A stretch of 64,000 nt of DNA from Anaerolineae bacterium (lineage in GTDB: Bacteria > Chloroflexota > Anaerolineae > Caldilineales > Caldilineaceae), in contig JAUIHI010000035.1 of assembly GCA_030432295.1 (NCBI GenBank), positions 1-64,000 of the forward strand, in the 5' to 3' direction. The translations under genes were made by a program, and so were the position numbers. Shown piece by piece: positions 1 to 64,000 of the stretch. Positions within the stretch are counted from its first letter, which is position 1. Each line of letters begins with the position of its first letter. The notes under the pieces were generated by a model that was given only the letters and a program-made list of their open reading frames with translations, did not search any database and was not told where the DNA came from.

Positions 1-489
1 ACCAGCCGGGTGACCAGTGATTTCATTGCCGATTGCCTGCTCGACTGCTGGCAACAGATTCATCAGGACTTTCCTGAAGTGCAAACACTCCTGCTTCTAC
101 AGGATAATGGCCCAGAAAATCATAGCCGACGCACACAGTTTATGCAGCGTATGGTTCAGGTGGCTGACCATTGCCAACTTTCGATTCAGCTTGCCTATTA
201 TCCTCCCTATCACAGCAAGTACAATCCTGTCGAACGCTTTTGGGGCATTCTGGAAAAACATTGGAATGGCGCTCTGCTTGATTCGATTCCCACTGCACTC
301 AATTTCTCCCGTACTGTCACCTGGAACCAGCAACATCCTGTCGTCAAGTTGGTACGCACGGTTTACCACAAGGGCGTTCGTCTTACCGCAAAAGCCATGG
401 CTTTCCTTGAACTGCGCTTCGAACGTTTCCCTGGCTTGGAAAAATACTTTGTCCTGATCCGCCCTCAGCCCCAGACTCTTTCTGGGTAA
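1..489 (+). mobile_element. ISAzo13-like transposase, C-terminal part (cut by window edge)
   Basis: The reading frame is already open at base 1, so the start lies left of the window. The visible part contains a DDE-type catalytic core: a strand ending QDNGPEN, then the block YYPPYHSKYNPVERFWG carrying the last acidic residue (Glu), typical of ISAzo13-family and related rve-like transposases. It ends at a TAA 31 bp from the stop codon of the oppositely oriented acyl-AMP ligase gene, so the element sits directly at the 3' end of the biosynthetic operon. I could not define its terminal inverted repeat. The family call comes from motif recognition; ISAzo13 versus a close relative is uncertain. 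Confidence 0.75.
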
Positions 490-519
490 TTATTTCTACG
501 AAGAAGCCTAACATGTTAT

Positions 520-3375
520 TCATGACTTCGGCAGGTTCAGATTGTACTCTAAATGCTGCCAGTTCATCGAAGCAAAAAACTGGGGCCATCTCTCCGCATA
601 TTCGGTGCCGTAGCGTTCCGTTAACTCCACGATCTGATCTCTAGGCTTCGTTGACTGGGGGACCAGGGGTGCCGTAATATCAACATCAACCCTTCCATCA
701 GAATTGAAGTGTGTATAGACCGGTACGAAAGTCGCTCTCGTCGTAACAGCTAACTCCGCTGCACCAATCTGAAATGGGCGATGCCGACCCCAAAAAGGAA
801 TATCAATGGCCTGATTGCCCTGCCTGCCATCCGCTGCCAGCATGACCACGCCACCTCTGCGTAGAATTTGTTGGGCATTCCAGAGCATTATGGATCGGTT
901 CAGGGTTCCAACGCGGCGGGCTCCACTTATCCATCCTGTTTCATATCCGTTTTGCTTGCTTATCTCTAATAGCTCGGCCATAATCCGCCCAACATGGGGA
1001 ATAGCCAGCACGGTCCCTTGGGGGGACAGCGGGCGTTCCAGTAAAGCGTTATACGGATCAGCAATCCTGAACCATCTATTTGGAATCCCAATGTGCATTA
1101 TCGCATATCGACGCCAGTCTAGCCATGTATTTGCAAGAAGATTAGTGGTTATGATCTGACCACGGTTCTCCTCAACTCCCAGTTCTTGACACCACTGCTC
1201 AAGCACTTCCTGTTGCCTGATGAAGCGCCTTCGGAAAGAAGGCTGTGCAATGAGAAGGCGTTGAAGTCTTACACCCATGATATATCGATATCCACGCCAG
1301 ACCGGACCGGTTGTAAAGAACTGGTCTCTCAGTTTTCCACGAAACGAGCGCGCTTGTTTCCGAGTTGGGCGGGCCAGCGGTGATGAGTCGGAGCCATTGA
1401 CAGGGGCTTCTCGGATTTCCGGCCTTGCCATCAGCAACTGTGCCAAATGGCTCGCCGTGGGATCATGGAAAAATTCCGTTACTATGATTTTGCCCGTCGC
1501 TTCCTCTACCAAGAGTAACATCCGTAGCGCGATCAGCGAATCGCCACCCAACGCAAAGAAATCGTCATCTGGTTGTACCGTCTCCAGGCTCAGCATCTCG
1601 GCGAACAGGGCGGTCAGCGCCTGTTCCAGCAATGCAGGATCATCACCGGCTGTTCGCAGCAACGCCACCCCTGGCGTCTCCATCTGATGGCCTTCGGTCA
1701 AGTATTTCTCCCGATTGGCAGCCCGCCCGATCTTGGCATCGGATTGCACCACCCAGCCCTTGGGTACAAAACGGATATCAGCCAGTGTCACGTCCAGCCG
1801 ATCCTGCACCCTGCGCGTGATTCCGGCTCGCCAGTCGGCAAGTTGTCCCTCCGATTCATCGAAGCGGGTCTCGCACACCAACACCGGCCGCTCGGTGCCG
1901 AGCGCTTCGTCCCGTAGACTGAAAGCCACCGCTAAACGTCCACTCCGTCCCAGCAGATTTGTAGCGAGCTCCTCAATGGCTTGGGGCTGGATATTCTGCC
2001 CACCTACGATGATCAGATCGTCCTTGCGTCCCAGGATGAAAAGCTCACCATCGACTAAATAACCTAAATCGCCACTACAATACCAATCCTCGTGCATTGC
2101 CTGGGCAGAAAGGTCTGGACGCCGATAATAGCCTGAAAAGCATTGATCCGAACGGATTAGTACTTCACCGACGACGCGCTCGGACACGGAACGCCGTTCA
2201 TTATCGACAACTTTTACCTCCACACCCAGGAAAGGCAGTCCGCAGCCAACAACGGCCCGACAATCGCAACTCCCTTCTGAAACTGGTTCGGCAAAGCCAT
2301 TCCCGCGTAGTCGCTCGTGGGCCACCCAATCTACCCGGATCGAGTGTCCAAAAGCGCTGGCCGAAATACCACACACTTGCTCTGCCATCCCATAAATGCT
2401 GCACAGTGCCTTTTCTTTGAGGCCACATCGCCCGAAACGCCCATAGAAAACTTGTAGACTTTCCTGCGTGATTAATTCTGCCGCAACAATGATGGTATGG
2501 AGGCTTTCCAGGTTGTATTCCTCAGGTTGAGGATGTGAGATACGACGCGCCATGAAATTCAGAGCAAAATTGGGCAGAAACGTGGTGCCTCCTCGGTAAA
2601 CTGTGACTGCTATCCATAGCAATTCGGGGCGAGCAACCCAGTCAGTCGGCTTGATATGAACCGATAGCCTCCCCATTACCAGTGAGACCAAGAGGCAAAA
2701 TACCAGTCCGGCGTCATGGCTGAAAGGCATACAGCCCACAACGGATCCAGCCTTCTGGTATCTAGCATCAATCGTGCGCTTGATATTCAGCATAACCGCT
2801 TTTTGAGACAAAACGGCTAATTTAGGTACCCCCGTCGTCCCGCTCGTCAGTTGCAGATAGAGCGCCTCGTCATCATCTCGGTCATACACAGAAAACCCCT
2901 GCGGCGGCATTTCACTCTCTCCTAGACCGAACGCATGAACCTGACAGTTCAGCCCGGCCAGCCGTTCTTGCGCTAACTCCGTCACGGCTGGTGTAGCAAA
3001 AACAGCAGCCGCTTCCGTATGCCGGATCAGTACCTCCAGTTGATCGAGATAAGTATCCAGCGCCTTAGGCCGCGGATAGGGTAAAATGACTGGCACGACC
3101 CCGAAAGCGATTGCCCCGAGAAAGCCTGTTACCAGGTAGTAGCTGTGGTCCAACGCCAACAGCACGACATTACCTGGCTGCACACCTTGCTCGCTCCAGG
3201 CCCAGGCGGTCTTTCGTATATCAGCATAGACCTCGCCAAATGTAGCGACAGTCTGTTCCTGGCCCTCGGCATTGAGAAATATCAAAGCGCGCTGATCAGG
3301 GCGTTCGTTAGCGTGACATTGAATCGCCGCCATCAACGACGAATGTTCTGCGGATCGCTGCTGAGCTTCGTTCAA
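520..3375 (-). CDS. Fatty acyl-AMP ligase / acyl carrier / LpxL-type acyltransferase fusion
   Basis: About 951 aa with three domains. Residues ~10-560 are an AMP-forming ligase (LTSGTTGVPK near residue 175; SGDLGYLVDGELFILGRKDD near 430), of the FAAL type that activates fatty acids as adenylates. Near residue 585 is a carrier domain with the phosphopantetheine site GGDSL. Residues ~690-940 are a lysophospholipid-acyltransferase/LpxL-like domain. Inferred role: load a fatty acid on the carrier and transfer it to an acceptor at the membrane. The TTG start at 3375 is chosen because AGGAG lies 7 nt upstream and the codon overlaps the stop of the upstream ABC gene (TTGA); an ATG at 3333 has no such site. 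Oddity: the acyltransferase box reads HVGRIM where a His-x4-acid motif is expected. Confidence 0.8.
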   Translation of the reverse strand: MNEAQQRSAEHSSLMAAIQCHANERPDQRALIFLNAEGQEQTVATFGEVYADIRKTAWAWSEQGVQPGNVVLLALDHSYYLVTGFLGAIAFGVVPVILPYPRPKALDTYLDQLEVLIRHTEAAAVFATPAVTELAQERLAGLNCQVHAFGLGESEMPPQGFSVYDRDDDEALYLQLTSGTTGVPKLAVLSQKAVMLNIKRTIDARYQKAGSVVGCMPFSHDAGLVFCLLVSLVMGRLSVHIKPTDWVARPELLWIAVTVYRGGTTFLPNFALNFMARRISHPQPEEYNLESLHTIIVAAELITQESLQVFYGRFGRCGLKEKALCSIYGMAEQVCGISASAFGHSIRVDWVAHERLRGNGFAEPVSEGSCDCRAVVGCGLPFLGVEVKVVDNERRSVSERVVGEVLIRSDQCFSGYYRRPDLSAQAMHEDWYCSGDLGYLVDGELFILGRKDDLIIVGGQNIQPQAIEELATNLLGRSGRLAVAFSLRDEALGTERPVLVCETRFDESEGQLADWRAGITRRVQDRLDVTLADIRFVPKGWVVQSDAKIGRAANREKYLTEGHQMETPGVALLRTAGDDPALLEQALTALFAEMLSLETVQPDDDFFALGGDSLIALRMLLLVEEATGKIIVTEFFHDPTASHLAQLLMARPEIREAPVNGSDSSPLARPTRKQARSFRGKLRDQFFTTGPVWRGYRYIMGVRLQRLLIAQPSFRRRFIRQQEVLEQWCQELGVEENRGQIITTNLLANTWLDWRRYAIMHIGIPNRWFRIADPYNALLERPLSPQGTVLAIPHVGRIMAELLEISKQNGYETGWISGARRVGTLNRSIMLWNAQQILRRGGVVMLAADGRQGNQAIDIPFWGRHRPFQIGAAELAVTTRATFVPVYTHFNSDGRVDVDITAPLVPQSTKPRDQIVELTERYGTEYAERWPQFFASMNWQHLEYNLNLPKS

Positions 3376-4885
3376 ACCAAGACTCCTATCTTGTCGTCTT
3401 TGTTCTGCCGCCCGGTCTCCCGCATCTGCGCCTCCCATGATTGGGCATACCGCCCGCCCAGCGCCACCAATTCGGTGTGACTGCCGGACTCGATGATGCG
3501 CCCCCCCACCATCACGTGGATGATGTCGGCCTGCATGGCAGTGGTGAAACGATGAGTGATGATCAAGGCCGTGCGCCCGGTCACCAGATCCTGGAAGCGG
3601 CCCATCCAGGCATTTTCGGCCCAACTATCCATAGCGCTGGTCGGCTCGTCCAGGATCACCAGGTCGGCTTTGCGCACGAAGGCCCGGGCTAGGGCCACCC
3701 GTTGCCATTCGCCCACGCTCAACTCGGTGTAACCAAACCATTTGCCCAGGATGGTCTCGTAGCCGTTGGGCAGTTTGTCGATGGTCTCGTGGGCGCCGCC
3801 AGCCAGGGCCGCGGCTTTAATCTGGGCTTGGGTGGGTTGATTGACCATATCGCCAAAGCGGATGTTGTCCGCCGCGCTGTTGTGGTAGGGGTAAGGCTGC
3901 TGAAAAAGGACGGTGATACGTTGTCGCAGGGCCGTTTGGGTCAGATCCCGCAGATCCACTCCGTCCCAGGCGATCCGCCTCTGCTGGGGGTCGTAAAAAC
4001 GGCAAAGCAGTTTGAGCATGGTGCTCTTGCCCGCTCCGTTTTCGCCGACGATGGCGACGATTTGGCCTGCGGGGATCGCCAGGTTGAATCCCTCCAGTGC
4101 CATCTTGTCGCTGTCGGGATAGCTGAAGGTCACATTCTCGATCTGGATGCCGTGGGCCAGACCCGGCGTCAGGCTGACCGGTTCAGCCGGATCAACGAGC
4201 AGGGGTTTTAGGTCGAGGAAGGCGAAAAGGTCTTCCAAGAATAGCAGGTTGCGGTAGATGTCGCTCACGCCGGTCAGTTGATTGCGCATCAACTGTTGAC
4301 CCTGATTCATGGCAGCCCAGAACATGGCCAGGTCGCCCAGGTTGAAAAGGCCCTGCAACGCCCGCCAGGCCATCCAGCCCAAGGCCAGGGCCAAGGTGAG
4401 TAGCCCCATGAGACCCGCTCCAATTTGGGCCACCATTTGCTCTTTGGCCAGACTCAGTCGCTCGCTCCGCAATGTGGCCCGCAGTTGGCTGTAGGCATGC
4501 TTGAAGTGCTCGCCCAATCCAAAGATGCGAATCTCGGCTGCTGGGCGCTCAGTCACCAGATTATTGTGATAATAGTTGAAGCAGCGTTGGTTCATTGTGT
4601 TAGCCAATTGCCAGCGATGAAAGGCCACAGTTGTGCGCAAGGCTACCCACAATGCGGACGCAGTACCAGCCAGCAGAGGACAGACTGTAACGTCGCCGTA
4701 TCCCCTTTGCTGTCGATGACAGCTACCAGGGCGTTGATCACAGAGCGGGTCAGATAAACTGTGAAAACCGGCAGGAGTCCTTGAATCAGGAGGCCAGGGT
4801 CCAGCCCGACGCGGCCACCCAGACCAGCCGCAAAGTGCGCGGTAACATAGCATAGCTGTTCCAATTGGCTGCGTGGCGTGAGCAA
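3372..4885 (-). pseudogene. ABC exporter (permease-ATPase), frameshifted and internally deleted
   Basis: The C-terminal part is a good exporter ATPase: Walker A GENGAGKST, signature LSVGEWQR, Walker B LVILDEPTS. The N-terminal piece (first membrane helix, LLIQGLLPVFTVYL) is in a different frame, read from a TTG at 4885 to a stop at 4643. The main frame takes over only around 4650-4690. After the join the sequence runs almost directly from helix 2 to the EIRIFGLGE region that normally follows helix 4, so roughly 100 residues (parts of helices 2-4) appear missing compared with ~600-aa relatives. I read this as a decayed transporter; a sequencing indel could explain the frameshift but not the missing segment. 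It lies between a GT2 gene and the FAAL gene, overlapping the latter. Confidence 0.65.
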
Positions 4886-4977
4886 TTTTTCTGCTTTGTG
4901 CTGTTCACGCCTTACCTGCCTGCTACATCTTTTAAAGACATAAACTTGGCTAACGCTTCCCTGTTCCTAAGTGACAG

Positions 4978-5670
4978 TTATCCATTTTTTCTTCGCGCCC
5001 GCCGCCGATCCAGCGTCGCCTTCAGCGCGTAGGCAAAGGCTCGCTTAGCCTCCTGACCCCCGCGCAGGCTCATGTTGCTGTCGTGGACCCGCCGCCGCAT
5101 CACCACATCCGGGAGAATCCGCTCGCGCATCTGTTGATCCCGCGCCAGGGCATACCAATCCGAAAAGTCTGCAAAGCCCCTCTGTTGCTGAAAAAAGCCT
5201 ACTTGCAGAAAGGAAATGCGCCGAGCCAGTAGTGTCCCATGGAGAATACCTGGACGGGGCTGGGAAGTATCCACCCAACCGGCCCGTTGTGGTGTGGGAA
5301 TATCCGGGCTGTAGAATTGCTCCACGTGGCCGTAGACAAAATCCAGGGATGGCTCTTGGGCAAATGCGGTCATTTGCACAGCCAATTTGTCGGGTGTCCA
5401 GAGATCGTCGGCATCCAGAAAGGCAAGGAAGTCACCGGTGCTGTGACGAATGCCTCGATTGCGAGCGGCGTTGCTGCCTGCATTTGATTGGTAAATATAA
5501 CGCACTGCGGGAAAACTTTGCGCCACAGCAGCGCTCTTGTCCGTCGAGCCGTCGTCGACGACGATGACTTCGGTAGGCGCCAGCGTCTGCTGGAGTACGC
5601 TTTCAATGGTCTGGGCCAGATAGCGTTCGCCGTTGTAGACAGGAATAATGACGCTAATGGAGTCATTCAT
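4978..5670 (-). CDS. Family 2 glycosyltransferase (cluster copy 1)
   Basis: 230 aa with a GT-A fold start: SVIIPVYNGERYLAQTIESV, then VVDDGSTDKS (nucleotide binding) and FLDADDLW (the DxD-type metal site). It probably transfers a sugar from a nucleotide-sugar to a lipid, peptide or glycan acceptor on the cytosolic side; the sugar and acceptor cannot be read from sequence. The ATG at 5670 starts right at the conserved fold. A TTG at 5682 overlaps the upstream stop and is the alternative. The protein lacks the C-terminal membrane helices of polyprenyl-phosphate transferases. It is paralogous to the GT2 at 6350-7030 and belongs to the same operon. Confidence 0.85.
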   Translation of the reverse strand: MNDSISVIIPVYNGERYLAQTIESVLQQTLAPTEVIVVDDGSTDKSAAVAQSFPAVRYIYQSNAGSNAARNRGIRHSTGDFLAFLDADDLWTPDKLAVQMTAFAQEPSLDFVYGHVEQFYSPDIPTPQRAGWVDTSQPRPGILHGTLLARRISFLQVGFFQQQRGFADFSDWYALARDQQMRERILPDVVMRRRVHDSNMSLRGGQEAKRAFAYALKATLDRRRARRKNG

Positions 5671-5678
5671 TTTTCTAC

Positions 5679-6353
5679 TCAAAAGTCCTCAAACCAATCC
5701 CACGCACGTGCATCAATAGCGATTTTCTGAAAAGCTACAATACGAAATTCCGGTACGCTCGCCATACGGCGCACGCGTACGCCAGGGTCCTTGCGCAGGG
5801 TTTCGGTTGGCGGCAATCGCTGATAGGAAGGAATACGCCCCAAATAACCGATAAATTTGGCAATGGAGGGCAGTTGAATATCGTCAAAGATGACAATCCC
5901 GCCGACCGGCAGCAACCGGTTAATATAATAAAATTCGACCAGTGTCTGCTCGAAGCTGTGCCAGCCGTCCACAAAAACCAGATCAACTATCTCTCCTGCA
6001 GCAGCCAACCGGGGTAGATAGTATTCCGACGGTTCTTCCCAGAGGATGTAGGAATCAGCAAAACCAGCCCGAGTCAGATTCCAGACGCCGAGTGAATTCC
6101 ATTCCGTGTGTTGATTCGGGTCAACAATGTCATAGTGAACTTTTCCCAGTGATGCAAGTGCTTCGGCAATGGCTACGGAGGAGATACCTTGTGCCATGCC
6201 GATTTCCAATACACGACCAGGAGGATTGGCCGCAATCCAAGCCTGCAACAGCCGACATTCCAAGTCAGGCAAATGGGAATGCAGACGGTGGATCTGATCG
6301 TCAGGGCCAATGAACTGTTGAGTACGAAAAATATCTTCAAGTACAGGATTCAT
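5679..6353 (-). CDS. Class I SAM-dependent methyltransferase (Methyltransf_24-like)
   Basis: 224 aa. Motif I VLEIGMAQGISS (near residue 48) binds S-adenosylmethionine; VDPNQH and LVFVDGWHSFEQTL are the later strands, and IVIFDDIQ is the post-motif strand typical of sugar- or small-molecule-modifying class I methyltransferases. Its start overlaps the preceding GT2 stop (ATGA), implying translational coupling, and the next GT2 begins 8 nt after its stop. In this operon it most likely methylates the product of the glycosyltransferases or the molecule bound by the PqqD-like protein; the substrate is unknown. Confidence 0.85.
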   Translation of the reverse strand: MNPVLEDIFRTQQFIGPDDQIHRLHSHLPDLECRLLQAWIAANPPGRVLEIGMAQGISSVAIAEALASLGKVHYDIVDPNQHTEWNSLGVWNLTRAGFADSYILWEEPSEYYLPRLAAAGEIVDLVFVDGWHSFEQTLVEFYYINRLLPVGGIVIFDDIQLPSIAKFIGYLGRIPSYQRLPPTETLRKDPGVRVRRMASVPEFRIVAFQKIAIDARAWDWFEDF

Positions 6354-7030
6354 AGCTGTCGTCTGCGACGAAGTGAGTTACGTAGCGTGTCCATTGTGTC
6401 AGAGGGCAGAGATGCGCGGGTCAGGTTTGTCTGATGGATACGTTTGCGCACAAGCACCTCATCGACTACCCCGATTGGAATCCCTTTTTCCTTGACCCGG
6501 AACAGCCAATCCGTGTCTTCCGCCAGTCGCATTTTTTCTGCAAAGCACCCCACACTATCGAAAACATTGCGCCGGCATAGGAGGGTACTCGGCAGCAGAC
6601 CTGGCGGTCGGCTTTCCCAATAGGCACGGTTGAGGCCAAAAATCCACGAAGCACCTTCGCTTAGAAAGACTTCCATCCGGGTAGCCACGACGCCGACTGA
6701 TGGATGAAAGTGCAAATAGTCAATTTGTTTCTGCAACTTGCCCGGCAGCCATATATCGTCGGCGTCAAGAAAGCCAATCAACTCCCCGTCGCCCAGTTCA
6801 AGCCCTCGGTTGCGGGCAGCGGCTGGCCCTTGATTCTCCTGATAGATGTAATGAACCCTGTCCCCATAGGTTGAAACCAGCCCGGCAGTTCCATCGGTGG
6901 AGCCGTCATCTATCACAAATATTTTCAATGGAGTATAGTTCTGGGCAAAGATGCTTTCAAGCGTTTCAGCCAGAAATTTTTCGCCATTATAGACTGGAAT
7001 AATGACACTAATCAGCGCTGTTGCTGTCAT
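6350..7030 (-). CDS. Family 2 glycosyltransferase (cluster copy 2)
   Basis: 226 aa from the ATG at 7030, 20 nt after the stop of the HprK-like gene; a TTG at 7066 is less likely because the fold begins at SVIIPVYNGEKFL. It shows VIDDGSTDGT, GPAAARNRGLELG and FLDADDIWLP (the DxD-type site), and a predicted catalytic-base region AEDTDWL. No transmembrane segment follows. The paired GT2 enzymes flanking a methyltransferase suggest a short decorated oligosaccharide or a twice-glycosylated product. Sugar specificity cannot be inferred. Confidence 0.85.
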   Translation of the reverse strand: MTATALISVIIPVYNGEKFLAETLESIFAQNYTPLKIFVIDDGSTDGTAGLVSTYGDRVHYIYQENQGPAAARNRGLELGDGELIGFLDADDIWLPGKLQKQIDYLHFHPSVGVVATRMEVFLSEGASWIFGLNRAYWESRPPGLLPSTLLCRRNVFDSVGCFAEKMRLAEDTDWLFRVKEKGIPIGVVDEVLVRKRIHQTNLTRASLPSDTMDTLRNSLRRRRQL

Positions 7031-7049
7031 CGGTTTCTTCTCGGAATGT

Positions 7050-8120
7050 TCACGCACTATCGGCAATCAGGTCACAAATCACGCGGGGAATTCCAGACAG
7101 ATCGCTGCCCAGATTGATCTGGTAGCAGGGCAGACGACGCACCGCTTCCGCCATTTGATTCACCTCGCTTTGGGCCGCGCCTGGCTGGTAGACCAGTGTA
7201 CTGGTGGCAAAATCGCGCAGCACAGCCATACGCGAAACAGGTGATAAGGCTGTTTCCAGCTTGCCAGTAATGTTTGCCAGCAAAAGGGCGCGCAGCGGCA
7301 AACGAAGGGCCATCTGTTGGGGTGCAATTTCGTACACGTGGACGAGCAACTTCTCCTTATTCAATTGGTTCCCATTTCGGACTGCGGATGTTAAATGGGG
7401 GAAGCGTTCCATCTGTGGGGGGTGCAATTTGGCCGAGTCGTAAATGGCGTATGCGCAGGGTTCAACCCCCAGTTCCAGGAGACAGCGGTCATCAGAAATG
7501 AAGAATAGGCCAGCTTCCAAACAGGCCAGAGTTGTGGTCGATTTGCCTGCACCCGTCTTGCCCAGCAATAGTACAGCGCCTTTTTTCGTGCCCACCGCAC
7601 CGGCGTGGATCATCGGCAGATTCCGCTCCCGCAGCCACCAATGCAACAGTACCTTCAGCGGCGCGGCCCGCTCGTAGACCTGCAAAGATTCGACACTATT
7701 GATCCAATAAATTCCCAGGTTTCGCTCCCTGTCGAGGATGCTGACCGCTCTTGCATCGGTTTGGGTGGCCGTAAGAATGCGCTCGTTGCTGCACCCCGCT
7801 ATTTCGCCACGCAGGCCAATTTGATCGGGGGGCCACGAATGGACCGGTGGCTGAACACCGGTCACTTCGCTTTCCCACAAATAAATTGTCAGGTCCGGTG
7901 GGGCCTCATTTGGAATGGCGAGATGAGCCAGTGCTTTTGTTAATAGCGGGGGGAGTGCTGGGCCTGCAAAATACAAACGGACCCGATAACCAGCAATCTG
8001 ATAGCTATATGCAACAGTTTTGCACCGGGACGCGGCCGTCTGGTACGCCGCGTGAAAACTATCAAAGACCGTCAAAGGGTCCAAATTTTCAGCAACCAGT
8101 TGTCTGGCAGAGGAAATCAT
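7050..8120 (-). CDS. HPr kinase-like P-loop protein of RiPP/lasso-type clusters
   Basis: 356 aa from the ATG at 8120, 7 nt after the PqqD-like stop. The second half holds HAGAVGTKKGAVLLLGKTGAGKST, an HprK-type P-loop preceded by the conserved His, and FFISDDRCLL (Walker B-like DD). It lacks the N-terminal HPr kinase regulatory domain. Such HprK-related proteins beside PqqD-like proteins are known from peptide natural-product operons, where some phosphorylate the peptide. Its partner role here is inferred from position only. It could instead act on a sugar or lipid in the glycosyltransferase pathway. Confidence 0.75.
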   Translation of the reverse strand: MISSARQLVAENLDPLTVFDSFHAAYQTAASRCKTVAYSYQIAGYRVRLYFAGPALPPLLTKALAHLAIPNEAPPDLTIYLWESEVTGVQPPVHSWPPDQIGLRGEIAGCSNERILTATQTDARAVSILDRERNLGIYWINSVESLQVYERAAPLKVLLHWWLRERNLPMIHAGAVGTKKGAVLLLGKTGAGKSTTTLACLEAGLFFISDDRCLLELGVEPCAYAIYDSAKLHPPQMERFPHLTSAVRNGNQLNKEKLLVHVYEIAPQQMALRLPLRALLLANITGKLETALSPVSRMAVLRDFATSTLVYQPGAAQSEVNQMAEAVRRLPCYQINLGSDLSGIPRVICDLIADSA

Positions 8121-8127
8121 AGGGGGT

Positions 8128-8544
8128 CTACGGCCTGCGCGCGGGCCAGCCCTGCGTGTCCACCTCGTGGATGGGGTCGAGCAGGAGCAGGTCTTGCATA
8201 TCTGTATATTCTTCGAGGAGGGGCGGGGTGAAGGGCAGCGGTGGCCCATCGATAGCAGCCAAAACCGATTGGGAAGTCCCCTCGTCAGTCTTGGCAATCA
8301 AATCGGCCTGAATGAGTTGGTCTAGAAAAGCACGGACGGAGGATTCGATTTCGGCTGAATCGTCTGTGTAGTGCTGGCAAACAGCCTCGACGATCTGCGC
8401 TGTCGAAGCTGTTTCCAGCAATTGCCAGATGAAATTGGCGGTCGTGCGCAGGCTGTAATATGTGCCGTCATCAAAATCGATGACGATGGTTTCGTCATCG
8501 ATGGTTTCGTGAACCACGCGCGGGGCTTGAATGCGGAAGGCCAT
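8128..8544 (-). CDS. PqqD-family peptide-recognition protein
   Basis: 138 aa from the ATG at 8544. Residues 1-90 carry the PqqD signature: VDFDDGTYYSL-type beta hairpin (here IDFDDGTYYSLRTTANFIW) followed by a helical winged-helix part ending FLDQLIQADLI. PqqD domains bind leader peptides of ribosomally made natural products and deliver them to modifying enzymes. A Pro-rich tail of about 45 residues follows. It is the first gene of the operon, just downstream of a good promoter. No asparagine-synthetase or transglutaminase-type lasso cyclase is present in the window, so the ligand is unknown. Confidence 0.8.
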   Translation of the reverse strand: MAFRIQAPRVVHETIDDETIVIDFDDGTYYSLRTTANFIWQLLETASTAQIVEAVCQHYTDDSAEIESSVRAFLDQLIQADLIAKTDEGTSQSVLAAIDGPPLPFTPPLLEEYTDMQDLLLLDPIHEVDTQGWPARRP

Positions 8545-8596
8545 ATCGTTTCGATCCTTGAGGGTGAATGGTGCCAGCAATCTCAGGTCGGTTCAC

Positions 8597-8625
8597 AGTA
8601 TAGCGAAAGCAGGAGTAACAATCAA
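8597..8625 (-). promoter_or_regulatory. Predicted promoter of the pqqD-like operon
   Basis: On the minus strand: -35 TTGATT (8620-8625), exactly 17 nt of spacer, -10 TATACT (8597-8602). It sits 53 nt upstream of the PqqD-like ATG and downstream of the intact ABC exporter, so the operon can be expressed independently of that exporter. Confidence 0.55.
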
Positions 8626-8654
8626 AAATCGCTTTTGCTGATTTGACTGTCCTT

Positions 8655-10502
8655 TTACACTGCTTCCAGAATCGCCGGACGTTCGTCAGGCCGGGAATTG
8701 ATATACTCCAGCGACTGATGGCGAAAATAGGTGTTGTACAACTCCGCGTAGTGCCCGCCCTGGGCCATTAGCTGCTCGTGGCTGCCCTCTTCGATAATCG
8801 CGCCTTTGCTCAAGACCAGAATCCGGTCTGCGGCCCGCACAGTGGAAAGCCGGTGGGCGATCACAATCGACGTGCGGTTGTGGAAGAGCATATCCAAAGT
8901 CTGCTGAATCTGGGCTTCGGTGAAGGGGTCCACGCTGGCCGTGGCTTCGTCCAGTACAAAGATGGCCGGATTGTGGGCCAGCATCCGGGCCAGAACGACC
9001 AACTGGCGTTGACCCATACTCAGTCGTGCGCCTCGCTCGCCCACATCGGTTTGCAAGCCGTCGGGCAGGGTTTCCAGCCATTCCCCACCCGCAATCTGGC
9101 GGGCGATTGTCTCCACCTCGGCGTCGGTCAATTCGGGCTTCGCATAGCGAATGTTGTCTGTCACTGTACCCGAAAAGAGAAAGGGCGACTGGCTGACAAT
9201 CCCCAGATGGCGGCGGTAGCTCTTCAGGTCCAGGCTGCGGATGTCCAGGCCGTCGATGAGCAGTTCGCCGCCCTGAAACTCATAGAAGCGGGTGACCAGT
9301 TTGGCAATGCTCGACTTGCCCGCTCCCGTATGCCCCACCAGGGCCACACTCTCCCCGGCCCGGATGTGCAGGCTGAAATCGGGCAGCACCTGCTCCTTTT
9401 CGCTGTAGCGGAAGCTGACATTGCGGAATTCGATCTCCCCCCGCAGCTTTTCCACTGTTCGATTGTCGGTCTGGTGCACCACCGGCGCGGCATCGATCAA
9501 TGCGAAAATCCGCTCGGTTGCGCTCAGCCCGGCCTGGAACTGGCTCCAAAAGGCCGACAGTTGCAGCATCGGAAACCAAAAACGGTCCAGGCTGTTGATG
9601 AAGAGATACCACGCGCCCATTGTGATAATCGACAGGCTGACGCTGTAGCCACCCGCGTAGAGCAGAATGCCCGTGCCCACACTGCTGAAGAATGTGAGAA
9701 CGGGGAAGACCCCGGCCAGCACAATGCCCCGCCAGGTGTTGACCGAATAGCTCTGGTTGTTGACCTCCTGAAACTCCTCGTAGATGCCCTGCTCCCGGCG
9801 GAAGTTCTTGGCCACATTGATGCCCGTCACCGCGTCCTGGATGCTCACATTCACATTTGCCACCACCCGTTGGCTCTGCTGGGTGATGCGCCGGGCAATG
9901 CCCCGGAAGAGGTTGGAGACAATAAAAGCGACCGGGGCCAGGGCCAACACGAGCAGGGCTAGCCGCCATTCGATAGTGAGCAGAACGACAAAGAGCATCA
10001 CCGAAAGCAGAAGCTGGCTGAAAACATCCGTCACCAGCACCGAGACCCGGCCAAATTCGTCGCTGTCGCTGGTGATGCGGCTGACAATGCGCCCGGACTG
10101 GTATTTGTCGTAGAAGCTCAGGTCGTGGTTCATCGCCGCGGTGAAACCGTCCAGCCGCAGGGCCAGCACAATATCGCCGATCAGCATTGTGGTGAGCAGC
10201 CGCCGCGCCCAGTTGAAGCCCCAGGTGAGAATGCCCAGCCCCAGCAGCGCGACGGAGAGCAGCAGAATCGACGAGCTTGCCAGGGCTTGCACTCCGCCCG
10301 CGCCGGTCATCAGTTCGATGCCCTGGGCGGCCAGAATCGGCGCGCCGGTCTGGGCCAGGGAAAAGAGCGTCACCAGCAGCACAATCACCCCAAAGCGCCC
10401 CAGCCAGGGACGAAAGTAGCCGCCCAGCCGGGCCACCAGTTCCCGGTTGGTATACTCTCGGTCATAGGCTTCGGCTTCCAGGCCGGCGCGTAGAAATCCC
10501 AT
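8655..10502 (-). CDS. ABC exporter, fused permease and ATPase (type IV)
   Basis: 615 aa, full length for a half-size exporter working as a dimer. Six membrane helices lie in residues ~35-320, then an ATPase with Walker A GHTGAGKSS, Q-loop SQSPFLFSGTV, signature LSMGQRQL and Walker B FVLDEATASVD. The ATG at 10502 has AGGA 6 nt upstream. It lies directly upstream of the PqqD/HprK operon on the same strand (110-nt gap with its own promoter), so it may export the operon's product, replacing the broken exporter at 3372-4885. Lipid or drug export is the alternative. Confidence 0.85.
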   Translation of the reverse strand: MGFLRAGLEAEAYDREYTNRELVARLGGYFRPWLGRFGVIVLLVTLFSLAQTGAPILAAQGIELMTGAGGVQALASSSILLLSVALLGLGILTWGFNWARRLLTTMLIGDIVLALRLDGFTAAMNHDLSFYDKYQSGRIVSRITSDSDEFGRVSVLVTDVFSQLLLSVMLFVVLLTIEWRLALLVLALAPVAFIVSNLFRGIARRITQQSQRVVANVNVSIQDAVTGINVAKNFRREQGIYEEFQEVNNQSYSVNTWRGIVLAGVFPVLTFFSSVGTGILLYAGGYSVSLSIITMGAWYLFINSLDRFWFPMLQLSAFWSQFQAGLSATERIFALIDAAPVVHQTDNRTVEKLRGEIEFRNVSFRYSEKEQVLPDFSLHIRAGESVALVGHTGAGKSSIAKLVTRFYEFQGGELLIDGLDIRSLDLKSYRRHLGIVSQSPFLFSGTVTDNIRYAKPELTDAEVETIARQIAGGEWLETLPDGLQTDVGERGARLSMGQRQLVVLARMLAHNPAIFVLDEATASVDPFTEAQIQQTLDMLFHNRTSIVIAHRLSTVRAADRILVLSKGAIIEEGSHEQLMAQGGHYAELYNTYFRHQSLEYINSRPDERPAILEAV

Positions 10503-10599
10503 AGGGCTTCCTCATTTCCTTCTGAATTGCACACAAAATGGGTAAAGCGGTTCAGGACAGTGTATCGCTGATAGACAAAAATGGCAATGGGCCGGGTGG

Positions 10600-12402
10600 C
10601 TAACTCTGTTCTTCTGTCACCAGACTCAATACCGTCCAGCCGGCCTGGGGCATAAATTCGTCGTCCAGTGTCGCCACATTGACCAATTTGCCCTGAATTG
10701 CCATCAGCGGAACAAAGTTGCCATCGGCGTACTCCGCTCTTAAGTCGTCGTAGCCGAACTCAGCCGTGAGCTTTGTACGTTTGATGACCGCTTCGCCCCG
10801 GGCACTGTCGATCAGATGCTGAAAGGCCGCCGCCTTTGAGAAGAGAAGGCGACCGAGCGCCCGCATTCCTGGGGCCTGGTTGCGGCCTTCCTCGCCAAAG
10901 CGACGGGGGACCAGTTGGTAGATGCCCGCGGAGCCGAATTCGTCCTTAAAGTGGCGGCAGGCCAGGGCGTTGGCCTCGTCGTTGCTGGTCAGGGCCAGCA
11001 GGCGGCCAATCCCGGAGAGTGAGAGATGCTCCTCCGTATACTCAGAGAGGACATTGCCGTAGTGGGCGTCCAACCCGGCCATCTTCGCCAGGCGCACATT
11101 TTCAAAATCTGTATCCACCAGCCGCACCACAAACCCTTCTTTTTGGATCGTTTCGGCCAGCAGCCGTCCAAAGCGGTTGGCGCCCAACAGTAGAAAACCC
11201 TGGGGTTCAGCCTCGGCCACGCCGAGCTTTTGGGCAAACCATTTGGCTGTGCCACCCTGCAACACAACAGTCCCTACGATCACCAGAAAGACGAGCGGTT
11301 CCAGAATTCTGGCCTCGGCAAAACCCAACTCTTGCAGCCGGAAGGCAAAGAGCGCGGTGATGGCCGCGGCCACAATGCCCCGGGGCGCAATCCACGAAAG
11401 AAAGAGGCGCTCCTTACCTGTCAACGAGCTGCCGATGGCGCTGACCTGAATGTTGATAGGGCGGATCACAAAAATTACTACCGCCAGGAGTACGAGACTG
11501 CGCCAATCCAGCAGGGCGAGGGTCTCCAACTGAATACTGGCCGCCAGCAGAATAAAAAGGCCGGAGATGAAAAGGGTACTCAGCCGCTCTTTGAAGTGTA
11601 GAATCTCGCGCAGTTGATGCACATTGCTGTTGGCCAGATAGACACCCATCACTGTCACCGTCAGCAGACCAGATTCGGCCTCGACCGCGTCCGAGATGGC
11701 AAAGAGACCAGCCACCAGAGAGAGTACCACCAAATCCTGCAAATTATCCGGGACCAGATAGCGTTTGAGGATTTGGGTGGTGACGTAGCCGCCGATCAGC
11801 CCCAGGGCCAGACCGACCAGAACGATCTCCAGAAAGGCCAGGGCTGGATTGGCCCCGTGGCCCGCACCGCCGCTCTCTGCCACAATAAAGTCAAAGACCA
11901 GCACGGCCAGAGATGCGCCCACCGGGTCGATGAGAATGCCCTCCCACATCAGCACAGAATAGATGCGCTGGTTGGGGCGCACATTGCGCAGCAGGGGGGC
12001 GATGACCGTCGGCCCGGTGACTACAATTAGCGCGCCAAAAAGGATCGCCAGCAGCCATTCCAGACCCAGCAGATAGTGGGCTGCGGCCGCGCCCCCAAAC
12101 CAAGTGATGATTGCACCGATTGTGACCAGATTGCGCACGGTGCTGGCCACAGCGCGCACTTCGGAGAAGTTGAGCGTCAGTGCGCCCTCAAAGAGGATGA
12201 CCGCCACGAGCAAGGAGACAACCGGAAAAAAGAGATCGCCCAGCAGTGCCCTGGGATCGATCAGGTGGAAGACCGGTCCCACCAGAAAACCACTGGCGAG
12301 CAGGGGCAGAATCGCCGGGACTTTTAGCCACCAGGCCAGCCACTGACAGAGAATTCCCAGGACGACAATACCAGAGATAAGCAGAAGTAAGTTGTGTTCC
12401 AT
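10600..12402 (-). CDS. Cation:proton antiporter with C-terminal TrkA-N (RCK) domain
   Basis: 600 aa starting at ATG 12402 behind a strong GGAGG site. Residues ~5-390 hold about 12 hydrophobic helices of the CPA family, including the LFEGALTL and VTGPTVIAPLL segments. Residues ~400-540 form a TrkA-N domain with a dinucleotide-binding GANRFGRLLA motif and VDTD strand end. It likely exchanges Na+ or K+ for protons across the membrane with nucleotide control. The gene appears to be transcribed alone; a terminator separates it from the regulator upstream. Confidence 0.85.
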   Translation of the reverse strand: MEHNLLLLISGIVVLGILCQWLAWWLKVPAILPLLASGFLVGPVFHLIDPRALLGDLFFPVVSLLVAVILFEGALTLNFSEVRAVASTVRNLVTIGAIITWFGGAAAAHYLLGLEWLLAILFGALIVVTGPTVIAPLLRNVRPNQRIYSVLMWEGILIDPVGASLAVLVFDFIVAESGGAGHGANPALAFLEIVLVGLALGLIGGYVTTQILKRYLVPDNLQDLVVLSLVAGLFAISDAVEAESGLLTVTVMGVYLANSNVHQLREILHFKERLSTLFISGLFILLAASIQLETLALLDWRSLVLLAVVIFVIRPINIQVSAIGSSLTGKERLFLSWIAPRGIVAAAITALFAFRLQELGFAEARILEPLVFLVIVGTVVLQGGTAKWFAQKLGVAEAEPQGFLLLGANRFGRLLAETIQKEGFVVRLVDTDFENVRLAKMAGLDAHYGNVLSEYTEEHLSLSGIGRLLALTSNDEANALACRHFKDEFGSAGIYQLVPRRFGEEGRNQAPGMRALGRLLFSKAAAFQHLIDSARGEAVIKRTKLTAEFGYDDLRAEYADGNFVPLMAIQGKLVNVATLDDEFMPQAGWTVLSLVTEEQS

Positions 12403-12432
12403 AAAACCTCCAGGGGAGCGGAAAAATCTAAA

Positions 12433-12459
12433 ACGACCACACATCTGTTGGGTGGTCGT
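12433..12459 (-). terminator. Predicted rho-independent terminator
   Basis: An 8-bp stem (ACGACCAC/GTGGTCGT, 11-nt loop) is followed on the minus strand by TTTTAGATTTTT. It lies between the receiver-protein gene (ending 12498) and the antiporter start. Confidence 0.6.
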
Positions 12460-12497
12460 CTTGTCTACTATTATAGCACAACTTTTCTTCTGCTCTG

Positions 12498-13052
12498 TCA
12501 GGCCTTGCCTGTTTCTTTCCCCAGCCCGGGCATCACCGCATCCAAAAGTTCACTGGCCGGGCAGCCTTTGAGCAGGAAGGCATCGGCCCCAGCCAAGAGG
12601 ACAGCCGCCCGGTCCGTTGCGTACATTGTCAATACGACAATCCTGACCCCAGGCCAGCGATTTTTGATCGTTCGAATGGCGGCCAGCCCATCCCACTTTG
12701 ACCCGGACACAAAGAGGCGCTGGGCCGAGCCGTGGGTGGGCAGGTCCAACACAACTACATCCGGGTGGAGTGCCTGCACCTGCTCCACCAACTGCTGTCC
12801 ATCGTCAGCTTCCCCGACAATATCGATGGGGTAGGCTGTGGGGCTGGGGGTACTCCAGCGCAGGGCCGTGAGCAGGGCTTCCAGGCTCTGGCGGACGCGA
12901 GGCTGGTCGTCGGCGATCAACAGGCGCAGACGGACGAGCCTATTTCCTGCGCCCTCCATTTTTCTGTTTGGCGGCTGGCACATCAACTTGTCCCGAGGAT
13001 TGCGTGATCCTCTGTTGGCGAGATTCTGTTTAGGTGCTGCATGGCTATTCAT
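12498..13052 (-). CDS. Stand-alone response-regulator receiver protein
   Basis: Up to 184 aa: LRLLIADDQPRVRQSL (acidic pair), VVVLDLPTHG (phospho-acceptor Asp), IVVLTMYA and FLLKG (the conserved Lys). A roughly 10-residue insertion (around AQRLFVSGSK) separates the Asp from the next helix. No DNA-binding domain follows, so it probably acts through protein partners. The ATG at 13052 overlaps the upstream gene by 8 bp. ATGs at 12983 or 12959 would start closer to the fold and are equally possible. No kinase is adjacent. Confidence 0.75.
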   Translation of the reverse strand: MNSHAAPKQNLANRGSRNPRDKLMCQPPNRKMEGAGNRLVRLRLLIADDQPRVRQSLEALLTALRWSTPSPTAYPIDIVGEADDGQQLVEQVQALHPDVVVLDLPTHGSAQRLFVSGSKWDGLAAIRTIKNRWPGVRIVVLTMYATDRAAVLLAGADAFLLKGCPASELLDAVMPGLGKETGKA

Positions 13053-13389
13053 CAGTTTCTGTATCTGTCGCCAAAGGGTCAGTCTGGGGCTGGCTTACTT
13101 CCGAAGATACCGTTTGGGTTGGCCTCTTGTTTAGCGCCCTACGATTGACGTAGATATTTTGCATGTAGCGCTCACTGCCCAGTTTTCCGTCCAGATCAGA
13201 GACGCGCATCAGCCACAACCGCTGGAAATGGACATACAAATTGCATTGGCGGGCGAGCGTAGCCGCGATTTGGGTGACGTCGTGATGTTCGCCTGTGCTC
13301 AGGTGTTGGACAATCTTCTCTTTGTCGGCAGCAGCGAGAAGACGTTCGTGTTGCTCTTTCGGCTTCAGTCTTTTCATTTGCGATTCCAT
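13045..13389 (-). CDS. Small charged protein of unknown function
   Basis: 114 aa from ATG 13389 (an upstream non-ATG start would add 23 residues). Lys/Arg/Glu-rich N-terminus, then a helical segment (IAATLARQCNLYVHFQRLWLMRVSDLDGKLGSERYM) and a Ser/Thr/Asp-rich tail. No signal peptide or membrane helix. Its stop overlaps the receiver-protein start, so the two are probably co-translated and may work together. I do not recognise the family. Confidence 0.55.
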   Translation of the reverse strand: MESQMKRLKPKEQHERLLAAADKEKIVQHLSTGEHHDVTQIAATLARQCNLYVHFQRLWLMRVSDLDGKLGSERYMQNIYVNRRALNKRPTQTVSSEVSQPQTDPLATDTETDE

Positions 13390-13506
13390 CTTTTCTGACT
13401 TTACATAAAGCGTGGATGACGATCTGCTTTTGGTCAAAACTTGCAGACACCCATCCACGCTCTATGAAATCCTGTTCAATTGTACGGTGCCTACGTCTCT
13501 GGGGAC

Positions 13507-13977
13507 CTATTGGACAATCAGCTTGGCGCAGGCATCCGCCACTTTGCTGTCCGGTCTCTCCTCCCCCGCAATTGTAGCCCAGCCCTGGTCCCGCACAAAT
13601 TGGGCTTTCTGAGAGGAGGTGAGCTTCGTGTTCATCTCAATCAGCTTCGCATCCTTCTCTGTGTCCAGGTTGAACTGGGCAACACAGATGGGGGCCAGAC
13701 GCTGGACGACCGCATTCTGTGCCATTGTGTCGGCCATCGTTTGGGCGCTGCCAGAGGACATCCATCCACCCCAATTGAAGCCGATAATCATCGTCAGAAT
13801 GGCGGTGATTACACAGGCCCAGACCAGATGTGCTTTGGTTGGCTGGGCTTTCATCCATCGCTGCCAAAGACTTGGGTTGCTTTCTATTGCTTTCATCGGG
13901 GTCACCTTTTCCGATGCAACTGGCCTTTTGCGTGAATCATTGGCGGGCCGGAATTCCTCTTGAATTTTCTCTCCCAT
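13507..13977 (-). CDS. Single-pass membrane protein, unknown function
   Basis: 156 aa from ATG 13977 with GGAGGAA in front. A basic cytosolic N-terminus (~45 residues) is followed by one membrane helix (HLVWACVITAILTMIIGFNWGGW) and an extracytoplasmic domain containing two conserved-looking Cys (PICVAQF and DACAKL) and the block AQFVRDQGWATIAG. Similar one-helix proteins with a GWATM/PG-type block occur in Proteobacteria as conserved hypotheticals; this is from memory and could suggest horizontal exchange. Confidence 0.7.
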   Translation of the reverse strand: MGEKIQEEFRPANDSRKRPVASEKVTPMKAIESNPSLWQRWMKAQPTKAHLVWACVITAILTMIIGFNWGGWMSSGSAQTMADTMAQNAVVQRLAPICVAQFNLDTEKDAKLIEMNTKLTSSQKAQFVRDQGWATIAGEERPDSKVADACAKLIVQ

Positions 13978-14000
13978 CGGGCTTCCTCCTCGTTCTGTTC

Positions 14001-14098
14001 TGACTCTGCTGCAAAAAGGTCGAAAACCGAGTTTTGAAGGCTGACTCACCGCGGGAATTCTCCGGCACTATCGCAAAAAACTCAGTTTTTCACCCGAC
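14001..14098. repeat. Dispersed palindromic element, copy 1
   Basis: The arms read ACTCTGCTGCAAAAAGGTCG and AAAACCGAGTTTT on the left, and AAAAAACTCAGTTTTT on the right, around a central GGGAATTCTCCGG-like core. The same arrangement occurs at 28083-28180, in reverse orientation at 42296-42375, and in worn form at 62783-62853. It is non-coding and lies between the 41-aa gene and the membrane-protein gene. Confidence 0.65.
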
Positions 14099-14224
14099 TT
14101 ACTTGTCGGCCAGATTCAGGCCACCCTTGTCCTCTTTCTTGGCCCGTTTTGCCAGCTTCTTTTCCTTCATCGTCTTGGCTGGCTTCGTCTTGTCATTCTT
14201 GTTGGGTTTCTGATCCTTCGCCAT
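14099..14224 (-). CDS. 41-aa lysine-rich peptide
   Basis: The ATG at 14224 is preceded by AAGGAG at ideal spacing and the frame ends in TAA at 14099-14101. The peptide (MAKDQKPNKNDKTKPAKT... ending GGLNLADK) is about one third Lys with no hydrophobic core, so it is probably disordered and nucleic-acid or anion binding. It follows the 46-aa gene by 17 nt, forming a two-gene unit. I do not recognise a family. The ribosome-binding site and context are the main evidence. Confidence 0.55.
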   Translation of the reverse strand: MAKDQKPNKNDKTKPAKTMKEKKLAKRAKKEDKGGLNLADK

Positions 14225-14241
14225 TGCTTCTCTCCTTTGGA

Positions 14242-14382
14242 CTATTGCTGGGTGTAGGGTTTGTGGGCCGCTTCTTTTTTACGCCGTAGATACTTCCGAA
14301 ACCCCTTGGACAGCTTCTTGGTCGCTGGCTTGGGTGTCTTCGGTGTGGGAGCGGGTGTTGTCTTCGGTGTCTCGTCTGCCAT
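14242..14382 (-). CDS. 46-aa Pro/Thr/Lys-rich peptide
   Basis: ATG 14382 with AGGAGA 8 nt upstream; ends at TAG 14242. The first half is Pro/Thr-rich (TPKTTPAPTPKTPKP), the second strongly basic (KKLSKGFRKYLRRKKEAAHK). It has the two-part look of the basic tails of DNA-binding or ribosome-associated proteins, but the function is unknown. Downstream comes the 41-aa Lys-rich gene; upstream is a hairpin region that resembles the one beside the LEA-like gene. Confidence 0.55.
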   Translation of the reverse strand: MADETPKTTPAPTPKTPKPATKKLSKGFRKYLRRKKEAAHKPYTQQ

Positions 14383-14465
14383 TGCAGTTCTCTCCTATTT
14401 GTCCATCCAACGAACGGATGGTTGTGGCTGGTTCGGATGCTTGCTGCATTCCTGTCCCCAGCATA

Positions 14466-14566
14466 GCCCCAATCGATGGCCCTGTCGTCAGCGCAACCGA
14501 TATGCTTTGTAAAACAAACGGACCGCCTTTGGGGGCGGTCCGTTCTCTTTTGACGTACATCATTTG
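14466..14566 (-). repeat. Paralogous upstream region, copy A
   Basis: Read on the minus strand, this stretch aligns with 14963-15063. Both hold a GC hairpin, then TTGCGCTGACGAC, a 17-18-nt spacer, CTAT and finally GGACAGGAA. Here it separates the LEA-like gene from the 46-aa gene. The block could be a duplicated terminator-plus-promoter unit controlling small stress genes. It is also open in one frame, with a similar 26-residue translation in both copies. Confidence 0.5.
14518..14543 (-). terminator. Predicted terminator after the LEA-like gene
   Basis: Perfect 10-bp stem ACGGACCGCC/GGCGGTCCGT with a 6-nt loop. On the minus strand it is followed by TTGTTTT; on the plus strand by TCTCTTTT, so it could act in both directions. 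Confidence 0.65.
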
Positions 14567-14585
14567 ACATCTGCAATGGGCTGGA

Positions 14586-14903
14586 TTAGCTGCCTGACTT
14601 GCGCTTGACTTCCTCTATCGCGTCCTGAACCCGGCGCTTGGCCTCCCGGGCTGCATCGTCCGCTGTGTTCTTCAGATCGTGGGCCGCATCTTCGATGGCA
14701 TTTTTGACAGCCCGAGCCGTGTCCTCGGCTTTGTTCTTGGCTTCCCGCTTCTGGTCCAATTCGTCCTGGACTTTGTTCTTAGCATCCTGCGCCACATCCT
14801 TGACCGCGTTCGTGACGTCGTGGGTGGCGTCTTTCACTGCATTCTTCACATCGTGGGCCGCAATACGCGCCGCATCCTTGAGCTTCTGTTCGGTGTCCGA
14901 CAT
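14586..14903 (-). CDS. LEA/apolipoprotein-like amphipathic repeat protein
   Basis: 105 aa from ATG 14903, which has AGGAGG 5 nt upstream. Nearly the whole chain is built from degenerate 11-residue repeats of the type DAAHDVKNAVK (e.g. DATHDVTNAVK, DTARAVKNAIE, DAAHDLKNTAD), as in group 3 late-embryogenesis-abundant and related desiccation proteins. Such proteins are disordered in water and fold into amphipathic helices on drying or at membranes. No signal peptide. Stress protection is inferred from composition. Confidence 0.75.
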   Translation of the reverse strand: MSDTEQKLKDAARIAAHDVKNAVKDATHDVTNAVKDVAQDAKNKVQDELDQKREAKNKAEDTARAVKNAIEDAAHDLKNTADDAAREAKRRVQDAIEEVKRKSGS

Positions 14904-14962
14904 ACATTCCTCCTGATAGACAAATGGACAGGTCGAGAAAATCGTTGTTCCTGTCCACACAA

Positions 14963-15063
14963 TAATAGTCCCAGCCGACCTCTCCCGTCGTCAGCGCAAA
15001 GGATCGGTTTTGGATAGCAAAAAGGCGACCCACTGGGCCGCCCTGCTGCGTTTTGATATACAC
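14963..15063 (-). repeat. Paralogous upstream region, copy B
   Basis: Counterpart of 14466-14566. It lies directly upstream of the LEA-like gene and carries the same TTGCGCTGACGAC ... CTAT ... GGACAGGAA order after a hairpin. Confidence 0.5.
15019..15042 (-). terminator. Predicted terminator after the LuxR-type regulator
   Basis: A 9-bp stem GGCGGCCCA/TGGGTCGCC (one G-T pair) is immediately followed by TTTTT on the minus strand, 52 nt after the regulator stop codon. Confidence 0.6.
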
Positions 15064-15093
15064 TTTTTGCTGTACATCTTTGGCGATCCGCCT

Positions 15094-15756
15094 CTACTCC
15101 CCTTCCTGGCTCGCTTCGTCCTCGGCTTCCAGCCCCTCGCGCACGGCATAGAGCGCGGCCTGGGTGCGGCTGGCCAGGTGCAGCTTGCCCAGAATCCGGC
15201 TGACGTGGGTGCGCACAGTCGGCTCGCTGACTATCAATTGGTCCGCGATCTCCTGATTGCTCAACCCCTGGGCGATCAGCCGCAAGACCGCCAGTTCCCG
15301 GGCGGTCAGGGCCTCCGGTGCGGGCGGCAGGTCCACCGGCTGGGCGATCTCTTGCAGCAGCTTGCGGGCGATAGTCGGGTGCAGGGCAGGCTCGCCCCGA
15401 TGCACCTGGCGGATGGCCCGCAGCAGATCCTCCGGTGAGGAATCTTTGAGCAGATAACCCAGCGCGCCAGCTTTGATGGCGGGAAAAAGTTTGTTGTCCG
15501 CGGCAAAGCTGGTCAACACCAAAATATGTGCGTTGGGCCGTTGGCTGGTGATCTGGCGAGTGGCCTCAATGCCGTCCATACCGGGCATAAGCAGGTCCAT
15601 CAGAATCACATCGGGCTGGGTTTCCGCGGCGGCTGCCACCGCTTCCACACCGTCAGCCGCTTCCCCCGCAATCTCGAAGCCGCCGGATTCGGAGAGCAGG
15701 GCACGAATGCCCTTGCGCACAATCGCGTGGTCGTCCACAATCAACACTCGAATCAT
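15094..15756 (-). CDS. NarL/LuxR-family response regulator
   Basis: 220 aa. Receiver domain residues 1-120: VLIVDDHAIVRKG, phospho-acceptor in VILMDLLMPGMDG, Lys in LLKD. LuxR-type helix-turn-helix residues ~150-215: LTARELAVLRLIAQGLSNQEIADQL and VRTHVSRILGKL. The start overlaps the stop of the kinase gene (ATGA), so the pair is co-translated and almost certainly cognate. It is expected to bind DNA as a phosphorylated dimer; targets are unknown. Confidence 0.92.
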   Translation of the reverse strand: MIRVLIVDDHAIVRKGIRALLSESGGFEIAGEAADGVEAVAAAAETQPDVILMDLLMPGMDGIEATRQITSQRPNAHILVLTSFAADNKLFPAIKAGALGYLLKDSSPEDLLRAIRQVHRGEPALHPTIARKLLQEIAQPVDLPPAPEALTARELAVLRLIAQGLSNQEIADQLIVSEPTVRTHVSRILGKLHLASRTQAALYAVREGLEAEDEASQEGE

Positions 15757-17000
15757 AGGGTCACCTCGACAGTCAGCCGCGTTCCTTCCCCCGGTGCGCT
15801 CTGGTGGCGGAGTTGCCCGCCCAGCCGCGCGGTCCGTTCGGCGATGCTGCGCAGTCCGCCACCGCCCCGCCCTTCACTGCGCACGCTGGGCAAATCAAAG
15901 CCCACCCCGTCGTCCACCACATCCAGCCGGACACTCTCGCTGGTGAAGTGGAGATGAACAGTCACGTGGGTGGCCTCCGCGTGCTTGCGCACATTGTTGA
16001 GCGCCTCCTGGGCAATCCAGTAGAGGTCCTCCTCGATGGCAATGGGCAGCCGCCGCTCGCCTTCCACCCGGAAATGGGTCTGCAAGCCTGCCCGATCCTC
16101 CACCGCGGCCAGGCGCGCCTGCAAAGCGGCCACCAGCCCTTCCGCTTCCAGCACCGGCGGATGCAACTGGAAGATCAGCAGCCGCATATCCCGCATCCCC
16201 TCCTGCGCGGTCTCCTGTAGCTCGGCTAAGTAGTCGGCCACGACTTCCCCTTTGCCCGCGGCCAGGGCCAGACCCGCGGCGTTGGCATAGAGAGTCACGC
16301 TGTAGAGGGATTGGGTCACCGAATCGTGCAGTTCCCGGGCCAGCCGCTGCCGCTCCTCCAACACCGCCACCCGCTCGGCCTGCTCTTGCAGACGGGCGTG
16401 CTCAATCGCCATCGCGGCCTGGTTGGCAAAGACCGACATCACCCGCACATCTTCGTCTGTGAAGCCGCCCGCTTTGTTGACCACATCCAGCACGCCGATA
16501 ATTCCCCCGTTCACATGCAGGGGCAGGGCCAGCAGCGCGGTCAGCTCCGCAGGCCACTGGTAGACTTTGGCCTTCTCGAATTGGGATGGGTCGTTCAGCC
16601 GCACGGCTTCGCCCTGGCGCACGACCTTCCCGGCCAGCGAGCCGTCCACGGGCAGCCGCTCGACCGTCGCCAGGGGCTGGCCCAGCCGGTGTTTGACCTC
16701 CAGCCAGGCCTGGTCCGTCAGCAGCAGCACGGCACTGCCCGTCGCGCCGATCAGCCCCTGGGCTTCGGTGCAGACGATATCCAGCACCTGCTCCAGAACA
16801 GTCTTCTGCAGCAGACTGACCAGCACCCGGCCAAAGCTCTCACTTTCGGCCAGCCGTCGTTGCAGTTCGCTGTGTAGCTCCGCGTTTTGTAACGCCAGCG
16901 CCGCTGCTGCCTGCTCCCGGTCGCCAATTTCGGCTTCCAGCCCGTCCAGGGTTTTTTGCAGTTGGGGGATATCGATGGGTTCAGCGATTGGATAGGCCAT
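15753..17000 (-). CDS. GAF-domain histidine kinase (HisKA_3 type)
   Basis: 415 aa, soluble. An N-terminal coiled coil (residues ~10-55) is followed by a GAF domain (~70-210), the HisKA_3 phospho-acceptor ERQRLARELHDSVTQSL (His near 232) and an HATPase_c domain with NNVRKHAEA (N box) and DDGVGF (G1). The absence of membrane helices means an internal signal, possibly redox, gas or small ligand bound by GAF. It pairs with the downstream LuxR-type regulator. Confidence 0.92.
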   Translation of the reverse strand: MAYPIAEPIDIPQLQKTLDGLEAEIGDREQAAAALALQNAELHSELQRRLAESESFGRVLVSLLQKTVLEQVLDIVCTEAQGLIGATGSAVLLLTDQAWLEVKHRLGQPLATVERLPVDGSLAGKVVRQGEAVRLNDPSQFEKAKVYQWPAELTALLALPLHVNGGIIGVLDVVNKAGGFTDEDVRVMSVFANQAAMAIEHARLQEQAERVAVLEERQRLARELHDSVTQSLYSVTLYANAAGLALAAGKGEVVADYLAELQETAQEGMRDMRLLIFQLHPPVLEAEGLVAALQARLAAVEDRAGLQTHFRVEGERRLPIAIEEDLYWIAQEALNNVRKHAEATHVTVHLHFTSESVRLDVVDDGVGFDLPSVRSEGRGGGGLRSIAERTARLGGQLRHQSAPGEGTRLTVEVTL

Positions 17001-17047
17001 AGCTCATCATACCCGATCCCGCGCTGTTCTCCCCAAACGATTGAATA

Positions 17048-17075
17048 CCACCTTTCTGCTTACAGCAAAAGGTGG
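17048..17075. repeat. Small inverted repeat upstream of the kinase gene
   Basis: CCACCTTT and AAAGGTGG (8 bp) are separated by 12 nt, about 50 nt before the kinase ATG on the minus strand. It could be an operator or a leader hairpin; there is no other support. Confidence 0.35.
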
Positions 17076-17098
17076 CGTGCCTTCCATCAAAACGGGCC

Positions 17099-17151
17099 AA
17101 AAAATTCCCCAGGCCAACTATCCACTTGCCAGGATAGTTGGCCTGGGGAAT
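17099..17151 (-). terminator. Strong terminator with a 20-bp perfect stem
   Basis: The arms 17104-17123 and 17132-17151 are perfect complements (8-nt loop); on the minus strand they are followed by TTTTTT (17099-17104). It lies 39 nt after the YggT-family gene and isolates it from the two-component operon. Confidence 0.8.
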
Positions 17152-17189
17152 AGGAACTCGGACAGGCATCTTTGCGATGGCGTGCTGGC

Positions 17190-17723
17190 TTATATGCGAT
17201 TGACCCGGCTGGTTGTGCTGATATATCTGTCGCGCTGTGAGGTGCCCATCACAAAAGCCACCAATTTGGCAAGCAGTCCAGAGAGCAAAGCATAGACAAG
17301 AATTGCCACCAACGCATTCCAATCAAAGACCATCCCCTCATAGCTCGGCTGTCCGAAGAGTCCTGCGAAGGGCGCAAGGAAAGGGTCTGTGATTCTGTAG
17401 ATCAGTTGTGCAAAGCCAGCGGCCGGGTTGGCCCCCAGCAAACCCAGCACAAAGCGGATTCCCAATAGGCCCTGGACAATCCCAAAGAGCAGAAAAATCA
17501 CCTGCTGAATTCTGACGACCTGCACAAGTCGGGCGGCATAGGGGTCGCGTGTGACGGTTTCTGTCTGATACGCTATTGGAGGCTGATAGGCCATTGCGGG
17601 GGGCGGGTTATACGGGTCCGGATCGTCGATTTCCACGCTGTGCGAATTTACAACCACAGGCCCAACAGTCCCTCTGTCATAATTCGTCACTTCTGTATAT
17701 TCTTCACGTCGCTGTACAGTCAT
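17190..17723 (-). CDS. YggT-family membrane protein
   Basis: 177 aa from the ATG at 17723 behind GGGAGG. A ~75-residue soluble N-terminus (Pro/Asp/Tyr-rich) precedes a YggT domain: two hydrophobic helices around IFLLFGIVQGLLGIRFVLGLLGAN and WNALVAILVYALLSGLLAKLVAFVMG, with the conserved ITDPFLAPF linker. YggT proteins are small integral membrane proteins linked to osmotic tolerance or division-site functions in other bacteria; the role here is unproven. It is divergent from recD2. Confidence 0.8.
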   Translation of the reverse strand: MTVQRREEYTEVTNYDRGTVGPVVVNSHSVEIDDPDPYNPPPAMAYQPPIAYQTETVTRDPYAARLVQVVRIQQVIFLLFGIVQGLLGIRFVLGLLGANPAAGFAQLIYRITDPFLAPFAGLFGQPSYEGMVFDWNALVAILVYALLSGLLAKLVAFVMGTSQRDRYISTTSRVNRI

Positions 17724-17887
17724 TGTTCCCTCCCAGGAAATTGACCAAAAGATTGATCTCCACACTTTATTTCGTTCGTGAGATTTCATTCGTGAGCCAA
17801 CTATCAGCCGATTCCAGCATAGGGAGAAAGAGAGTCATCCACAACGACACTATCGACAGCTTCTTGGCCCGAAAATGACAGTTCCCA

Positions 17888-17905
17888 CCTGTCGCTAGAG
17901 ACAGG
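17888..17905. promoter_or_regulatory. Short inverted repeat in the divergent yggT/recD2 region
   Basis: CCTGTC-6 nt-GACAGG, flanked by CA...GGTG. It lies about 97 nt upstream of recD2 in a 278-bp divergent intergenic region that holds no gene. It could be an operator. Confidence 0.3.
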
Positions 17906-18001
17906 CCGGTGTAATTCCGTCGCTCTTCTAACCGTCTTCTCCTCCATACAATTGAATGGCTCCCACTTGCCCACGCCCCCCACATCTGCTACCCTTCTCC
18001 T

Positions 18002-20407
18002 ATGAATGGAAACCCACCGGACGTCCTGCGCGGCGTCGTCGAACGCATCACTTTTCACAGCGAAGAGACCGGCTACACCGTTGCCAAACTGGCCCCGGAG
18101 CAGCGGCCCAGCCACCTGCCCCATTGGCAGAGCGAAGTGGCCCTGGTGGGCACAATGCTGGGCGTCACTGTCGGCGAATCGGTGGAGGTGCGCGGGCGCT
18201 GGACAATGCACGCCGAATACGGTAAACAGTTCAGCGTCGAGACGATGCGCTCGGTTCTGCCCGCCACTGTGGCCGGGATGGAAAAGTATCTGGGCAGCGG
18301 GCTGGTGAAGGGCGTCGGCCCGGTCACGGCCAAGCGGATCGTCGCCCATTTTGGCGAGACGACGCTGGATGTGATCGACAGCGAAGTGGGGCGGCTGATC
18401 GAAGTGCCCGGCGTGGGCAAAAAGCGGGTCTCCCTCATCCGCCACGCCTGGGAAGAGCAGCGGGCCATCAAAGAAGTGATGATTTTCTTGCAGGGCAACG
18501 GCGTCAGCACCAGCCTGGCCACCAAAATCTACAAGCGCTACGGCGACGATTCCATTGCCATCGTTCAGGCCGATCCCTACCGGCTGGCCCAGGACATCTA
18601 CGGCATCGGCTTCCTCACTGCGGACAAAATCGCCCAGGCACTGGGGATGGCCCCGGATTCCCCCCAGCGCATCGCCGCGGGGGTGGAATATACCCTCAAT
18701 CAGTCCACCGACGAGGGCCACGTCTTTCTGCCCAGCAATGAACTGATCGCCCAGGCCGCGGAGTTGCTGGGCGTCAGCCGGGAGCAGACCGCGGCTGGTG
18801 TGCTCCATCTGCGTGGGGGCGACCGGGTGAAAGTCTCCCCCACAGCCGGGGCCGACGCGCCCAATCTGAGTTGGGCGGTCACAGGCGTCTACGGCGACGA
18901 TGGGGGCGAAGTGCAACTGGCCTTAGCCGAGCAGAAGGCCGCCTACGCCGCGCCTGCGCCGGATGAGGTGGCGGCCTTTTTGCAGGAGGAGCAGGCCGTC
19001 TATCTGACACCTCTCTACTTCGGCGAAGTGGGGGTGAGCAACCGGCTGCATCGCCTGCTTGCGCCGGGCATCAGCCGCTTTGACCATTTCCAAAGCTGGA
19101 ATTGGGACCAGAGTTTTGCCGAAATGGAGGCGGAGACGGGCTTTGTGTTGGCCGAAAAGCAGCGGCTGGCCGTGCGCTCGGCTCTGACCCATCGGCTGAC
19201 AATCCTCACCGGCGGGCCGGGCACGGGAAAAACGACGACTGTTCGCACGATTCTGCGTCTCTGCCAGGCGACGGGCCGCACCGCACTGCTGGCCGCGCCT
19301 ACGGGCCGGGCCGCCAAACGGCTCTCGGAGACCACCGGCGAGGAGGCCAAGACCATCCACCGGCTGCTGGAATTCCAGCCCAGCGAGGGGATGAGCTTCA
19401 AACGCAACGAAGAATCTCCCCTGGCAGGCGATCTGCTGATTGTGGATGAGGCATCGATGCTCGATCTGATCCTCACCAACAGTCTGCTCAAAGCTGTGCC
19501 GCCCGGAATGCACCTGCTGCTGGTGGGGGATGTGGACCAGTTGCCCAGTGTGGGCGCGGGCAATGTGCTGGAGGATATTATCCGGGCTGTAGAGAACGCG
19601 CAGAAAGAATCTCCCGCAGAGGCGCAGGGGCGCAGAGGGGAGAGTCTGGCCAGTGCGGCGGTGGTGCGGCTGGATACGATTTTTCGTCAGGCTGACGGGA
19701 GCTTTATCATCGAAAATGCCCACCGCATCAACCGGGGGCAGATGCCGGAGATGGACCCGGAGAAGGCCACGGACTTTTTTCTCTTCCGCACGGAAGAGCC
19801 GGAGCGGGCCGCGCAACTGGTCGTCGAATTGGTGCAGGAGCGCATCCCCCGCCGCTTCGCCATCCCCCCCCAGGACATTCAGGTCCTCAGCCCTATGCAC
19901 CGGGGCGTTGTCGGTGTCGGCGCACTCAACGACGCCATCCAAAAAGCCATCAATCCCCCCGACCCCAACCGGCCCGAACGGATGGTGGGCAGCCGCATCT
20001 TCCGGGTGGGCGACCGGGTGATGCAGATTCGCAACAACTACGATAAAGAGGTGTATAATGGGGATATGGGCCACATCACCGGACTGGATGCGATTGAGCA
20101 GCAGGTGGTGGTCTCCATCGACGGCAAGCCCGTGGCCTACGACTTTCTGGAACTGGACGAACTGACCCACGCCTACGCGGTCAGCGTCCACAAGTCCCAG
20201 GGCAGCGAATTTCCCGTCGTTGTGATTCCCGTGCTGACTACCCACTATATGATGCTGCAACGCAACCTGCTCTACACAGCCGTCACCCGTGCTCGCCGCT
20301 TGGTGGTGCTGGTGGGCCAGCCCAGAGCCATCGGCCTGGCCGTGCGCAACAACCGGGTGGCGGCGCGCTACACGGGCTTGACTGAACGGCTACAAACAGG
20401 AGATTAG
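18002..20407 (+). CDS. recD2: RecD2-type ATP-dependent DNA helicase
   Basis: 801 aa. The N-terminal RecD2-specific part (OB-like, then helix-hairpin-helix GRLIEVPGVGKKRVSLI) is followed by a superfamily 1B motor: Walker A TGGPGTGKTTT near residue 405, motif II LIVDEASMLD near 480, and a C-terminal VHKSQGSEFPVVV block and LYTAVTRAR motif. It unwinds DNA 5'-3' in repair, outside a RecBCD complex. Oddity: about 20 residues rich in Glu/Gln/Arg (ENAQKESPAEAQGRRGESL) are inserted in frame before VVRLDTIFRQ, coded by a CGCAGAGG-type low-complexity repeat. Confidence 0.95.
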   Translation: MNGNPPDVLRGVVERITFHSEETGYTVAKLAPEQRPSHLPHWQSEVALVGTMLGVTVGESVEVRGRWTMHAEYGKQFSVETMRSVLPATVAGMEKYLGSGLVKGVGPVTAKRIVAHFGETTLDVIDSEVGRLIEVPGVGKKRVSLIRHAWEEQRAIKEVMIFLQGNGVSTSLATKIYKRYGDDSIAIVQADPYRLAQDIYGIGFLTADKIAQALGMAPDSPQRIAAGVEYTLNQSTDEGHVFLPSNELIAQAAELLGVSREQTAAGVLHLRGGDRVKVSPTAGADAPNLSWAVTGVYGDDGGEVQLALAEQKAAYAAPAPDEVAAFLQEEQAVYLTPLYFGEVGVSNRLHRLLAPGISRFDHFQSWNWDQSFAEMEAETGFVLAEKQRLAVRSALTHRLTILTGGPGTGKTTTVRTILRLCQATGRTALLAAPTGRAAKRLSETTGEEAKTIHRLLEFQPSEGMSFKRNEESPLAGDLLIVDEASMLDLILTNSLLKAVPPGMHLLLVGDVDQLPSVGAGNVLEDIIRAVENAQKESPAEAQGRRGESLASAAVVRLDTIFRQADGSFIIENAHRINRGQMPEMDPEKATDFFLFRTEEPERAAQLVVELVQERIPRRFAIPPQDIQVLSPMHRGVVGVGALNDAIQKAINPPDPNRPERMVGSRIFRVGDRVMQIRNNYDKEVYNGDMGHITGLDAIEQQVVVSIDGKPVAYDFLELDELTHAYAVSVHKSQGSEFPVVVIPVLTTHYMMLQRNLLYTAVTRARRLVVLVGQPRAIGLAVRNNRVAARYTGLTERLQTGD

Positions 20408-20680
20408 ATATTGGGGATTGGATATTACGTAGTGGCGAACTTTTGTTTTCTGTACTTGACGGCAGTTGCCCGTTGTGCGCCCCCAATCTCCAATTAGAAA
20501 TATCGGCATGGTTCATTTGAAGGGTTCGGCATCATTACAATTCGAGACGAGGAGTAGGCACGCCCACGTGCCGGTCGTGGTCGAGTCATCGCCGCACGTG
20601 GGCGTGCTCACTCCTCACTATTTGTAAAGATCGTTTGACGGCAAAATGAACCACGCCGAAATATCCAATACCCAATACCT
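20407..20680. repeat. Nested palindromic intergenic region after recD2
   Basis: This 288-bp gap has no gene. It contains 7-mer-like repeats (GATATTGGGGATTGG at its left end, ATATCCAATACCCAATACC at its right end). Between them lies a nested inverted repeat: outer arms ATATCGGCATGGTTCATTT (20500-20518) and AAATGAACCACGCCGAAATAT (20644-20664), inner arms 20549-20571 and 20594-20616 (21 of 23 pairs, centred on GCACGCCCACGTGC). It looks like a small non-autonomous element inserted into a heptamer hairpin. Confidence 0.5.
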
Positions 20681-20695
20681 GATAGGAGTACTTCA

Positions 20696-21469
20696 ATGAA
20701 CGGAAACAATTCCCCTTCCATCGCCGTACAGTTGTACAGTCTGCGCAATTTCACAAAGGATTTTGCCGAGTTGATCGCCACAGTAGCCGGTGTGGGCTAC
20801 AAAGCTGTGGAACTGGTCGGCACGCCCGGTCTGAGCGGCGCGGATGTGGCCGCGGTTTTGCAGGAGAACGGCGTGACAGCCGTCTCGGCCCACGTGGGCA
20901 TTCAGGGCATGCGAGACGATCTGGCCGGGGCCATCGCCTTTCACAAGGCTGTGGGCAACAGCCATTTGATCGTCCCCGCGCCACCCAGCGAACTGCGCGA
21001 AAGCAACGACGCGGCGGCCTGGCGTGCGCTTGGTGCGGAACTGGGCGGCTATGCGGTTCGTTGTGCAGATGCCGGGATGAGCGTCGGCTATCACAACCAC
21101 TGGTGGGAGATGACCGAAGTGGACGGCAAGCGTTGCATCGACTGGCTGCTGGAAGGCGACCCCAGCGGCAAAGTCTTCTTCGAGCCGGACCTGGCCTGGG
21201 CAGCCAAAGGGGGCGCGGATCCCCTGGCCCTGCTGAAGCAGTACGCGGGCCGCTGTCCTCGGGTCCACGCCAAAGATTTGGCCAAGCCCGGTGAGAACGC
21301 GGATCAGATGGGTCTGGCCGACGTGGGCTACGGCGTGCTGGACTGGGACGCACTCATCCCCGCGGCCAAAGCTGCCGGGGCTACGGCCTTCGTCGTCGAG
21401 CACGACCTGCCCGCGGATGCGGTGGCAAGTGTGACGCGCAGTTTTGAGTTTTTGAGCGGGCGTGTGTAG
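20696..21469 (+). CDS. Sugar-phosphate isomerase/epimerase family (TIM barrel)
   Basis: 257 aa. AP-endonuclease-2/xylose-isomerase-like barrel: SIAVQLYSLR at strand 1, HNHWWEMTE (metal ligand His), FFEPDLAWAAKGG (Glu/Asp ligands), VHAKDLAK (His) and FVVEHDLP (the last Glu). It probably isomerises or epimerises a keto-sugar or inositol derivative using a divalent metal; the substrate is unknown. AGGAG lies 9 nt before the ATG. A second member, in a different subgroup, is at 46158-47030. Confidence 0.85.
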   Translation: MNGNNSPSIAVQLYSLRNFTKDFAELIATVAGVGYKAVELVGTPGLSGADVAAVLQENGVTAVSAHVGIQGMRDDLAGAIAFHKAVGNSHLIVPAPPSELRESNDAAAWRALGAELGGYAVRCADAGMSVGYHNHWWEMTEVDGKRCIDWLLEGDPSGKVFFEPDLAWAAKGGADPLALLKQYAGRCPRVHAKDLAKPGENADQMGLADVGYGVLDWDALIPAAKAAGATAFVVEHDLPADAVASVTRSFEFLSGRV

Positions 21470-21479
21470 TGAACTAATA

Positions 21480-21534
21480 GATGATGAGATAATGGAAGGA
21501 TGAAGTATCGCCATCATCCCATTATCTCATCATC
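21480..21534. repeat. Heptamer-type hairpin
   Basis: The left arm GATGATGAGATAAT plus GGATGA pairs with TCATCC plus ATTATCTCATCATC; the repeat unit is close to 7 nt. It sits 10 bp after the isomerase stop and probably forms an mRNA 3' hairpin. Confidence 0.5.
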
Positions 21535-21579
21535 CTTTGTGTCTTCGGGTCTTAGTGGTTGATAACAGCGAGGTCAGTT

Positions 21580-21999
21580 TTGGCAGCAACAGCAATGTTC
21601 GAGGGGCTGGTCGTGGACCAGCGGGGCAATGCGTCCCCAATCAAATATGTGGGACAGGATGCCTGTTATGTGGTGGATGACGACGGCTTTCTGCGCCACA
21701 TCGACGCCGCGGGCGTGGACCGGCAGGTGCTGGCCTTTCTCAAAGGGCAGGTGGACGAACACCGGGACCTGGCCGTGGGTGGTGTGCTGGAAATGATGGG
21801 CAAGGACGATCTCTTCACGAAAGTGGCGGTGGAAAACTCCATCGACAAAATGGACGAGGCCGTGGGCCAGCCCATTCCCCAGGAGGCGCGCCAGTGGCTG
21901 GGGATGCTCGGCTTCCGCATTGTCATCAACGACAGCGGCGAAGTGGTGGACATCGAAATGCCCGCGGGTGGCATTGAGGGGGACGGGGACGAGTATTGA
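21580..21999 (+). CDS. Conserved-looking acidic protein, unknown function
   Basis: 139 aa. The TTG at 21580 has GAGGT 5 nt upstream and is taken as start; the ATG at 21595 is the alternative. The sequence reads as a compact alpha/beta protein: VVDQRGNASPIKYVGQDACYVVDDDGFLRHIDA, then helical HRDLAVGGVLEMMGKDDLFTKVAVENSID, then FRIVINDSGEVVDIEMP. No membrane segment or known motif. I do not recognise the family. Confidence 0.7.
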   Translation: MAATAMFEGLVVDQRGNASPIKYVGQDACYVVDDDGFLRHIDAAGVDRQVLAFLKGQVDEHRDLAVGGVLEMMGKDDLFTKVAVENSIDKMDEAVGQPIPQEARQWLGMLGFRIVINDSGEVVDIEMPAGGIEGDGDEY

Positions 22000-22029
22000 T
22001 AGAGTTGCCCCGGATTGATCTGCCGACAA

Positions 22030-22090
22030 GAAGCGTGAAACGCAAAACGTGAGATCAGCGACTGATCTCACGTTTTGCGTTTCATGCTTC
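22030..22090. terminator. 29-bp stem between convergent genes
   Basis: Arms 22030-22058 and 22062-22090 match at 28 of 29 positions around a 3-nt loop. The sequence is a chain of 7-mers (GTGAAAC GCAAAAC GTGAGAT). It lies between the convergent 139-aa gene and the OmpR-type regulator, so it could stop transcription from both sides, though no U-tract follows. Confidence 0.55.
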
Positions 22091-22130
22091 TAAAGAGGTA
22101 AGTGGGGAACCACTCGTTGCTTTCCCCTAA

Positions 22131-22880
22131 TTACATCTGGTTCTCTTCCCCATCCGGGGTGTTGATGCGCTGGGGCAGGCAGTAGCCCTGGCCGCGCACG
22201 GTCACGATATAGCGGGGGTTGTCGGCATCCGGCTCAATTTTGCTGCGCAGACGGCGCATGTGAACCCACAGGGATTCGACTGTGCCCCGGCGTACCGGGT
22301 CCCACGCCTTCGCCAGCAGGAAGCCCGGTGAAAGCACCCGGCCCCGGTTGTTGAAGAGGATGTGGACCAGCCGGTTTTCCGTGGGGGTCAGGGTAATCTG
22401 ATTTCCGTCCAGAATGGCGTACTGTTGGGCAAAGTTGATTGCCAAGCGGTCGTCGATGGCCTGTTCCGGGTCCGCGTTTTGGTCCGTAGCCACCCGAAGG
22501 AGTACCCGGCGAATACGGGCAGAGAGTTCGGTGAAGTCGAAGGGTTTGGTGACGTAATCTTCGGCGAAGCGGTTCAGTCCCTCCACCTTCGTGTCCGTGT
22601 CGGAGAGGGCCGACAGGAAAATGATGGAGATATCGCCCATACGGCGCAGCTCTGAGGCAACGGCGAAGCCATCCATGCCGGGCATCATGATGTCGAGGAG
22701 GACCAGGTGGGGCAGCCCTTCTTTCTGAATGATCTCCAGGGCTTCGGTCCCACTGCTAGCAGTGAAGACTTCATATCCTTCGCGCTGAAGGCGTAGATTG
22801 AGCAGAAGGCGGGTGTCGGCGGCATCATCAACAACAAGGATGCGGGTTTTTTCGGGTACTACAGGTACTTCATTCATCAT
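22131..22880 (-). CDS. OmpR/PhoB-family response regulator
   Basis: 249 aa from ATG 22880 (GGAAGGA upstream). Receiver: [14 protein letters not shown], phospho-acceptor in [13 protein letters not shown], Lys in YVTKPFDF. Winged-helix domain in the last ~100 residues: [21 protein letters not shown] and [32 protein letters not shown]. No kinase is adjacent, so it is an orphan in this window and a conceivable partner for any orphan kinase, including the one at 59108-61669. Confidence 0.92.
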
Positions 22881-22979
22881 GAACTTCCTTCCGTGAAGAT
22901 AATACAGACGCAAATGGATCGATGTAGTCAGACGTTGTTATGCGTACCTATGGCATGAATGCCAAACACGGACTGACAG

Positions 22980-23162
22980 CTACTTAAGAGAAATACGAAC
23001 TAAGTGAAACACGGACAGCAAAAACAGTAGAATTACAATGTCGTAATCTTTTGTTGGTTGACGTGGTAAACCAGCAATCAAATCGTTATTGATCTTACGA
23101 CTTTCCAGATTATATATCAGATGGGACACAAATGCAAGTGCCAAAATTACAAAAAATTTCAT
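22980..23162 (-). CDS. Possible 60-aa two-helix membrane protein
   Basis: ATG 23162 to 22980. Two hydrophobic stretches (FFVILALAFVSHLIYNL and IVILLFLLSVFHLVRISL) flank a charged loop. The local sequence is more AT-rich than the neighbours and the ribosome-binding site is weak (GGGGTGG). It may be a real small membrane protein or a chance open frame. Confidence 0.4.
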   Translation of the reverse strand: MKFFVILALAFVSHLIYNLESRKINNDLIAGLPRQPTKDYDIVILLFLLSVFHLVRISLK

Positions 23163-23334
23163 TTTTTACCACCCCTGGCCTGGAAATTGTGTGGTCGGAT
23201 ACAGGAAATGGGGTACAATAGGGCCATATTTGAATAATGAGTCTTTCGGCCTATGAGCCGTAGCGGCAATATGTGTGGTTGCATCCCCTGGCCCAGTGGC
23301 AGATGGGGACTATAATCAGGTGGCGAATATTAAG

Positions 23335-24630
23335 ATGATATGGACAAAGATGAAAGCACGTCTGCGAAATTCTTTGATGGTTCTGCTGGTTCTTTCCCTT
23401 ATGCTGGGATCGTTTCTGGCCGGGGGCATCAGCGTCTCTTCTCTGCGTGCTGCGGAAAATCCGCCAGAATTCCAGGTCTTCTGGGAAGCCTGGGATTTGG
23501 TGGTGGCCAATTTCGTGGATCAGGACAAAATAGACTTCACAACTATGACCTACGGAGCCATCGATGGAATGCTGGCTACCCTGGGCGATGAGGGGCATAC
23601 CACATTTTTGCCCCCAGAGGCACTGGAACAGCACGAATCGAGTCTGGAGGGCGAGTTTGAGGGGATCGGGGCCTATGTCTCCCTGGAAGATGGGGAGATT
23701 ACTATCGTGGCCCCCATCGACGGTTCGCCAGCAGAAGCAGCGGGTGTCCTGGCCGGGGATGTGATTCTGGCTGTGGACGGGGAGAATGTGGAGGGGCGCA
23801 CCCTCAATCAGGTGATTGGCCTGATCCGCGGCCCGGCTGATTCGGAAGTTGTGCTGACAATACGCCATTTGGAATCGGATGAGCCGGTAGAGATCGGGAT
23901 CATCCGGGGACGGATTACGCTGGAAAGTGTCAATTGGGCGATGATTCCCGGTACGGATCTGGCCTATGTGCAGATTACCCAATTTGCAGACAACACAGGG
24001 CAGGAATTGGAGGACGCTCTGAAGGAGATCAACCAATTGTCCCAGGAAGATCAGCCCGTCAGCGGCCTGGTGCTGGACCTGCGCAACAATCCCGGAGGCT
24101 ACCTGCGCGAAGCCATCACTGTGGGCAGCCAGTTCTTGCCCCGGGGCGAGATTATTCTGCAGGAAAAGGATGCCAGTGGAAAGGTCGATTCCTACCGATC
24201 CCGGGGCTGGGGTTATGGCCGAGATATCCCGATGGTTGTGTTGATCAACAAAGGGACTGCCAGCGCTGGCGAGATCACAGCCGGCGCGCTCAAGGATAAT
24301 GGGCGGGCGACGCTGTTCGGGGAGACGACTTTTGGGACAGGAACCGTTCTCAATCAGTTCAATCTGAGCGATGGCTCGGCCATTTTGCTGGGTGTGACCA
24401 ATTGGCTGACGCCCGAAGGCGATCTGATCAAAGGCCAGGGGGTGGCCCCGAATGTGGAGGTGGAACTGCCCGCGGATGTTGTCCAACTCAACGCCCGCCG
24501 TCTTTCCGAAGTTGCGCCAGAGGACCTGAATGATATGGAAGACATTCAATTGTACGAAGCGATTAAGTCCCTGCGCAGACAGTTGCAACCGACAACACCT
24601 ACGGCCGCCCAGTCTGGCTCCCGCCGCTAG
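23335..24630 (+). CDS. S41-family C-terminal processing protease with PDZ domain
   Basis: 431 aa from ATG 23335. One N-terminal membrane anchor (SLMVLLVLSLMLGSFLAGGISV), a helical part, a PDZ domain (~residues 105-190: GIGAYVSLEDGEITIVAPIDGSPAEAAG), then the tail-specific protease core with VLDLRNNPGG and nucleophile Ser in NKGTASAGE. The usual base Lys in TFGKG is Thr here (TFGTGTV), a variant I recall in other S41 relatives of Chloroflexota and Actinobacteria. It probably trims or degrades envelope proteins. Confidence 0.9.
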   Translation: MIWTKMKARLRNSLMVLLVLSLMLGSFLAGGISVSSLRAAENPPEFQVFWEAWDLVVANFVDQDKIDFTTMTYGAIDGMLATLGDEGHTTFLPPEALEQHESSLEGEFEGIGAYVSLEDGEITIVAPIDGSPAEAAGVLAGDVILAVDGENVEGRTLNQVIGLIRGPADSEVVLTIRHLESDEPVEIGIIRGRITLESVNWAMIPGTDLAYVQITQFADNTGQELEDALKEINQLSQEDQPVSGLVLDLRNNPGGYLREAITVGSQFLPRGEIILQEKDASGKVDSYRSRGWGYGRDIPMVVLINKGTASAGEITAGALKDNGRATLFGETTFGTGTVLNQFNLSDGSAILLGVTNWLTPEGDLIKGQGVAPNVEVELPADVVQLNARRLSEVAPEDLNDMEDIQLYEAIKSLRRQLQPTTPTAAQSGSRR

Positions 24631-24649
24631 GGCGAGGTTGAGGCACTCG

Positions 24650-24700
24650 GCGTAAAAAGAGAAGGGCAGACCGGCTGGGTCTGCCCTTCTCTTTTTACGC
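24650..24700. terminator. 23-bp perfect hairpin terminator
   Basis: Arms 24650-24672 and 24678-24700 are perfect complements with a 5-nt loop and an internal CTTTTTAC tract. It follows the protease stop by 20 bp and separates it from the convergent nadD, so it probably works in both directions. Confidence 0.8.
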
Positions 24701-24861
24701 TGTCCCGGAGGTGGCACGGGTTTAAGTTGTGACTCAACGAAAATAACTCCCCAAAAGTCTCCGGCACTTCACGCACAGCAACGGGGTGATCGTTGCGTAC
24801 CGACTCGCTCGCACAGAAAGTGCCGGGGACTTTGTCCGGGTAATCAATTCTTTGAAATAGC

Positions 24862-25545
24862 CTAAGTTGTGACGGCGGCTTTGTAGAGCTTGTGTTCGTG
24901 GATGTAGCGTTCCACCAGGCGGGGGACCTGATAGCGGATGGGCTGGCCTGCACGCACCCGGCGCTGGATAATATTGCTGGCGATTTCCAACTCTGGCATA
25001 TCCAGAATAATCACCTTCTCCTGGACACCGGGCAGGGCGCTGTTTAGCCGTTCCCAATCGATCTCCACATCGTGACGGCTGAGGGCCACCAGACGGCAAT
25101 TCTCCACCAGCCACTGGGCTTCACTCCAGTTGGGAAGGTCGCCCATACTGTCCATCCCCATCAGAAAGTAGAGTTCCACCTGGCTGTCCACCCGTTCCCG
25201 CACCAGCCGCACCATATCCGCGGTGTAGTGGGGGCCAGGACGGTCCGCGTCCACCCGACTGACCCGGATGTAGTCGCTGTCTGCGGTGGCAAGCTGGGCC
25301 ATGCGGATGCGATGCTCCACCCCGGCCAGGCGACGGTGCTGCTTGTGGGGCGGATCCCCCGCGGGGACCAGATAGACCCTATCCAACCCCAATTGAAACC
25401 AGGCCTCTTCGGCCAGAATCAGGTGGCCGATGTGGATGGGATCGAAAGTTCCGCCAAAGATGCCAATGCGGAGGCTGCCCCGCTCCGGGGTCAATGCACT
25501 CAGCCCGTCTTCCCGGCTATACGCACCGTTGATTACCTGCTGCAT
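24862..25545 (-). CDS. nadD: Nicotinate-nucleotide adenylyltransferase
   Basis: 227 aa from ATG 25545. Nucleotidyltransferase signature [15 protein letters not shown] near residue 30, with VPAGDPPHK (substrate-binding loop), FLMGMDSM and the C-terminal ISNxIQxR-type motif [18 protein letters not shown]. It joins ATP and nicotinate mononucleotide to give deamido-NAD in NAD biosynthesis. It lies downstream of obg on the same strand, a common bacterial pairing; a palindromic repeat separates them. Confidence 0.95.
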
Positions 25546-25576
25546 TCCCGAATCCACCACATTTCTGAAATGAGGG

Positions 25577-25700
25577 AGGACGCAGATGACGCTGAAAAAA
25601 TTGATTTAGAAGTTCGACTTTTCAAAAAAAGTCGAACTTCTAAGTGCCGAAAAATCAGCGTCAATCAGCCTTTTCAGCGCAATCAGCGTCCTCCCCAAAA
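25577..25700. repeat. Nested palindrome between obg and nadD
   Basis: Inner perfect hairpin AGAAGTTCGACTTTT / AAAGTCGAACTTCT (about 25611-25642). Outer arms resemble AGGACGCAGATgaCGCTGA... and ...TCAGCG...AATCAGCGTCCT, a GGACGCAGATT-type dispersed sequence that also appears near 27980 and 48450. The inner part looks like a terminator for obg. Confidence 0.55.
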
Positions 25701-25701
25701 C

Positions 25702-26985
25702 TTATTCGTCGAAGGCGTTTTCGTAGCCCCAGACCAACTCCACCCCAGCGATCTGGACAGTATGCCCATCGGTCACACCGGCTTCGCGCAGAGCCTCGGT
25801 GATCCCCATCGCTTTCATAATCCGCTGGAAGCGCATGGCCGCTTCGTAATAGTCCCAGTTGGTCATCTGGGCGTAGCGCTCAATCGCAACGCCTCGCACC
25901 TCCCACAGGTCCACATCCAATTGGTGGACGGAGAATGCCTTTTCATCCAGCCCTGGTGTAATCTCCACCATCTCGTCGGGCGTGACCACATCGAGCGCGG
26001 GCAGTGCGTCCAGCATCTCTTGCAGCCGATAGAGCAGCATCTCCACATTTTCTCTGGTGACCGCGCTGATAGCCATCGCCGTGCGTCCGGCGTCGGCCAT
26101 CGCCTTTTCCACCGTCGGCCATATTTCCTGGGCTTCGGGCAAGTCCATTTTGTTCAGCACCACCAGTTGGGGTTTGTGGATCAATCCTGGGCTGAAGAGT
26201 TCCATCTCCTGGTTGATGGCGGCGTAGTCGCCCAATGGGTCTGGGCTGGCTCCGTTGAGCAGGTGGATCAGAATGCGGCTGCGTTCCACGTGGCGTAGAA
26301 AGTCCAGCCCCAGCCCGACGCCCTCGTGCGCGCCTTCCAGCAGGCCGGGGATGTCGGTGACGACAATCTGCCGGTGGTTGACCTCGGCGACGCCCAGGCT
26401 CGGCTCGACGGTGGTAAAAGGGTAGGCGGCAATTTTGGGCCGGGCCGCGCTGATCACACTGAGGAGGGTGGATTTGCCCGCATTGGGCACGCCCACAATC
26501 CCCACATCAGCCACGATTTTCATCTCCAGTTCCAGCCAGAAGGCTTCGCCAACTTCGCCGTTTTCGGCCACCCGGGGCGCGTTGTTGCGGCTGGATTTGA
26601 AGGCCGCGTTGCCGCGCCCGCCCCGTCCACCCTTGGCAATCTGCACTTCCTGTCCGTCGCGCAGCAGATCGGCCAGAAACTCGCCGCTCTCCCCATCCCG
26701 CACAATCGTCCCCACCGGGACCGGGATGCGCAGGTCCTCGCCGAACGCGCCGGTCTTGTCGGCTCCGCCGCCATGCCCGCCCCGCTCGGCCTGAAAGTGG
26801 ACCTGCCTGTGGAAGGTGACGAGGGTGTTCAGGTCTTTGTCCGCCACCAGATAGACGTGGCCGCCCCGCCCCCCATTGCCGCCGGCTGGCCCCCCCCGGG
26901 GCACAAACTTTTCCCGGCGAAAGGCGACAATGCCATTGCCCCCGTTGCCTGCGTTGACGTGAATTCTTGCTTTATCAAAAAACAT
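25702..26985 (-). CDS. obg: Obg/CgtA GTPase
   Basis: 427 aa. Residues 1-158 form the Gly-rich Obg fold ([32 protein letters not shown]). G domain: G1 [10 protein letters not shown]3 [13 protein letters not shown]4 NKMD. The C-terminal ~80 residues are the OCT domain found in Gram-positive-type Obg. It is an essential GTPase for late 50S ribosome assembly and stress signalling. A good promoter lies 46 nt upstream. Confidence 0.97.
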
Positions 26986-27030
26986 AGACGACCTTGCTCA
27001 ATCCCATAGACTTGAAACACATATCCCTTT

Positions 27031-27059
27031 ATTGTAGCGGATGGCAGGGGGAACACCAA
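27031..27059 (-). promoter_or_regulatory. Predicted obg promoter
   Basis: Minus strand: -35 TTGGTG (27054-27059), 17-nt spacer, -10 TACAAT (27031-27036). Confidence 0.55.
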
Positions 27060-27100
27060 CTTATGCAGAGCTGATTCTCAATCCGACTTGAAGAGGCGGT

Positions 27101-27130
27101 TTGGTGTGCGTGTAGGCAAGCAAGTATAAT
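27101..27130 (+). promoter_or_regulatory. Predicted promoter of the TVP38-family gene
   Basis: -35 TTGGTG (27101-27106), 18-nt spacer, -10 TATAAT (27125-27130). It uses the same -35 hexamer as the divergent obg promoter. Confidence 0.55.
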
Positions 27131-27137
27131 AGGGTGC

Positions 27138-27161
27138 GGGCCTTCGGATACGCGAAGGCCC
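27138..27161 (+). promoter_or_regulatory. 5'-end hairpin of the TVP38-family transcript
   Basis: Perfect 9-bp stem GGGCCTTCG/CGAAGGCCC with a 6-nt loop, starting about where transcription from the upstream TATAAT should begin. It could stabilise the mRNA or hide upstream sequence; no U-tract follows, so it is not a terminator. Confidence 0.4.
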
Positions 27162-27198
27162 TTCGCTATGGCCCACTGGGCAGGCAGGGCGCAAGTAC

Positions 27199-27957
27199 GT
27201 GACGGTTCGGGACAACTTTTTCACAAAATACCTTTGGGTTTGGGCGGCAGTCGCCTGCCTGGCAATCGCCGCCAGTCTCTTCTGGTTTTGGGATGTACTC
27301 CCTTTTGGCGGCTGGCTGGATACGCTCCTGCAGGCGCTGGGCCAGGCCGAGACGCTTACCCGCATTGTCAATTGGCTGGGATGGGCTGGCCCTCTGGGGC
27401 TGATTCTCATCAACGCCGCCCAGATTGTGATTGCGCCTCTCCCCAACTATGCGATTTTTGTCGTGGCCGGTCTGCTCTATGGCCCCTTTTGGGGGGGCGT
27501 CTACGGGATATCCGGGATGCTTCTGGGCGGTGTCTGTGCGATGCTTCTCACCCGGCGTTTTGGTCGTCCCCTGGCCGAGCGGATGGTGGGCGCCGAGCGG
27601 CTGGATCGCTGGAATCGTATGCAGGCTACCCAAAGCGTTGTGTCATGGAGTATCCTCTTTCTGGCCCCTGTGGGCGACATTCCCTACTTTTTGGCCGGTC
27701 TTGCCCAGGTGAGTGTGGGCAAAGTCGTGGCGATTTCGGCCATCACCCGCGGCCCCACCATTTTTCTGATTGCTGTGGCTTCCAGCGGGGCCACGGGGAT
27801 GACCTGGACCCAACTGGTATTGGTCATTGTGGGGCTTGTGATCATTTTTGGCCTGCTGGCCTTTTATCAGGATCGGGTGCTGGCCTGGTTTGATCGTCAC
27901 GTGCAGCCCCGTTTCTTTCCGCCCGTCCGCCAAACCCTGCCCGACGAAGTAGAATAG
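27199..27957 (+). CDS. TVP38/TMEM64 (VTT domain) membrane protein
   Basis: 252 aa, GTG start. About six hydrophobic helices with the VTT/DedA-like core: a re-entrant-type segment VVAGLLYGPFWGGVYGISGMLLGGV, RFGRPLAERMV, and the second half-repeat FLAPVGDIPYFLAGLAQVSVGKVVAISAITRGP. Members are thought to move lipids or act in membrane-potential homeostasis. It appears to be a single-gene transcript behind its own promoter and 5' hairpin. Confidence 0.85.
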   Translation: MTVRDNFFTKYLWVWAAVACLAIAASLFWFWDVLPFGGWLDTLLQALGQAETLTRIVNWLGWAGPLGLILINAAQIVIAPLPNYAIFVVAGLLYGPFWGGVYGISGMLLGGVCAMLLTRRFGRPLAERMVGAERLDRWNRMQATQSVVSWSILFLAPVGDIPYFLAGLAQVSVGKVVAISAITRGPTIFLIAVASSGATGMTWTQLVLVIVGLVIIFGLLAFYQDRVLAWFDRHVQPRFFPPVRQTLPDEVE

Positions 27958-28082
27958 AAGCAGAATAGCAGGACGCAGATTGCGCAGAAACAACAGATTG
28001 GGCAGATTCTATCCCTTCGACTAGCTCAGGACACCGCAGCGTCAATCGCTCCTTTCAGCGGCATCAGTGTGCTATTTACATG

Positions 28083-28180
28083 GCTCCACTGCAAAAAGGC
28101 TAAAAACCGAGTTTTTGAGACCGAATCACTCCTGGAAATCCGGGCGATCTGCACAAAAAACTCGGTTTTGCAGTAGAGTC
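28083..28180. repeat. Dispersed palindromic element, copy 2 (best preserved)
   Basis: Arms GGCTCCACTGCAAAA...AAACCGAGTTTTT and AAAAAACTCGGTTTTGCAGTAGAGTC surround CGAATCACTCCTGGAAATCCGGGCGATCTGCAC. It lies between the TVP38-family gene and yqeY. The preceding 28010-28033 carries the widely dispersed CCCTTCGACTAGCTCAGGA-type sequence. Confidence 0.7.
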
Positions 28181-28209
28181 ATTTACATCAGACAAAAAAG
28201 GTAAGAACA

Positions 28210-28674
28210 ATGAGCGAACAAGCACAAACTTTGTTGGATCGAGTAAACAACGACCTGAAAGAGGCCATGCGCCAGCAGGACGAGACAGCTAAATTGACCC
28301 TGCGCTCGGTCAAAAGCGCGATTTTGGAAGCCCAGAAATCAGGCAACTTCGAGGCCGGGCTGAACGACGACGATCTGATACAGATCATCGGCAAGACGGC
28401 CAAGCAGCGCCGGGATACCATCGCCGAATATGAGCGGGTGGGCCGGGATGATCTGGCCGCCAAAGAGTCTGCCGAACTGTCGGTGATCGAGCGCTATCTG
28501 CCCCGCCAACTATCCGCCGACGAACTCGAATCTATCGTCCGGGCTGTGATCGCCGAGACTGGCGCACAGAGTATGCGGGATATGAGCAAAATTATGCCTG
28601 TGGCTATGGAACGCATCGCTGGCCAGGCCGACGGGCGTGCCGTCAACCAGATTGTGCGCCGTCTGCTCGGCTAG
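28210..28674 (+). CDS. yqeY: YqeY/GatB-tail family protein
   Basis: 154 aa, typical length. Helical N-terminal half (LLDRVNNDLKEAMRQQDETAKLTLRSVKSAILEAQ) and the tRNA-amidotransferase-like tail domain (ELSVIERYLPRQLSADELESIVRAVIAETGA, then MPVAMERIAGQADGRAVNQIV). It resembles the tail of GatB and may bind tRNA or assist amidotransferase. It precedes pgpH-ybeY-dgkA, as in Firmicutes-type gene order. Confidence 0.9.
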   Translation: MSEQAQTLLDRVNNDLKEAMRQQDETAKLTLRSVKSAILEAQKSGNFEAGLNDDDLIQIIGKTAKQRRDTIAEYERVGRDDLAAKESAELSVIERYLPRQLSADELESIVRAVIAETGAQSMRDMSKIMPVAMERIAGQADGRAVNQIVRRLLG

Positions 28675-28717
28675 GGGATAGCAGAGAAAATCCGCAGATT
28701 GAACCTGTAGAGCATCC

Positions 28718-30898
28718 ATGCAAAACCTGATCGCACTCCGCCGCCGCAAACATATCGTCACATTGGCTACCAACAGCCTGTTGGTGCTCTTCTCTGGCGT
28801 TGTGCTGGTGGTGGCACTTCTGGTTCAATTCCCTCTGGGGGGACAGGTCCAGCTCACTGCGGGCGAGGTGGCCCAGCAGGATGTGCTCGCGCCCAGGCGG
28901 ATTGCGTATGAGAGCGCGGTGCGCACGGAGCAGGCCAGAGAGCGGGCCGCCCAGGCCGTCCCCGACTTCTACGATCCACCCCAGAGCCGCATCCGCCGCA
29001 CACAGGTGAACGCGGCCAGAGATGCCCTCGCCTTCATCGATACGGTCCGGCTGGACAGTCTGGCCTCCCCGGAGACGAAAACCGCCTATCTGCAAGCCAT
29101 CACCGACATCGGCATCAACCAGGCGATGGCGGAGCGGATATTGGGCCTGAATGCCGAAGATTGGACAGAGGTGCAGAGCGAAGTGCCTCTTGTCCTCGAC
29201 CAGATTATGCAGGAGGAGGTTCGGGAGACATCCCTGGCCACTGCCCGGCGCAAAGTCGCAGTTCTTATTAGCCCGGACCTGGACGACGACGCAAGTCTGG
29301 TCACTATCGATCTGGCGCGGGCACTGATCCGGCCCAACAGCTTTTTGAACCCGGAACGCACAGACGAGTTGCGTCAACAGGCCCGGGAAGCCGTCCAACC
29401 GGAGATCAGCGTTCTGGAACAGGGCGAAATTATCCTGCGCGCCGGGAATATTGTGACCGCCGAGGACGTGGAAGCACTGGAGCAGATGGGGCTAACTCAG
29501 GGCGAGCGCAATCTGTGGACGGTGTTGCAGGCGATGCTGGTGGCGGTGGTCCTCCTGACGCTGGTGGGCGGGGCCATCTATCGGCTGCGCATACACACCA
29601 TTTTTTCCCGCCAGGAGACCGCTCTGCTGGTGGTCTTGGCCCTCTTTGGGGTGGTCGGGGCCAAACTGATGATTATCCCCGACAATTGGATTCCCTATCT
29701 CTTTCCCCTGGCCGCGCTGGGAATGTTGGCCGCGCTGCTGGTGGATACCCAAGTGGCGATGATTGTGGTTCTATCGTTCACTCTTTTTATCGCCTATCTG
29801 AGCCAGGGCGACGTATTTCTGATCTTCTATGCCTGTGCCGGGGGGATGCTGGGCGCGCTGGTGTTGGGCAAAGCCGAGCGGCTGACCGCGTTTTTGTGGG
29901 CGGGGCTGGCTGTAATTCTGGGCAATCTCGCCACCACCGCGGCCTTTTGGTCCCAGCCGCTGGAATCGACCACCACCTCTCTCGTCCTCCAATCCATCAC
30001 CCTCGCCACTCTCAACGGCGCACTCGCTACCAGCCTGGGGCTGATTGGCTACTTTGTGTTGGGCAATCTTTTTGGCATCACCACCAACCTGCAATTGATG
30101 GAACTGAGCCGCCCCACCCATCCCCTCCTGCGCCAGTTGCTGCTCAAAGCGCCAGGAACCTATCACCACACAATTCTGGTGAGCAATCTGGCCGAGCGGG
30201 CCGCGGAAGCGATTGGGGCCGACGCCTTTTTGACCCGGGTCGGCGCATACTATCACGACATTGGCAAGACTGTACGCCCCTACTTTTTTGTGGAAAATTT
30301 TGTGGATGGGGAGAGCGCACCCCACGCCGACCTGGACCCGCGCACCAGCGCCCAGATTATCATCAGCCACGTGAAGGACGGGGTGGACCTGGCCCGCAAA
30401 TACCGGCTGCCCGAACCCCTGCAAGACTTCATCCGCGAGCATCACGGCGCGCAGACGGTAGCCTATTTCTTGCGCCAGGCCCAGGCCGAAGAGGGCGTGG
30501 AAAATGTGGACGAGGCCGATTTCCGCTATCCCGGCCCGGACCCGCGCACGAAGGAAGCGGCGATTATGCTTCTGGCCGATGTGTGCGAGGCGGCTGTGCG
30601 TGCCAACCGTCCGGCTACCCGGGATGATCTGCAAAAACTGGTGGACCGGCTGATTGCCGATCGGGTCAAGGAGGGCGCGCTGGATTCCAGCCCCCTCACC
30701 TTCCACGAATTGCAGGTTGTCAAGAGCGTCTTCTTGCAGGTGCTACAGGGCATCCACCACCCGCGCATCCAATACCCCCAGCCTGTCCTTCCCAAAACCG
30801 AGACCAGCAACGCCGCGCAGCCAGCCCCAGTGGCTCAACCGGCCGCACCGGCCGTACCGGTGGCTGCTGAAGTGACCGAAAATACTGGCAAAATATAG
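28718..30898 (+). CDS. pgpH: PgpH-type HD phosphodiesterase (7TMR-HD)
   Basis: 726 aa. An N-terminal anchor (LLVLFSGVVLVVALLV) precedes a ~250-residue extracytoplasmic domain, six to seven membrane helices (~residues 265-450) and an HD domain with HHT near 482, HDIGK near 513 and the later REHHGAQTV. The family hydrolyses cyclic di-AMP (known for Listeria PgpH), linking it to osmotic and K+ control. A K+ channel gene follows three genes later, consistent with that theme. Low-complexity Ala/Pro tail. Confidence 0.9.
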   Translation: MQNLIALRRRKHIVTLATNSLLVLFSGVVLVVALLVQFPLGGQVQLTAGEVAQQDVLAPRRIAYESAVRTEQARERAAQAVPDFYDPPQSRIRRTQVNAARDALAFIDTVRLDSLASPETKTAYLQAITDIGINQAMAERILGLNAEDWTEVQSEVPLVLDQIMQEEVRETSLATARRKVAVLISPDLDDDASLVTIDLARALIRPNSFLNPERTDELRQQAREAVQPEISVLEQGEIILRAGNIVTAEDVEALEQMGLTQGERNLWTVLQAMLVAVVLLTLVGGAIYRLRIHTIFSRQETALLVVLALFGVVGAKLMIIPDNWIPYLFPLAALGMLAALLVDTQVAMIVVLSFTLFIAYLSQGDVFLIFYACAGGMLGALVLGKAERLTAFLWAGLAVILGNLATTAAFWSQPLESTTTSLVLQSITLATLNGALATSLGLIGYFVLGNLFGITTNLQLMELSRPTHPLLRQLLLKAPGTYHHTILVSNLAERAAEAIGADAFLTRVGAYYHDIGKTVRPYFFVENFVDGESAPHADLDPRTSAQIIISHVKDGVDLARKYRLPEPLQDFIREHHGAQTVAYFLRQAQAEEGVENVDEADFRYPGPDPRTKEAAIMLLADVCEAAVRANRPATRDDLQKLVDRLIADRVKEGALDSSPLTFHELQVVKSVFLQVLQGIHHPRIQYPQPVLPKTETSNAAQPAPVAQPAAPAVPVAAEVTENTGKI

Positions 30899-30910
30899 AA
30901 AGAGCCGTCC

Positions 30911-31417
30911 ATGCCCGAATGGGAAATCACCGTTGATATTGACGAACGATTCGCGCCAGAGGTGGCCGAAGAGACACTGACCGCCGCGCTCTCTGCTGTC
31001 TTGACCCACGCGGGCATTGGCAACGCCGGGGTGGCTGTCGTCGTCACCGACAACGACTACGTGCAGCAACTGAATCGGGATTATCGGGGCGTGGACGCGC
31101 CGACGGATGTGCTCAGCTTTGCCGCGCAGGAAGGGGACGAGTTGGATGCGGCCTTCGCGCCGGAAGCCGCAGAGGAGATGGACCGCTATCTGGGCGATCT
31201 GATTCTGGCCTATCCCTATGCCGCGGCTCAGGCCGCCCGCTACGGCTATTCTATGCAGATTGAAATGCAACTGCTGGTGGTGCATGGCTGTCTGCATCTG
31301 CTCGGCTACGATCACGACACGGACGAGGCCCAGGCCGAGATGTGGGCTGCCCAGCACGCCATTCTCACGGGCCTGGGCGTGATGGTTGACCTGACCCAGC
31401 GTATGGCCGAGGAATGA
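30911..31417 (+). CDS. ybeY: Endoribonuclease YbeY
   Basis: 168 aa. The zinc-binding HGCLHLLGYDH motif (residues ~125-135) is the family hallmark, with the VVVTDNDYVQQLNRDYRGVDAPTDVLSF region before it. It functions in 16S rRNA 3' processing and ribosome quality control. It starts 12 nt after pgpH; its stop overlaps dgkA (ATGA). Confidence 0.95.
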   Translation: MPEWEITVDIDERFAPEVAEETLTAALSAVLTHAGIGNAGVAVVVTDNDYVQQLNRDYRGVDAPTDVLSFAAQEGDELDAAFAPEAAEEMDRYLGDLILAYPYAAAQAARYGYSMQIEMQLLVVHGCLHLLGYDHDTDEAQAEMWAAQHAILTGLGVMVDLTQRMAEE

Positions 31418-31833
31418 ACCGGCCCGTGCCCACACAGTCCGACTCTCCCCCACGCCGTCAACCGAAAAGCACCTTTTGGCGCAGCCTGACCGTCGCCCTG
31501 GGGGGCGCGGCAACGGTTCTGCGCACAGAGCGCAATGCCCAAATCGAAAGTCTGATTGCTCTGATTGCTGTGGCCCTGGGCCTCTGGCTGGGCATCAGCC
31601 GGTCGGAATGGGCGGTCATCTTCACTCTCATTGCCCTCGTCCTGGGCCTGGAGATGGTCAACACCGCTATCGAAGCCGCGGTCGATCTGGCCCACCCGGC
31701 ATTGCATCCGTTGGCAAAAAAGGCCAAAGACAGCGCTGCCGGCGCGGTTGTCGTCGCCGCCATTGCCAGCGTGGCCGTGGGGCTGGTGATTTTTTTGCCC
31801 CGTCTGTGGCTGGTTGTGAGTAACCTTTTGTAG
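31414..31833 (+). CDS. dgkA: Diacylglycerol/undecaprenol kinase
   Basis: 139 aa. Three hydrophobic helices and the DgkA motif EMVNTAIEAAVDL near residue 80, preceded by RTERNAQIESLIAL. It phosphorylates diacylglycerol or, in Gram-positive-type members, undecaprenol for cell-wall carrier recycling. Translationally coupled to ybeY; the order pgpH-ybeY-dgkA is conserved in many Gram-positive genomes. Confidence 0.92.
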   Translation: MNRPVPTQSDSPPRRQPKSTFWRSLTVALGGAATVLRTERNAQIESLIALIAVALGLWLGISRSEWAVIFTLIALVLGLEMVNTAIEAAVDLAHPALHPLAKKAKDSAAGAVVVAAIASVAVGLVIFLPRLWLVVSNLL

Positions 31834-31882
31834 GGCGGATTGCCAATCCGCCTGTTCTGGACGGAATACCAATCCGTCCTAC
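31832..31882. repeat. Double CGGATT inverted repeat
   Basis: GGCGGATTgccAATCCGCC is followed by GGACGGAATaccAATCCGTCC, two short hairpins in tandem just after dgkA. They look like a dispersed intergenic palindrome or terminator-like element. Confidence 0.5.
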
Positions 31883-31918
31883 CGATTGGGGAAAGACGGA
31901 TTGAACACTCCACAGCAG

Positions 31919-32935
31919 ATGTCTGGGCTGCTCCAGCGATTGATTATTGTCAGTAGCATCTTTTTTGGGCTGCTCGTATTGGGCACGGTAGGCTATGTGT
32001 TGCTGGAAGACTGGCCGCTGCTCGATGCCTTTTATATGACGGTCATCACCATCAGCACTGTCGGTTTTGGCGAAATCCGCGCCATCAGCGACACTGGACG
32101 GCTCTTTACCGCTGTGTTGATTGTTTCGGGCGTGGGCGCGGCGGCCTACACCTTCAGCAGTGTGGCCGATTATATTGTGGCCGGTGAGCTACGGGGGGTT
32201 CTGCGGAGACAACGCATGGAAAATCGCATTCGCAAGCTGGAAAATCACTACATTGTCTGCGGCTATGGGCGTGTGGGCACACAGGTGGCCCAGGAATTGT
32301 CCCACAGCCACGTGGAGACGGTCCTCATCGACCGAGCCATCGAGCGCTTTGGGGAGTTGGAGGCCGTGGGCATTCTGACTGTCGTCGGGGATGCGTCGGA
32401 GGATGCAGTGCTGATACAGGCCGGGATTGAGCACGCGGCCGGGCTGTGTGCCTGCCTGCCCGACGACGCGGCCAATGTCTTTGTCACCCTGACAGCGCGC
32501 ACCCTAAACCCCAAATTGACGATCATCTCCCGTGCCAACACCCAGGAAAACGAACGAAAATTGCGCATCGCCGGCGCGGATCACGTGATCAATCCCTATC
32601 TGATCAGCGGGCATCGAATGGCCCGACAGTTGATGCATCCGAATGTGGTGGAGTTTATGGATGTGGTCATGCGTCGGGGCCAGGTGGAGATGTCGATTGA
32701 GGAGATTCGGGTGAGCGATGCCTCGGCGCTCAAAGACAAGACGATTGCCGAGTGCCACATCCGCCAGCGCACAGGGGCCAATATTCTGGCGGTGCGCCGT
32801 CCTGGTGGAAAGACCTTCACCAGTTTGGGCGGGGAATTTGTGCTGATGGCCGGGGATGTGATGATTGTGCTGGGCACGCCGCAGCAGTTGGAATCTTTGG
32901 CTGGCGTGGCCGACGACCAGCGACAGACCCGTTAA
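31919..32935 (+). CDS. Two-helix potassium channel with RCK (TrkA-N/TrkA-C) domain
   Basis: 338 aa from ATG 31919 (a TTG at 31901 is possible). Outer helix LIIVSSIFFGLLVLGTVGYVLL, pore with selectivity filter TVGFGE (~47-52), inner helix, then a cytosolic TrkA-N domain (YIVCGYGRVGTQVAQEL, VLIDRA) and TrkA-C domain (FVLMAGDVMIVLG). It is MthK-like and would open or close with a bound ligand such as Ca2+ or nucleotide. The neighbouring c-di-AMP phosphodiesterase suggests linked K+ control. Confidence 0.9.
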   Translation: MSGLLQRLIIVSSIFFGLLVLGTVGYVLLEDWPLLDAFYMTVITISTVGFGEIRAISDTGRLFTAVLIVSGVGAAAYTFSSVADYIVAGELRGVLRRQRMENRIRKLENHYIVCGYGRVGTQVAQELSHSHVETVLIDRAIERFGELEAVGILTVVGDASEDAVLIQAGIEHAAGLCACLPDDAANVFVTLTARTLNPKLTIISRANTQENERKLRIAGADHVINPYLISGHRMARQLMHPNVVEFMDVVMRRGQVEMSIEEIRVSDASALKDKTIAECHIRQRTGANILAVRRPGGKTFTSLGGEFVLMAGDVMIVLGTPQQLESLAGVADDQRQTR

Positions 32936-32962
32936 TCGCATAGTGACACGATATGTCGTGCC

Positions 32963-34177
32963 CTATGGCAGGGCCAACACCTGGCCGATCTGGAGCAACG
33001 CCTGTTCACCCAGCCCGTTTCTCTGCAACAGTGCTCGCCAGTCCACGCCGTAGCGGGCCGCAATCACCCAGACCGTCTCCCCCGACTGGACCGTATGGGT
33101 ACGGGCGATGCTGACCGGTTCTGTGGCCGGTTCCGCCGCCGCTTCCGCGGCTGCTTCCTTCGCAACTGTCCCGTCTGCGCCCGGAATCGTCAGAACATCC
33201 CCAATTTGCAGCAGGGAGAACTCGCCCAGACCGTTGGCTGCGGCCAGGGTCTGCCACGTCATCCCGAAGCGGAGGGCGATGCCCAGAAGTGTGTCGCCGG
33301 TTGCCACTGTATATTGCTGGGTTGCGCCCCCACCACTGCCCACTGCACTGTCCATTGCGCCATCGGCTGCTTTGGGCTGCCCGTTGCCGGGGATGCGCAA
33401 AACGACGCCAATCGACAGAACACCCGCGCCGGCCATACCGTTGAGTTGGGCAATCGACTGCCAGTCCACACCGTAGCGCTGGCCGATGGAAAAGAGCGTG
33501 TCGCCGGGCAAGACTGTATAGCGCAGACCCGAATCCGCGACCGGTGTGGTGGAGATCGGCTCGGAAATGGCGGCTACTACGGGAGCGCTCTCTGGCACGT
33601 AACCCTCGGCCCCGTTCACATTGCCTGTGGAAAAATCGACCACCAGAATCAGTCCCCAGCCGTTGGGGTGGGGCGCTGTGCCGATGCCCATTTCTGTGTA
33701 GGATGGGTTCAGTACATTGTCCCGGTGGGGCGGGTCGGTCATCCACCAGCCAATCGACGTGTCCACTGTGTCGTAGACGGCCCAGTTCTCCCCGTTCCAG
33801 CCGTTGGTCACATAGCCAGCCCGGGCAATCCGTGTGTGGACTGAACTGCCGTCGCTGCTGTAATGGCCCCAGACCCGGGTGCTGATCATATCCTGGATAT
33901 GCCGATTGGCGGCCAGTGTCAACAGGGGGTGGACACGCAGGGGCGACAGCCCCGCGTTGGCTCGCAGTTGGTTGATGATCTGGCTGGCCCGTTCGCCTTC
34001 TGAGGAAAGCTGGCTGAGATCGTCCTCCGCATAGACCGCAGCGGGCAGGCTGGCAAGCAATATCCCCACCAGCAGGCAGAGCGCGACAATCGAGCGCGTC
34101 TGTGGCCAGTGCGGGCGGATACTGTTGGATTGCCTGGGGGGAGGAGGGCCAGATGGGGTCGAGTGTGTAATCTTCAT
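32963..34177 (-). CDS. Secreted CAP-domain protein with three LysM repeats
   Basis: 404 aa from ATG 34177. Signal peptide (SIVALCLLVGILLASLPAAVYA), CAP/SCP domain (~residues 60-200: INQLRANAGLSPLRVHPLLTLAANRHIQDM, HYSSDGSSVHTRIARAGY, DNVLNPSYTEMGIG), then three LysM modules starting YTVLPGDTLFSIGQRYGV, YTVATGDTLLGIALRFGM and HTVQSGETVWVIAARYGV. LysM binds peptidoglycan or chitin-like glycan, so it is probably a wall-attached secreted protein. The predicted -10 box ends 7 nt before the ATG, suggesting a leaderless mRNA. Confidence 0.88.
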   Translation of the reverse strand: MKITHSTPSGPPPPRQSNSIRPHWPQTRSIVALCLLVGILLASLPAAVYAEDDLSQLSSEGERASQIINQLRANAGLSPLRVHPLLTLAANRHIQDMISTRVWGHYSSDGSSVHTRIARAGYVTNGWNGENWAVYDTVDTSIGWWMTDPPHRDNVLNPSYTEMGIGTAPHPNGWGLILVVDFSTGNVNGAEGYVPESAPVVAAISEPISTTPVADSGLRYTVLPGDTLFSIGQRYGVDWQSIAQLNGMAGAGVLSIGVVLRIPGNGQPKAADGAMDSAVGSGGGATQQYTVATGDTLLGIALRFGMTWQTLAAANGLGEFSLLQIGDVLTIPGADGTVAKEAAAEAAAEPATEPVSIARTHTVQSGETVWVIAARYGVDWRALLQRNGLGEQALLQIGQVLALP

Positions 34178-34184
34178 GACGCGT

Positions 34185-34213
34185 ATTGTAGCAGAATTGT
34201 GCCCAGTGCCCAA
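34185..34213 (-). promoter_or_regulatory. Predicted promoter giving a leaderless mRNA
   Basis: Minus strand: -35 TTGGGC (34208-34213), 17-nt spacer, -10 TACAAT (34185-34190), only 7 nt from the CAP-LysM ATG. Confidence 0.5.
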
Positions 34214-34690
34214 AGGCCGATCACGCAAAACCTCGGTTTCATCCACACCAAAAAGGGTACGTAGGCCAATCGGTGTGTGGGCGTTGTGGAATTGCGCTGG
34301 ATTCTGGCTGAGGTGGTCGATATTCCAAAGGCCGTTTTTGGAGAAAACCGACTTGCCAAGCCCGTCATCTCGTGCTATACTCTGCCCAGCCTTTTCCCCA
34401 GAGGCCGATCTGTTTTTAGCATAAAATCGAAAGGAATCCATCGCTTCTCTATTTGGGACCAGCCATCCTCCTAGCCACTTTGAGCATTGCCCCGCTTTCA
34501 CGCGAAACGGGCCCAATGCCCTCTGATTCCGCCCATTTGGGCACACATTACCCTCACGGGCCTTTTAGCTGGACGGTATAGGCAACGAGACCCACCCCTC
34601 CGCTTGGACGATTGCTCGCCACGGAGTTGGTGACCGCAAAATTCTGCCAGTTATCAGGCGCAAACCCTTTCAAAGGAGCAACCCAATCTT
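34214..34690. other. Gene-free interval between the CAP-LysM and MalK-type genes
   Basis: About 480 bp with no convincing coding frame; frames open on either strand lack start signals and family resemblance. A weak CAAAACCTCGGTTTC stretch near 34227-34241 faintly resembles the arms of the dispersed palindrome. AAAGGAG (34673-34679) is the ribosome-binding site of the ATPase gene that follows. Presumably divergent promoter space. Confidence 0.5.
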
Positions 34691-35794
<1,104 letters not shown>

Positions 35795-35817
35795 TCGTTT
35801 TTGGCGGGTTTGAAAGC

Positions 35818-35869
35818 AGCACAAAAAGAGACGGGGGACGCATATGCGTCCCCCGTCTCTTTTTGTGCT
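35818..35869. terminator. 52-bp perfect palindrome, terminator-like
   Basis: 26 bp on each side with no spacer, centred on GCATATGC between 35843 and 35844; the right half ends in CTCTTTTTGTGCT. It follows the MalK-type gene by 23 bp and precedes apgM. Confidence 0.8.
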
Positions 35870-35965
35870 GGCTCGGCTCGGACCTTTTCCCTTAATTTTG
35901 GTATACTGCTTACTGGGCCTGTGCCTCGTAACTTCGTTTTTACCAATACTATAGGGAGTACACGA

Positions 35966-37204
35966 ATGTCAAGTGTATTTACAGAATTTGACCTGATGGC
36001 TGAGCTACACCAGCCTGGCGATAAAATTGTGCTGCTGGTGATGGATGGTTTGGGCGGTCTGCCTATGCAAGCTGGCGGGCTGACCGAACTGGAAACTGCG
36101 GTCACCCCCAATCTGGACCAACTGGCCGCCGAAGGGATGACCGGGCTGAGCGTCCCCATCCGCCCCGGCATCGAACCGGGCAGCGGACCGGCCCATCTCA
36201 GCCTCTTCAGCTACGACCCCGTGCACTATGAGATTGGACGGGGTGTACTGGAAGCGCTGGGCATCGGCTTTACCCTGACCGCCAACGACATTGCGGCCCG
36301 GGGCAATTTCGCCTCTGCCGACGCTGACGGCACTATCACCGACCGCCGGGCCGGGCGCATTAGCTCGGAAGAGTGCGTGCGCCTTTGCGCCAAACTCCAG
36401 GCCGCCACCGGAGACGTGCTGGCGGATGAGGGCGTGCAGGTCTTTGTGGAGCCGGTGAAGGAACACCGCTTTGTGCTGGTCATCCGGGGCGAGGGGTTGG
36501 GCGGCAGCCTGACCGAGACCGACCCCCTCGTCACAGGCAAGCAGCCCCTGCCTGTCACCGACACCAGCGACAGCGCCATAGGGGAGCGCACCGCCCGGCT
36601 GCTCAACCGTTGGGTAGAGGCCGCCCGCCAGGCCATCGCCGACGAACCCAAAGCCAATTCCCTCAACCTCCGCGGCATCGCCAAAGACCCCGGCCTGCCC
36701 CGTTTCCCCGACATCTACGGGATGCGCGCCGCAGCCATCGCCGTCTACCCGATGTACAAAGGGGTTGCCAGTCTGGTGGGAATGGAGATTGTGGACTTCG
36801 AGGGCGACCGGCCCAGCCACGAGATCGACGCGCTGGAAGCCGCGTGGAATGACTACGACTTCTTCTTCATCCACGTCAAAAAGACCGACAGCTATGGCGA
36901 GGATGGCAACTTTGACGCCAAAGTCCACGAGATCGAGGCCGTGGACGCCATCATTCCCCGCATTTTGGCCCTGCAACCCGGCGCGCTAATTGTCACCGGC
37001 GATCACAGCACCCCAGCCAAAATGCGCAGCCACAGCCATCACCCCGTGCCGACGCTGCTGTGGAGTCCCAACGCCCGGCCCGACACAACCACTACTTTTG
37101 GTGAACGGGCCTGTTCCGCGGGCGGAATGGGTATCTTTCATGCCACGACAATGCTTCCCCAGGCAATGGGCCACGCGGGTCGGCTGAAACGGATTGGGGC
37201 ATGA
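35966..37204 (+). CDS. apgM: 2,3-bisphosphoglycerate-independent phosphoglycerate mutase, archaeal type
   Basis: 412 aa from ATG 35966 (AGGGAG upstream). Alkaline-phosphatase-fold metal sites: LLVMDGLGGLP near the start, EPGSGPAHLSLFSYDP (catalytic Ser region), IHVKKTDSYGEDGN and TGDHSTPAKMRSHSHHPVP near the end. It interconverts 3- and 2-phosphoglycerate in glycolysis. The archaeal (aPGAM) form is also found in Chloroflexota. A GGTATACTGC stretch about 70 nt upstream may hold the -10 box. Confidence 0.92.
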   Translation: MSSVFTEFDLMAELHQPGDKIVLLVMDGLGGLPMQAGGLTELETAVTPNLDQLAAEGMTGLSVPIRPGIEPGSGPAHLSLFSYDPVHYEIGRGVLEALGIGFTLTANDIAARGNFASADADGTITDRRAGRISSEECVRLCAKLQAATGDVLADEGVQVFVEPVKEHRFVLVIRGEGLGGSLTETDPLVTGKQPLPVTDTSDSAIGERTARLLNRWVEAARQAIADEPKANSLNLRGIAKDPGLPRFPDIYGMRAAAIAVYPMYKGVASLVGMEIVDFEGDRPSHEIDALEAAWNDYDFFFIHVKKTDSYGEDGNFDAKVHEIEAVDAIIPRILALQPGALIVTGDHSTPAKMRSHSHHPVPTLLWSPNARPDTTTTFGERACSAGGMGIFHATTMLPQAMGHAGRLKRIGA

Positions 37205-37256
37205 GGGATTGGGGATTGGAGATTCGGTTCCCAATCCCCAATCTCTAATCTCTCTA
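37204..37256. repeat. Heptamer-type hairpin after apgM
   Basis: GATTGGGGATTGG (37207-37219) pairs perfectly with CCAATCCCCAATC (37231-37243); both flanks continue as 7-mers (GGAGATT; TCTAATC). Confidence 0.6.
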
Positions 37257-37261
37257 CCGCG

Positions 37262-37996
37262 ATGGACACTTTGATAAATGCCGCCAGAGAAATACTCGAA
37301 ACCGCCACCGCCATCGCCTGTCTGACCGGCGCAGGCGTGAGCGCGGAGTCGGGCGTGCCCACCTTCCGGGATGCCCAAACCGGGCTGTGGTCAACTTTTG
37401 ACGCGCAACGGCTGGCCTCGCAAGATGGCTTTGCCGATGATCCCGGACTGGTCTGGCGCTGGTATATGGCACGGCTGGCCGGGGTGGAGAAGGCGATGCC
37501 CAATCCAGGCCACTTTGCCCTGGCCGAATTGGCCTGGCGCATGCCTGATTTTGTCCTGATCACCCAGAATGTGGACGATCTGCACGAGCGTGCGGGCAGC
37601 GGTGATGTCATTCATCTGCACGGGAACATTGCCCGCTTTCACTGCAACCGCTGCGGCAGGGAGCACAGCCTGCAGGCCGAGGATCGCAGCGCGTCCCTGC
37701 CGCCCTATTGCACTGTCTGCGGTAGCTATGTGCGCCCGTCGGTTGTCTGGTTTGGCGAAGGATTGCCGGAAGATGCACTGGCCGCAGCGGTGGATGCGAT
37801 GACAGCCTGCGATCTGCTGCTGGTCGTCGGCACAAGCGGGCTGGTCTATCCGGCTTCTGAACTACCCCAGATAGCAAAATGGGCCGGGGCACGGGTGCTC
37901 GAAATCAACCCGGAACCCGGCCCGCTCTCTTCTATGGCCGATATCTGCCTGCGCGGACCCAGCGGCGAAATTCTCCCCCGGCTTTTGGGGAATTAA
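37262..37996 (+). CDS. cobB: Sirtuin NAD-dependent protein deacylase
   Basis: 244 aa. GAGVSAESGVPTFRD (NAD binding), TQNVDDLHERAG, catalytic His in VIHLHGNIARFHC, zinc ligands C-x2-C (HCNRCG) and C-x2-C (YCTVCG), then VVGTSGLVYPASELP. It removes acyl groups from lysines using NAD+, and family members often act on acetyl-CoA synthetase. It follows apgM across a 57-bp heptamer hairpin. Confidence 0.95.
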   Translation: MDTLINAAREILETATAIACLTGAGVSAESGVPTFRDAQTGLWSTFDAQRLASQDGFADDPGLVWRWYMARLAGVEKAMPNPGHFALAELAWRMPDFVLITQNVDDLHERAGSGDVIHLHGNIARFHCNRCGREHSLQAEDRSASLPPYCTVCGSYVRPSVVWFGEGLPEDALAAAVDAMTACDLLLVVGTSGLVYPASELPQIAKWAGARVLEINPEPGPLSSMADICLRGPSGEILPRLLGN

Positions 37997-38021
37997 TCCG
38001 CCTTGCCCGATCCCCCGTCCC

Positions 38022-39911
38022 CTATTTCCCCGCCCACACATACGTATTCTGGCTAAGGGTGTAGGTGTAGGCCCGGTTGCCTATCTGCCAGCCCAGGGGT
38101 AGGGGGCCAGTGCCCGATTGGCGCTGCAAGACCAGCCGATAGCCACTTTGCTGAATGTAGAGTGGCAGCCGGTAGAGAAAAGTGATCTGGCGGGTTTCGC
38201 CCGGTTTCATCACAAAATAGCCGCCGAAAACTTGTGTGCCCACCTCGCCCCGTTTGCTGCTGACCGAATCTGCCTCCACCCCTTCGATGCTGAGCAGTTC
38301 ACTCCCCAACGGCACGTAGAGACGCACATAATCGTAGTAGCAGCGCTCAGTCAGTTCGTCGTAGCGATCCCCGTAGCGGGGGGAGAGTTTACATTCGTGG
38401 TTGGGCAGCTCGACCGGGTGGTGATAGGTGACAGTGGCGCGGGCCACCCCTGCCGAACCGGGGCCGCCCGGCCAGCTTACCTGATAGTCCAGGGAGCGCT
38501 CCATAACCGCATCCACTTTGTTGAAGCCCAGATTGCTGTCCACCAGGGCCAGATAGTCGGCATCTTTAGGGGGGAGCAGACCCCCGTCCCAGCCCCAGCG
38601 GTGCAACTGGGCCTGCACCTGCGCATCCCGCACCCAGACCTGAATCCCCCGCTGGTTGAATGCCTGGCGACCCGCCCCGGCTACAGCAAAAATGTTGAAA
38701 CGCCCGGACTTCAGCTTGTCCAGAATCGCGCTGGCCATCGTCGGCAGAAAGTCTTTGCGCTGCTCGAACCATTCGCCTTTATTGTCGGTCAATGTAGCCC
38801 CATCGCCCAGGGGGTTGGCCCACAATTCTTTGACCAAATCCACTACATTCTGCCCGGTCACCGGCTCATCCAGACCGGGCACTGTGACCGGGCCGACCGC
38901 GCCGACAATCAGCGAGACCGCGGCCAGGTCCATTGTCACAATCCCATCAATGGTATGCCCTGTATCCCGGCTGTAGATGGTGTCGATAATGCGAGCGCTT
39001 GTGGGCAGGTCTGGCGACCAGTTGGCATCCCGCAAAAAGAGCAGGTCCATATTCATATATTTGAGTAGAGGAGCCGGGGCTGGCGGATGATCGACCGCGT
39101 GATTATCAACCGCGTAGGAGTCGGAAAAGTCCAGCTTCGTCACCCGTCCCCGTTCTACAGTCACTTCGCCAACACCGGTGATAAAGCCGCCGGTTCCCCG
39201 CAGTTCGTGGTTGTTTTGCAACAGAACCAGATAGGTGTAAGGGCCATTCATCCCCAGCAGATCGGGCAGGCCCGGCGCAATTTGCAGGCCAGGCCCCATA
39301 AACTCGGCATAGGGCTGGATTTCGGTCAATGGCCCGGCCAGCGCTTCCGGCAGACGGCTGGCATCGATGGCGGATAGCGCCACCGCTGCCCGTTCTGCCC
39401 GCACCGCCAGGGGCGCAAAGGCGTCGTATTGGCCGGAAATCGCGGCCAGCGCCGCGGCGAGCTGCGCATCCCCATCCCCGTTGCCGGGCAGAGCAGGCGC
39501 AGCCAGGGCCATCCCTTCCGCGGCAACCTGACTCATCTCCGCGGCAATCGTCAAAAATTCCGGGGCATAGGCCAAGGTGGAGCCATATTTCGTCACCCCA
39601 TCCAACCGGCGCAGAAGTGGAGCCAGCGGCTCCACTTCTGTCTCCAAAGCAGCCAACCCTTTGGCCGTCTTTTCCAACTCTGTCTGGTGGGCAAATAGTG
39701 TAGCCAGACTGCGATCAGCCCGCAGGCTATCCACAAGCGTCATACCGTTGCTGTAGACCTGCCAGCCGCTGACGGCCATGCGCGCCCCTTTGAACAGGGC
39801 CAGCACCAGCAGCAGGGCCAAAACCCCGACGATCGCCAGACGCAGCAGCCGACGCCAAGGCCATTCCGTTCGATTGTACAAGACATTCATAGTCGCAGTG
39901 CCTGTTGACAT
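38022..39911 (-). CDS. DUF4012 secreted or membrane-anchored protein
   Basis: 629 aa. One N-terminal membrane helix (LLRLAIVGVLALLLVLALFKGA), a long helical extracytoplasmic stalk (~60-220), then the DUF4012 core with LLGMNGPYTYLVLLQNNHELRGTGGFITGVGEVTVERGRV and a C-terminal beta-rich part. DUF4012 proteins occur beside glycosyltransferases in Gram-positive-type bacteria and are thought to act in surface-polymer attachment, with a fold related to LCP proteins. It is the last gene of the 38-45 kb surface cluster. Confidence 0.85.
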   Translation of the reverse strand: MSTGTATMNVLYNRTEWPWRRLLRLAIVGVLALLLVLALFKGARMAVSGWQVYSNGMTLVDSLRADRSLATLFAHQTELEKTAKGLAALETEVEPLAPLLRRLDGVTKYGSTLAYAPEFLTIAAEMSQVAAEGMALAAPALPGNGDGDAQLAAALAAISGQYDAFAPLAVRAERAAVALSAIDASRLPEALAGPLTEIQPYAEFMGPGLQIAPGLPDLLGMNGPYTYLVLLQNNHELRGTGGFITGVGEVTVERGRVTKLDFSDSYAVDNHAVDHPPAPAPLLKYMNMDLLFLRDANWSPDLPTSARIIDTIYSRDTGHTIDGIVTMDLAAVSLIVGAVGPVTVPGLDEPVTGQNVVDLVKELWANPLGDGATLTDNKGEWFEQRKDFLPTMASAILDKLKSGRFNIFAVAGAGRQAFNQRGIQVWVRDAQVQAQLHRWGWDGGLLPPKDADYLALVDSNLGFNKVDAVMERSLDYQVSWPGGPGSAGVARATVTYHHPVELPNHECKLSPRYGDRYDELTERCYYDYVRLYVPLGSELLSIEGVEADSVSSKRGEVGTQVFGGYFVMKPGETRQITFLYRLPLYIQQSGYRLVLQRQSGTGPLPLGWQIGNRAYTYTLSQNTYVWAGK

Positions 39912-39931
39912 TCTATTTGTCCAGATATGGG

Positions 39932-41494
39932 TTAGGGTGTATAGCGCCAGAGCGAGCCGACCGGCTGTAGTTGGTATTCTACAGCCGGGGCCACAATTTC
40001 ACTAAAATAGATGGGCCGATGCCCCGCGTTTGCCTGCAAAATTTCCGTGGCATTGCCGGTCTCCACACCGGCCAGGTCGGGGTAAAGCCGGGTGAGCAGG
40101 GCCTGATACCACTCGAATTGGAGCAGCGCCACATTGACCAGCGCGGTCCCTGGGGATGCTTCCAACAACTCGCCGCTGCCCCAGGCCCCATACCAGAGGG
40201 CAAAGGTCTCAGCGTCCGCGCTGCTAAAGAGCAGACTCCCCGGCTCGACCACCCGAACTGCGTCGGCCACGAAATTGCGGGCCGTCTCGTCCTGGCGCAA
40301 GGAGAGGGCGGGAAGCCGGACAGTGCCCAGCAGCACTAGGCCCACCAGACAGCCCCCCAGCACAAATCGTTCCCATCCGATGCTGGGGCGCTGGGACTTG
40401 AGCCACTCGGCCACTTCCCGCAGGCCAAAAGGCAGCCACATCGCCATCAGCCAGACAACCGGCAGCAGATAGATTTCGCTGTCTGCCGTGTGATAGGTGA
40501 TGGTGTAGAGACTGACCGGGAGCACCCAAAGCAGAGCGAGGGTACGCAGCCGCCCGGCCAACCGGTCCCAGCGGTGTAGCCCCGCCAGACAGAGTGCCAG
40601 CCCCAGCGGCGTGAACTGGCTGGTGATCGTCAGCGCCCACAGCCCCACTTTTGAGAGTAGCTGGGCCGGGGGAACCGCAAAGAGATAGCGTCGATAGGCC
40701 GCGCCGCTGACCAGCCACCAGAGATCGCCGAGCGAACCGTCCCCGCTCCAGTTGACAGGAGCAAGCGGCGATACCAGCAGGGCACGGCCATAGAGCAGCA
40801 CACCCGGCAATATACCCAGCGCCGCCCAGAGCCAAAAGACCGGTCTGCCCAAGGGGTGTTCTTCGCTGCTCCACAGCCAATATACCACCCCCGGAACCAG
40901 CAACCCAATCGTCACGTGATGGGCGATTCCCAGACCCAAAAGCCCGCCCAATACGAGTCCCCGTCGTCCGGGCTGCTCGTTAGGAAAGGCGACCAGCGCC
41001 CAAAAGAGCGCGGCTACGAGTAGGCTGTGAAGGGTGTAGACTTCGGTGATCAGCGCCTGGCCCCAGAGCAGCGGGGCTGTGGCCCAGGCGCTGGCCGCCA
41101 GCAGACCCGGCAAGAGCGAACCCTTCTTCTCCGGCCACAGATGGCGCACCACCAGAAATGTCACTGCCGCACTGGCCGCGCCAGCAAAAGCACTGAACAG
41201 ATTGCCCCGCCAGGCGATCTCACTCCCCGGCCACAACAGACCCAGCAGCGTGAGCCAGCCCTGCAACAGTAGGGTATAGAGCGGGTAGCCGGTCGGGTGG
41301 GGGGTCCCATTCGTCATGGCCGCGGCCAGCAGATCGCCCCCATCCGCGCCGTAGTTGGCCCAGGTCAGGCCCGGCGCGGCCGTATAGCCATATAACAAAA
41401 AGGCCAGCCCCGCAGCCAGAATGGGGGCTGCGGGGCCGGTCAGCAGGGCAAAAATCGGTTTGGAACGAGAAGCGGCGCTGTCGCTGGCAGTCAC
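39932..41494 (-). CDS. DUF2723 multi-pass membrane protein (GT-C-like transferase)
   Basis: 520 aa, GTG start. About 10-12 helices; LTWANYGADGGDLLAAA and PHPTGYPLYTLL are the DUF2723 hallmarks (the acidic pair replaces the GT-C loop motif), and TEVYTLHSLLVA follows. The family includes O-mannosyltransferase-like enzymes that use a polyprenyl-phosphate sugar on the outer face of the membrane. With its neighbours it probably glycosylates a surface protein or polymer. Confidence 0.85.
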   Translation of the reverse strand: MTASDSAASRSKPIFALLTGPAAPILAAGLAFLLYGYTAAPGLTWANYGADGGDLLAAAMTNGTPHPTGYPLYTLLLQGWLTLLGLLWPGSEIAWRGNLFSAFAGAASAAVTFLVVRHLWPEKKGSLLPGLLAASAWATAPLLWGQALITEVYTLHSLLVAALFWALVAFPNEQPGRRGLVLGGLLGLGIAHHVTIGLLVPGVVYWLWSSEEHPLGRPVFWLWAALGILPGVLLYGRALLVSPLAPVNWSGDGSLGDLWWLVSGAAYRRYLFAVPPAQLLSKVGLWALTITSQFTPLGLALCLAGLHRWDRLAGRLRTLALLWVLPVSLYTITYHTADSEIYLLPVVWLMAMWLPFGLREVAEWLKSQRPSIGWERFVLGGCLVGLVLLGTVRLPALSLRQDETARNFVADAVRVVEPGSLLFSSADAETFALWYGAWGSGELLEASPGTALVNVALLQFEWYQALLTRLYPDLAGVETGNATEILQANAGHRPIYFSEIVAPAVEYQLQPVGSLWRYTP

Positions 41495-41498
41495 GAGA

Positions 41499-42275
41499 TC
41501 AATTGAAAGTTGGGAGCAGCACCGGTGGGGTTCCCAGGCTCACGCCAATCGTCACAGGCCCGGCATTGTCGGCGTAGGCCACGGCCAAATTGTCGATAAC
41601 GCTTCCATCTGCCAGGTTGGGATCGATGCGAACCACCAGTATCGCCGTGGCTTCCTCGCCCGCAGCCAGGGACGGCCAGGCAAAATTTACGATAGATGTG
41701 CCGCTTGCACCGGCTTCACTAGTCGCGCTCCCACCTTCGGCGCTGACACTGACAATCTGCAATGCCCCCGGGACTTCATTTCGCACAGCCACATTCTGGG
41801 CCGCTTCTGCGCCGGGATTGACAACCGATATACGAATCTCCACCTCACTCCCCTGCCGGACCATACCCGAAGCGACGCTCATCTGCCCCTGCAAAGAGAA
41901 GGCTGGCTCTGCGGTGGGCGTCGTCGGCACAGTCGGTGTGTCTGTGGGCTGAGGGAGAGGCGTGGCCGTGTTGGTGGCCGTGGCCGCGCCAGGCTGGCTG
42001 GTCGCTGTCGGGCCGCTCGCTGTCGGGGTAGCCGTTGCCGGTTGGGGCGTATTTGTGGCGGGCTGCTGGCTGGTGGGCGTCACCGTTGGCACGCCGGTCG
42101 CCGTGGCCTGGGGTGTGCGGGGCGGGATTGTCTGGTTGGCAGGCGCTGCTGCCACCTCACCCCCATAGAAATAGGCCAGGGCTGCAAAAGCCACCACACA
42201 AAAGACTACGCCCCACACTTTGGCCGAAACTGTCCCGCTCTGTTTGACTGTTTGCCGTGCCGTTTGTCTGTTCAT
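41499..42275 (-). CDS. Secreted DUF11-like repeat protein with P/T-rich stalk
   Basis: 258 aa. One N-terminal membrane helix (VWGVVFCVVAFAALAYFYGG), a Pro/Thr/Ala stalk (~45-125) likely to be glycosylated or extended, and one beta-sandwich resembling DUF11 (VEIRISVVNPGAEAAQNVAVRNEVPGALQIV, then IDNLAVAYADNAGPV). It is probably a surface-exposed structural or adhesive module, and a candidate acceptor for the adjacent DUF2723 transferase. Confidence 0.8.
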   Translation of the reverse strand: MNRQTARQTVKQSGTVSAKVWGVVFCVVAFAALAYFYGGEVAAAPANQTIPPRTPQATATGVPTVTPTSQQPATNTPQPATATPTASGPTATSQPGAATATNTATPLPQPTDTPTVPTTPTAEPAFSLQGQMSVASGMVRQGSEVEIRISVVNPGAEAAQNVAVRNEVPGALQIVSVSAEGGSATSEAGASGTSIVNFAWPSLAAGEEATAILVVRIDPNLADGSVIDNLAVAYADNAGPVTIGVSLGTPPVLLPTFN

Positions 42276-42295
42276 TGGTTTCCTCTGATTGTATG

Positions 42296-42375
42296 TCTAC
42301 TGCAAAAACCGAATTTTTCGTGCAGATCACCCGGAATTTCAGGAGGAGATCGGTACTCAAGATTCGATTCTTGGA
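42296..42375. repeat. Dispersed palindromic element, copy 3 (reverse orientation)
   Basis: CTGCAAAAACCGAATTTTTC, then GTGCAGATCACCCGGAATTTCAGGAG and ATCGGTACTCAAGATTCGATTC, align with the reverse complement of 28083-28180. It lies just after the fused glycosyltransferase gene. Confidence 0.6.
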
Positions 42376-42383
42376 CTGCTCCA

Positions 42384-44036
42384 TTACCGAGCGCCGCGGC
42401 CTGCCAGCACCGCAGGAATCGTCTGTAAAATGATTTGAACGTCCCGCCACAAACTATACTGCTCAATATAGGCCAATTCCAGTGCGATCCGCTTGGACAG
42501 CTTCAGATCGCCCCGTCCGTTGACCTGCATCGGTCCCGTCAGCCCCGGCTTTACCAGCAGCCGCTGGCGCTGGAAATCGTTATAGAGCGCCACCACCCGC
42601 TCCTCTTCCGGTCGGGGACCCACCAGACTCATATCCCCCTGCAAGACATTCCAAAACTGGGGCCATTCGTCCAGACTGCTGCGTCGCAACACCTGACCCA
42701 CACGGGTGACACGGGGGTCGTTGACGAGTTTGTAGGCCGGTTCCTCCAGCGCGTCCAAGTCCACATACTCGCTCAGGCGCTCCTCCGCATTGGCCTGCAT
42801 ACTGCGCAATTTGGCGATGCGAAAGAGTCGTCCGTGCTCGCCGACCCGGGTTTGCAGATAGAAGATCGGGCCGTCCGAATCCAGTTTGATGGCGATGGCG
42901 GCGAGCAATATCAGCGGCACGCCCAAAAACAGCCCCACCAGCGCGCCCACAATGTCCATCCCCCGTTTGATCAGCCGTTTCCAGCCAGGGATGACAGGCC
43001 GGGGTGCGCCGGGCTGGGTTCCCACAAAGTGGACAGTGCCCACCACATATCCCATCCCCAGGGCCAGGGAACGGGCGGCCAGCAGTAGTGGGCCAACCAG
43101 CACCAAAGCCCAGGAGCGTTGGGCCAGTTTGCCCAGAAAGGGCAGGGCCGAGAACAAAAAGAGCAGCAACAGTCCGGCCATCAACCACCAGACCGGCAAC
43201 CCCAGTGACCAAATCTCGCTGACCAGTGCCACAGGCAGCAAGCCCAGCAATGCGCCCCACAGAAGCATCTGGATTTTCAGCACAGGCGGTGTGTGGCTGT
43301 CCTGCACCATCCGTTCGGGATGCCAGCGGGTGAGCAGGGATTTCCAAAAACCTATGAAATACTTGCGCCGAAAGTATTCGGCCAGGTTTTCGTCGTGGAT
43401 ATGTTTGACCTGGGCTTGCGGCACAAAGATCAGCCGATAGCCTTTGGACGCCAGCCGAAAGCTGAATTCCTGATCCTCTACACTGGCAGTGGTGAAGACA
43501 GTGGCAAAGCCGCCGTTTTCCAGAAAAATATCCCGGCGATAGGCCGCGGAATAGGTGTCTACAAAGTCGATGCGTTCGCTGCCCTGCATCCGGTCATAGC
43601 GATCTTCGTACTCGGCCTGGACAAAGCGGGGTGTCAAGCTCGTCTGGTCCGTTAAATAGGTGCCTTTGGCCCCCATCACATCCGCTTCGTCGAATGCTGT
43701 CAGCAGTGCCTCCACCCAGTGGGGCAGGGGCACACAATCGGCGTCGGTGAAGAGCAGCAGGGGAGCGGCGGCCAGTCTGGCCCCGTGATTGCGGGCTGCG
43801 GCAGGTCCCCCATTGGTCTGGCTCACCACCTGCCAGTGGACCAGCCCGTGGCTGACAATCCACTCCTCTACCGCTGCCTTTGTACCGTCGGTGGAGCCGT
43901 CGTCCACAACGATGACTTCAAAACGGGTGAGGGAGATCGTCTGCCCGGCCAATCCATCCAGCGAGCGCAAAACCGTAGCCTGCCCATTGTAGACGGGAAT
44001 AATGACGCTACAGAGCAGAGGCGCTTTGGGGGTCAT
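42384..44036 (-). CDS. Fused GT2 glycosyltransferase and priming sugar-phosphate transferase
   Basis: 550 aa from ATG 44036. Residues 1-~240 are GT2 (SVIIPVYNGQATVL, VVDDGSTDGT, FTDADCVP, VEDQEF). Residues ~250-330 hold membrane helices. Residues ~345-550 are a bacterial sugar transferase: KRGMDIVGALVGLFLGVPLILLAAIAIKLDSDGPIFYLQTRVGEHG, FRIAKLRSM, SLVGPRPEE and KPGLTGPMQVNGR. The second part normally primes polymer synthesis by moving a sugar-phosphate onto undecaprenyl phosphate. Joined to a GT2, one protein could add the first and second sugars. Confidence 0.9.
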   Translation of the reverse strand: MTPKAPLLCSVIIPVYNGQATVLRSLDGLAGQTISLTRFEVIVVDDGSTDGTKAAVEEWIVSHGLVHWQVVSQTNGGPAAARNHGARLAAAPLLLFTDADCVPLPHWVEALLTAFDEADVMGAKGTYLTDQTSLTPRFVQAEYEDRYDRMQGSERIDFVDTYSAAYRRDIFLENGGFATVFTTASVEDQEFSFRLASKGYRLIFVPQAQVKHIHDENLAEYFRRKYFIGFWKSLLTRWHPERMVQDSHTPPVLKIQMLLWGALLGLLPVALVSEIWSLGLPVWWLMAGLLLLFLFSALPFLGKLAQRSWALVLVGPLLLAARSLALGMGYVVGTVHFVGTQPGAPRPVIPGWKRLIKRGMDIVGALVGLFLGVPLILLAAIAIKLDSDGPIFYLQTRVGEHGRLFRIAKLRSMQANAEERLSEYVDLDALEEPAYKLVNDPRVTRVGQVLRRSSLDEWPQFWNVLQGDMSLVGPRPEEERVVALYNDFQRQRLLVKPGLTGPMQVNGRGDLKLSKRIALELAYIEQYSLWRDVQIILQTIPAVLAGRGAR

Positions 44037-44056
44037 AACCAATCATTCCTGCCGGG

Positions 44057-44782
44057 TTATGATTGCACGCCCACAAAGAGTGCCGTGACGAAAATCCGAT
44101 GGGTCGAGGAAAAGTCAGGCCATCCGGTAATCAGCGTCAGGCGGGCATCGCCGCTCTGGGCTGTCCAGGTGGCGGCTACGCTTTCCTCGTCTGCCAAATC
44201 TTCGGAAATCGCAATCGGTTCGCTGACTTCGCTGACCTGATAGACAAAGACCGTTCCCTCGGCATCAGTGACCAGAATCTCCTGGCCGACAGCGACTTCG
44301 CCCAATGCAATCGTGGCCAGCAGCCCTTCGCCCAGCAATTGATGGCCGGAGATCACCAGATTGCCCGCCGCGCCCGCGCCCACGCTGTTGGACTGCCAGC
44401 CCAGGGCGTCGCCGGGCAGAACCCATGCGGTCGTGCGCTTGCCCGCCACTTCAGTCACTTGCCAAGCCATAGAGACAACTGGTACTTCCAGGCCAAGCTC
44501 CGGGATGCTGAGCTGGCTGGGGGCTGCGGCATCTTCCACCGCGATCGGTTCGCTGGTTTCTACCATTGGCTGGGCAGCCGCTGGAGCCGCGCTGTCTGCG
44601 CTTGCCCCCGGCGTGGCCGTGGCTGCTGTCGCCGCCGCGGCGGTGGGGGTTGGCGGTTCTGGTGTGCTGGTCGCCGCCTCTGGAATCGGTATCGGTTCAC
44701 ACCCGGCCAGGAGGACGGCAAAAAGTGCGAGCACGAGTAGTACGCTGAATGTATGTTTTCGCAATGACCGCTTGGGGTTCAT
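44057..44782 (-). CDS. Sortase-fold lipoprotein lacking the catalytic Cys
   Basis: 241 aa from ATG 44782. Lipoprotein signal (VLLVLALFAVLLAGCEP), a Pro/Thr/Ala linker (~30-90), then a sortase domain: LSIPELGLEVPVV, NLVISGHQL (catalytic His), and LTLITGWPDFSSTHRIFVTA, where the active-site TLITC motif has Gly instead of Cys while the Arg-type residue (THRIF) remains. Transpeptidase activity is therefore unlikely; it could bind sorting signals or act structurally. It heads the 38-45 kb cluster, 20 nt before the fused glycosyltransferase. Confidence 0.85.
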   Translation of the reverse strand: MNPKRSLRKHTFSVLLVLALFAVLLAGCEPIPIPEAATSTPEPPTPTAAAATAATATPGASADSAAPAAAQPMVETSEPIAVEDAAAPSQLSIPELGLEVPVVSMAWQVTEVAGKRTTAWVLPGDALGWQSNSVGAGAAGNLVISGHQLLGEGLLATIALGEVAVGQEILVTDAEGTVFVYQVSEVSEPIAISEDLADEESVAATWTAQSGDARLTLITGWPDFSSTHRIFVTALFVGVQS

Positions 44783-44972
44783 GGGTCTGTCCTTTTCCAC
44801 CGTTGAGATGTCATGGGTATGGGAATCATACAGTATAAACGTCAATTGCCGCGAGTTGGTTCCCCGTCTATTCTACAGAGAGTCTCTCGTTTCTGCAAAG
44901 TAGTATAACAGAATTCGGGGCTATGGCTCAATGCAAAGGAATCCTTCTTGCAGCGGCTTTCCTGGAATGTGA

Positions 44973-44978
44973 TATACT
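44973..44978 (+). promoter_or_regulatory. Possible -10 box of the 99-aa protein gene
   Basis: TGTGATATACT (TATACT at 44973-44978) lies 50 nt before the ATG at 45028, but no good -35 stands at standard spacing (TTGCAG lies 19 nt upstream). Confidence 0.35.
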
Positions 44979-45027
44979 AGAATCCGCAAGTGGACTACTT
45001 TAGTTGGATATTTTAGCGAGGAAACCG

Positions 45028-45327
45028 ATGGTAAAAGTCCTCATTAGTTACGATATGCGCGAAGGACGGGAAGAGGAATGCCAGCGCTATGTGATGCAGA
45101 CTCTGGGGCCGGGTATGGCCCAACTGGGGCTGCGCATCACCGACGCCTGGTACACGCTGTGGGGGAATGCGCCCCAGATTATGGGCGGCGGTGTGCTGGA
45201 CAGCGAAGAAGAGGCGTCCCGGATGATCTACTCCCAGGAGTGGGGCGATCTGATCGACGGCTTGCGCCCGCTGGTGGACAATTTTCGTATCCGTGTGATC
45301 GATGCCGACGGGCGTTTTCAGTACTAA
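45028..45327 (+). CDS. 99-aa alpha/beta protein, possibly dimeric ferredoxin-like barrel
   Basis: ATG 45028 with GAGGAA in front. KVLISYDMREGREEECQRYVMQTLGPGMAQLGLRITDAWYTLWG then SEEEASRMIYSQEWGDLIDGLRPLVDNFRIRVIDA: strand-helix-strand-strand-helix-strand order as in dimeric alpha/beta-barrel (ABM/Dabb-like) proteins. No catalytic residues are recognised. It precedes the F420 reductase by 66 nt on the same strand, so they may form an operon. Confidence 0.7.
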   Translation: MVKVLISYDMREGREEECQRYVMQTLGPGMAQLGLRITDAWYTLWGNAPQIMGGGVLDSEEEASRMIYSQEWGDLIDGLRPLVDNFRIRVIDADGRFQY

Positions 45328-45393
45328 TCCAGACGTCAGTGACAGACTGAGTTTCCCCTTCCCACCACCAAACAACAGCCACAGGATTTCGCT

Positions 45394-46080
45394 ATGACTA
45401 CATCTTCTCCTGCCAAACCCACCCTCGCCGTCATCGGCGGGACCGGCGCAGAAGGCTCCGGACTGGTCGTGCGCTGGGCAGCGGCAGGCTATCCGGTGAT
45501 TATCGGCAGCCGCAGCCAGGAAAAGGCCGTCACAGTCGCCGCAGAACTGAGCGCTGATCTGCCGCCGGGCAGTGCCTCCATCAACGGTGACGAGAACGGC
45601 GCGGCTGCCCAGGCGGGCGATGTGGTGGTTCTCAGCGTGCCCTACGCCGCACAGGAAGGGACGATTGCCCAGATTGTGGAGGGCTGTCAGGGCAAGGTTG
45701 TGGTGACAGTGGGTGTGCCGCTCAAACCGCCAAAGGTCAGTACTGTCTGGCGGCCAGCCGGGGGCAGCGCGGCCGAGGAAGCCCAGGCCCAGTTGGGTGA
45801 GGGCGTGCGGGTGGCCGCGGCCTTTCAGAATGTGAGCGCGGCCCACCTGAAGGACCTCTCGTACGAAGTCGATTGTGACATTCTGGTCACCGGCGATGAC
45901 AAAGCGGCCAAAGCCACTGCCATCGAATTGGCCAACGCGGCGGGGATGTTCGGCATCGACGCTGGCCCCCTGGCCAACGCATCCGTGGCCGAAGGCTTGA
46001 CCGCCCTGCTGATCGGCGTCAACATCCGCAACAAAATCAAGAGCAGTGGCATTCGCATCACAGGCATTGCCAGAGATTAA
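45394..46080 (+). CDS. npdG: NADPH-dependent F420 reductase
   Basis: 228 aa. Rossmann start LAVIGGTGAEGSGLVVRWAAAGYPVIIGSRS (the Ser/Arg after strand 2 suits NADPH), DVVVLSVPY, and VAAAFQNVSAAHL with the C-terminal LTALLIGVNIRNKIKSSGIRITGI typical of Fno/NpdG. It exchanges hydride between NADPH and deazaflavin F420. It implies the organism makes or uses F420, in line with Chloroflexota or Actinobacteria. Confidence 0.9.
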   Translation: MTTSSPAKPTLAVIGGTGAEGSGLVVRWAAAGYPVIIGSRSQEKAVTVAAELSADLPPGSASINGDENGAAAQAGDVVVLSVPYAAQEGTIAQIVEGCQGKVVVTVGVPLKPPKVSTVWRPAGGSAAEEAQAQLGEGVRVAAAFQNVSAAHLKDLSYEVDCDILVTGDDKAAKATAIELANAAGMFGIDAGPLANASVAEGLTALLIGVNIRNKIKSSGIRITGIARD

Positions 46081-46157
46081 AAGCGTTGGAACGGTAGAGC
46101 GTTGAAGCGTTATCATCTCTGCGCTCCGACGTTCTACCACTCCAACACTTTGCGCTT
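46081..46157. repeat. Imperfect palindrome after npdG
   Basis: AAGCGTTGGAACGGTAGAGCG... and CGTTCTACCACTCCAACACTTTGCGCTT are imperfect complements with GTTGGAA/GGTAGAG units. It lies between the convergent npdG and the isomerase gene. Confidence 0.5.
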
Positions 46158-47030
46158 CTACGCTTCCTCAACCATCCGGCGCAGATTGTCGTGCCCCAAC
46201 TGGACACCGAAGAGAACGTCCTCGATCCCCTCGTATTCCACCGACAAAATTCCGTCGTAGCCTTCCCGACGCATGACTCGCAGACATTGGATCACAGGCA
46301 CAGCGCCGTGGCCGATAATCGCCCCGCGCAGATAATTGCCCGCCCGGCTCTGAAACCAGCCCTGGCCCGGAGCGAAGTCTGTGCCCGGCTTCACGTGAAA
46401 GTCTTTGGCGTGGCAATGAAAGGCAAAGGGCATCAGCCGTCCCACCGCAGAAGTGGGTTCGTCGTCGGCGCAGAGGAAGTTGCCCATATCCACCAGCACG
46501 CCGAAGTTGGGGTGATCCACAGCCGTCACAAGCTGCTCTACCCGCGCACTCTCCTGGCAGAACTGGCCGTGATTTTCCACCATTGTGCGGATGCCTTTGG
46601 CCGCCGCATATTCGGTGACGGCCCGGCAGCCCTGGGCCAGACGGGGCAAGGCCGCGGCAAAGCTGCGGGGGCCGCTGTGATCCGCGGGCCAGCCCGCCGA
46701 CGCGTCGTGGCGCATCCCCGGCACGCCCAGAATCTCGGCCACATCCACCTCCCGCTTGACCCGCTCGATCTCGGCCTTCACATCCCCGCCGGAGCCGCGC
46801 AGGAAGTCCGCGCCGATTGTGTAGTTGACAATCGGCAGGCCGACCCGCTCGGACTCGGCCCGCAATTCAGCAGCAAAGCTGGGCAGGCTCTTGCCTTCGG
46901 GCACGGCAATCGTAGAAAATTCGATGGCGTCAAAGCCGATCTCCTTGGCTTTGGCAATCACATCGATCTGGGCCATCTGGCCGGAACGGACCAGACGCAC
47001 AAAACTGTAAGAACTGACACCGATCTGCAT
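46158..47030 (-). CDS. Sugar-phosphate isomerase/epimerase family (TIM barrel)
   Basis: 290 aa. IGVSSYSFVRLVRSGQMAQIDVIAKAKEIGFDAIEFS, MVENHGQFCQ (Glu/His ligands), VLVDMGNFLCADDEP (Asp), CHAKDFHVK (His) and GILSVEYEGIED (the last Glu). All metal ligands of the xylose-isomerase-like barrel are present. Substrate unknown. It is the last gene of the minus-strand run that includes MOSC and the O-methyltransferase. Confidence 0.85.
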   Translation of the reverse strand: MQIGVSSYSFVRLVRSGQMAQIDVIAKAKEIGFDAIEFSTIAVPEGKSLPSFAAELRAESERVGLPIVNYTIGADFLRGSGGDVKAEIERVKREVDVAEILGVPGMRHDASAGWPADHSGPRSFAAALPRLAQGCRAVTEYAAAKGIRTMVENHGQFCQESARVEQLVTAVDHPNFGVLVDMGNFLCADDEPTSAVGRLMPFAFHCHAKDFHVKPGTDFAPGQGWFQSRAGNYLRGAIIGHGAVPVIQCLRVMRREGYDGILSVEYEGIEDVLFGVQLGHDNLRRMVEEA

Positions 47031-47112
47031 AGATTTGACTCCTGTGCTGGAAAGAGTAGCCGCTGGTAAACACTGATAAACACTAATTGATACGGATAAA
47101 ACCTGCGTCCTC

Positions 47113-47772
47113 CTACAAAATCCCTGTTCGCTCCTGGATCATCCGTTTAAGTTTGACAACCCAGCCCGGATGGAAGTTGGGAATCGACAAAAACTGCTCG
47201 GCCAGGGCCTGCTCCCCGCCCCGGTAGCTCAGTTGGTTGAGCGCGTGTACCGTCGCCCAGGGATAGGGCCGCTCGACCAACTCCCAAACGTCCCCAGCCT
47301 GGACAGTGCCGGACTCCAGCACCCGCAGGTAGAAGCCAGTGCGCAGTTCGTCGATGGTCAGCTTCGTCCAGTCCTTGCGGCCCACCCGCCGGGCCTGCTT
47401 GCTGCACGGGACCCGGGGAATGCTCACCTGCACTGTGGCCGACCCCACCCGATAGGTGTCGTTGAGGCAGATGGCGGCCTCGTCCGCGTTTTCCAGTGTC
47501 CAGTTTTCGCCCACATTGCCCGGGCGCAGACGCATATCCAGCCGGGCATTCCAATAGGTGTAGTGGTCCAGGGAATGGCAGCAGACCTGCTGATAGCCCG
47601 CCAGCCCGTGGTTGTCCGTGTCCGTCACCCGATCCCCGGCCAGGCCCTGCTCAGTTAGCTCGACCGGTCCCTCCACCATCTCCCGGAAGATGGACGAGCG
47701 CCAGCTTCCCGATTCGTCGTTGATGGTCTGGGGCTGACCGACATAGATGGAGTGGATGGCAATTTTCGTCAT
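47113..47772 (-). CDS. MOSC-domain protein (YiiM-like)
   Basis: 219 aa. GLAGDRVTDTDNHG, GNVGENWTLEN, and the conserved Cys region IPRVPCSKQARRVGRKDW, where MOSC proteins carry the Mo-cofactor sulfur-binding Cys, followed by GFYLRVLESGTVQAGDVWEL. YiiM-type proteins detoxify N-hydroxylated compounds with molybdenum cofactor. The ATG overlaps the stop of the O-methyltransferase gene (ATGA), indicating co-translation. Confidence 0.9.
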   Translation of the reverse strand: MTKIAIHSIYVGQPQTINDESGSWRSSIFREMVEGPVELTEQGLAGDRVTDTDNHGLAGYQQVCCHSLDHYTYWNARLDMRLRPGNVGENWTLENADEAAICLNDTYRVGSATVQVSIPRVPCSKQARRVGRKDWTKLTIDELRTGFYLRVLESGTVQAGDVWELVERPYPWATVHALNQLSYRGGEQALAEQFLSIPNFHPGWVVKLKRMIQERTGIL

Positions 47773-48419
47773 TTCACCACCCCCATTGCAATGCCGTCGG
47801 CGTAGGGGACGACGGTACTGACCAGCCGTGGGTCAGCGGCCATTGCTTCGGCAAAGCGGCGCATCCCCTGAATGCCGGGGTTTCCCTGGCGATCCGGGTC
47901 GGCCAGCCGCCCGCCCATACTCACATTGTCGCCCAGAATGATTGTGCCGGATTTGCTGTAGCGCAGTGCCCATTCCAGGTAGGCCGGATAGTTGTTTTTG
48001 TCCGCGTCGATAAAGATCAGGTCGAAAGGCGCTTCGTCGGCCAGGCTAGGCAGACTGTCAAGCGCAGGGCCGACCCGGACTTCGGCTCTGTCCGCCAGCC
48101 CCAGAGCAGCCCACTGGCGGCGGGTAAAGGCCGCGTGCTTCTCCTCCAGTTCCAGGCCGATCAGCTTGCCGCCCGCGGGCAGGGCACGGGCCATCCACGC
48201 GCCGCTGTAACCGCCCAGGCAGCCGATCTCCAGGACTTTGGTCGCGCCGCTGGTCTGAATCAACACCTGCAAAAATTTGCCCTGCTCTGGGCCGATGCTG
48301 ATGGCGGGCAGCCCTTCCTGCCCGGCTTCGGCTTGCAGCCGTTGCAGTCCGGGATCGTCGGCGTGGAAGGTGTCGCGCAGAAACTGCTCGTAGGGGGAGA
48401 GGACGTTCAGTTTGCTCAT
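47769..48419 (-). CDS. O-methyltransferase (class I, CCoAOMT-like)
   Basis: 216 aa from ATG 48419. VLEIGCLGGYSGAWMARALPAGGKLIGLELEEKHA (SAM motifs I and II), FDLIFIDADKNNYPAYLEWAL (metal-binding Asp and catalytic region) and GTIILGDNVSMGGR. This is the pattern of cation-dependent catechol or caffeoyl-CoA-type O-methyltransferases. Substrate unknown. It is linked to the downstream MOSC gene by overlap. Confidence 0.92.
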   Translation of the reverse strand: MSKLNVLSPYEQFLRDTFHADDPGLQRLQAEAGQEGLPAISIGPEQGKFLQVLIQTSGATKVLEIGCLGGYSGAWMARALPAGGKLIGLELEEKHAAFTRRQWAALGLADRAEVRVGPALDSLPSLADEAPFDLIFIDADKNNYPAYLEWALRYSKSGTIILGDNVSMGGRLADPDRQGNPGIQGMRRFAEAMAADPRLVSTVVPYADGIAMGVVK

Positions 48420-48516
48420 TCGATTGGCTCCGTTGAGTGAAAAATGCAGGGACGCAGATTCGCCTGATTTGAATTGATTTCCGCTGATTTTTCTTTGTGT
48501 CTTTGTGACGTTGTGG

Positions 48517-49320
48517 TCATTCTTCTGCCGCAATCAACGCGTTGGCCGGTTCTGCGCCCAATTCGGCCAGGGCTGCTTTGCCCCGCACAGTCAGATCGCT
48601 GATGAACTGGAATTCGTCCCGTCCATCCATCGGATAGGCCTTCAATCGGTAGTGGGTTCCCCAGGGCTTCTCTGCCAGGACCACCACCACCGGTCTTGCC
48701 AATTGGGTGTAGGGGCTGGTGATGCCCACATCCCACAACTTCTGGCGCACCTGCCCTGCGTCGTGTCGGGGGGCCAGATAAAAGTCCGCCACCACCAGAT
48801 GGTCCGGGCTGCCCGCATTGGCATTGGCAATGTTATCGCTCCACAGGCGGCTGTGGGGGATCGTCACTTCCGTATCGTCGGGGGTGATAATTTTGAACGA
48901 ACGCAGTCCAATCGATTTGACCACCCCGTAATCGTCCCCCACCTCCACCCAATCGCCTGTGCGATAGGCCTGCTCGTAGACCGCCACTACCCCGGCCACA
49001 ATGCCTGTGACCAGCGGATTGAGCGCAAAGCCGATACCCAGCCCGGCCGCGCCCACCAGCGATATCAGGCTGTCGGTCTCGTAGCTGCCGATAAGAATCG
49101 CCAGAGAAACCAGAATCAGCAGGACATTGAACAGGATGCTGGCTGCGGGCAGGGCCGAAAGCAGCCGCGAACGAATGCGCGTGGGCAGGCGGTCGGCAAA
49201 TCTTGGCAGTTGGCGCTGGGCCAGAGAGGTCAGCACCCATCCCACCAGCAGGAGCACCAGAATCCAGACCAGCGGCCAAATATCGAAATTGCCGCTCAGA
49301 CTATCCAGAAAGTCGCTCAC
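48517..49320 (-). CDS. Small-conductance mechanosensitive channel (MscS family)
   Basis: 267 aa, GTG start. Two or three helices, then the pore-lining helix LISLVGAAGLGIGFALNPLVTGIVAGVVAVYEQAYRTGDWVEVG and the cytosolic beta domain (VVKSIGLRSFKIITPDDTEVTIPHSRL). It opens on membrane tension to release solutes in osmotic downshock. The downstream stretch 48420-48516 carries a GGGACGCAGATT-type dispersed sequence. Confidence 0.92.
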   Translation of the reverse strand: MSDFLDSLSGNFDIWPLVWILVLLLVGWVLTSLAQRQLPRFADRLPTRIRSRLLSALPAASILFNVLLILVSLAILIGSYETDSLISLVGAAGLGIGFALNPLVTGIVAGVVAVYEQAYRTGDWVEVGDDYGVVKSIGLRSFKIITPDDTEVTIPHSRLWSDNIANANAGSPDHLVVADFYLAPRHDAGQVRQKLWDVGITSPYTQLARPVVVVLAEKPWGTHYRLKAYPMDGRDEFQFISDLTVRGKAALAELGAEPANALIAAEE

Positions 49321-49335
49321 GGGCAGTATCCCCCC

Positions 49336-50595
49336 TTAAAGTGCATCAACCAGAAACCCCTCTTCCTCCAGGAAACGGCGTATGGCCGGGTAGCCCACTG
49401 GTGTCGGACCCCATACATCTCCGCTCTCTTCCACAACACCCGCCACTCGCAACCTGTGCAGCCTCTCCAGCAGTTGGCCGGGCGAGAAGGGAAGCAGGTC
49501 GGTGAGGAGGTGTCTGGCCAAGCCGCCGTGGAGTAGAAGCGTATAGAGCAGCATTCCATCCAGAGATTTTGCGCTCCCGGCCAGATCAGGCAGATGCATC
49601 TGCTCCCACGGGCGCACCCACAGGGTATAGCCAACGTCCTCTTTGGCTTCCTCCTGGGCCTCTTTTTCCACTGATCTGTCTTTGGATGCCAGGAGGGCGC
49701 TCCGCCAGATATTCCACGCCACCCGTGGATTGCCCCGGCTGCGCGCCGCCAGGTTCTTCAAATAGGCGGAAGCCGTGGATGAGGGCGAACTATCCGGAGC
49801 GAATGGTTCCAGCAGGGTTTTGCCGTTGCTGGCCTCCCGGAAGACGACCGGATGGGGGCTGGCATCCTGGGCAGAACCACCCAGCCAGCGATGCAACGCT
49901 TCGTCTCCAAAAGGTGCAGGGGTCCGGGGCGCGCCCAACACAGCGTCGAACTGCACCGCCTGGCAGAGATAAGGCCAGGCCCAACTCTGGCAGAGGACCA
50001 GCAGGGGTGGGTCCAGCCGGTCGATGCGGTCGAGCAGACGGCGTAGCAGGTCCAGCCCGTTGTGGTGGCGCAGAAAGGAACGCTCCAGGCGGGGGAGAAG
50101 CAGACGCTGGCCCCCATCCAGGGGAAGAGCGCCGAGCCATTCGTCACTGTCGGCAATAATCTGCTCTGGCGTGGGTGGTGTGATAATAAAATAGTCCTGC
50201 TCGGCGGCCCAACGTTCCAGCCGCTCACGCACAAGCCCCATCGGTGGGTCAACAATTGTCTGCACACCCACCGACGCGGCTTCGCTGTCCAGCCAGCCGC
50301 TCAGACCCGTTTCCAGACCAGCCAACTCTGTGGCGGCCCAGTCTGGCTCAGGTGCGGCCCAGTCCAACAGTCGCTGGGAGGGGCGCTCCATCTCCACATC
50401 GGGTTCTGCCCCGTTGTTGGCGGTTTCCCCCCCGCGCAGACGCCGCCACAGGTCGTGCAGCCCGCTGCGCACGGCTTCCGGGGCCGGGCTGGACGGGGGC
50501 TTGAATTCGGCCAAAGGAATCAGCTCCCAAAGCGGCGGCTTTCCATCGGCTTGCTGATCGGTTTTGTCGGTTTTGGGTGTGGTTGACTGGCTCAT
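49336..50595 (-). CDS. Large soluble protein of unknown function
   Basis: 419 aa. A Pro/charged N-terminus precedes a central alpha/beta part: GVQTIVDPPMGLVRERLERWAAEQDYFIITPPTPEQIIAD, GQRLLLPRLERSFLRHHNGLDLLRRLLDR and PPLLVLCQSWAWPYLCQ. A C-terminal winged-helix-like part follows (LARHLLTDLLPFSPGQLLERLHRLRVAGVVEESGDVW). The layout (strand, helix, LLVLCQSW, then wHTH) resembles STAND or AAA ATPases but I see no Walker A. Its ATG overlaps the YcxB-like stop and MscS starts 15 nt after it. It may be an inactive ATPase-like partner of the channel. Confidence 0.75.
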   Translation of the reverse strand: MSQSTTPKTDKTDQQADGKPPLWELIPLAEFKPPSSPAPEAVRSGLHDLWRRLRGGETANNGAEPDVEMERPSQRLLDWAAPEPDWAATELAGLETGLSGWLDSEAASVGVQTIVDPPMGLVRERLERWAAEQDYFIITPPTPEQIIADSDEWLGALPLDGGQRLLLPRLERSFLRHHNGLDLLRRLLDRIDRLDPPLLVLCQSWAWPYLCQAVQFDAVLGAPRTPAPFGDEALHRWLGGSAQDASPHPVVFREASNGKTLLEPFAPDSSPSSTASAYLKNLAARSRGNPRVAWNIWRSALLASKDRSVEKEAQEEAKEDVGYTLWVRPWEQMHLPDLAGSAKSLDGMLLYTLLLHGGLARHLLTDLLPFSPGQLLERLHRLRVAGVVEESGDVWGPTPVGYPAIRRFLEEEGFLVDAL

Positions 50596-51116
50596 TGGCC
50601 TATCTTCCCCGCTTTGCGCAACAGGCGACGGAACGCGTTCTCATCGGTTAGACAGCGCTTGGGCACAATCAGTATATTCTCATCTGTCACAAAGAAAAGA
50701 AAACTCTGATTGATCTCGGCCACCCGTTCTACCTCTTTCCAGGGGAAAAAGACGCCGTTTGCCTCTTCATTTGTCTCTTCGCTGGTCAGTTTCATCCCTT
50801 TGCCGTGAAAGTGATAGTGGGTGTGGGCCAGGGCCGGATTGGTCTGCAACAGCGCGGCTGCCTGTCGGCCAATCTGGCGGCGGATGAAGAGTGTACTGTA
50901 GGCGGCGTAGAGCAGAGCTAACAGGGCCACAGGCCAGAACCAGAAGGAGAGCGCGCCGGGTACAAAAATAAGTAGCAGCAGAACGGTCAGGGGAACAGCC
51001 ACCAGAATGGCCCAGCCCAGCCAATCGTTGACCCGTTTGCCCAGGCTGCTGGCAAATTGATGCCAGAGCATCGCCCGGCGGTATTCTTCTGGTTGCAGAT
51101 CGACAATGAATTCCAT
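50592..51116 (-). CDS. YcxB-like membrane protein
   Basis: 174 aa. A short N-terminal strand (MEFIVDLQPEEYRRAM), two adjacent helices (WAILVAVPLTVLLLLIFV and FWPVALLALLYAAYSTLFI), then a PH-like C-terminal domain with GVFFPWKEVERVAEINQSFLFFVTDENILIVPKRCL, typical of YcxB-like proteins. Function unknown. It is first in the operon with the 419-aa protein and MscS, so the set may respond to envelope state. Confidence 0.75.
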   Translation of the reverse strand: MEFIVDLQPEEYRRAMLWHQFASSLGKRVNDWLGWAILVAVPLTVLLLLIFVPGALSFWFWPVALLALLYAAYSTLFIRRQIGRQAAALLQTNPALAHTHYHFHGKGMKLTSEETNEEANGVFFPWKEVERVAEINQSFLFFVTDENILIVPKRCLTDENAFRRLLRKAGKIGQ

Positions 51117-51278
51117 AGAATGAGAAATTTTTCACATATTGATGGGTATACTTCCTGTAGTATAGAGGGGTGATAGGGGAAGTGGCAAGTGGCAGGTATG
51201 CAGGCGATACACTTATTTTTGGCTTGCCATATGCAACCTGCACTCTTCGACTTGTACCACTCAAAAGAGGAGAAAAAC

Positions 51279-51752
51279 GTGACTTTGCGGAAAATATGGT
51301 CCACGATACTTTGTATGGCGACGCTTGGGCTGGCTGGCTGTGCCGGAGAACCGCCCAGCGGCCTGGGGTTGACCGATGGGCGGCTGGCTCCCTGCCCGGA
51401 TTCGCCCAACTGTGTCTCCAGCCAGGCCGAGAGCGGCTATGCCAGTATGGAGCCGATCCCCCTGACTTTGCCCGCGGAAGAGGCCCAGGCGGTCTTCGTC
51501 GCGACTTTGCAGGGGATGGAGCGCATGGAAATTGTGAGTGTGATGCCTGGCTATATCCACGCCGAGGCGACGAGCGGTATCTTCGGCTTTGTGGACGATG
51601 TGGAGATCGCCATCGACGAAGCCGAGGGCGTCATCGACTACCGCTCAGCTTCCCGGATGGGCTACGGCGATATGAACGCCAATCGGGAGCGGATGGTGGA
51701 GATTTTGGGGAAGTATGAGGAGGCTGTGTCCGCCCAGGCGGTAGCCCCGTAA
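51279..51752 (+). CDS. DUF1499 lipoprotein
   Basis: 157 aa. The GTG at 51279 has AGAGGAG at ideal spacing. Lipobox LGLAGC near residue 20, then LAPCPDSPNCVSSQAE (the DUF1499 opening), MPGYIHAEATSGIFGFVDDVEIAID and IDYRSASRMGYGDMNANRERM. The domain is common in bacteria and chloroplasts, function undefined. It is probably anchored to the outer face of the membrane. Confidence 0.88.
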   Translation: MTLRKIWSTILCMATLGLAGCAGEPPSGLGLTDGRLAPCPDSPNCVSSQAESGYASMEPIPLTLPAEEAQAVFVATLQGMERMEIVSVMPGYIHAEATSGIFGFVDDVEIAIDEAEGVIDYRSASRMGYGDMNANRERMVEILGKYEEAVSAQAVAP

Positions 51753-51760
51753 AGGTTTCT

Positions 51761-51830
51761 CTGTAGACACGGATAGAAGAGAACACAGATTTGTCTAAAA
51801 ATCTGTGTTCTCTTCTATCCGTGTCTACAG
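51761..51830. terminator. 32-bp perfect hairpin between convergent genes
   Basis: Arms 51761-51792 and 51799-51830 are perfect complements with a 6-nt loop, starting CTGTAGACACGGATAG. The sequence resembles the dispersed AATCTGTGTTCTC type found in many environmental genomes. It lies between the DUF1499 gene and radA. Confidence 0.7.
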
Positions 51831-51882
51831 GCTATTTTTCAGGGTGGTAGCGTCGAGACACCCACTGATTACTGGTCACTTT

Positions 51883-53262
51883 TCACTTGACCAGCGCGGC
51901 GTCCAGCGCCTCGACGAGGGTGCGCACGCCGATCACTTCGATCCCTTTGGGGAACTCGTCCCCCTTGCGGCGCATCGCGTTGCGGGGGACAATTGCCCGT
52001 TTGAAGCCCAGTTTGGCCGCTTCGCCCAGACGCCGGGGAAGATGGCCCACACTGCGCAACTCACCGCTCAGCCCCACTTCGCCCAGAATCGCCATATCCG
52101 CGGCCACAGGCACATTGCGATAGCTGCTGGCGATGGCCGCGGCAATCGCCATATCTGCGGCTGGCTCCCCAATTTTCATCCCACCGATCACATTCACAAA
52201 CAGGTCCTGGGTGCTCAGATTCAGACCCACCCGCTTGCTCAGTACAGCCGTCACCAGCAGCAGCCGGTTGAAGTCCACGCCGTTGCCTGTGCGCCGGGGC
52301 TGGCTGAAGGCGGTGGCACTGGAAAGGGCTTGCACTTCCACCAGCAGGGGACGGCTGCCCTCCATCGGCACGGCGATGGCGCTGCCTGACGCATTGGGCA
52401 GCCGCTCGGCCAGGAACAGTTCAGACGGGTTGGCGACTTCCGTCATTCCCCCTTCGCTCATCTCAAAGACGCCCACTTCGTTGGTGCTGCCGTAGCGGTT
52501 TTTGATGGAACGCAGGAGCCGGTAGGCGTGGAAACGTTCGCCTTCCAATTGGAGCACCGCGTCCACCATATGTTCCAGGACCCGGGGACCGGCGATTGTG
52601 CCTTCCTTCGTCACGTGACCGACGAGAAAGAGGGGGATGTTCTCCTGCTTGATCAGCCGCAGCAGATGGGCCGTGCAGTCCCGCACTTGGGAGACTGTGC
52701 CCGCCGCGCTGGTGCTGGCTCCGCTGTGGATGGCCTGGATCGAATCGACAATCACCAGCGCCGGTTTCATCTGGCCGATGCGCTCCAGAATCTGTTCCAG
52801 AATCGTGTCTGCCAAAATGTAGAGCCGTTCATCGGTGATGCCCAGCCGGGAAGCCCGTCGCCCAATCTGATAGGCGCTCTCTTCCGCGCTGACGTAGAGG
52901 ACTTTGCCCCCCTGTCCGGCCACATCCGCGGCCATCTGCAGAAGGAGTGTACTCTTGCCGATGCCCGGATCGCCGCCGACCAGAATCCCCGCGCCGGGGA
53001 CAATCCCGCCACCCAGCACCCGGTTCAGTTCGCCGTTGCCCAGCACCAGTCGCCGGGCTGGCTCCGCGGGGATAGCAGGCAGGGAGATGGGTTCCGGCGC
53101 GCCCACCAGCGCGCTGCCGTTGGCACTGCCCGCAACCGGCGGCTGGAGAACCGTCTCTTCGAGAGTATTCCACTCGTCACAGTCCGGGCATTTGCCCATC
53201 CACTTCATCTGGACGCCGCCACATTCCGAGCAGACGTAGCGCACTTTTGTCTTTGTTGCCAC
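51883..53262 (-). CDS. radA: DNA repair protein RadA
   Basis: 459 aa. N-terminal zinc finger C-x2-C...C-x2-C (VCSECGG, GKCPDCDEW), Walker A GGDPGIGKSTLLLQ, Walker B ALVIVDSIQAI, the RadA-specific KNRYGSTNEVGVF motif, and a C-terminal Lon-like domain (DLFVNVIGGMKIGEPAADMAIAAAI). It is a hexameric helicase processing recombination intermediates, including those of natural transformation, which is relevant with comEC 3.3 kb away. Confidence 0.97.
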   Translation of the reverse strand: MATKTKVRYVCSECGGVQMKWMGKCPDCDEWNTLEETVLQPPVAGSANGSALVGAPEPISLPAIPAEPARRLVLGNGELNRVLGGGIVPGAGILVGGDPGIGKSTLLLQMAADVAGQGGKVLYVSAEESAYQIGRRASRLGITDERLYILADTILEQILERIGQMKPALVIVDSIQAIHSGASTSAAGTVSQVRDCTAHLLRLIKQENIPLFLVGHVTKEGTIAGPRVLEHMVDAVLQLEGERFHAYRLLRSIKNRYGSTNEVGVFEMSEGGMTEVANPSELFLAERLPNASGSAIAVPMEGSRPLLVEVQALSSATAFSQPRRTGNGVDFNRLLLVTAVLSKRVGLNLSTQDLFVNVIGGMKIGEPAADMAIAAAIASSYRNVPVAADMAILGEVGLSGELRSVGHLPRRLGEAAKLGFKRAIVPRNAMRRKGDEFPKGIEVIGVRTLVEALDAALVK

Positions 53263-53341
53263 AGATCACCTGCTGTTCATTCAGAAAGGGAACAAATGTT
53301 CTTGCATTGTACCCGCTAACCGGAGGCACGTCAAACAAAAA

Positions 53342-53400
53342 ACTGGGGACTGAGAAAATCTCCCAGTCCCCAGTCCCCAGTCTCGAGTCTCCGAATCTCC
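53342..53400. repeat. Heptamer tandem repeat with hairpin
   Basis: ACTGGGGACTG (53342-53352) pairs with CAGTCCCCAGT (53364-53374), followed by the 7-mer run CAGTCCC CAGTCTC GAGTCTC. It lies between the beta-propeller lipoprotein gene and radA. Confidence 0.6.
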
Positions 53401-55809
53401 CTACTGTGTCCAATCGATGCTCTGCTCCAACCAGTTGGGCAGGTCCACGCCCAGACGCAGAATGCGCTCCGGGCTGCCTCCTGCCAGGGGCATCACCCAG
53501 ACACCCCACTCGCCGCCCCGGTTGCTGACAAAAGCGATCTGCCGTCCATCCGGGCTGACAACGGGCAGGCCGTCGTTGGTCGAGTTGTAGGTGAGACGGG
53601 TGACTACATTGCCCCCCGCGTCCACGCTGTAAAGCTCCCAATTGCCATCCCGCTCTTCGCTCATAAAGACGATTGTCTGTCCACTTGGCGACCAGACCGG
53701 GCGGGAATCGGATTTATTGTTCGTCACAGGCGTCTGTTGGCCGCCCTGGCTGTCCATTGTCCAGATACCGCAGTTTTCGCCGCTGATGTCGCAGCCTTTG
53801 TAGGCGATCAGGTCCGCGGCTGTGTGCCAGTTCGGGTCCAGGCCAAAGGCGATCTCCCGCACGGGATCGTTGGGCGCAGTGGGTTGCACATAGACCCGCC
53901 AGCGTCGGTCGCCGTGGCGGGTGCTGGCAAAGACAATCGCGTCGCCGTTGGGACTCCAACTGGGCAGGGTATCTTCCGGGTGGCTGGTCAAACCGCTCAT
54001 TTGCTGGGTCGTCAGATTCCAATTCCCAATCCCCAGCAGATCGCTGCGCACGCTGCGTACGGCCAATTGGCTGCCGTCTGCCGAGAGACTGGGCTGGGAG
54101 GCTTCGGAAACGACCAATTGGGGGGCTGCGCCAGGGGCCAGCTCCTGGACGAAAATCGCGGGTTGTCCGTCCGGGTCCCAGCCGGGATAGAAGATGCGGC
54201 CTGCGGGGGCAGGCGGTGGGGGTGGGATAACAACCGCCACATCTGCCGCGTTCTGGGCGTCCACCAGCGTGACGTCGCCGATCACCCAGGCGGTTGTCTC
54301 GGCCTGGGCGGCCACAGCCACCTGCCACCAGGTGTGGTCCGGCGAAACACCCACAATCGCCACAGATTCGTCCGCGACCAGACTACCCACCACCGGGTAG
54401 AGTGTGCCGGGGCCGGAACGCAAATTCAGCGTGACCCGTGCGCTCAATTGGGGTGCGTCTTCTTCTGGCACGGGATTGGCCTGGGGCGTGCTGCCTGTCT
54501 CTGTGGGCGCGGGATCAGCCCGCTCGCCTTCCGCCGCGGCCTGACGGTTGTCCTGGGTAATCACAGGTGCCCAGCGCAGCTCAGAGCCAACGACTGGCAG
54601 GGGAATCGCTTCCCCTTCGCCGCTGGGCAACCAGACCAATTGCTCGCCCTCGGCAGTCTGTGTGCGCAGGACCGCGCCGCTGCCACTTCCGGCCCACAGT
54701 ACTTCGACCACACGCATATACTCTTCCGGCCGTTCCGGGGTGAACTGCGCTCCGTCGGCAGAGATGCGCTGCATCAGATAGGGAGCCTCTGTGTCAAACT
54801 CGGTGGGCTGGCTGACAAAGCTGAGCAGAGAACCGTCGCTGTCCTCAAAGACACTCCGGAAAAGTCGAAGCGGTTCCTGGGCGGATGGCCCAGCCGGGGG
54901 AAGGCCGACGGCCAGGGGGATGGCGTCGCCCGTGGCAACATCGACTCTGGTCAGGCCAGGGATGGCATAGATCAACAGGTCACTGGCTACATAACCAGTG
55001 ACGCCATCGTTTCCCCAATCCCAGCCACAGCAGAGGGTGGCGTTGGGGTCTTGGCCGGTCAGTTCCGTCAAAAGGCCGCTGTCCACATTCAGCAGCGCGA
55101 TGCCGCCAGCTTCGGGCCAATAGCCAAAATTGACCAGCATCCGCTCGCCGTCGGGCGACCACTTGCCAGGAGAAAAGAAACGAATCGCTGTCCGGGGAGA
55201 GGTGTTGGGCGCTGGATAGGGATCGCTGGGCAGAATTGTCGTGTAGTCACTCGCTTCGCCAGCCGGAATCAGATTGACTCCGTTCAGCCCAAAGGCAATC
55301 TGGGAGCCATCCGGCGAGAAGTGGGGGGAGGAAATGCGCCGGGTGATTTGGGATTCGGAATCGTTTGTGTCGTAGGGACCGCCGTCCAGTTTGACGATCT
55401 CCGTGCCGTATTGGGGATTGGCCTCGACCAGCCGGTTGCCGCTGACGTAGACCAGTCGGGCATCCACTGGCGACACATCAAAATCAGTGATTGGGTCGGC
55501 TTCCTGGGTCATTTGGGTGAGGGTTACGCCGTCGCTTTCCAGCCGTTGAATCTGGCCATCCTGCAAAAAATAGAGGGCCGCGGGCAGAATATCCGGAAGG
55601 ATCACGGGCGTGGGGCGAGTCGTCGGGCTGGGAATTGGCGTGGCTGGGAGCGCGGTCGGCTCGGCAGTGGGGATGACCGGCGTCATCTGTCCGCTTTCGA
55701 CTGCCGGTGCGGGCGCGGGTGTTTCTGGTTCATCGCCGCCGCAGCCTGCCAAAAGAAGGATTGTGAAGAGTAGTCCGATCGCCCGCAATGTGCTCTGAGT
55801 CGTCCACAT
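53401..55809 (-). CDS. Lipoprotein with WD40-like beta-propeller repeats and an SH3b domain
   Basis: 802 aa. Lipobox ILLLAGC near residue 20 and a Pro/Thr-rich linker (~25-70). TolB/PD40-type repeats of the form SPDGxxIAF follow (FSPDGSQIAFGL, WSPDGERMLV, later SWSPNGDAIVFAS, VWSPSGQTIVFMS, VSPDGRQIAFVS). Around residue 450-525 an SH3b module reads VTLNLRSGPGTLYPVVGSL. It is probably a surface-exposed binding protein; no catalytic site is seen. Such lipoproteins are frequent in Chloroflexota. Confidence 0.85.
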   Translation of the reverse strand: MWTTQSTLRAIGLLFTILLLAGCGGDEPETPAPAPAVESGQMTPVIPTAEPTALPATPIPSPTTRPTPVILPDILPAALYFLQDGQIQRLESDGVTLTQMTQEADPITDFDVSPVDARLVYVSGNRLVEANPQYGTEIVKLDGGPYDTNDSESQITRRISSPHFSPDGSQIAFGLNGVNLIPAGEASDYTTILPSDPYPAPNTSPRTAIRFFSPGKWSPDGERMLVNFGYWPEAGGIALLNVDSGLLTELTGQDPNATLCCGWDWGNDGVTGYVASDLLIYAIPGLTRVDVATGDAIPLAVGLPPAGPSAQEPLRLFRSVFEDSDGSLLSFVSQPTEFDTEAPYLMQRISADGAQFTPERPEEYMRVVEVLWAGSGSGAVLRTQTAEGEQLVWLPSGEGEAIPLPVVGSELRWAPVITQDNRQAAAEGERADPAPTETGSTPQANPVPEEDAPQLSARVTLNLRSGPGTLYPVVGSLVADESVAIVGVSPDHTWWQVAVAAQAETTAWVIGDVTLVDAQNAADVAVVIPPPPPAPAGRIFYPGWDPDGQPAIFVQELAPGAAPQLVVSEASQPSLSADGSQLAVRSVRSDLLGIGNWNLTTQQMSGLTSHPEDTLPSWSPNGDAIVFASTRHGDRRWRVYVQPTAPNDPVREIAFGLDPNWHTAADLIAYKGCDISGENCGIWTMDSQGGQQTPVTNNKSDSRPVWSPSGQTIVFMSEERDGNWELYSVDAGGNVVTRLTYNSTNDGLPVVSPDGRQIAFVSNRGGEWGVWVMPLAGGSPERILRLGVDLPNWLEQSIDWTQ

Positions 55810-55993
55810 AGCCTTTTTCCCCTATGAATCGTTGTGCTCTATCCCTGGATTCCCTGCCAACCAACGCCAAAGCAGGGCCGTGGGTTCCCGTCTTGAGGCC
55901 GTCAGTAAGGTTTGTATATCTTCTATTGTAGACGCGGCCAAGCATTTCTTCAAGCGCGGGCAAGGACCAAAACCAAAGGAAGGCAACTTCACA

Positions 55994-56260
55994 TCAAATT
56001 AACATCGGAGGAACTGTCATTTCTTCCAGATGGATGAGATAGGCCATTGCGTCCTCTGCGCTTTCTCCGCACATCTCGGCGCTCGGTTGTAATCGCTGAC
56101 AGACAGCCGGGCGTTCGGGTTTGCCAAAGAGCAGGCATCGATAGTCTTCGCTCAATTGGATGCAGGGCACGCCCGCGGGTTTGCCGTCTGGCATACCGGG
56201 GATGGGGGTGGATATGGAGGGTGCAATGCAGCACGCGCCGCAGTGGGGGCGACAGTTCAT
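55994..56260 (-). CDS. ykgJ: YkgJ-family cysteine-cluster protein
   Basis: 88 aa. [34 protein letters not shown] and [14 protein letters not shown]: the eight-Cys pattern of YkgJ, predicted to bind zinc or an iron-sulfur cluster. It is very close to the E. coli form in motif spacing. Function not established. No operon partner; the upstream 296 bp to comEC holds an inverted repeat only. Confidence 0.9.
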
Positions 56261-56349
56261 CGATTTTTGCCTTGCAGACTGCTGAAAAACCTCGTATACT
56301 TTCTGCCACCTATGAAGTGAGTAAGCGTCACGAAAGAATTTGCCGCTTT

Positions 56350-56414
56350 GATTCCGGGAATTGGCCAGACGATGGAGGGAAAGCCGAGAGATGTTGTGGC
56401 CGATTCCCGGAATC
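56350..56414. repeat. Inverted repeat upstream of comEC
   Basis: GATTCCGGGAATTGGCCA (56350-56367) and TGGCCGATTCCCGGAATC (56397-56414) match at 17 of 18 positions, about 140 bp before comEC. The rest of 56261-56556 shows no gene. It may be an operator or a leader hairpin for comEC. Confidence 0.45.
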
Positions 56415-56556
56415 TGGTCTGCGAAATCTTTGCGTTATTTCTTGACGATTACTACTCTGTAAACAAAGTTTTTGGCATACCCGTTCGCTTGATTTCGATA
56501 CGCTGCGCTACTCAATCAGCACTCACTAGCCTGGCTGCTGGAGTCATACATCTGCT

Positions 56557-59133
56557 ATGACGATCCTCTACCTCTCCCTGGCCTATCTGATAGGAATTGG
56601 CGTCGGGCGTCTCCTCTGGGGCGCCGGGCTGATCGGCTGTGGCTTTCCTGTATGGCCCTGGCTGCTGCCTTTGGCGGCCCTGCCCCTGCCCTTTTTCTGG
56701 CAAAACCGACAACAGATTCGCGGCGGTCCGCCCCTGCGCTGGCCTGTGACCGCAGGTTTTACCCCGCCTGTGGCCGATTGGAACAGCGCTCTGGCCGCGG
56801 CTTTGCTTCTGGCTGCGCTCGCCGGTCTGCTGCGCTATGCCAGCCAGCCGGACCAGCCCTGCGCCACGCCGACCGATTTAGCCTATTATAACAGCCGCAA
56901 CCCGGATGGGGCAGCAGAGCAGGCGGTCACTCTGATTGGCTATGTGGACAACTATCCGACGGCGAAGAATGGCCGCCAGCAGCTAACTGTGCGGGTGGAG
57001 AGTCTGCGGGTGAATGGGGTAGACCAGCCGGTCACGGGTCGGGCGCGGTTGAGCGCCAGTGTGGAGCCTCGCTATATCTACGGGCAACCGGTGCGGGTGG
57101 AAGGGCTGCTGGTGGAGCCGCCGGTCTTTGAATCTTTCGACTACCGGGCCTATCTTGCCCGCAAGGGTGTCCACAGCCAGATATTGCGCCCCCAAGTGGC
57201 AAAAAGCGACGGCCCGAACCGGGGCAATCTGCTATTCCGCACCCTCTATGCCCTGCGCGCCCGGGGCGAGGGGGTGATCAACCGTCTCCTGCCCGAACCC
57301 TACGCCGCGCTCTCCAACGGGATGCTGCTGGGCATCGAAGCGGGCATCCCCGACGAACTCTACGAACAGTTCAACCTGACCGGGACTAGCCACGTCATCG
57401 TCATCAGCGGATCCAATGTGGCAATTGTCGCTGGTGTGGTGATGGCCCTCTTTGTGCGGCTGTGGGGACGGCGGCGTGCGCTCTGGCCCACCCTGGCCGG
57501 TATCGGCCTGTATGCCCTGCTGGTGGGTGGCGATCCCGCGGTGATGCGGGCCGCGTTGATGGGTTCGCTCTTTGTAGTGGCGACGGTCCTCAACCGCCAA
57601 AGCACCGCGCTGATCAGCCTGGGCGCGGCCTGCTGGGTAATGACGCTGCTCAATCCCCTCACCCTTTGGGATGTGGGCTTTGAACTGAGCAGCGCGGCCA
57701 CCGCGGGTCTGATTCTTTTTTCGCCGAGTTTGTCTGCGGGATTGAATCGATTGTGGCCTGGGATGGCACAAGCTGGTCATTTGACTGGCAGCGCGCTCGA
57801 AAAGGGCGGCTCAGTCGTGCGCGGTCTGATCGAAGACGGCCTGCTGGTGACATTGGCCGCTAACCTGACGACCCTTCCGCTGGTGGTCTACTATTTTGGC
57901 CGTCTCAGTCTGGTTAGTCTGCTGACAAATCTGTTGATTGTCCCGGTGCAACCTTTCATTATGCTGTGGGGAGGGGCGGGGCTGCTGGTCGGCCTGACCG
58001 GTGTCGAGTGGCTGGCCCAACCACTTCTGTGGATTCCCTATCTCTGCCTGTTGTGGACAGTGGGAATGGTGCGCTGGAGCGCGGCCTTGCCCTGGGCCAG
58101 TGTGGAGGTGTTCAGTTACGGGCTGGGCAGTCTGTTTCTGACCTATCTGCTGCTCTTTAGCTGGCACGGGCGCGCCGGGCTGGTGAAGATATTGCGCTGG
58201 CGTCCCCGAATTTCCCCGCCGACCCTCTGGCGCTGGAGCAGTGCGGTGGCTCTGCCGGCGCTGGGAATCGGCGTGCTGCTGCTCTGGCAGGTGCTGCTCT
58301 CCCGCCCGGATGGGACGCTCCATCTCTGGTTTCTGGACATCGGCCAGGGCGACGGGATTCTGATACAGACCCCCAGCGGACGTCAGATACTCATCGACGG
58401 GGGCAGCGACTCCCAGCGGCTTTTTGCCCAGTTGGGCGGGGTGATGCCTTTCTGGGATCGCTCTTTGGATCTGGTCGTCGCCACCCACCCGGATTGGGAT
58501 CATATGGGCGCACAGATCGGGCTGCCGGATCGTTTTGCCATTGAGCAGGCGCTCGTCAGCGAAAATCTGTACGAGAATGCGGATTTCGACGACTGGCGGA
58601 CCGGAATGGCGGACGCAGGGGCATCGATTGCCAGCCAGTCCCAGGGTGGATGGATCGATCTGGGCGATGGGGTGGCCCTGTGGGTTCTCTGGCCGCCGCC
58701 AGAGGAAGCGATGCCGCCGGTGGAAGATGACGACAAGAACGAACGCTCACTGGTGCTGCGGCTGGTCTATGGGGAATTCAGCGTCCTGCTCACCGGGGAT
58801 GCAGGGCTGCCTGCGGAGAAGGCGATGGCGGGTGGGGGAGAGCCTCTGCCCGCCCACATTCTGAAGGTAGGCCATCACGGCAGTCGCAGCAGCACAGGCC
58901 CCGATTTCGTTCAGGCAGTGCAGCCGGAGATCGCTGTGATTCAGGTGGGCGAGAATCGCTACGGCCACCCAGCGGAGGATGTGCTGGCTACTTTGGCCGG
59001 GCGTCTGGTCCTGCGCAACGACCTGCAGGGCCGTATTCATGTGCGCAGCGATGGGGTGCAGATGTGGGTTGAGACGGAGCGGCGGAATCCGTTGGAAACG
59101 GAGGATGTCAGTCCAGGTCGCCCTGAGGAATGA
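56557..59133 (+). CDS. comEC: ComEC/Rec2 DNA-uptake channel protein
   Basis: 858 aa. N-terminal helices and a DUF4131 region; the competence domain with FNLTGTSHVIVISGSNVAIVAG and many helices (~240-560); then a metallo-beta-lactamase-like domain from WFLDIGQGDGILIQTPSGRQILIDGG through ATHPDWDHMG to LKVGHHGSRSSTG. It moves single-stranded DNA across the membrane in natural transformation. Its last 26 bp overlap the 3' end of the opposing kinase gene, so convergent transcription may interfere. Confidence 0.95.
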   Translation: MTILYLSLAYLIGIGVGRLLWGAGLIGCGFPVWPWLLPLAALPLPFFWQNRQQIRGGPPLRWPVTAGFTPPVADWNSALAAALLLAALAGLLRYASQPDQPCATPTDLAYYNSRNPDGAAEQAVTLIGYVDNYPTAKNGRQQLTVRVESLRVNGVDQPVTGRARLSASVEPRYIYGQPVRVEGLLVEPPVFESFDYRAYLARKGVHSQILRPQVAKSDGPNRGNLLFRTLYALRARGEGVINRLLPEPYAALSNGMLLGIEAGIPDELYEQFNLTGTSHVIVISGSNVAIVAGVVMALFVRLWGRRRALWPTLAGIGLYALLVGGDPAVMRAALMGSLFVVATVLNRQSTALISLGAACWVMTLLNPLTLWDVGFELSSAATAGLILFSPSLSAGLNRLWPGMAQAGHLTGSALEKGGSVVRGLIEDGLLVTLAANLTTLPLVVYYFGRLSLVSLLTNLLIVPVQPFIMLWGGAGLLVGLTGVEWLAQPLLWIPYLCLLWTVGMVRWSAALPWASVEVFSYGLGSLFLTYLLLFSWHGRAGLVKILRWRPRISPPTLWRWSSAVALPALGIGVLLLWQVLLSRPDGTLHLWFLDIGQGDGILIQTPSGRQILIDGGSDSQRLFAQLGGVMPFWDRSLDLVVATHPDWDHMGAQIGLPDRFAIEQALVSENLYENADFDDWRTGMADAGASIASQSQGGWIDLGDGVALWVLWPPPEEAMPPVEDDDKNERSLVLRLVYGEFSVLLTGDAGLPAEKAMAGGGEPLPAHILKVGHHGSRSSTGPDFVQAVQPEIAVIQVGENRYGHPAEDVLATLAGRLVLRNDLQGRIHVRSDGVQMWVETERRNPLETEDVSPGRPEE

Positions 59134-61669
59134 CAAAAGTGATGATAGTTTCCACGCCAAGCTTGCTTTCCGCCCAGATGCTCCCCCCGTGGACTTGTAC
59201 AATGTCCCGCACCAGTGCCAGCCCCAGACCTGTGCCCCCAAACCGGCGGGTGGCAGATCCATCGATCTGGTAAAAGTCCAGCCAGATATTGTCAAGCTCT
59301 TCCGGCGCAATCCCAATCCCCTCGTCACGCACAGAGACAAAGATGGCGGGCGATTCTGCTGTCTCCTCGGCCAGAGAATCAGAAGCAAAGAGCGCGGCGT
59401 TTGCGTCAGTCTCTTCATTTTTGAACTTGTGTTGTCCGCCACGCACAGCAATTGTAATTGTACCACCTTCCGGGCTGAATTTCACTGCGTTGCTCAGAAG
59501 ATTACTGAATACCTGGTTGAGTTGGGCTGGATTGGCACGCACAAAAAGCTGACTCTCTTCACAGTCAAAGACAAACTGGTGGGGTGTGCGGCCCGCATAG
59601 TTGGGATTGGTGGCCAGGGTGCGGGCGGTTTGCAGTGCCTCCTGGGCACTCTCAATCACATTGAACTTGATCATCTCCATTTCCTGGGCGCGGGCCTGTT
59701 GATAGGCGATCAGATCGTTGATCATCGTGCGCAGGTCCTGGGCACGGTCGGCCACGATGGAGAGAAGCTCGGTTTGCTCGTCAGAGAGATCACCCGCTAT
59801 CCCGTCCATCAACAGATCTGTATAGCCGGAAATGGCTGTCAGGGGCGTGCGCAATTCGTGGGAGATGTTGCGCAGCATATCGTTCTTCACCCGGATAGCC
59901 CGGCGTAGTTCAAAATTGGTCCGCTCCAATTCGTCAGCCCGGCGTTGCTCGATCCCAAAGAGGCGGGCGGATTCGAGCGCGATCCCGACCTGGCTGCCCA
60001 GTGTCATCAGCAGTTCGACATCCCGCTGGGGATAGAAGTCGTCCGGGTCCCGTCGGCCAAAGAGCCATATACCCACAGAGCGGCCATCCAACTCGATGGG
60101 AATTACCAGCCGCACCCAATCGAAGCCAGCGGGCAGGGGCTGATCTTCTGGCCTGTTTCTGTCGGGCCGAAAGGTGCGGAAGTAGGGTTTGAACTGGTCA
60201 ATATCTTCTATTGGCAACAGCGAGGGGATCTCCGGTGTCTGTTCCGTATAGACGCGCTGTACCTGCTCATCCACCAGCCAATAGAGGGCAGACTGGCGGA
60301 TGAGCAGACTGGGCATGACCTGATTTGTCAACAGGGCGGAGAGATACGTCGGGTTCAGTGCCCGGGGGATTGCGTTGGCAAACTGCTGGACGATGTGCTC
60401 TGGTTCGTATGTTGTGCCATACACCAGCCGGTTCATAAAGCGTTCAAAGGGCGGGCGTACTGCAAAGGCTGCCACCATATAGATAGTAGCAATCAGAATG
60501 GCCACATTGGGGGTAAGCGTGAACCACTGACCAGCCAGCACGAACGCAAAGATAAAAAGCGTTGCATAGAGCATCACAAAGCTATAGGTGGTAAGCGCCC
60601 GATTGGCCCGCACCTCCTGGTCGCCCAGCCGGTGCTTGTAAAGCGCATAGGTGTAAAAAAATGAGAGGGTGGGGATGGCAAGCGTCGCCAGGAAGGTGAC
60701 GCTTGGTGACGCTGTATAGTCTTTGACAAAAATGTTGGGCACCAAATAGAGCAGAATCCCTGGGAGTAACGAGACCCCGATTCCCAACAGCATCAAATTT
60801 AATGCTGATCGTTCGGCTGGCAAGCCAGGTCGCAGGGTGCGCATCAACAAAAGCAGCAGGCTGCCGCCAATGCCGATGACCAGCGCCAGGTAGTAGGTGG
60901 ACAGGGGAACCACGCCCAGCATATTGAGCAGCGCCATCAGCCCAGCGACGACGTAGAGTACAGAAATCCACCAACGCCCCTTCAGTGGAAGCGGACTTGG
61001 CATCAGCAAATGGAGATGGAGATAGACGGGCATAATCAGCCAGGAAAGACCAATGGAGAGGTAGACCGAGCCAAATATCTGGGAAAAGGAGACTGTCCCA
61101 ATAGCAATCCAAAGACCAGTGACATAGTTTTGCAGGATGAGCAACCGCCAGCGGATATCTTTAGGGCGCAGAAAGAGGAGGACGGCTGTGCCGGCCAGCC
61201 AAAAAGGCAGGAAGATCCAAATGGTACTTAGGCCCTGTACCTGACTTAAATTCGAACGTTCTGGCATGATCCAGCTAATCTGCATAGCTGCCTCGCCTCG
61301 CACGATGTCCAGCTCTACCAGATCGCCAGCGGCAAAACCACTGAACGGCGTGACAGTTAGGTTCGAATTGTAATCCTCAAGTGTTAGCTTTTCACCGCTC
61401 TCGGGGTTGTAAATGGCGGTGATCCTATCGCCGATTTCGAGAGTATCACGTCCGGTGTTGCAATTAGTGATACTGTCAGTGGCACTATCGAGGAGACATC
61501 TTCTCGGAAAATCGGTAATATGCCAACGGCCGTTGTAGGAAAATCCTGGGTCTGGCACGAGATATACATGGCCGAGGCCATAGATAAAGCCAATCACAAG
61601 CACGGCGGCTGCTGTCAGCACGCCGGACAGGGCATCTTGGGGTAACAAAAACTTCGGTTTGACAGTCAC
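59108..61669 (-). CDS. Multi-pass sensor histidine kinase with ComP-like input domain
   Basis: 853 aa, GTG start 11 nt after the prenyl-synthase-like gene. Helix 1 (VLTAAAVLVIGFIYGLG), an extracytoplasmic PDZ-like loop (~60-135: LEIGDRITAIYN...GDLVELDIVRGEAAMQISW), then about 8-9 helices (~145-410). A GAF-like linker (~440-570) leads to HisKA (NISHELRTPLTAISGY, His near 602) and HATPase_c (NQVFSNLLSNAVKFSPEGG, DEGIGI, FGGTGLGLAL). The input layout matches Bacillus ComP, which also has a PDZ-like loop after helix 1, but the kinase core is HisKA rather than HisKA_3. No response regulator is adjacent. Confidence 0.88.
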   Translation of the reverse strand: MTVKPKFLLPQDALSGVLTAAAVLVIGFIYGLGHVYLVPDPGFSYNGRWHITDFPRRCLLDSATDSITNCNTGRDTLEIGDRITAIYNPESGEKLTLEDYNSNLTVTPFSGFAAGDLVELDIVRGEAAMQISWIMPERSNLSQVQGLSTIWIFLPFWLAGTAVLLFLRPKDIRWRLLILQNYVTGLWIAIGTVSFSQIFGSVYLSIGLSWLIMPVYLHLHLLMPSPLPLKGRWWISVLYVVAGLMALLNMLGVVPLSTYYLALVIGIGGSLLLLLMRTLRPGLPAERSALNLMLLGIGVSLLPGILLYLVPNIFVKDYTASPSVTFLATLAIPTLSFFYTYALYKHRLGDQEVRANRALTTYSFVMLYATLFIFAFVLAGQWFTLTPNVAILIATIYMVAAFAVRPPFERFMNRLVYGTTYEPEHIVQQFANAIPRALNPTYLSALLTNQVMPSLLIRQSALYWLVDEQVQRVYTEQTPEIPSLLPIEDIDQFKPYFRTFRPDRNRPEDQPLPAGFDWVRLVIPIELDGRSVGIWLFGRRDPDDFYPQRDVELLMTLGSQVGIALESARLFGIEQRRADELERTNFELRRAIRVKNDMLRNISHELRTPLTAISGYTDLLMDGIAGDLSDEQTELLSIVADRAQDLRTMINDLIAYQQARAQEMEMIKFNVIESAQEALQTARTLATNPNYAGRTPHQFVFDCEESQLFVRANPAQLNQVFSNLLSNAVKFSPEGGTITIAVRGGQHKFKNEETDANAALFASDSLAEETAESPAIFVSVRDEGIGIAPEELDNIWLDFYQIDGSATRRFGGTGLGLALVRDIVQVHGGSIWAESKLGVETIITFVIPQGDLD

Positions 61670-61680
61670 GGTTCAATCCG

Positions 61681-62667
61681 CTACATTTTTTGTTCAATCA
61701 TCTCAGCTAATGCCCCGTCGATTCCTCGTACAAATTTGACAAAGGGAGCTAACTGCATCTTCAGCAGATGCTCTATCCGCTCCCGCTGGGCCAGCTTCAC
61801 CGAATCAAGACAACTTCGGGCAGCCATCTGGCGCTGCAAAAGCTGGAAGGCGCAATAGCTGACTGCGCCTGAATCGATGAGCAATTGTTGTGCCTTGTGC
61901 AACGCCGAAAGATCGCTGGCCTGGCTTTTGTAGGCCAGAAAGTCCTCTTTTTGAGGATAGTCGGCATTCAGGCCATAGAGGAGGACTAAATTGTTGCGTC
62001 CCTGTGCCCAATCCGAGTTGGCCGGGCTTTGGAAGGCATCCTCAAGATCATCGTAGATTTGAATCGCTTCGCCAAAAAGGACCCCCACATTGTACATCAC
62101 TTCTGTCATTTGGGGCGATGCACCGCCCAGCAGCGCGCCAATTTCCAGACCGATTCCATAGAAGGGGGTGCTTTTGGCCCGCACCACCTGCCAGTAGTTC
62201 TCCTCGCCGTCCAAATTGCGCACATCCAACTCCTGACCGGCGGCTGTGGCCAGGGCCATACGATTGAGCGCGTGGGCAGCTGCGGCCCGATAGGAAGGGT
62301 CAACACTGCATTGGTCTATCAGCACAGATCCGGCGGCCTGCAAGGCCAAGGCCAGATTGGCTGTGCGCCCGATGCCAAAACGCTGGTGCGCACCCTCTGG
62401 CTCCTCATCCAGCATATCGTCCACCAGAATAATGCTCACCTGAACACAGGCCAGGGCCGCCATAGCTGGCAACACATCCGCATATTCCCCGCCAACCGCG
62501 GCACAGGCAATCCCAGGCAACTGCCAGTCCAGACGGATATCGTCCTCGGTATCCGGGAAAAGTTCCTCGACTTCACGCCAGCGGTCCATTCCAGGGACTC
62601 CAAGTATTAGCTTTCGCAATGTGGATGCCGTAATTTTTGATTCCACCAGATAGTCCTTTCCTTGCAT
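61681..62667 (-). CDS. ComQ-like polyprenyl-synthase homologue
   Basis: 328 aa from ATG 62667; an ATG at 62589 with GGAG 8 nt upstream would give 302 aa. All-helical isoprenyl synthase fold with both Asp-rich motifs, D83-D84-M-L-D87 and D206-D207-L-E-D210, plus GQELDV and KSTPFYGIGLEIGALLGG. It lacks the N-terminal GKRxRP and the RRG-x-P motif after the first Asp box (here HQRFGIGRTA), i.e. most isopentenyl-PP contacts of chain-elongating enzymes. ComQ shows the same pattern. It may use a preformed allylic diphosphate to prenylate the upstream peptide; a lipid prenyltransferase role is the alternative. Confidence 0.85.
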   Translation of the reverse strand: MQGKDYLVESKITASTLRKLILGVPGMDRWREVEELFPDTEDDIRLDWQLPGIACAAVGGEYADVLPAMAALACVQVSIILVDDMLDEEPEGAHQRFGIGRTANLALALQAAGSVLIDQCSVDPSYRAAAAHALNRMALATAAGQELDVRNLDGEENYWQVVRAKSTPFYGIGLEIGALLGGASPQMTEVMYNVGVLFGEAIQIYDDLEDAFQSPANSDWAQGRNNLVLLYGLNADYPQKEDFLAYKSQASDLSALHKAQQLLIDSGAVSYCAFQLLQRQMAARSCLDSVKLAQRERIEHLLKMQLAPFVKFVRGIDGALAEMIEQKM

Positions 62668-62782
62668 TGGTCAAGACGTAAAGCAGCATATAAATACTAT
62701 TACAAAGGGCGTCATACCTGCGAATTAGGAGAACAGGATGTGCGCTGAAAAAGGATATACTCCGACCGCCACCGTAAAGTGG

Positions 62783-62853
62783 CTTTGACAAACCGGGTTT
62801 CTGGAAGACGAATCTACGCCGGTAATGGCACAACAGAAACTCGATTTTACTGG
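62783..62853. repeat. Dispersed palindromic element, degenerate copy 4
   Basis: AACCGGGTTTCTGGAAGACGAATC and ACAGAAACTCGATTTTAC keep the order of 28083-28180 with many changes. It lies between the peptide-gene terminator and the prenyl-synthase-like gene, a 325-bp gap otherwise without coding frames. Confidence 0.4.
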
Positions 62854-62872
62854 CCAGCTTTGCTATAGCAGA

Positions 62873-62925
62873 CAAAAAAACATCAGCAGTGTAGCGCCGG
62901 GTAAGCATACGCTACACTGCTGATG
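62873..62925 (-). terminator. Terminator after the 57-aa peptide gene
   Basis: Perfect 16-bp stem: 62910-62925 pairs with 62881-62896 (CATCAGCAGTGTAGCG), with a 13-nt loop, followed on the minus strand by TTTTTTTG. It lies 68 nt after the peptide stop and 214 nt before the longest prenyl-synthase-like frame, so most transcripts should contain only the peptide. Confidence 0.8.
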
Positions 62926-62992
62926 TTTTCAGTCTGTTTGGAGATCGCCTGTGAGAAGTCCGAAGTCTCGGAGAAAACGGATTCTTGGCTTA

Positions 62993-63163
62993 GCGCCAGC
63001 CGACCCAAGAGCCTTGGCCACCGGTGTCGCTTTTGTCAGACATCTTGCGGATATCCGTCGGCGTGCTGGAGGTGGTGATCAGCTCGAAAAGCGCCAGCAG
63101 GCCATCCTTCTGCTCTGACTTCATCATGGACTGAAATTGTTCGATCGTTACCACGGCTTGCAT
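62993..63163 (-). CDS. 57-aa candidate pheromone/RiPP precursor (ComX-like)
   Basis: The ATG at 63163 has a perfect AAGGAG 6 nt upstream; the stop is TAA at 62993. An amphipathic leader-like part (VVTIEQFQSMMKSEQKDGLL, then ALFELITTSS) is followed by a hydrophilic stretch and a tail GGQGSWVGWR with Trp53 and Trp56. No signal peptide. The length (ComX is ~55 aa), the C-terminal Trp, and the position between mutS and a ComQ-like gene followed by a ComP-like kinase suggest a prenylated-Trp signal precursor. ComX sequences are too variable for homology to be claimed. Another peptide natural product is possible. Confidence 0.72.
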
Positions 63164-63226
63164 TGTATGCTCCTTCCCAAGAGGATAAAAAGGTGTTTGG
63201 TGGAACCGTGCCCACCTTCAGTTCCT

Positions 63227-63250
63227 AGTATACTACGATGCGCTCAATTA
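63227..63250 (-). promoter_or_regulatory. Possible promoter of the peptide gene
   Basis: Minus strand -10 TATACT (63227-63232), with TTACTA 16 nt upstream as a weak -35. It sits in the 111-bp gap between mutS and the peptide gene. The -35 is poor, so an activator may be needed or mutS read-through may contribute. Confidence 0.35.
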
Positions 63251-63274
63251 GTAATCCGTGAAATTTACGTAATT

Positions 63275-64000
63275 CTAACTATCTTTGCTTAGCTTTTGTA
63301 GCTCGTACAGGCGGTTCAGCGCGTCCAGTGGAGTCAAGTGGTTCACATCCATCGTGCGCAGAACCTCTACAACCGGATGGGCGTCGGCAAAGAGACCGAC
63401 TTGCAAGGCCACGGGCCGCTTGCCCTGTTGGGAGACCACATCGTTCAGCCGACGGGGACCAGCCGCGCCGGACTTCTCCAGGTCGTCCAGAATCTCCTTG
63501 GCCCGATGGACCACCTGTTTGGGCAGCCCAGCCATCTCTCCCACGTGGACGCCGTAGGAACGATCTGCCTTGCCGGGCAGAATGCGGTGCAGAAAGACAA
63601 CCTGCTCCCCTCTGTCATCCACAGCCACGTGATAATTGATTACGTGGGGCAGGCGTTCCGATAGATCGGTCAGCTCGTGATAGTGGGTGGCAAAGAGCGT
63701 CTTGGCCTGCAAGGACGGGTGGTTGTGGATATATTCTACCACCGACCAGGCGATAGCAAGTCCGTCATAGGTACTAGTTCCGCGGCCAATTTCGTCCAGG
63801 ACCAGCAGGCTACGCTGGGTAGCGTGGTTCAAGATGTTGGCAGTTTCTACCATTTCCACCATAAATGTGGACTGGCCCCGGTGGATTTCGTCGCTGGCCC
63901 CGATGCGGGTAAAGATGCGATCCACCACGCCGATGTGAGCGGCTTCGGCGGGCACAAAGGAGCCAATTTGGGCCATCAGCACAATCAGCGCGGTCTGGCG
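63275..64000 (-). CDS. mutS: DNA mismatch repair protein MutS, C-terminal part (cut by window edge)
   Basis: The frame is open at base 64000 and reads [18 protein letters not shown], the stretch just after the Walker A site, so the N-terminal two thirds lie outside. Visible: [16 protein letters not shown], Walker [28 protein letters not shown], and the helical C-terminus ending near [13 protein letters not shown]. MutS recognises mismatches and uses ATP to start repair. It is transcribed toward the peptide gene. Confidence 0.97.

Follow-up and report, generated by a model that had tools for sequence, protein, structure and literature searches.

To our knowledge, communication through lipid-tagged tryptophan is known so far from Bacillus and Paenibacillus, and we know of no precursor peptide or kinase for the enzyme Ord1. 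ComQ requires ND/GDxxx in place of SARM, and changing the first position of this motif to D drastically lowers its activity (PMC5331326). PalQ of Paenibacillus prenylates Trp with the SARM Asp residues kept; it belongs to a single cluster, PalX-PalQ-PalP, that combines a precursor, a trans-IDS-like C-terminal Trp prenyltransferase and a histidine kinase (PMC10853753). PalQ favours Gly before the acceptor Trp, and a Gln before SARM serves Trp recognition both in PalQ and in Ord1, a farnesyltransferase that acts on free Trp (PMC13290415). A 2014 census found no comQXPA-like loci outside Firmicutes (PMC4008528), a later survey reported Chloroflexi with the kinase-regulator pair only (PMC8895600), and Chloroflexota go unmentioned in a 2026 review on the prenylation of peptides (PMC13290415). 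The initial annotation of the DNA analysed here was aware of no such system in Chloroflexota, and our searches of the open-access literature likewise found no description of prenyl-peptide signalling in this phylum; a subscription paper could exist.

The window, a stretch of 64,000 nucleotides from an Anaerolineae bacterium, had been annotated with a ComQ-ComX-ComP-like module: a peptide gene with a strong ribosome-binding site and a Trp-bearing tail, a polyprenyl-synthase homologue with two DDxxD motifs, and a sensor kinase, all on one strand without unrelated genes between them. The source genome is Caldilineaceae-like, with Litorilinea and Caldilineaceae assemblies as its closest named relatives. 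The three ORFs are present in the order peptide-synthase-kinase (Table 1), AAGGAG lies immediately 5′ of the ATG of the peptide gene, and no unrelated conserved gene separates the three at the window locus. The 322-nt spacer between the peptide and synthase genes contains a strong hairpin, which the annotation overlooked along with the W-x-x-W tail common to relatives and the mutS and comEC neighbours.

Table 1. Features of the module and its convergent neighbour (window coordinates).
Feature	Position	Strand	Size and remarks
Sensor histidine kinase gene	59108..61669	(-)	853 aa, GTG start
Trans-isoprenyl-diphosphate-synthase-like gene, predicted peptide Trp prenyltransferase	61681..62667	(-)	328 aa
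Stem-loop (22-bp stem and T-run), probable intrinsic terminator/attenuator	62876..62930	(-)	Fold, terminator scan, conserved stems
Precursor peptide gene	62990..63163	(-)	57 aa; ORF and RBS, orthologues in relatives
comEC/rec2	56557-59133		Convergent to kinase gene, 26-bp overlap with kinase gene end

RNA folding of positions 62860-62990 gave -54.4 kcal/mol (z -7.4), a value equalled by none of 200 shuffles, and a terminator-like scan match was obtained at 62884-62899. Of the 10 other loci of the family, 9 have stems of 12-30 bp in the peptide-synthase spacer, as does G059, and these stems differ in sequence; strong spacer stems are also found in part of the more distant loci. Rfam returned zero matches within the window. 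The simplest reading of the hairpin is a terminator or attenuator that yields an excess of precursor.

The module is flanked in the window by mutS upstream and by the convergent comEC. This order, mutS-module-comEC, is common to module carriers of the window's family, whereas module-free genomes of that family have mutS and comEC on separate contigs, and in other families the module has different neighbours. For these reasons, and because comEC is convergent, we attach no functional reading to the comEC adjacency and reject it as evidence for competence control.

Constraint on the 57-aa peptide (MQAVV...GGQGSWVGWR) was examined within the genus. The whole peptide has a pN/pS of ~0.32 (mean pS 0.60, mean pN 0.19), and mean regional values divide it into a conserved leader (TIxEFQxMMKS...TPxDVR, ~0.25), a variable stretch at residues ~44-52 (0.80 for 44-52) and the WVGWR tail (0.05). 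Leader and tail are thus constrained and the middle stretch is near-neutral, as would be expected of a modified signal peptide, in which a variable core lies between the leader and a fixed acceptor. The initial annotation had asked whether the tail Trp is the most conserved or the most variable part; the tail is the most conserved, and the hypervariable stretch lies next to it. A chance ORF was ruled out by the pN/pS values together with orthologues upstream of the synthase in relatives.

Among 29 precursors, 28 have a Trp within the last 20 residues and 22 contain WxxW (WVGW, WAGW, WMGW, WQGW, WTDW, WSGW, WSVW, WEIW, WYVW, WLIW, WVMW or WSAW), and Trp is ~34 times commoner in the tail than before it. 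The sole precursor lacking a Trp in the last 20 residues as read is that of G320, for which decay or a sequencing error is likely, as its kinase is also split between frames. Two leader types, A (TIxEFxxLLKS...PEDVR) and B (MxxMQxFYxxL), precede this Trp-rich tail. Cys is nearly missing from the precursors, and apart from Trp the tails hold no conserved nucleophilic residue. The peptide has no significant family match in Pfam or NCBIfam, and 12 precursors searched for likeness to Nif11/NHLP leaders gave no match to a Pfam family of the NHLP clan.

Distribution was followed in 61 related genomes, in 396 genomes of the class and in 400 genomes sampled from the phylum. Close synthase orthologues occur in 12 of the 61 relatives, with a degraded copy in G016 recovered by the synthase search, and the peptide profile matches exactly the 12 genomes with an intact synthase and no others. 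The kinase sensor marks the same set of genomes, except for orphan or decayed cases (G016 and G005 have orphan sensor kinases); the kinase is missing in G014 because the contig ends past the synthase, G059 has the module split across two contig ends, and G057 carries distant paralogues of the sensor. Across the class, a profile search gave matches in 29 genomes, 20 of them outside the window's family and 17 of these strong; the phylum sample added one genome, from a different Chloroflexota class. A small precursor ORF was found 5′ of every strong family synthase. Synthase and sensor distances are correlated over 22 loci (r 0.93, equalled in 0 of 5000 permutations), most of which is expected from shared inheritance, so that the value shows that the genes travel together and not that the proteins touch. 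Peptide, polyprenyl-synthase homologue and PDZ/multi-TM kinase are therefore a conserved unit, and the order and co-occurrence proposed for related genomes are kept.

Several loci depart from this layout. In G016 (L053:4022-6859) a frameshifted synthase, with no peptide detected, lies beside a kinase and a LuxR-type regulator; this is a module in decay. A second G005 kinase (L102:5985-9204), whose sensor belongs to this family too, has a response regulator next to it but neither synthase nor peptide; it is possibly a receptor for the signals of others or a remnant. A 4044-bp contig (G412:C635, L118) holds only kinase, peptide and synthase genes, the kinase gene running across the contig ends; the exact 124-bp overlap of its ends points either to a circle of ~3.9 kb or to tandemly repeated modules. 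When a plasmid collection was searched, the window synthase had no match, and a divergent relative used as query returned just weak matches to other polyprenyl synthetases. G128 has, a few kb from its module synthase, another polyprenyl-synthase-like gene (L091:3484-4371) that is strongly divergent and sits on a very long branch.

The window synthase matches Pfam PF00348 (3.6e-17) and carries both DDxxD motifs that had been read in it, within VDDMLDEEP (FARM) and YDDLEDAF (SARM). Its AlphaFold model (pLDDT 93.8) has the IPPS fold (Z ~30). The family was compared with chain-elongating IPPS of the same phylum and with ComQ, represented by 4 database records. Two elements for IPP binding, the GKRxRP motif and the RR (Arg-Arg) after FARM, occur in 17/17 chain-elongating enzymes, whereas they occur in 0/27 family members covering the sites and in 0/4 ComQ. 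One alignment row, IPPS_L035, was left out of the 17 because it is without IPP motifs and groups with NHLP-type enzymes in the tree. The source genome has two other IPPS genes, both with IPP-binding motifs. The family retains the allylic-diphosphate site. FARM and SARM are both kept, as are the Lys site and the Gln that precedes SARM; DDxxD is found at FARM in all members but one and at SARM in all, where ComQ has ND or GD (4/4). The Gln (Q203, Gln203) is invariant in the family, and Gln is common at this position in ordinary IPPS too.

In a maximum-likelihood tree with long branches, built with 28 family synthases and only 4 ComQ, the family forms one group (100/100) that includes one long-branch sequence of uncertain kind; the phylum's chain-elongating synthases are set apart with 100/97 and ComQ with 100/100. 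A plain chain-elongating IPPS is ruled out by the motifs and the tree. The initial annotation had proposed comparing the enzyme with ComQ and with GGPP synthases: it does separate from the chain-elongating side, and it separates from ComQ too, with its DDxxD SARM. From its sequence we predict a peptide Trp prenyltransferase.

The kinase consists of a TM helix, a PDZ-like extracytoplasmic loop, a multi-TM bundle, and GAF, HisKA and HATPase_c domains. Pfam detects the last three, and in an AlphaFold model of residues 1-430 a single helix is followed by ~100 residues of beta-rich loop and then by a bundle of several helices, in agreement with the layout first described. Homology of residues 1-430 to ComP, suggested at the same time, was borne out: the sensor half aligned with two ComP proteins over 386 columns (hhalign E 9e-11), and a sensor HMM run against 854 ORFs ranked module kinases first, kinases beside NHLP-type synthases next and then ComP, with the first unrelated ORF below ComP at E 2.5. 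By these sequence comparisons, the sensors of the module and of ComP are truly homologous. A structure search with the sensor returned generic seven-helix receptors (Z ~10), which is uninformative for helix bundles. Among kinases of the genus, identity is lowest in the PDZ loop, at 52% compared with 64% in TM1 and 73-87% elsewhere.

Kinases of subfamily A, that of the window included, have HisKA, and no response-regulator gene lies beside the window kinase. In its sister subfamily B, the synthase has beside it a HisKA_3-like kinase gene, transcribed divergently, and a gene for a Response_reg-GerE (LuxR-type) regulator; they make up a two-component pair of the same class as Bacillus ComP/ComA (HisKA_3 kinase and LuxR-type regulator). 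Two loci on the subfamily B side of the tree, G376 and G361, lie beside polyketide synthase and acyl-ligase genes. ComA controls surfactin synthesis, which these neighbours recall; two cases prove nothing. G057 (L103, L104, L105, L106) and G173 (L101) carry a second, distinct set of trans-IDS-like synthases in which the IPP site is lacking; a genome has several of them, next to LuxR regulators and to kinases whose sensors belong to the family described above. A precursor upstream of a second-set synthase in G057 gave a weak match to Frankia_peptide PF14407 of the NHLP clan (5e-4). This second set looks like PalXQP-type systems in Chloroflexota.

How far, then, does the module resemble the described systems? 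With ComQ-ComX-ComP of Bacillus subtilis and relatives it shares an IPPS-fold enzyme without an IPP site, a small precursor with a variable core beside an invariant Trp near the C-terminus, and a homologous PDZ and multi-TM sensor kinase. It also differs in several respects. The peptide gene comes first and is followed by a hairpin, whereas the Bacillus-type records examined have comQ first, directly before comX; the synthase is in a separate clade with a DDxxD SARM; the tail is WxxW, the leader is unlike ComX of four plasmid loci, and the peptide has no significant match to the ComX family (Pfam PF05952 type); and the window kinase has HisKA, not HisKA_3, with no adjacent ComA. With PalX-PalQ-PalP, where PalQ was compared by published description only, the module shares the three-part cluster, the SARM Asp residues and the Gly-Trp context. 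The precursors differ: the leader of PalX is of NHLP type and its chain ends in Trp, while here a short leader has no Pfam match and at least one residue usually comes after the last Trp. Ord1 (PDB 9v4g) has the IPPS fold as well (Z 26.4 to the synthase model, 9e-11 with the family profile), and the fit of the model to canonical GGPP synthases is equally good or better. An IPPS fold lacking the IPP site beside a Trp-tailed precursor, a mark of trans-IDS-like peptide Trp prenyltransferases (ComQ, PalQ, ChrPC), is seen here.

PalX-PalQ-PalP is at least as good an analogue as ComQ-ComX-ComP. Because PalQ keeps the SARM Asp residues and yet prenylates Trp, the retained SARM counts against membership among ComQ enzymes and not against the reaction. 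Of the original ComQ-ComX-ComP proposal, the three-part logic stands, in gene order, co-occurrence, tail Trp, a synthase apart from elongating enzymes and ComP homology, and the functional logic of ComQXP is well supported; membership in ComQXPA is not supported, in view of the synthase clade and SARM, the unrelated leader, HisKA and the missing adjacent ComA. The module would work like ComQXP and PalQXP, yet lies outside ComQXPA on these points, and it looks like a new branch of lipid-tagged-Trp communication.

We propose that the locus serves signalling between cells (or of a cell to itself) by means of a ribosomal peptide that carries a lipid group, a mechanism that as a whole we regard as likely. 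The conserved leader of the precursor would be recognised by the IPPS-fold enzyme, which, lacking the IPP site, would take an isoprenoid (geranyl, farnesyl or the like) off an allylic diphosphate and attach it to a Trp in the W-x-x-W tail, most likely to the final one, which follows a Gly. A protease would cut off the leader; the modified tail (~last 8-14 residues, the hypervariable stretch included) would leave the cell and bind the partner kinase at its PDZ-like loop/TM bundle; the kinase would then phosphorylate a response regulator. The hairpin 3′ of the peptide gene would provide many substrate copies per copy of enzyme and receptor. What we observed is that the genes are conserved and co-occur, that their coding sequence is constrained, that the IPP site is lost, that the sensor is homologous to that of ComP and that a hairpin is present; we infer prenylation, with its site and chain length, and likewise processing, export, perception and the regulated targets. 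That the peptide is the substrate of the synthase is highly likely, and, given this, transfer of the prenyl group to Trp is likelier still; that the kinase senses the product is very likely; and true quorum sensing is somewhat favoured over self-sensing or another use. The Gln of PalQ/Ord1 and the Gly-Trp preference of PalQ match the invariant Q203 and the GW tail, which we count in favour of the mechanism. Counted against it are the DDxxD SARM, in view of the effect of Asp on ComQ, though PalQ keeps Asp residues there; three precursors of family f24 without the first Trp; the lack of a dedicated protease, exporter or adjacent regulator for the window kinase; and the nature of the genomes compared, every one an assembly, with uncultured organisms among the sources.

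Other functions can be imagined for the same three genes. The peptide might be a prenylated RiPP with antimicrobial or membrane-active properties, its kinase an autoregulatory sensor as in lantibiotic clusters and signalling secondary, as the RiPP-like three-gene cluster, the membrane activity that prenylated Trp peptides can have (PMC13290415) and the two loci beside polyketide synthase or acyl-ligase genes would allow; since immunity, transporter and protease genes do not recur beside the module, and the sensor is of ComP type with its fastest divergence in the ligand loop, we consider this unlikely. Even less probable is a role of the synthase in making small isoprenoid molecules (lipid, quinone or terpenoid), by chain elongation or otherwise, with the peptide acting as a subunit or small regulator. 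The PF00348 match, the IPPS fold and the complete DDxxD motifs at FARM and SARM would suit such an enzyme, whereas the IPP motifs are gone in all members while the genome's two other IPPS genes keep them, the clade is separate (100/100), and the peptide co-occurs exactly and conserves its Trp tail.

Finally, the enzyme could modify a residue other than Trp, with W-x-x-W serving as a recognition element only. The modification site is not readable from sequence, but characterised trans-IDS-like prenyltransferases all target Trp (PMC13290415), and the near-absence of Cys and of any other conserved tail nucleophile makes this very improbable.

More tentatively, and with slightly less than an even chance of being right, the module may represent an independently assembled, phylum-specific pheromone language, in which IPPS-like enzymes were recruited apart from ComQ, the precursors are of new families whose two leaders look unrelated and which have only the W-x-x-W tail in common, an ancestral PDZ/TM sensor is shared with ComP, possibly both Trp residues are prenylated, and quorum sensing extends across mostly uncultured Chloroflexota. 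If the proposed signalling mechanism is true, communication by prenylated-Trp peptides would be much older or would have been assembled more than once, many new Trp prenyltransferases and their natural substrates would become usable as peptide-lipidation tools, and a mostly uncultured phylum would have a defined signalling language.

Follow-up and report, generated by a model that had tools for sequence, protein, structure and literature searches.

A likely ComQXPA-type prenyl-tryptophan pheromone cassette, of non-canonical form, in the Chloroflexota

Introduction

Bacillus signals with a small peptide, ComX, that bears a geranyl or farnesyl group on tryptophan. ComQXPA of Bacillus subtilis and its relatives combines a short precursor, which has a conserved leader, a variable tail and a Trp near its C-terminus, with an adjoining isoprenoid-synthase-fold enzyme devoid of IPP-binding motifs and a polytopic receptor kinase with a variable outer domain; each of these traits recurs, together with a homologous sensor, in the locus described here. 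A 2014 census of genomes to 2013 found ComX-type signals confined to Firmicutes, with none outside (PMC4008528), and a 2022 review credited the Chloroflexi only with an HK-RR pair. We found no later ComQXPA-type report for Chloroflexota in the full-text literature searched, which was mostly without subscription papers, nor any report of a peptide pheromone in the phylum; priority is not certain.

Other enzymes that prenylate Trp are also comparable. In Paenibacillus alvei the C-terminal Trp prenyl-transferase PalQ, a trans-IDS-like enzyme, acts on the C-terminal Trp of its RiPP, PalX, and favours a Gly directly before the acceptor (PMC13290415). PalQ requires a terminal Trp (PMC10853753), whereas the Chloroflexota precursors usually have one to three residues after it, and no receptor kinase is mentioned in the sections bearing on PalQ, while the new cassette includes one. 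The tryptophan prenyltransferase Ord1 (PDB 9v4g) shares the fold of our ComQ-like model (TM-score 0.65–0.71), but its substrate is free Trp (PMC13290415) and that predicted for the ComQ-like enzyme is a gene-encoded precursor. Cyanobactin Trp prenyltransferases of the KgpF type likewise prenylate Trp of ribosomal peptides, but are of an evolutionary lineage other than the isoprenoid-synthase fold (PMC10853753).

Results

A three-gene cassette in Caldilineaceae

The window (the whole 64,000-nucleotide stretch of DNA analysed, contig JAUIHI010000035.1) comes from an Anaerolineae bacterium of the Caldilineaceae, a family of filamentous bacteria common in activated sludge. Near its end lies a cassette of three genes on the minus strand, the comX-like gene first, with the following features:

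63275..64000, minus strand: mutS, 3' part; context, upstream of the comX-like gene on the same strand
63170..63175, minus strand: AAGGAG ribosome-binding site, 6 nt 5' of the precursor ATG
62990..63163, minus strand: comX-like precursor gene, 57 codons and stop; open in all homologues and under purifying selection
63038..63163, minus strand: precursor codons 1–42, conserved leader (TIEQF..MMKSE...TPTDIRKMS), dN/dS 0.13
63008..63037, minus strand: precursor codons 43–52, variable linker, dN/dS 0.62
62993..63007, minus strand: precursor codons 53–57, WVGWR tail, dN/dS 0.03
62996–62998, minus strand: Trp56, predicted prenylation site, retained by ≥90% of the 26 homologues
62876..62930, minus strand: intrinsic terminator between the comX-like and comQ-like genes, 22-bp stem and U-run
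61681..62667, minus strand: ComQ-like enzyme of 328 aa with the isoprenoid-synthase fold, predicted to prenylate Trp in a peptide; PF00348 at 63 bits, IPP-binding motifs absent
59108..61669, minus strand: ComP-like histidine kinase of 853 aa, with one TM helix (TM1), an extracytoplasmic beta domain and a polytopic membrane part as well as GAF, HisKA and HATPase domains
56557..59133, plus strand: comEC DNA-uptake channel; context, outside the cassette, convergent with the comP-like gene

Held against the criteria of the 2014 census (PMC4008528), the locus has PF00348 in its ComQ-like enzyme, a precursor within the prescribed 52–73 aa with Trp in the last 5–10 residues (57 aa, Trp53 and Trp56) and a polytopic receptor domain related to that of ComP (hhalign P 1.6e-8). 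It does not meet the requirement for HisKA_3 (PF07730) with HATPase (PF02518), having HisKA (PF00512) with HATPase, nor that for an adjacent ComA (receiver and GerE) on the same strand, nor that for the order Q-X-P-A on one strand, as its order is X-Q-P, also on one strand. No response regulator lies next to the kinase in the window, where the comP-like gene is followed by the convergent comEC. Compared with ComQXPA, moreover, the new precursors usually have two Trp (WxGW) and a leader unrelated in sequence, the second Asp-rich region (SARM) of the enzymes is intact where that of ComQ is degenerate, and the phylum is another. By strict criteria, therefore, this is not a member of ComQXPA: it departs in kinase type, in gene order and in the SARM, and it lacks both an adjacent ComA and similarity to ComX.

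The precursor is a real and selected gene

The precursor is encoded by codons 63163–62993 with the stop at 62992–62990, and its 57 residues read MQAVVTIEQFQSMMKSEQKDGLLALFELITTSSTPTDIRKMSDKSDTGGQGSWVGWR. Random intergenic sequences matched in size and composition contain an open-reading frame this long with such a ribosome site in ~6% of cases, so the frame by itself is weak evidence. Its conservation within the genus without stops, under purifying selection, nonetheless shows by computation that it is a real gene: five of six other same-genus genomes have it, at 68–77% identity over all 57 codons (the exception is an 86% complete genome), and dN/dS (Nei-Gojobori) is 0.18 overall, the leader being conserved, the linker loose and the WVGWR end tightly held. 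The linker is likely to form part of the mature peptide. Purine-rich sites also occur 5' of the starts of the homologues.

The hairpin of the terminator (62930–62876) is very strong (−43.5 kcal/mol, z −9.5, with 0 of 200 shuffles equally good), and a strong hairpin of differing sequence occupies the comX–comQ intergenic space in all ten Caldilineaceae loci examined.

The initial annotation, made from the sequence alone, had claimed a 57-codon gene with a perfect AAGGAG site and a dedicated terminator, both of which held, and had read the product as a ComX-like precursor of leader and Trp tail, which the selection pattern supports. It had proposed comparing homologues to see whether the leader is conserved while the tail changes, and this pattern is present in several Chloroflexota families; it had also held that frame disruption in close relatives would refute the gene, and none was found, the five same-genus homologues being free of stops. 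It was silent on the two downstream genes, ComQ-like and ComP-like, that make the case. Membership of the ComX sequence family is not supported: HHalign found no similarity between the new ComX-like set and four Bacillota ComX, and the ComX profile PF05952 did not match the precursor at E ≤ 1, although this is a weak test, as controls also failed in the six-frame search. That search, across 199 genomes of the class, gave nothing above cut-off and was dropped as uninformative because no control genome passed, B. subtilis included.

Trp56 is the better candidate acceptor

An alignment of 26 precursors gave a leader of approximately TIEEFxxLLxS...LLxxLRxLTxxxxPEDVR, followed by diverse tails: SWVGWR, SWAGWR, SWMGWGY, TWQGWAFA, GWMGWGW, GGWVGWE, ATWRWAGG, TAVGWD, TSVGWS, TGVGWK, LWSGWR, TWTDWRPPTS, GWEDWNAV, MAYWY, WGWNWDW and AWTGWW. 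Trp56 is near-invariant in this alignment. Trp53, on the other hand, is absent in three relatives (G059, G143 and G120), whose single-Trp precursors (ending in GVGWK, AVGWD and SVGWS) retain GW, and Trp56 is thus the better candidate for modification. Which Trp is modified had been left open, as had the trimming of Arg57; we consider Trp56 rather than Trp53 the likely prenylation site, an inference from sequence conservation, whilst Arg57 is not general among the homologues and its trimming therefore cannot be judged. G55-W56 is conserved here, and a Gly in this position is what the related PalQ favours.

The ComQ-like enzyme lacks the IPP-binding motifs

The match of the enzyme to the polyprenyl synthetase profile PF00348 is weak (cut-off 27 bits). 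Trans-isoprenyl diphosphate synthases bind IPP through KRxRP, the RR after FARM and a GKxxGxD loop. None of these motifs occurs in any of 25 new enzymes or in four Bacillota ComQ, whereas in ordinary synthases they are present in 64, 65 and 65 of 65, respectively; the former four are plasmid genes with comX annotated adjacent (L164, L165, L166 and L168) and the 65 comprise two from this genome and the rest from the same scan. The first Asp-rich motif (FARM, DDxxD), which holds the allylic donor, is retained in all the new enzymes and the Bacillota ComQ. The loss of the IPP-binding site is thus shown by computation and, with FARM kept, fits an enzyme that prenylates something other than IPP. 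The SARM, QxxDDxxD, is intact in 25 of 25 new enzymes and in none of the four Bacillota ComQ. Two further synthases of the genome, scoring 226 and 210 bits, are canonical, and we take these to be its housekeeping enzymes.

An AlphaFold model (AF2, pLDDT 92) has the trans-IDS fold, with Ord1 among its structure matches. In an unrooted tree the new enzymes form their own clade (98/99), and they, the Bacillota ComQ and the canonical synthases fall into three separate groups; the branches are long, so a shared ancestor with ComQ remains unresolved. Plasmid pREC3 of the cyanobacterium Acaryochloris marina also encodes a ComQ-like enzyme without any IPP-binding motif (L167, 3833–4780), which we rejected as a cassette member, no ComX-like open-reading frame being recognised nearby.

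The kinase has a ComP-like sensor

The sensor part of the kinase (residues 1–480) aligns with the ComP sensors of Anoxybacillus and Priestia at an hhalign score of 68.9 (P 1.6e-8), whilst 120 shuffled controls scored ≤29.4 and a reversed one 13, which shows computationally that the membrane sensor is homologous to that of Bacillota ComP. The outer domain alone fell below significance against ComP in hhalign. This extracytoplasmic beta domain has two invariant Cys, and a PDZ-like match was found in the outer domains of both the kinase of an Acidobacteriota relative and Anoxybacillus ComP. The extracytoplasmic part is the least conserved of the kinase within the genus (47–65% against 69–87% elsewhere), and in the 2014 census the N-terminal domain was likewise the least conserved part of ComP (PMC4008528). 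A Foldseek search with the complete kinase model retrieved kinase domains only and was uninformative on the sensor.

Output modules vary, with HisKA in most loci and HisKA with a fused receiver in three (L074, L092 and L093). An Anaerolineales contig (L086) has a full XQPA set, comX-comQ-comP(HisKA_3) followed by a NarL receiver-GerE regulator, whose kinase and adjacent regulator meet the census definitions of ComP and ComA that the window does not (PMC4008528). In one further locus (L078, 4978–6509, genome G320) the comP-like coding sequence is divided between two frames, so that either the receptor has decayed or the assembly is wrong there.

The three genes occur together across families

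A blind search of the class and phylum with the peptide only, using the single sequence and then an 11-sequence profile, matched 20 other Chloroflexota genomes at E ≤ 1e-3. The ComQ-like gene lies directly downstream of the peptide in all 18 genomes with enough contig, and the ComP-like gene follows it in each of the 16 where the next gene could be assessed. Weak tBLASTn matches in G008, G019, G027 and others were discarded as there was no cassette there. In Caldilineaceae the flanking genes are mutS and comEC, while in other families the neighbours differ; the linkage is thus shown by computation, the cassette moving as a whole.

The reverse search, from the ComQ-like enzyme, recovered contigs of Litorilinea, Caldilineaceae, Anaerolineales and other Chloroflexota and, outside the phylum, two Acidobacteriota, one Thermoanaerobaculia and one Cytophagales contig. 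With the peptide profile, 12 of these loci gave a precursor upstream of the enzyme gene, and a 13th, from Cytophagales, did so only at E 0.96; the two remaining contigs, without a precursor, start too close to the enzyme gene. Forward and reverse counts overlap, several named contigs being the same DNA as those of the first search, and the assignment of the short Acidobacteriota and Cytophagales contigs to their phyla is provisional, though the Chloroflexota placement is independent of them.

Wherever the contig of a cassette-bearing Caldilineaceae locus extends that far (relatives L021–L030), comEC adjoins the comP-like gene and is convergent with it, and a link of the cassette to competence is conceivable given this neighbour. 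An empty mutS–comEC site was sought in cassette-free relatives, but comEC was not within 1.5 kb of mutS, so the insertion cannot be dated. PADLOC gave no match. Genes for immunity, transporters or proteases do not accompany the cassette; the sensor kinase does.

Discussion

We consider it likely that the locus is a ComQXPA-type prenyl-tryptophan pheromone system outside the Bacillota, in a variant rather than canonical form. On this reading the open-reading frame would encode a precursor that gives rise to a secreted peptide signal with a prenylated tryptophan. The ComQ-like enzyme would hold an allylic diphosphate (geranyl- or farnesyl-PP) by the DDxxD of FARM and transfer the prenyl group to the Trp at the precursor's C-terminus, most probably Trp56 of WVGW-R. 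The leader would then be cut off and the tail exported by steps that are unknown, as the protease and exporter of ComX also are, and the ComP-like kinase would detect the tail with its extracytoplasmic and membrane domain, phosphorylating a response regulator encoded elsewhere in the genome, the identity of which is unknown. The terminator after the comX-like gene would probably leave the peptide in excess over enzyme and receptor. Prenylation and its site, secretion, sensing and quorum function are all inferred, and it counts against the model that no transcript, product or exporter is known for the cassette.

The alternative that survives best is a variant of this model and not exclusive of it, namely that Trp53 or both Trp are modified, or that the two are linked, rather than Trp56 alone being prenylated. 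In its favour, WVGW, W53 included, is almost invariant within the genus (dN/dS 0.03); against it, the precursors without W53 retain GW, and we consider it unlikely. Less probable still is a prenylated RiPP of other use, antimicrobial or a surface-active lipopeptide, with the kinase an autoregulator or self-sensing receptor and not a density sensor. Other bacteria do make Trp-prenylated peptides of the PalX type as natural products, and peptides tagged by PalQ have antimicrobial activity (PMC10853753, PMC13290415), but the cassette carries a sensor kinase in place of immunity, transporter or protease genes, and the receptor's outer domain changes fastest, as expected of a signal receptor, making this very unlikely. 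An ordinary isoprenyl diphosphate synthase with an unrelated small regulatory open-reading frame nearby by chance would accord with the trans-IDS fold and the intact FARM and SARM, but is all but excluded by the loss of the IPP-binding motifs in 25 of 25 enzymes, the two canonical synthases already in the genome and the peptide–enzyme linkage in 18 of 18 genomes whose other neighbours differ.

If the pheromone reading is true, lipidated-peptide signalling extends to the Chloroflexota, a phylum distant from Bacillus, and the enzymes are new candidate peptide-tryptophan prenyl-transferases with short, defined acceptors, useful for chemistry. The evidence leaves evenly poised a broader view, in which an X-Q-sensor module, marked by an acceptor motif of its own (GW) and by a type of enzyme that keeps the SARM, would be common to several phyla (Chloroflexota, Acidobacteriota, perhaps Bacteroidota), its output modules (HisKA, HisKA_3 with a NarL regulator, hybrid kinases with a fused receiver) having been swapped.

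Related loci

The Cytophagales contig (UBA9432, L096) has its weak ComX-like open-reading frame at 1569–1778, ending SAWQQWVPGQCGQSPSRYLS, upstream of a ComQ-like gene at 2325–3401; no kinase follows the latter, and a TPR protein is encoded upstream. The 4044 bp contig JAHJIN010000073.1 (L080/L085) contains only the X-Q-P cassette and has an exact 124-bp overlap between its two ends; it may be a small circle or a tandem cassette array collapsed in assembly. Finally, a plasmid labelled Stenotrophomonas rhizophila (CP031730.1, L199) carries a complete comQXPA in a layout almost identical to that of a Lysinibacillus plasmid (L166), which could mean that the set has moved into a gammaproteobacterium, or that the assembly is contaminated or wrongly labelled.
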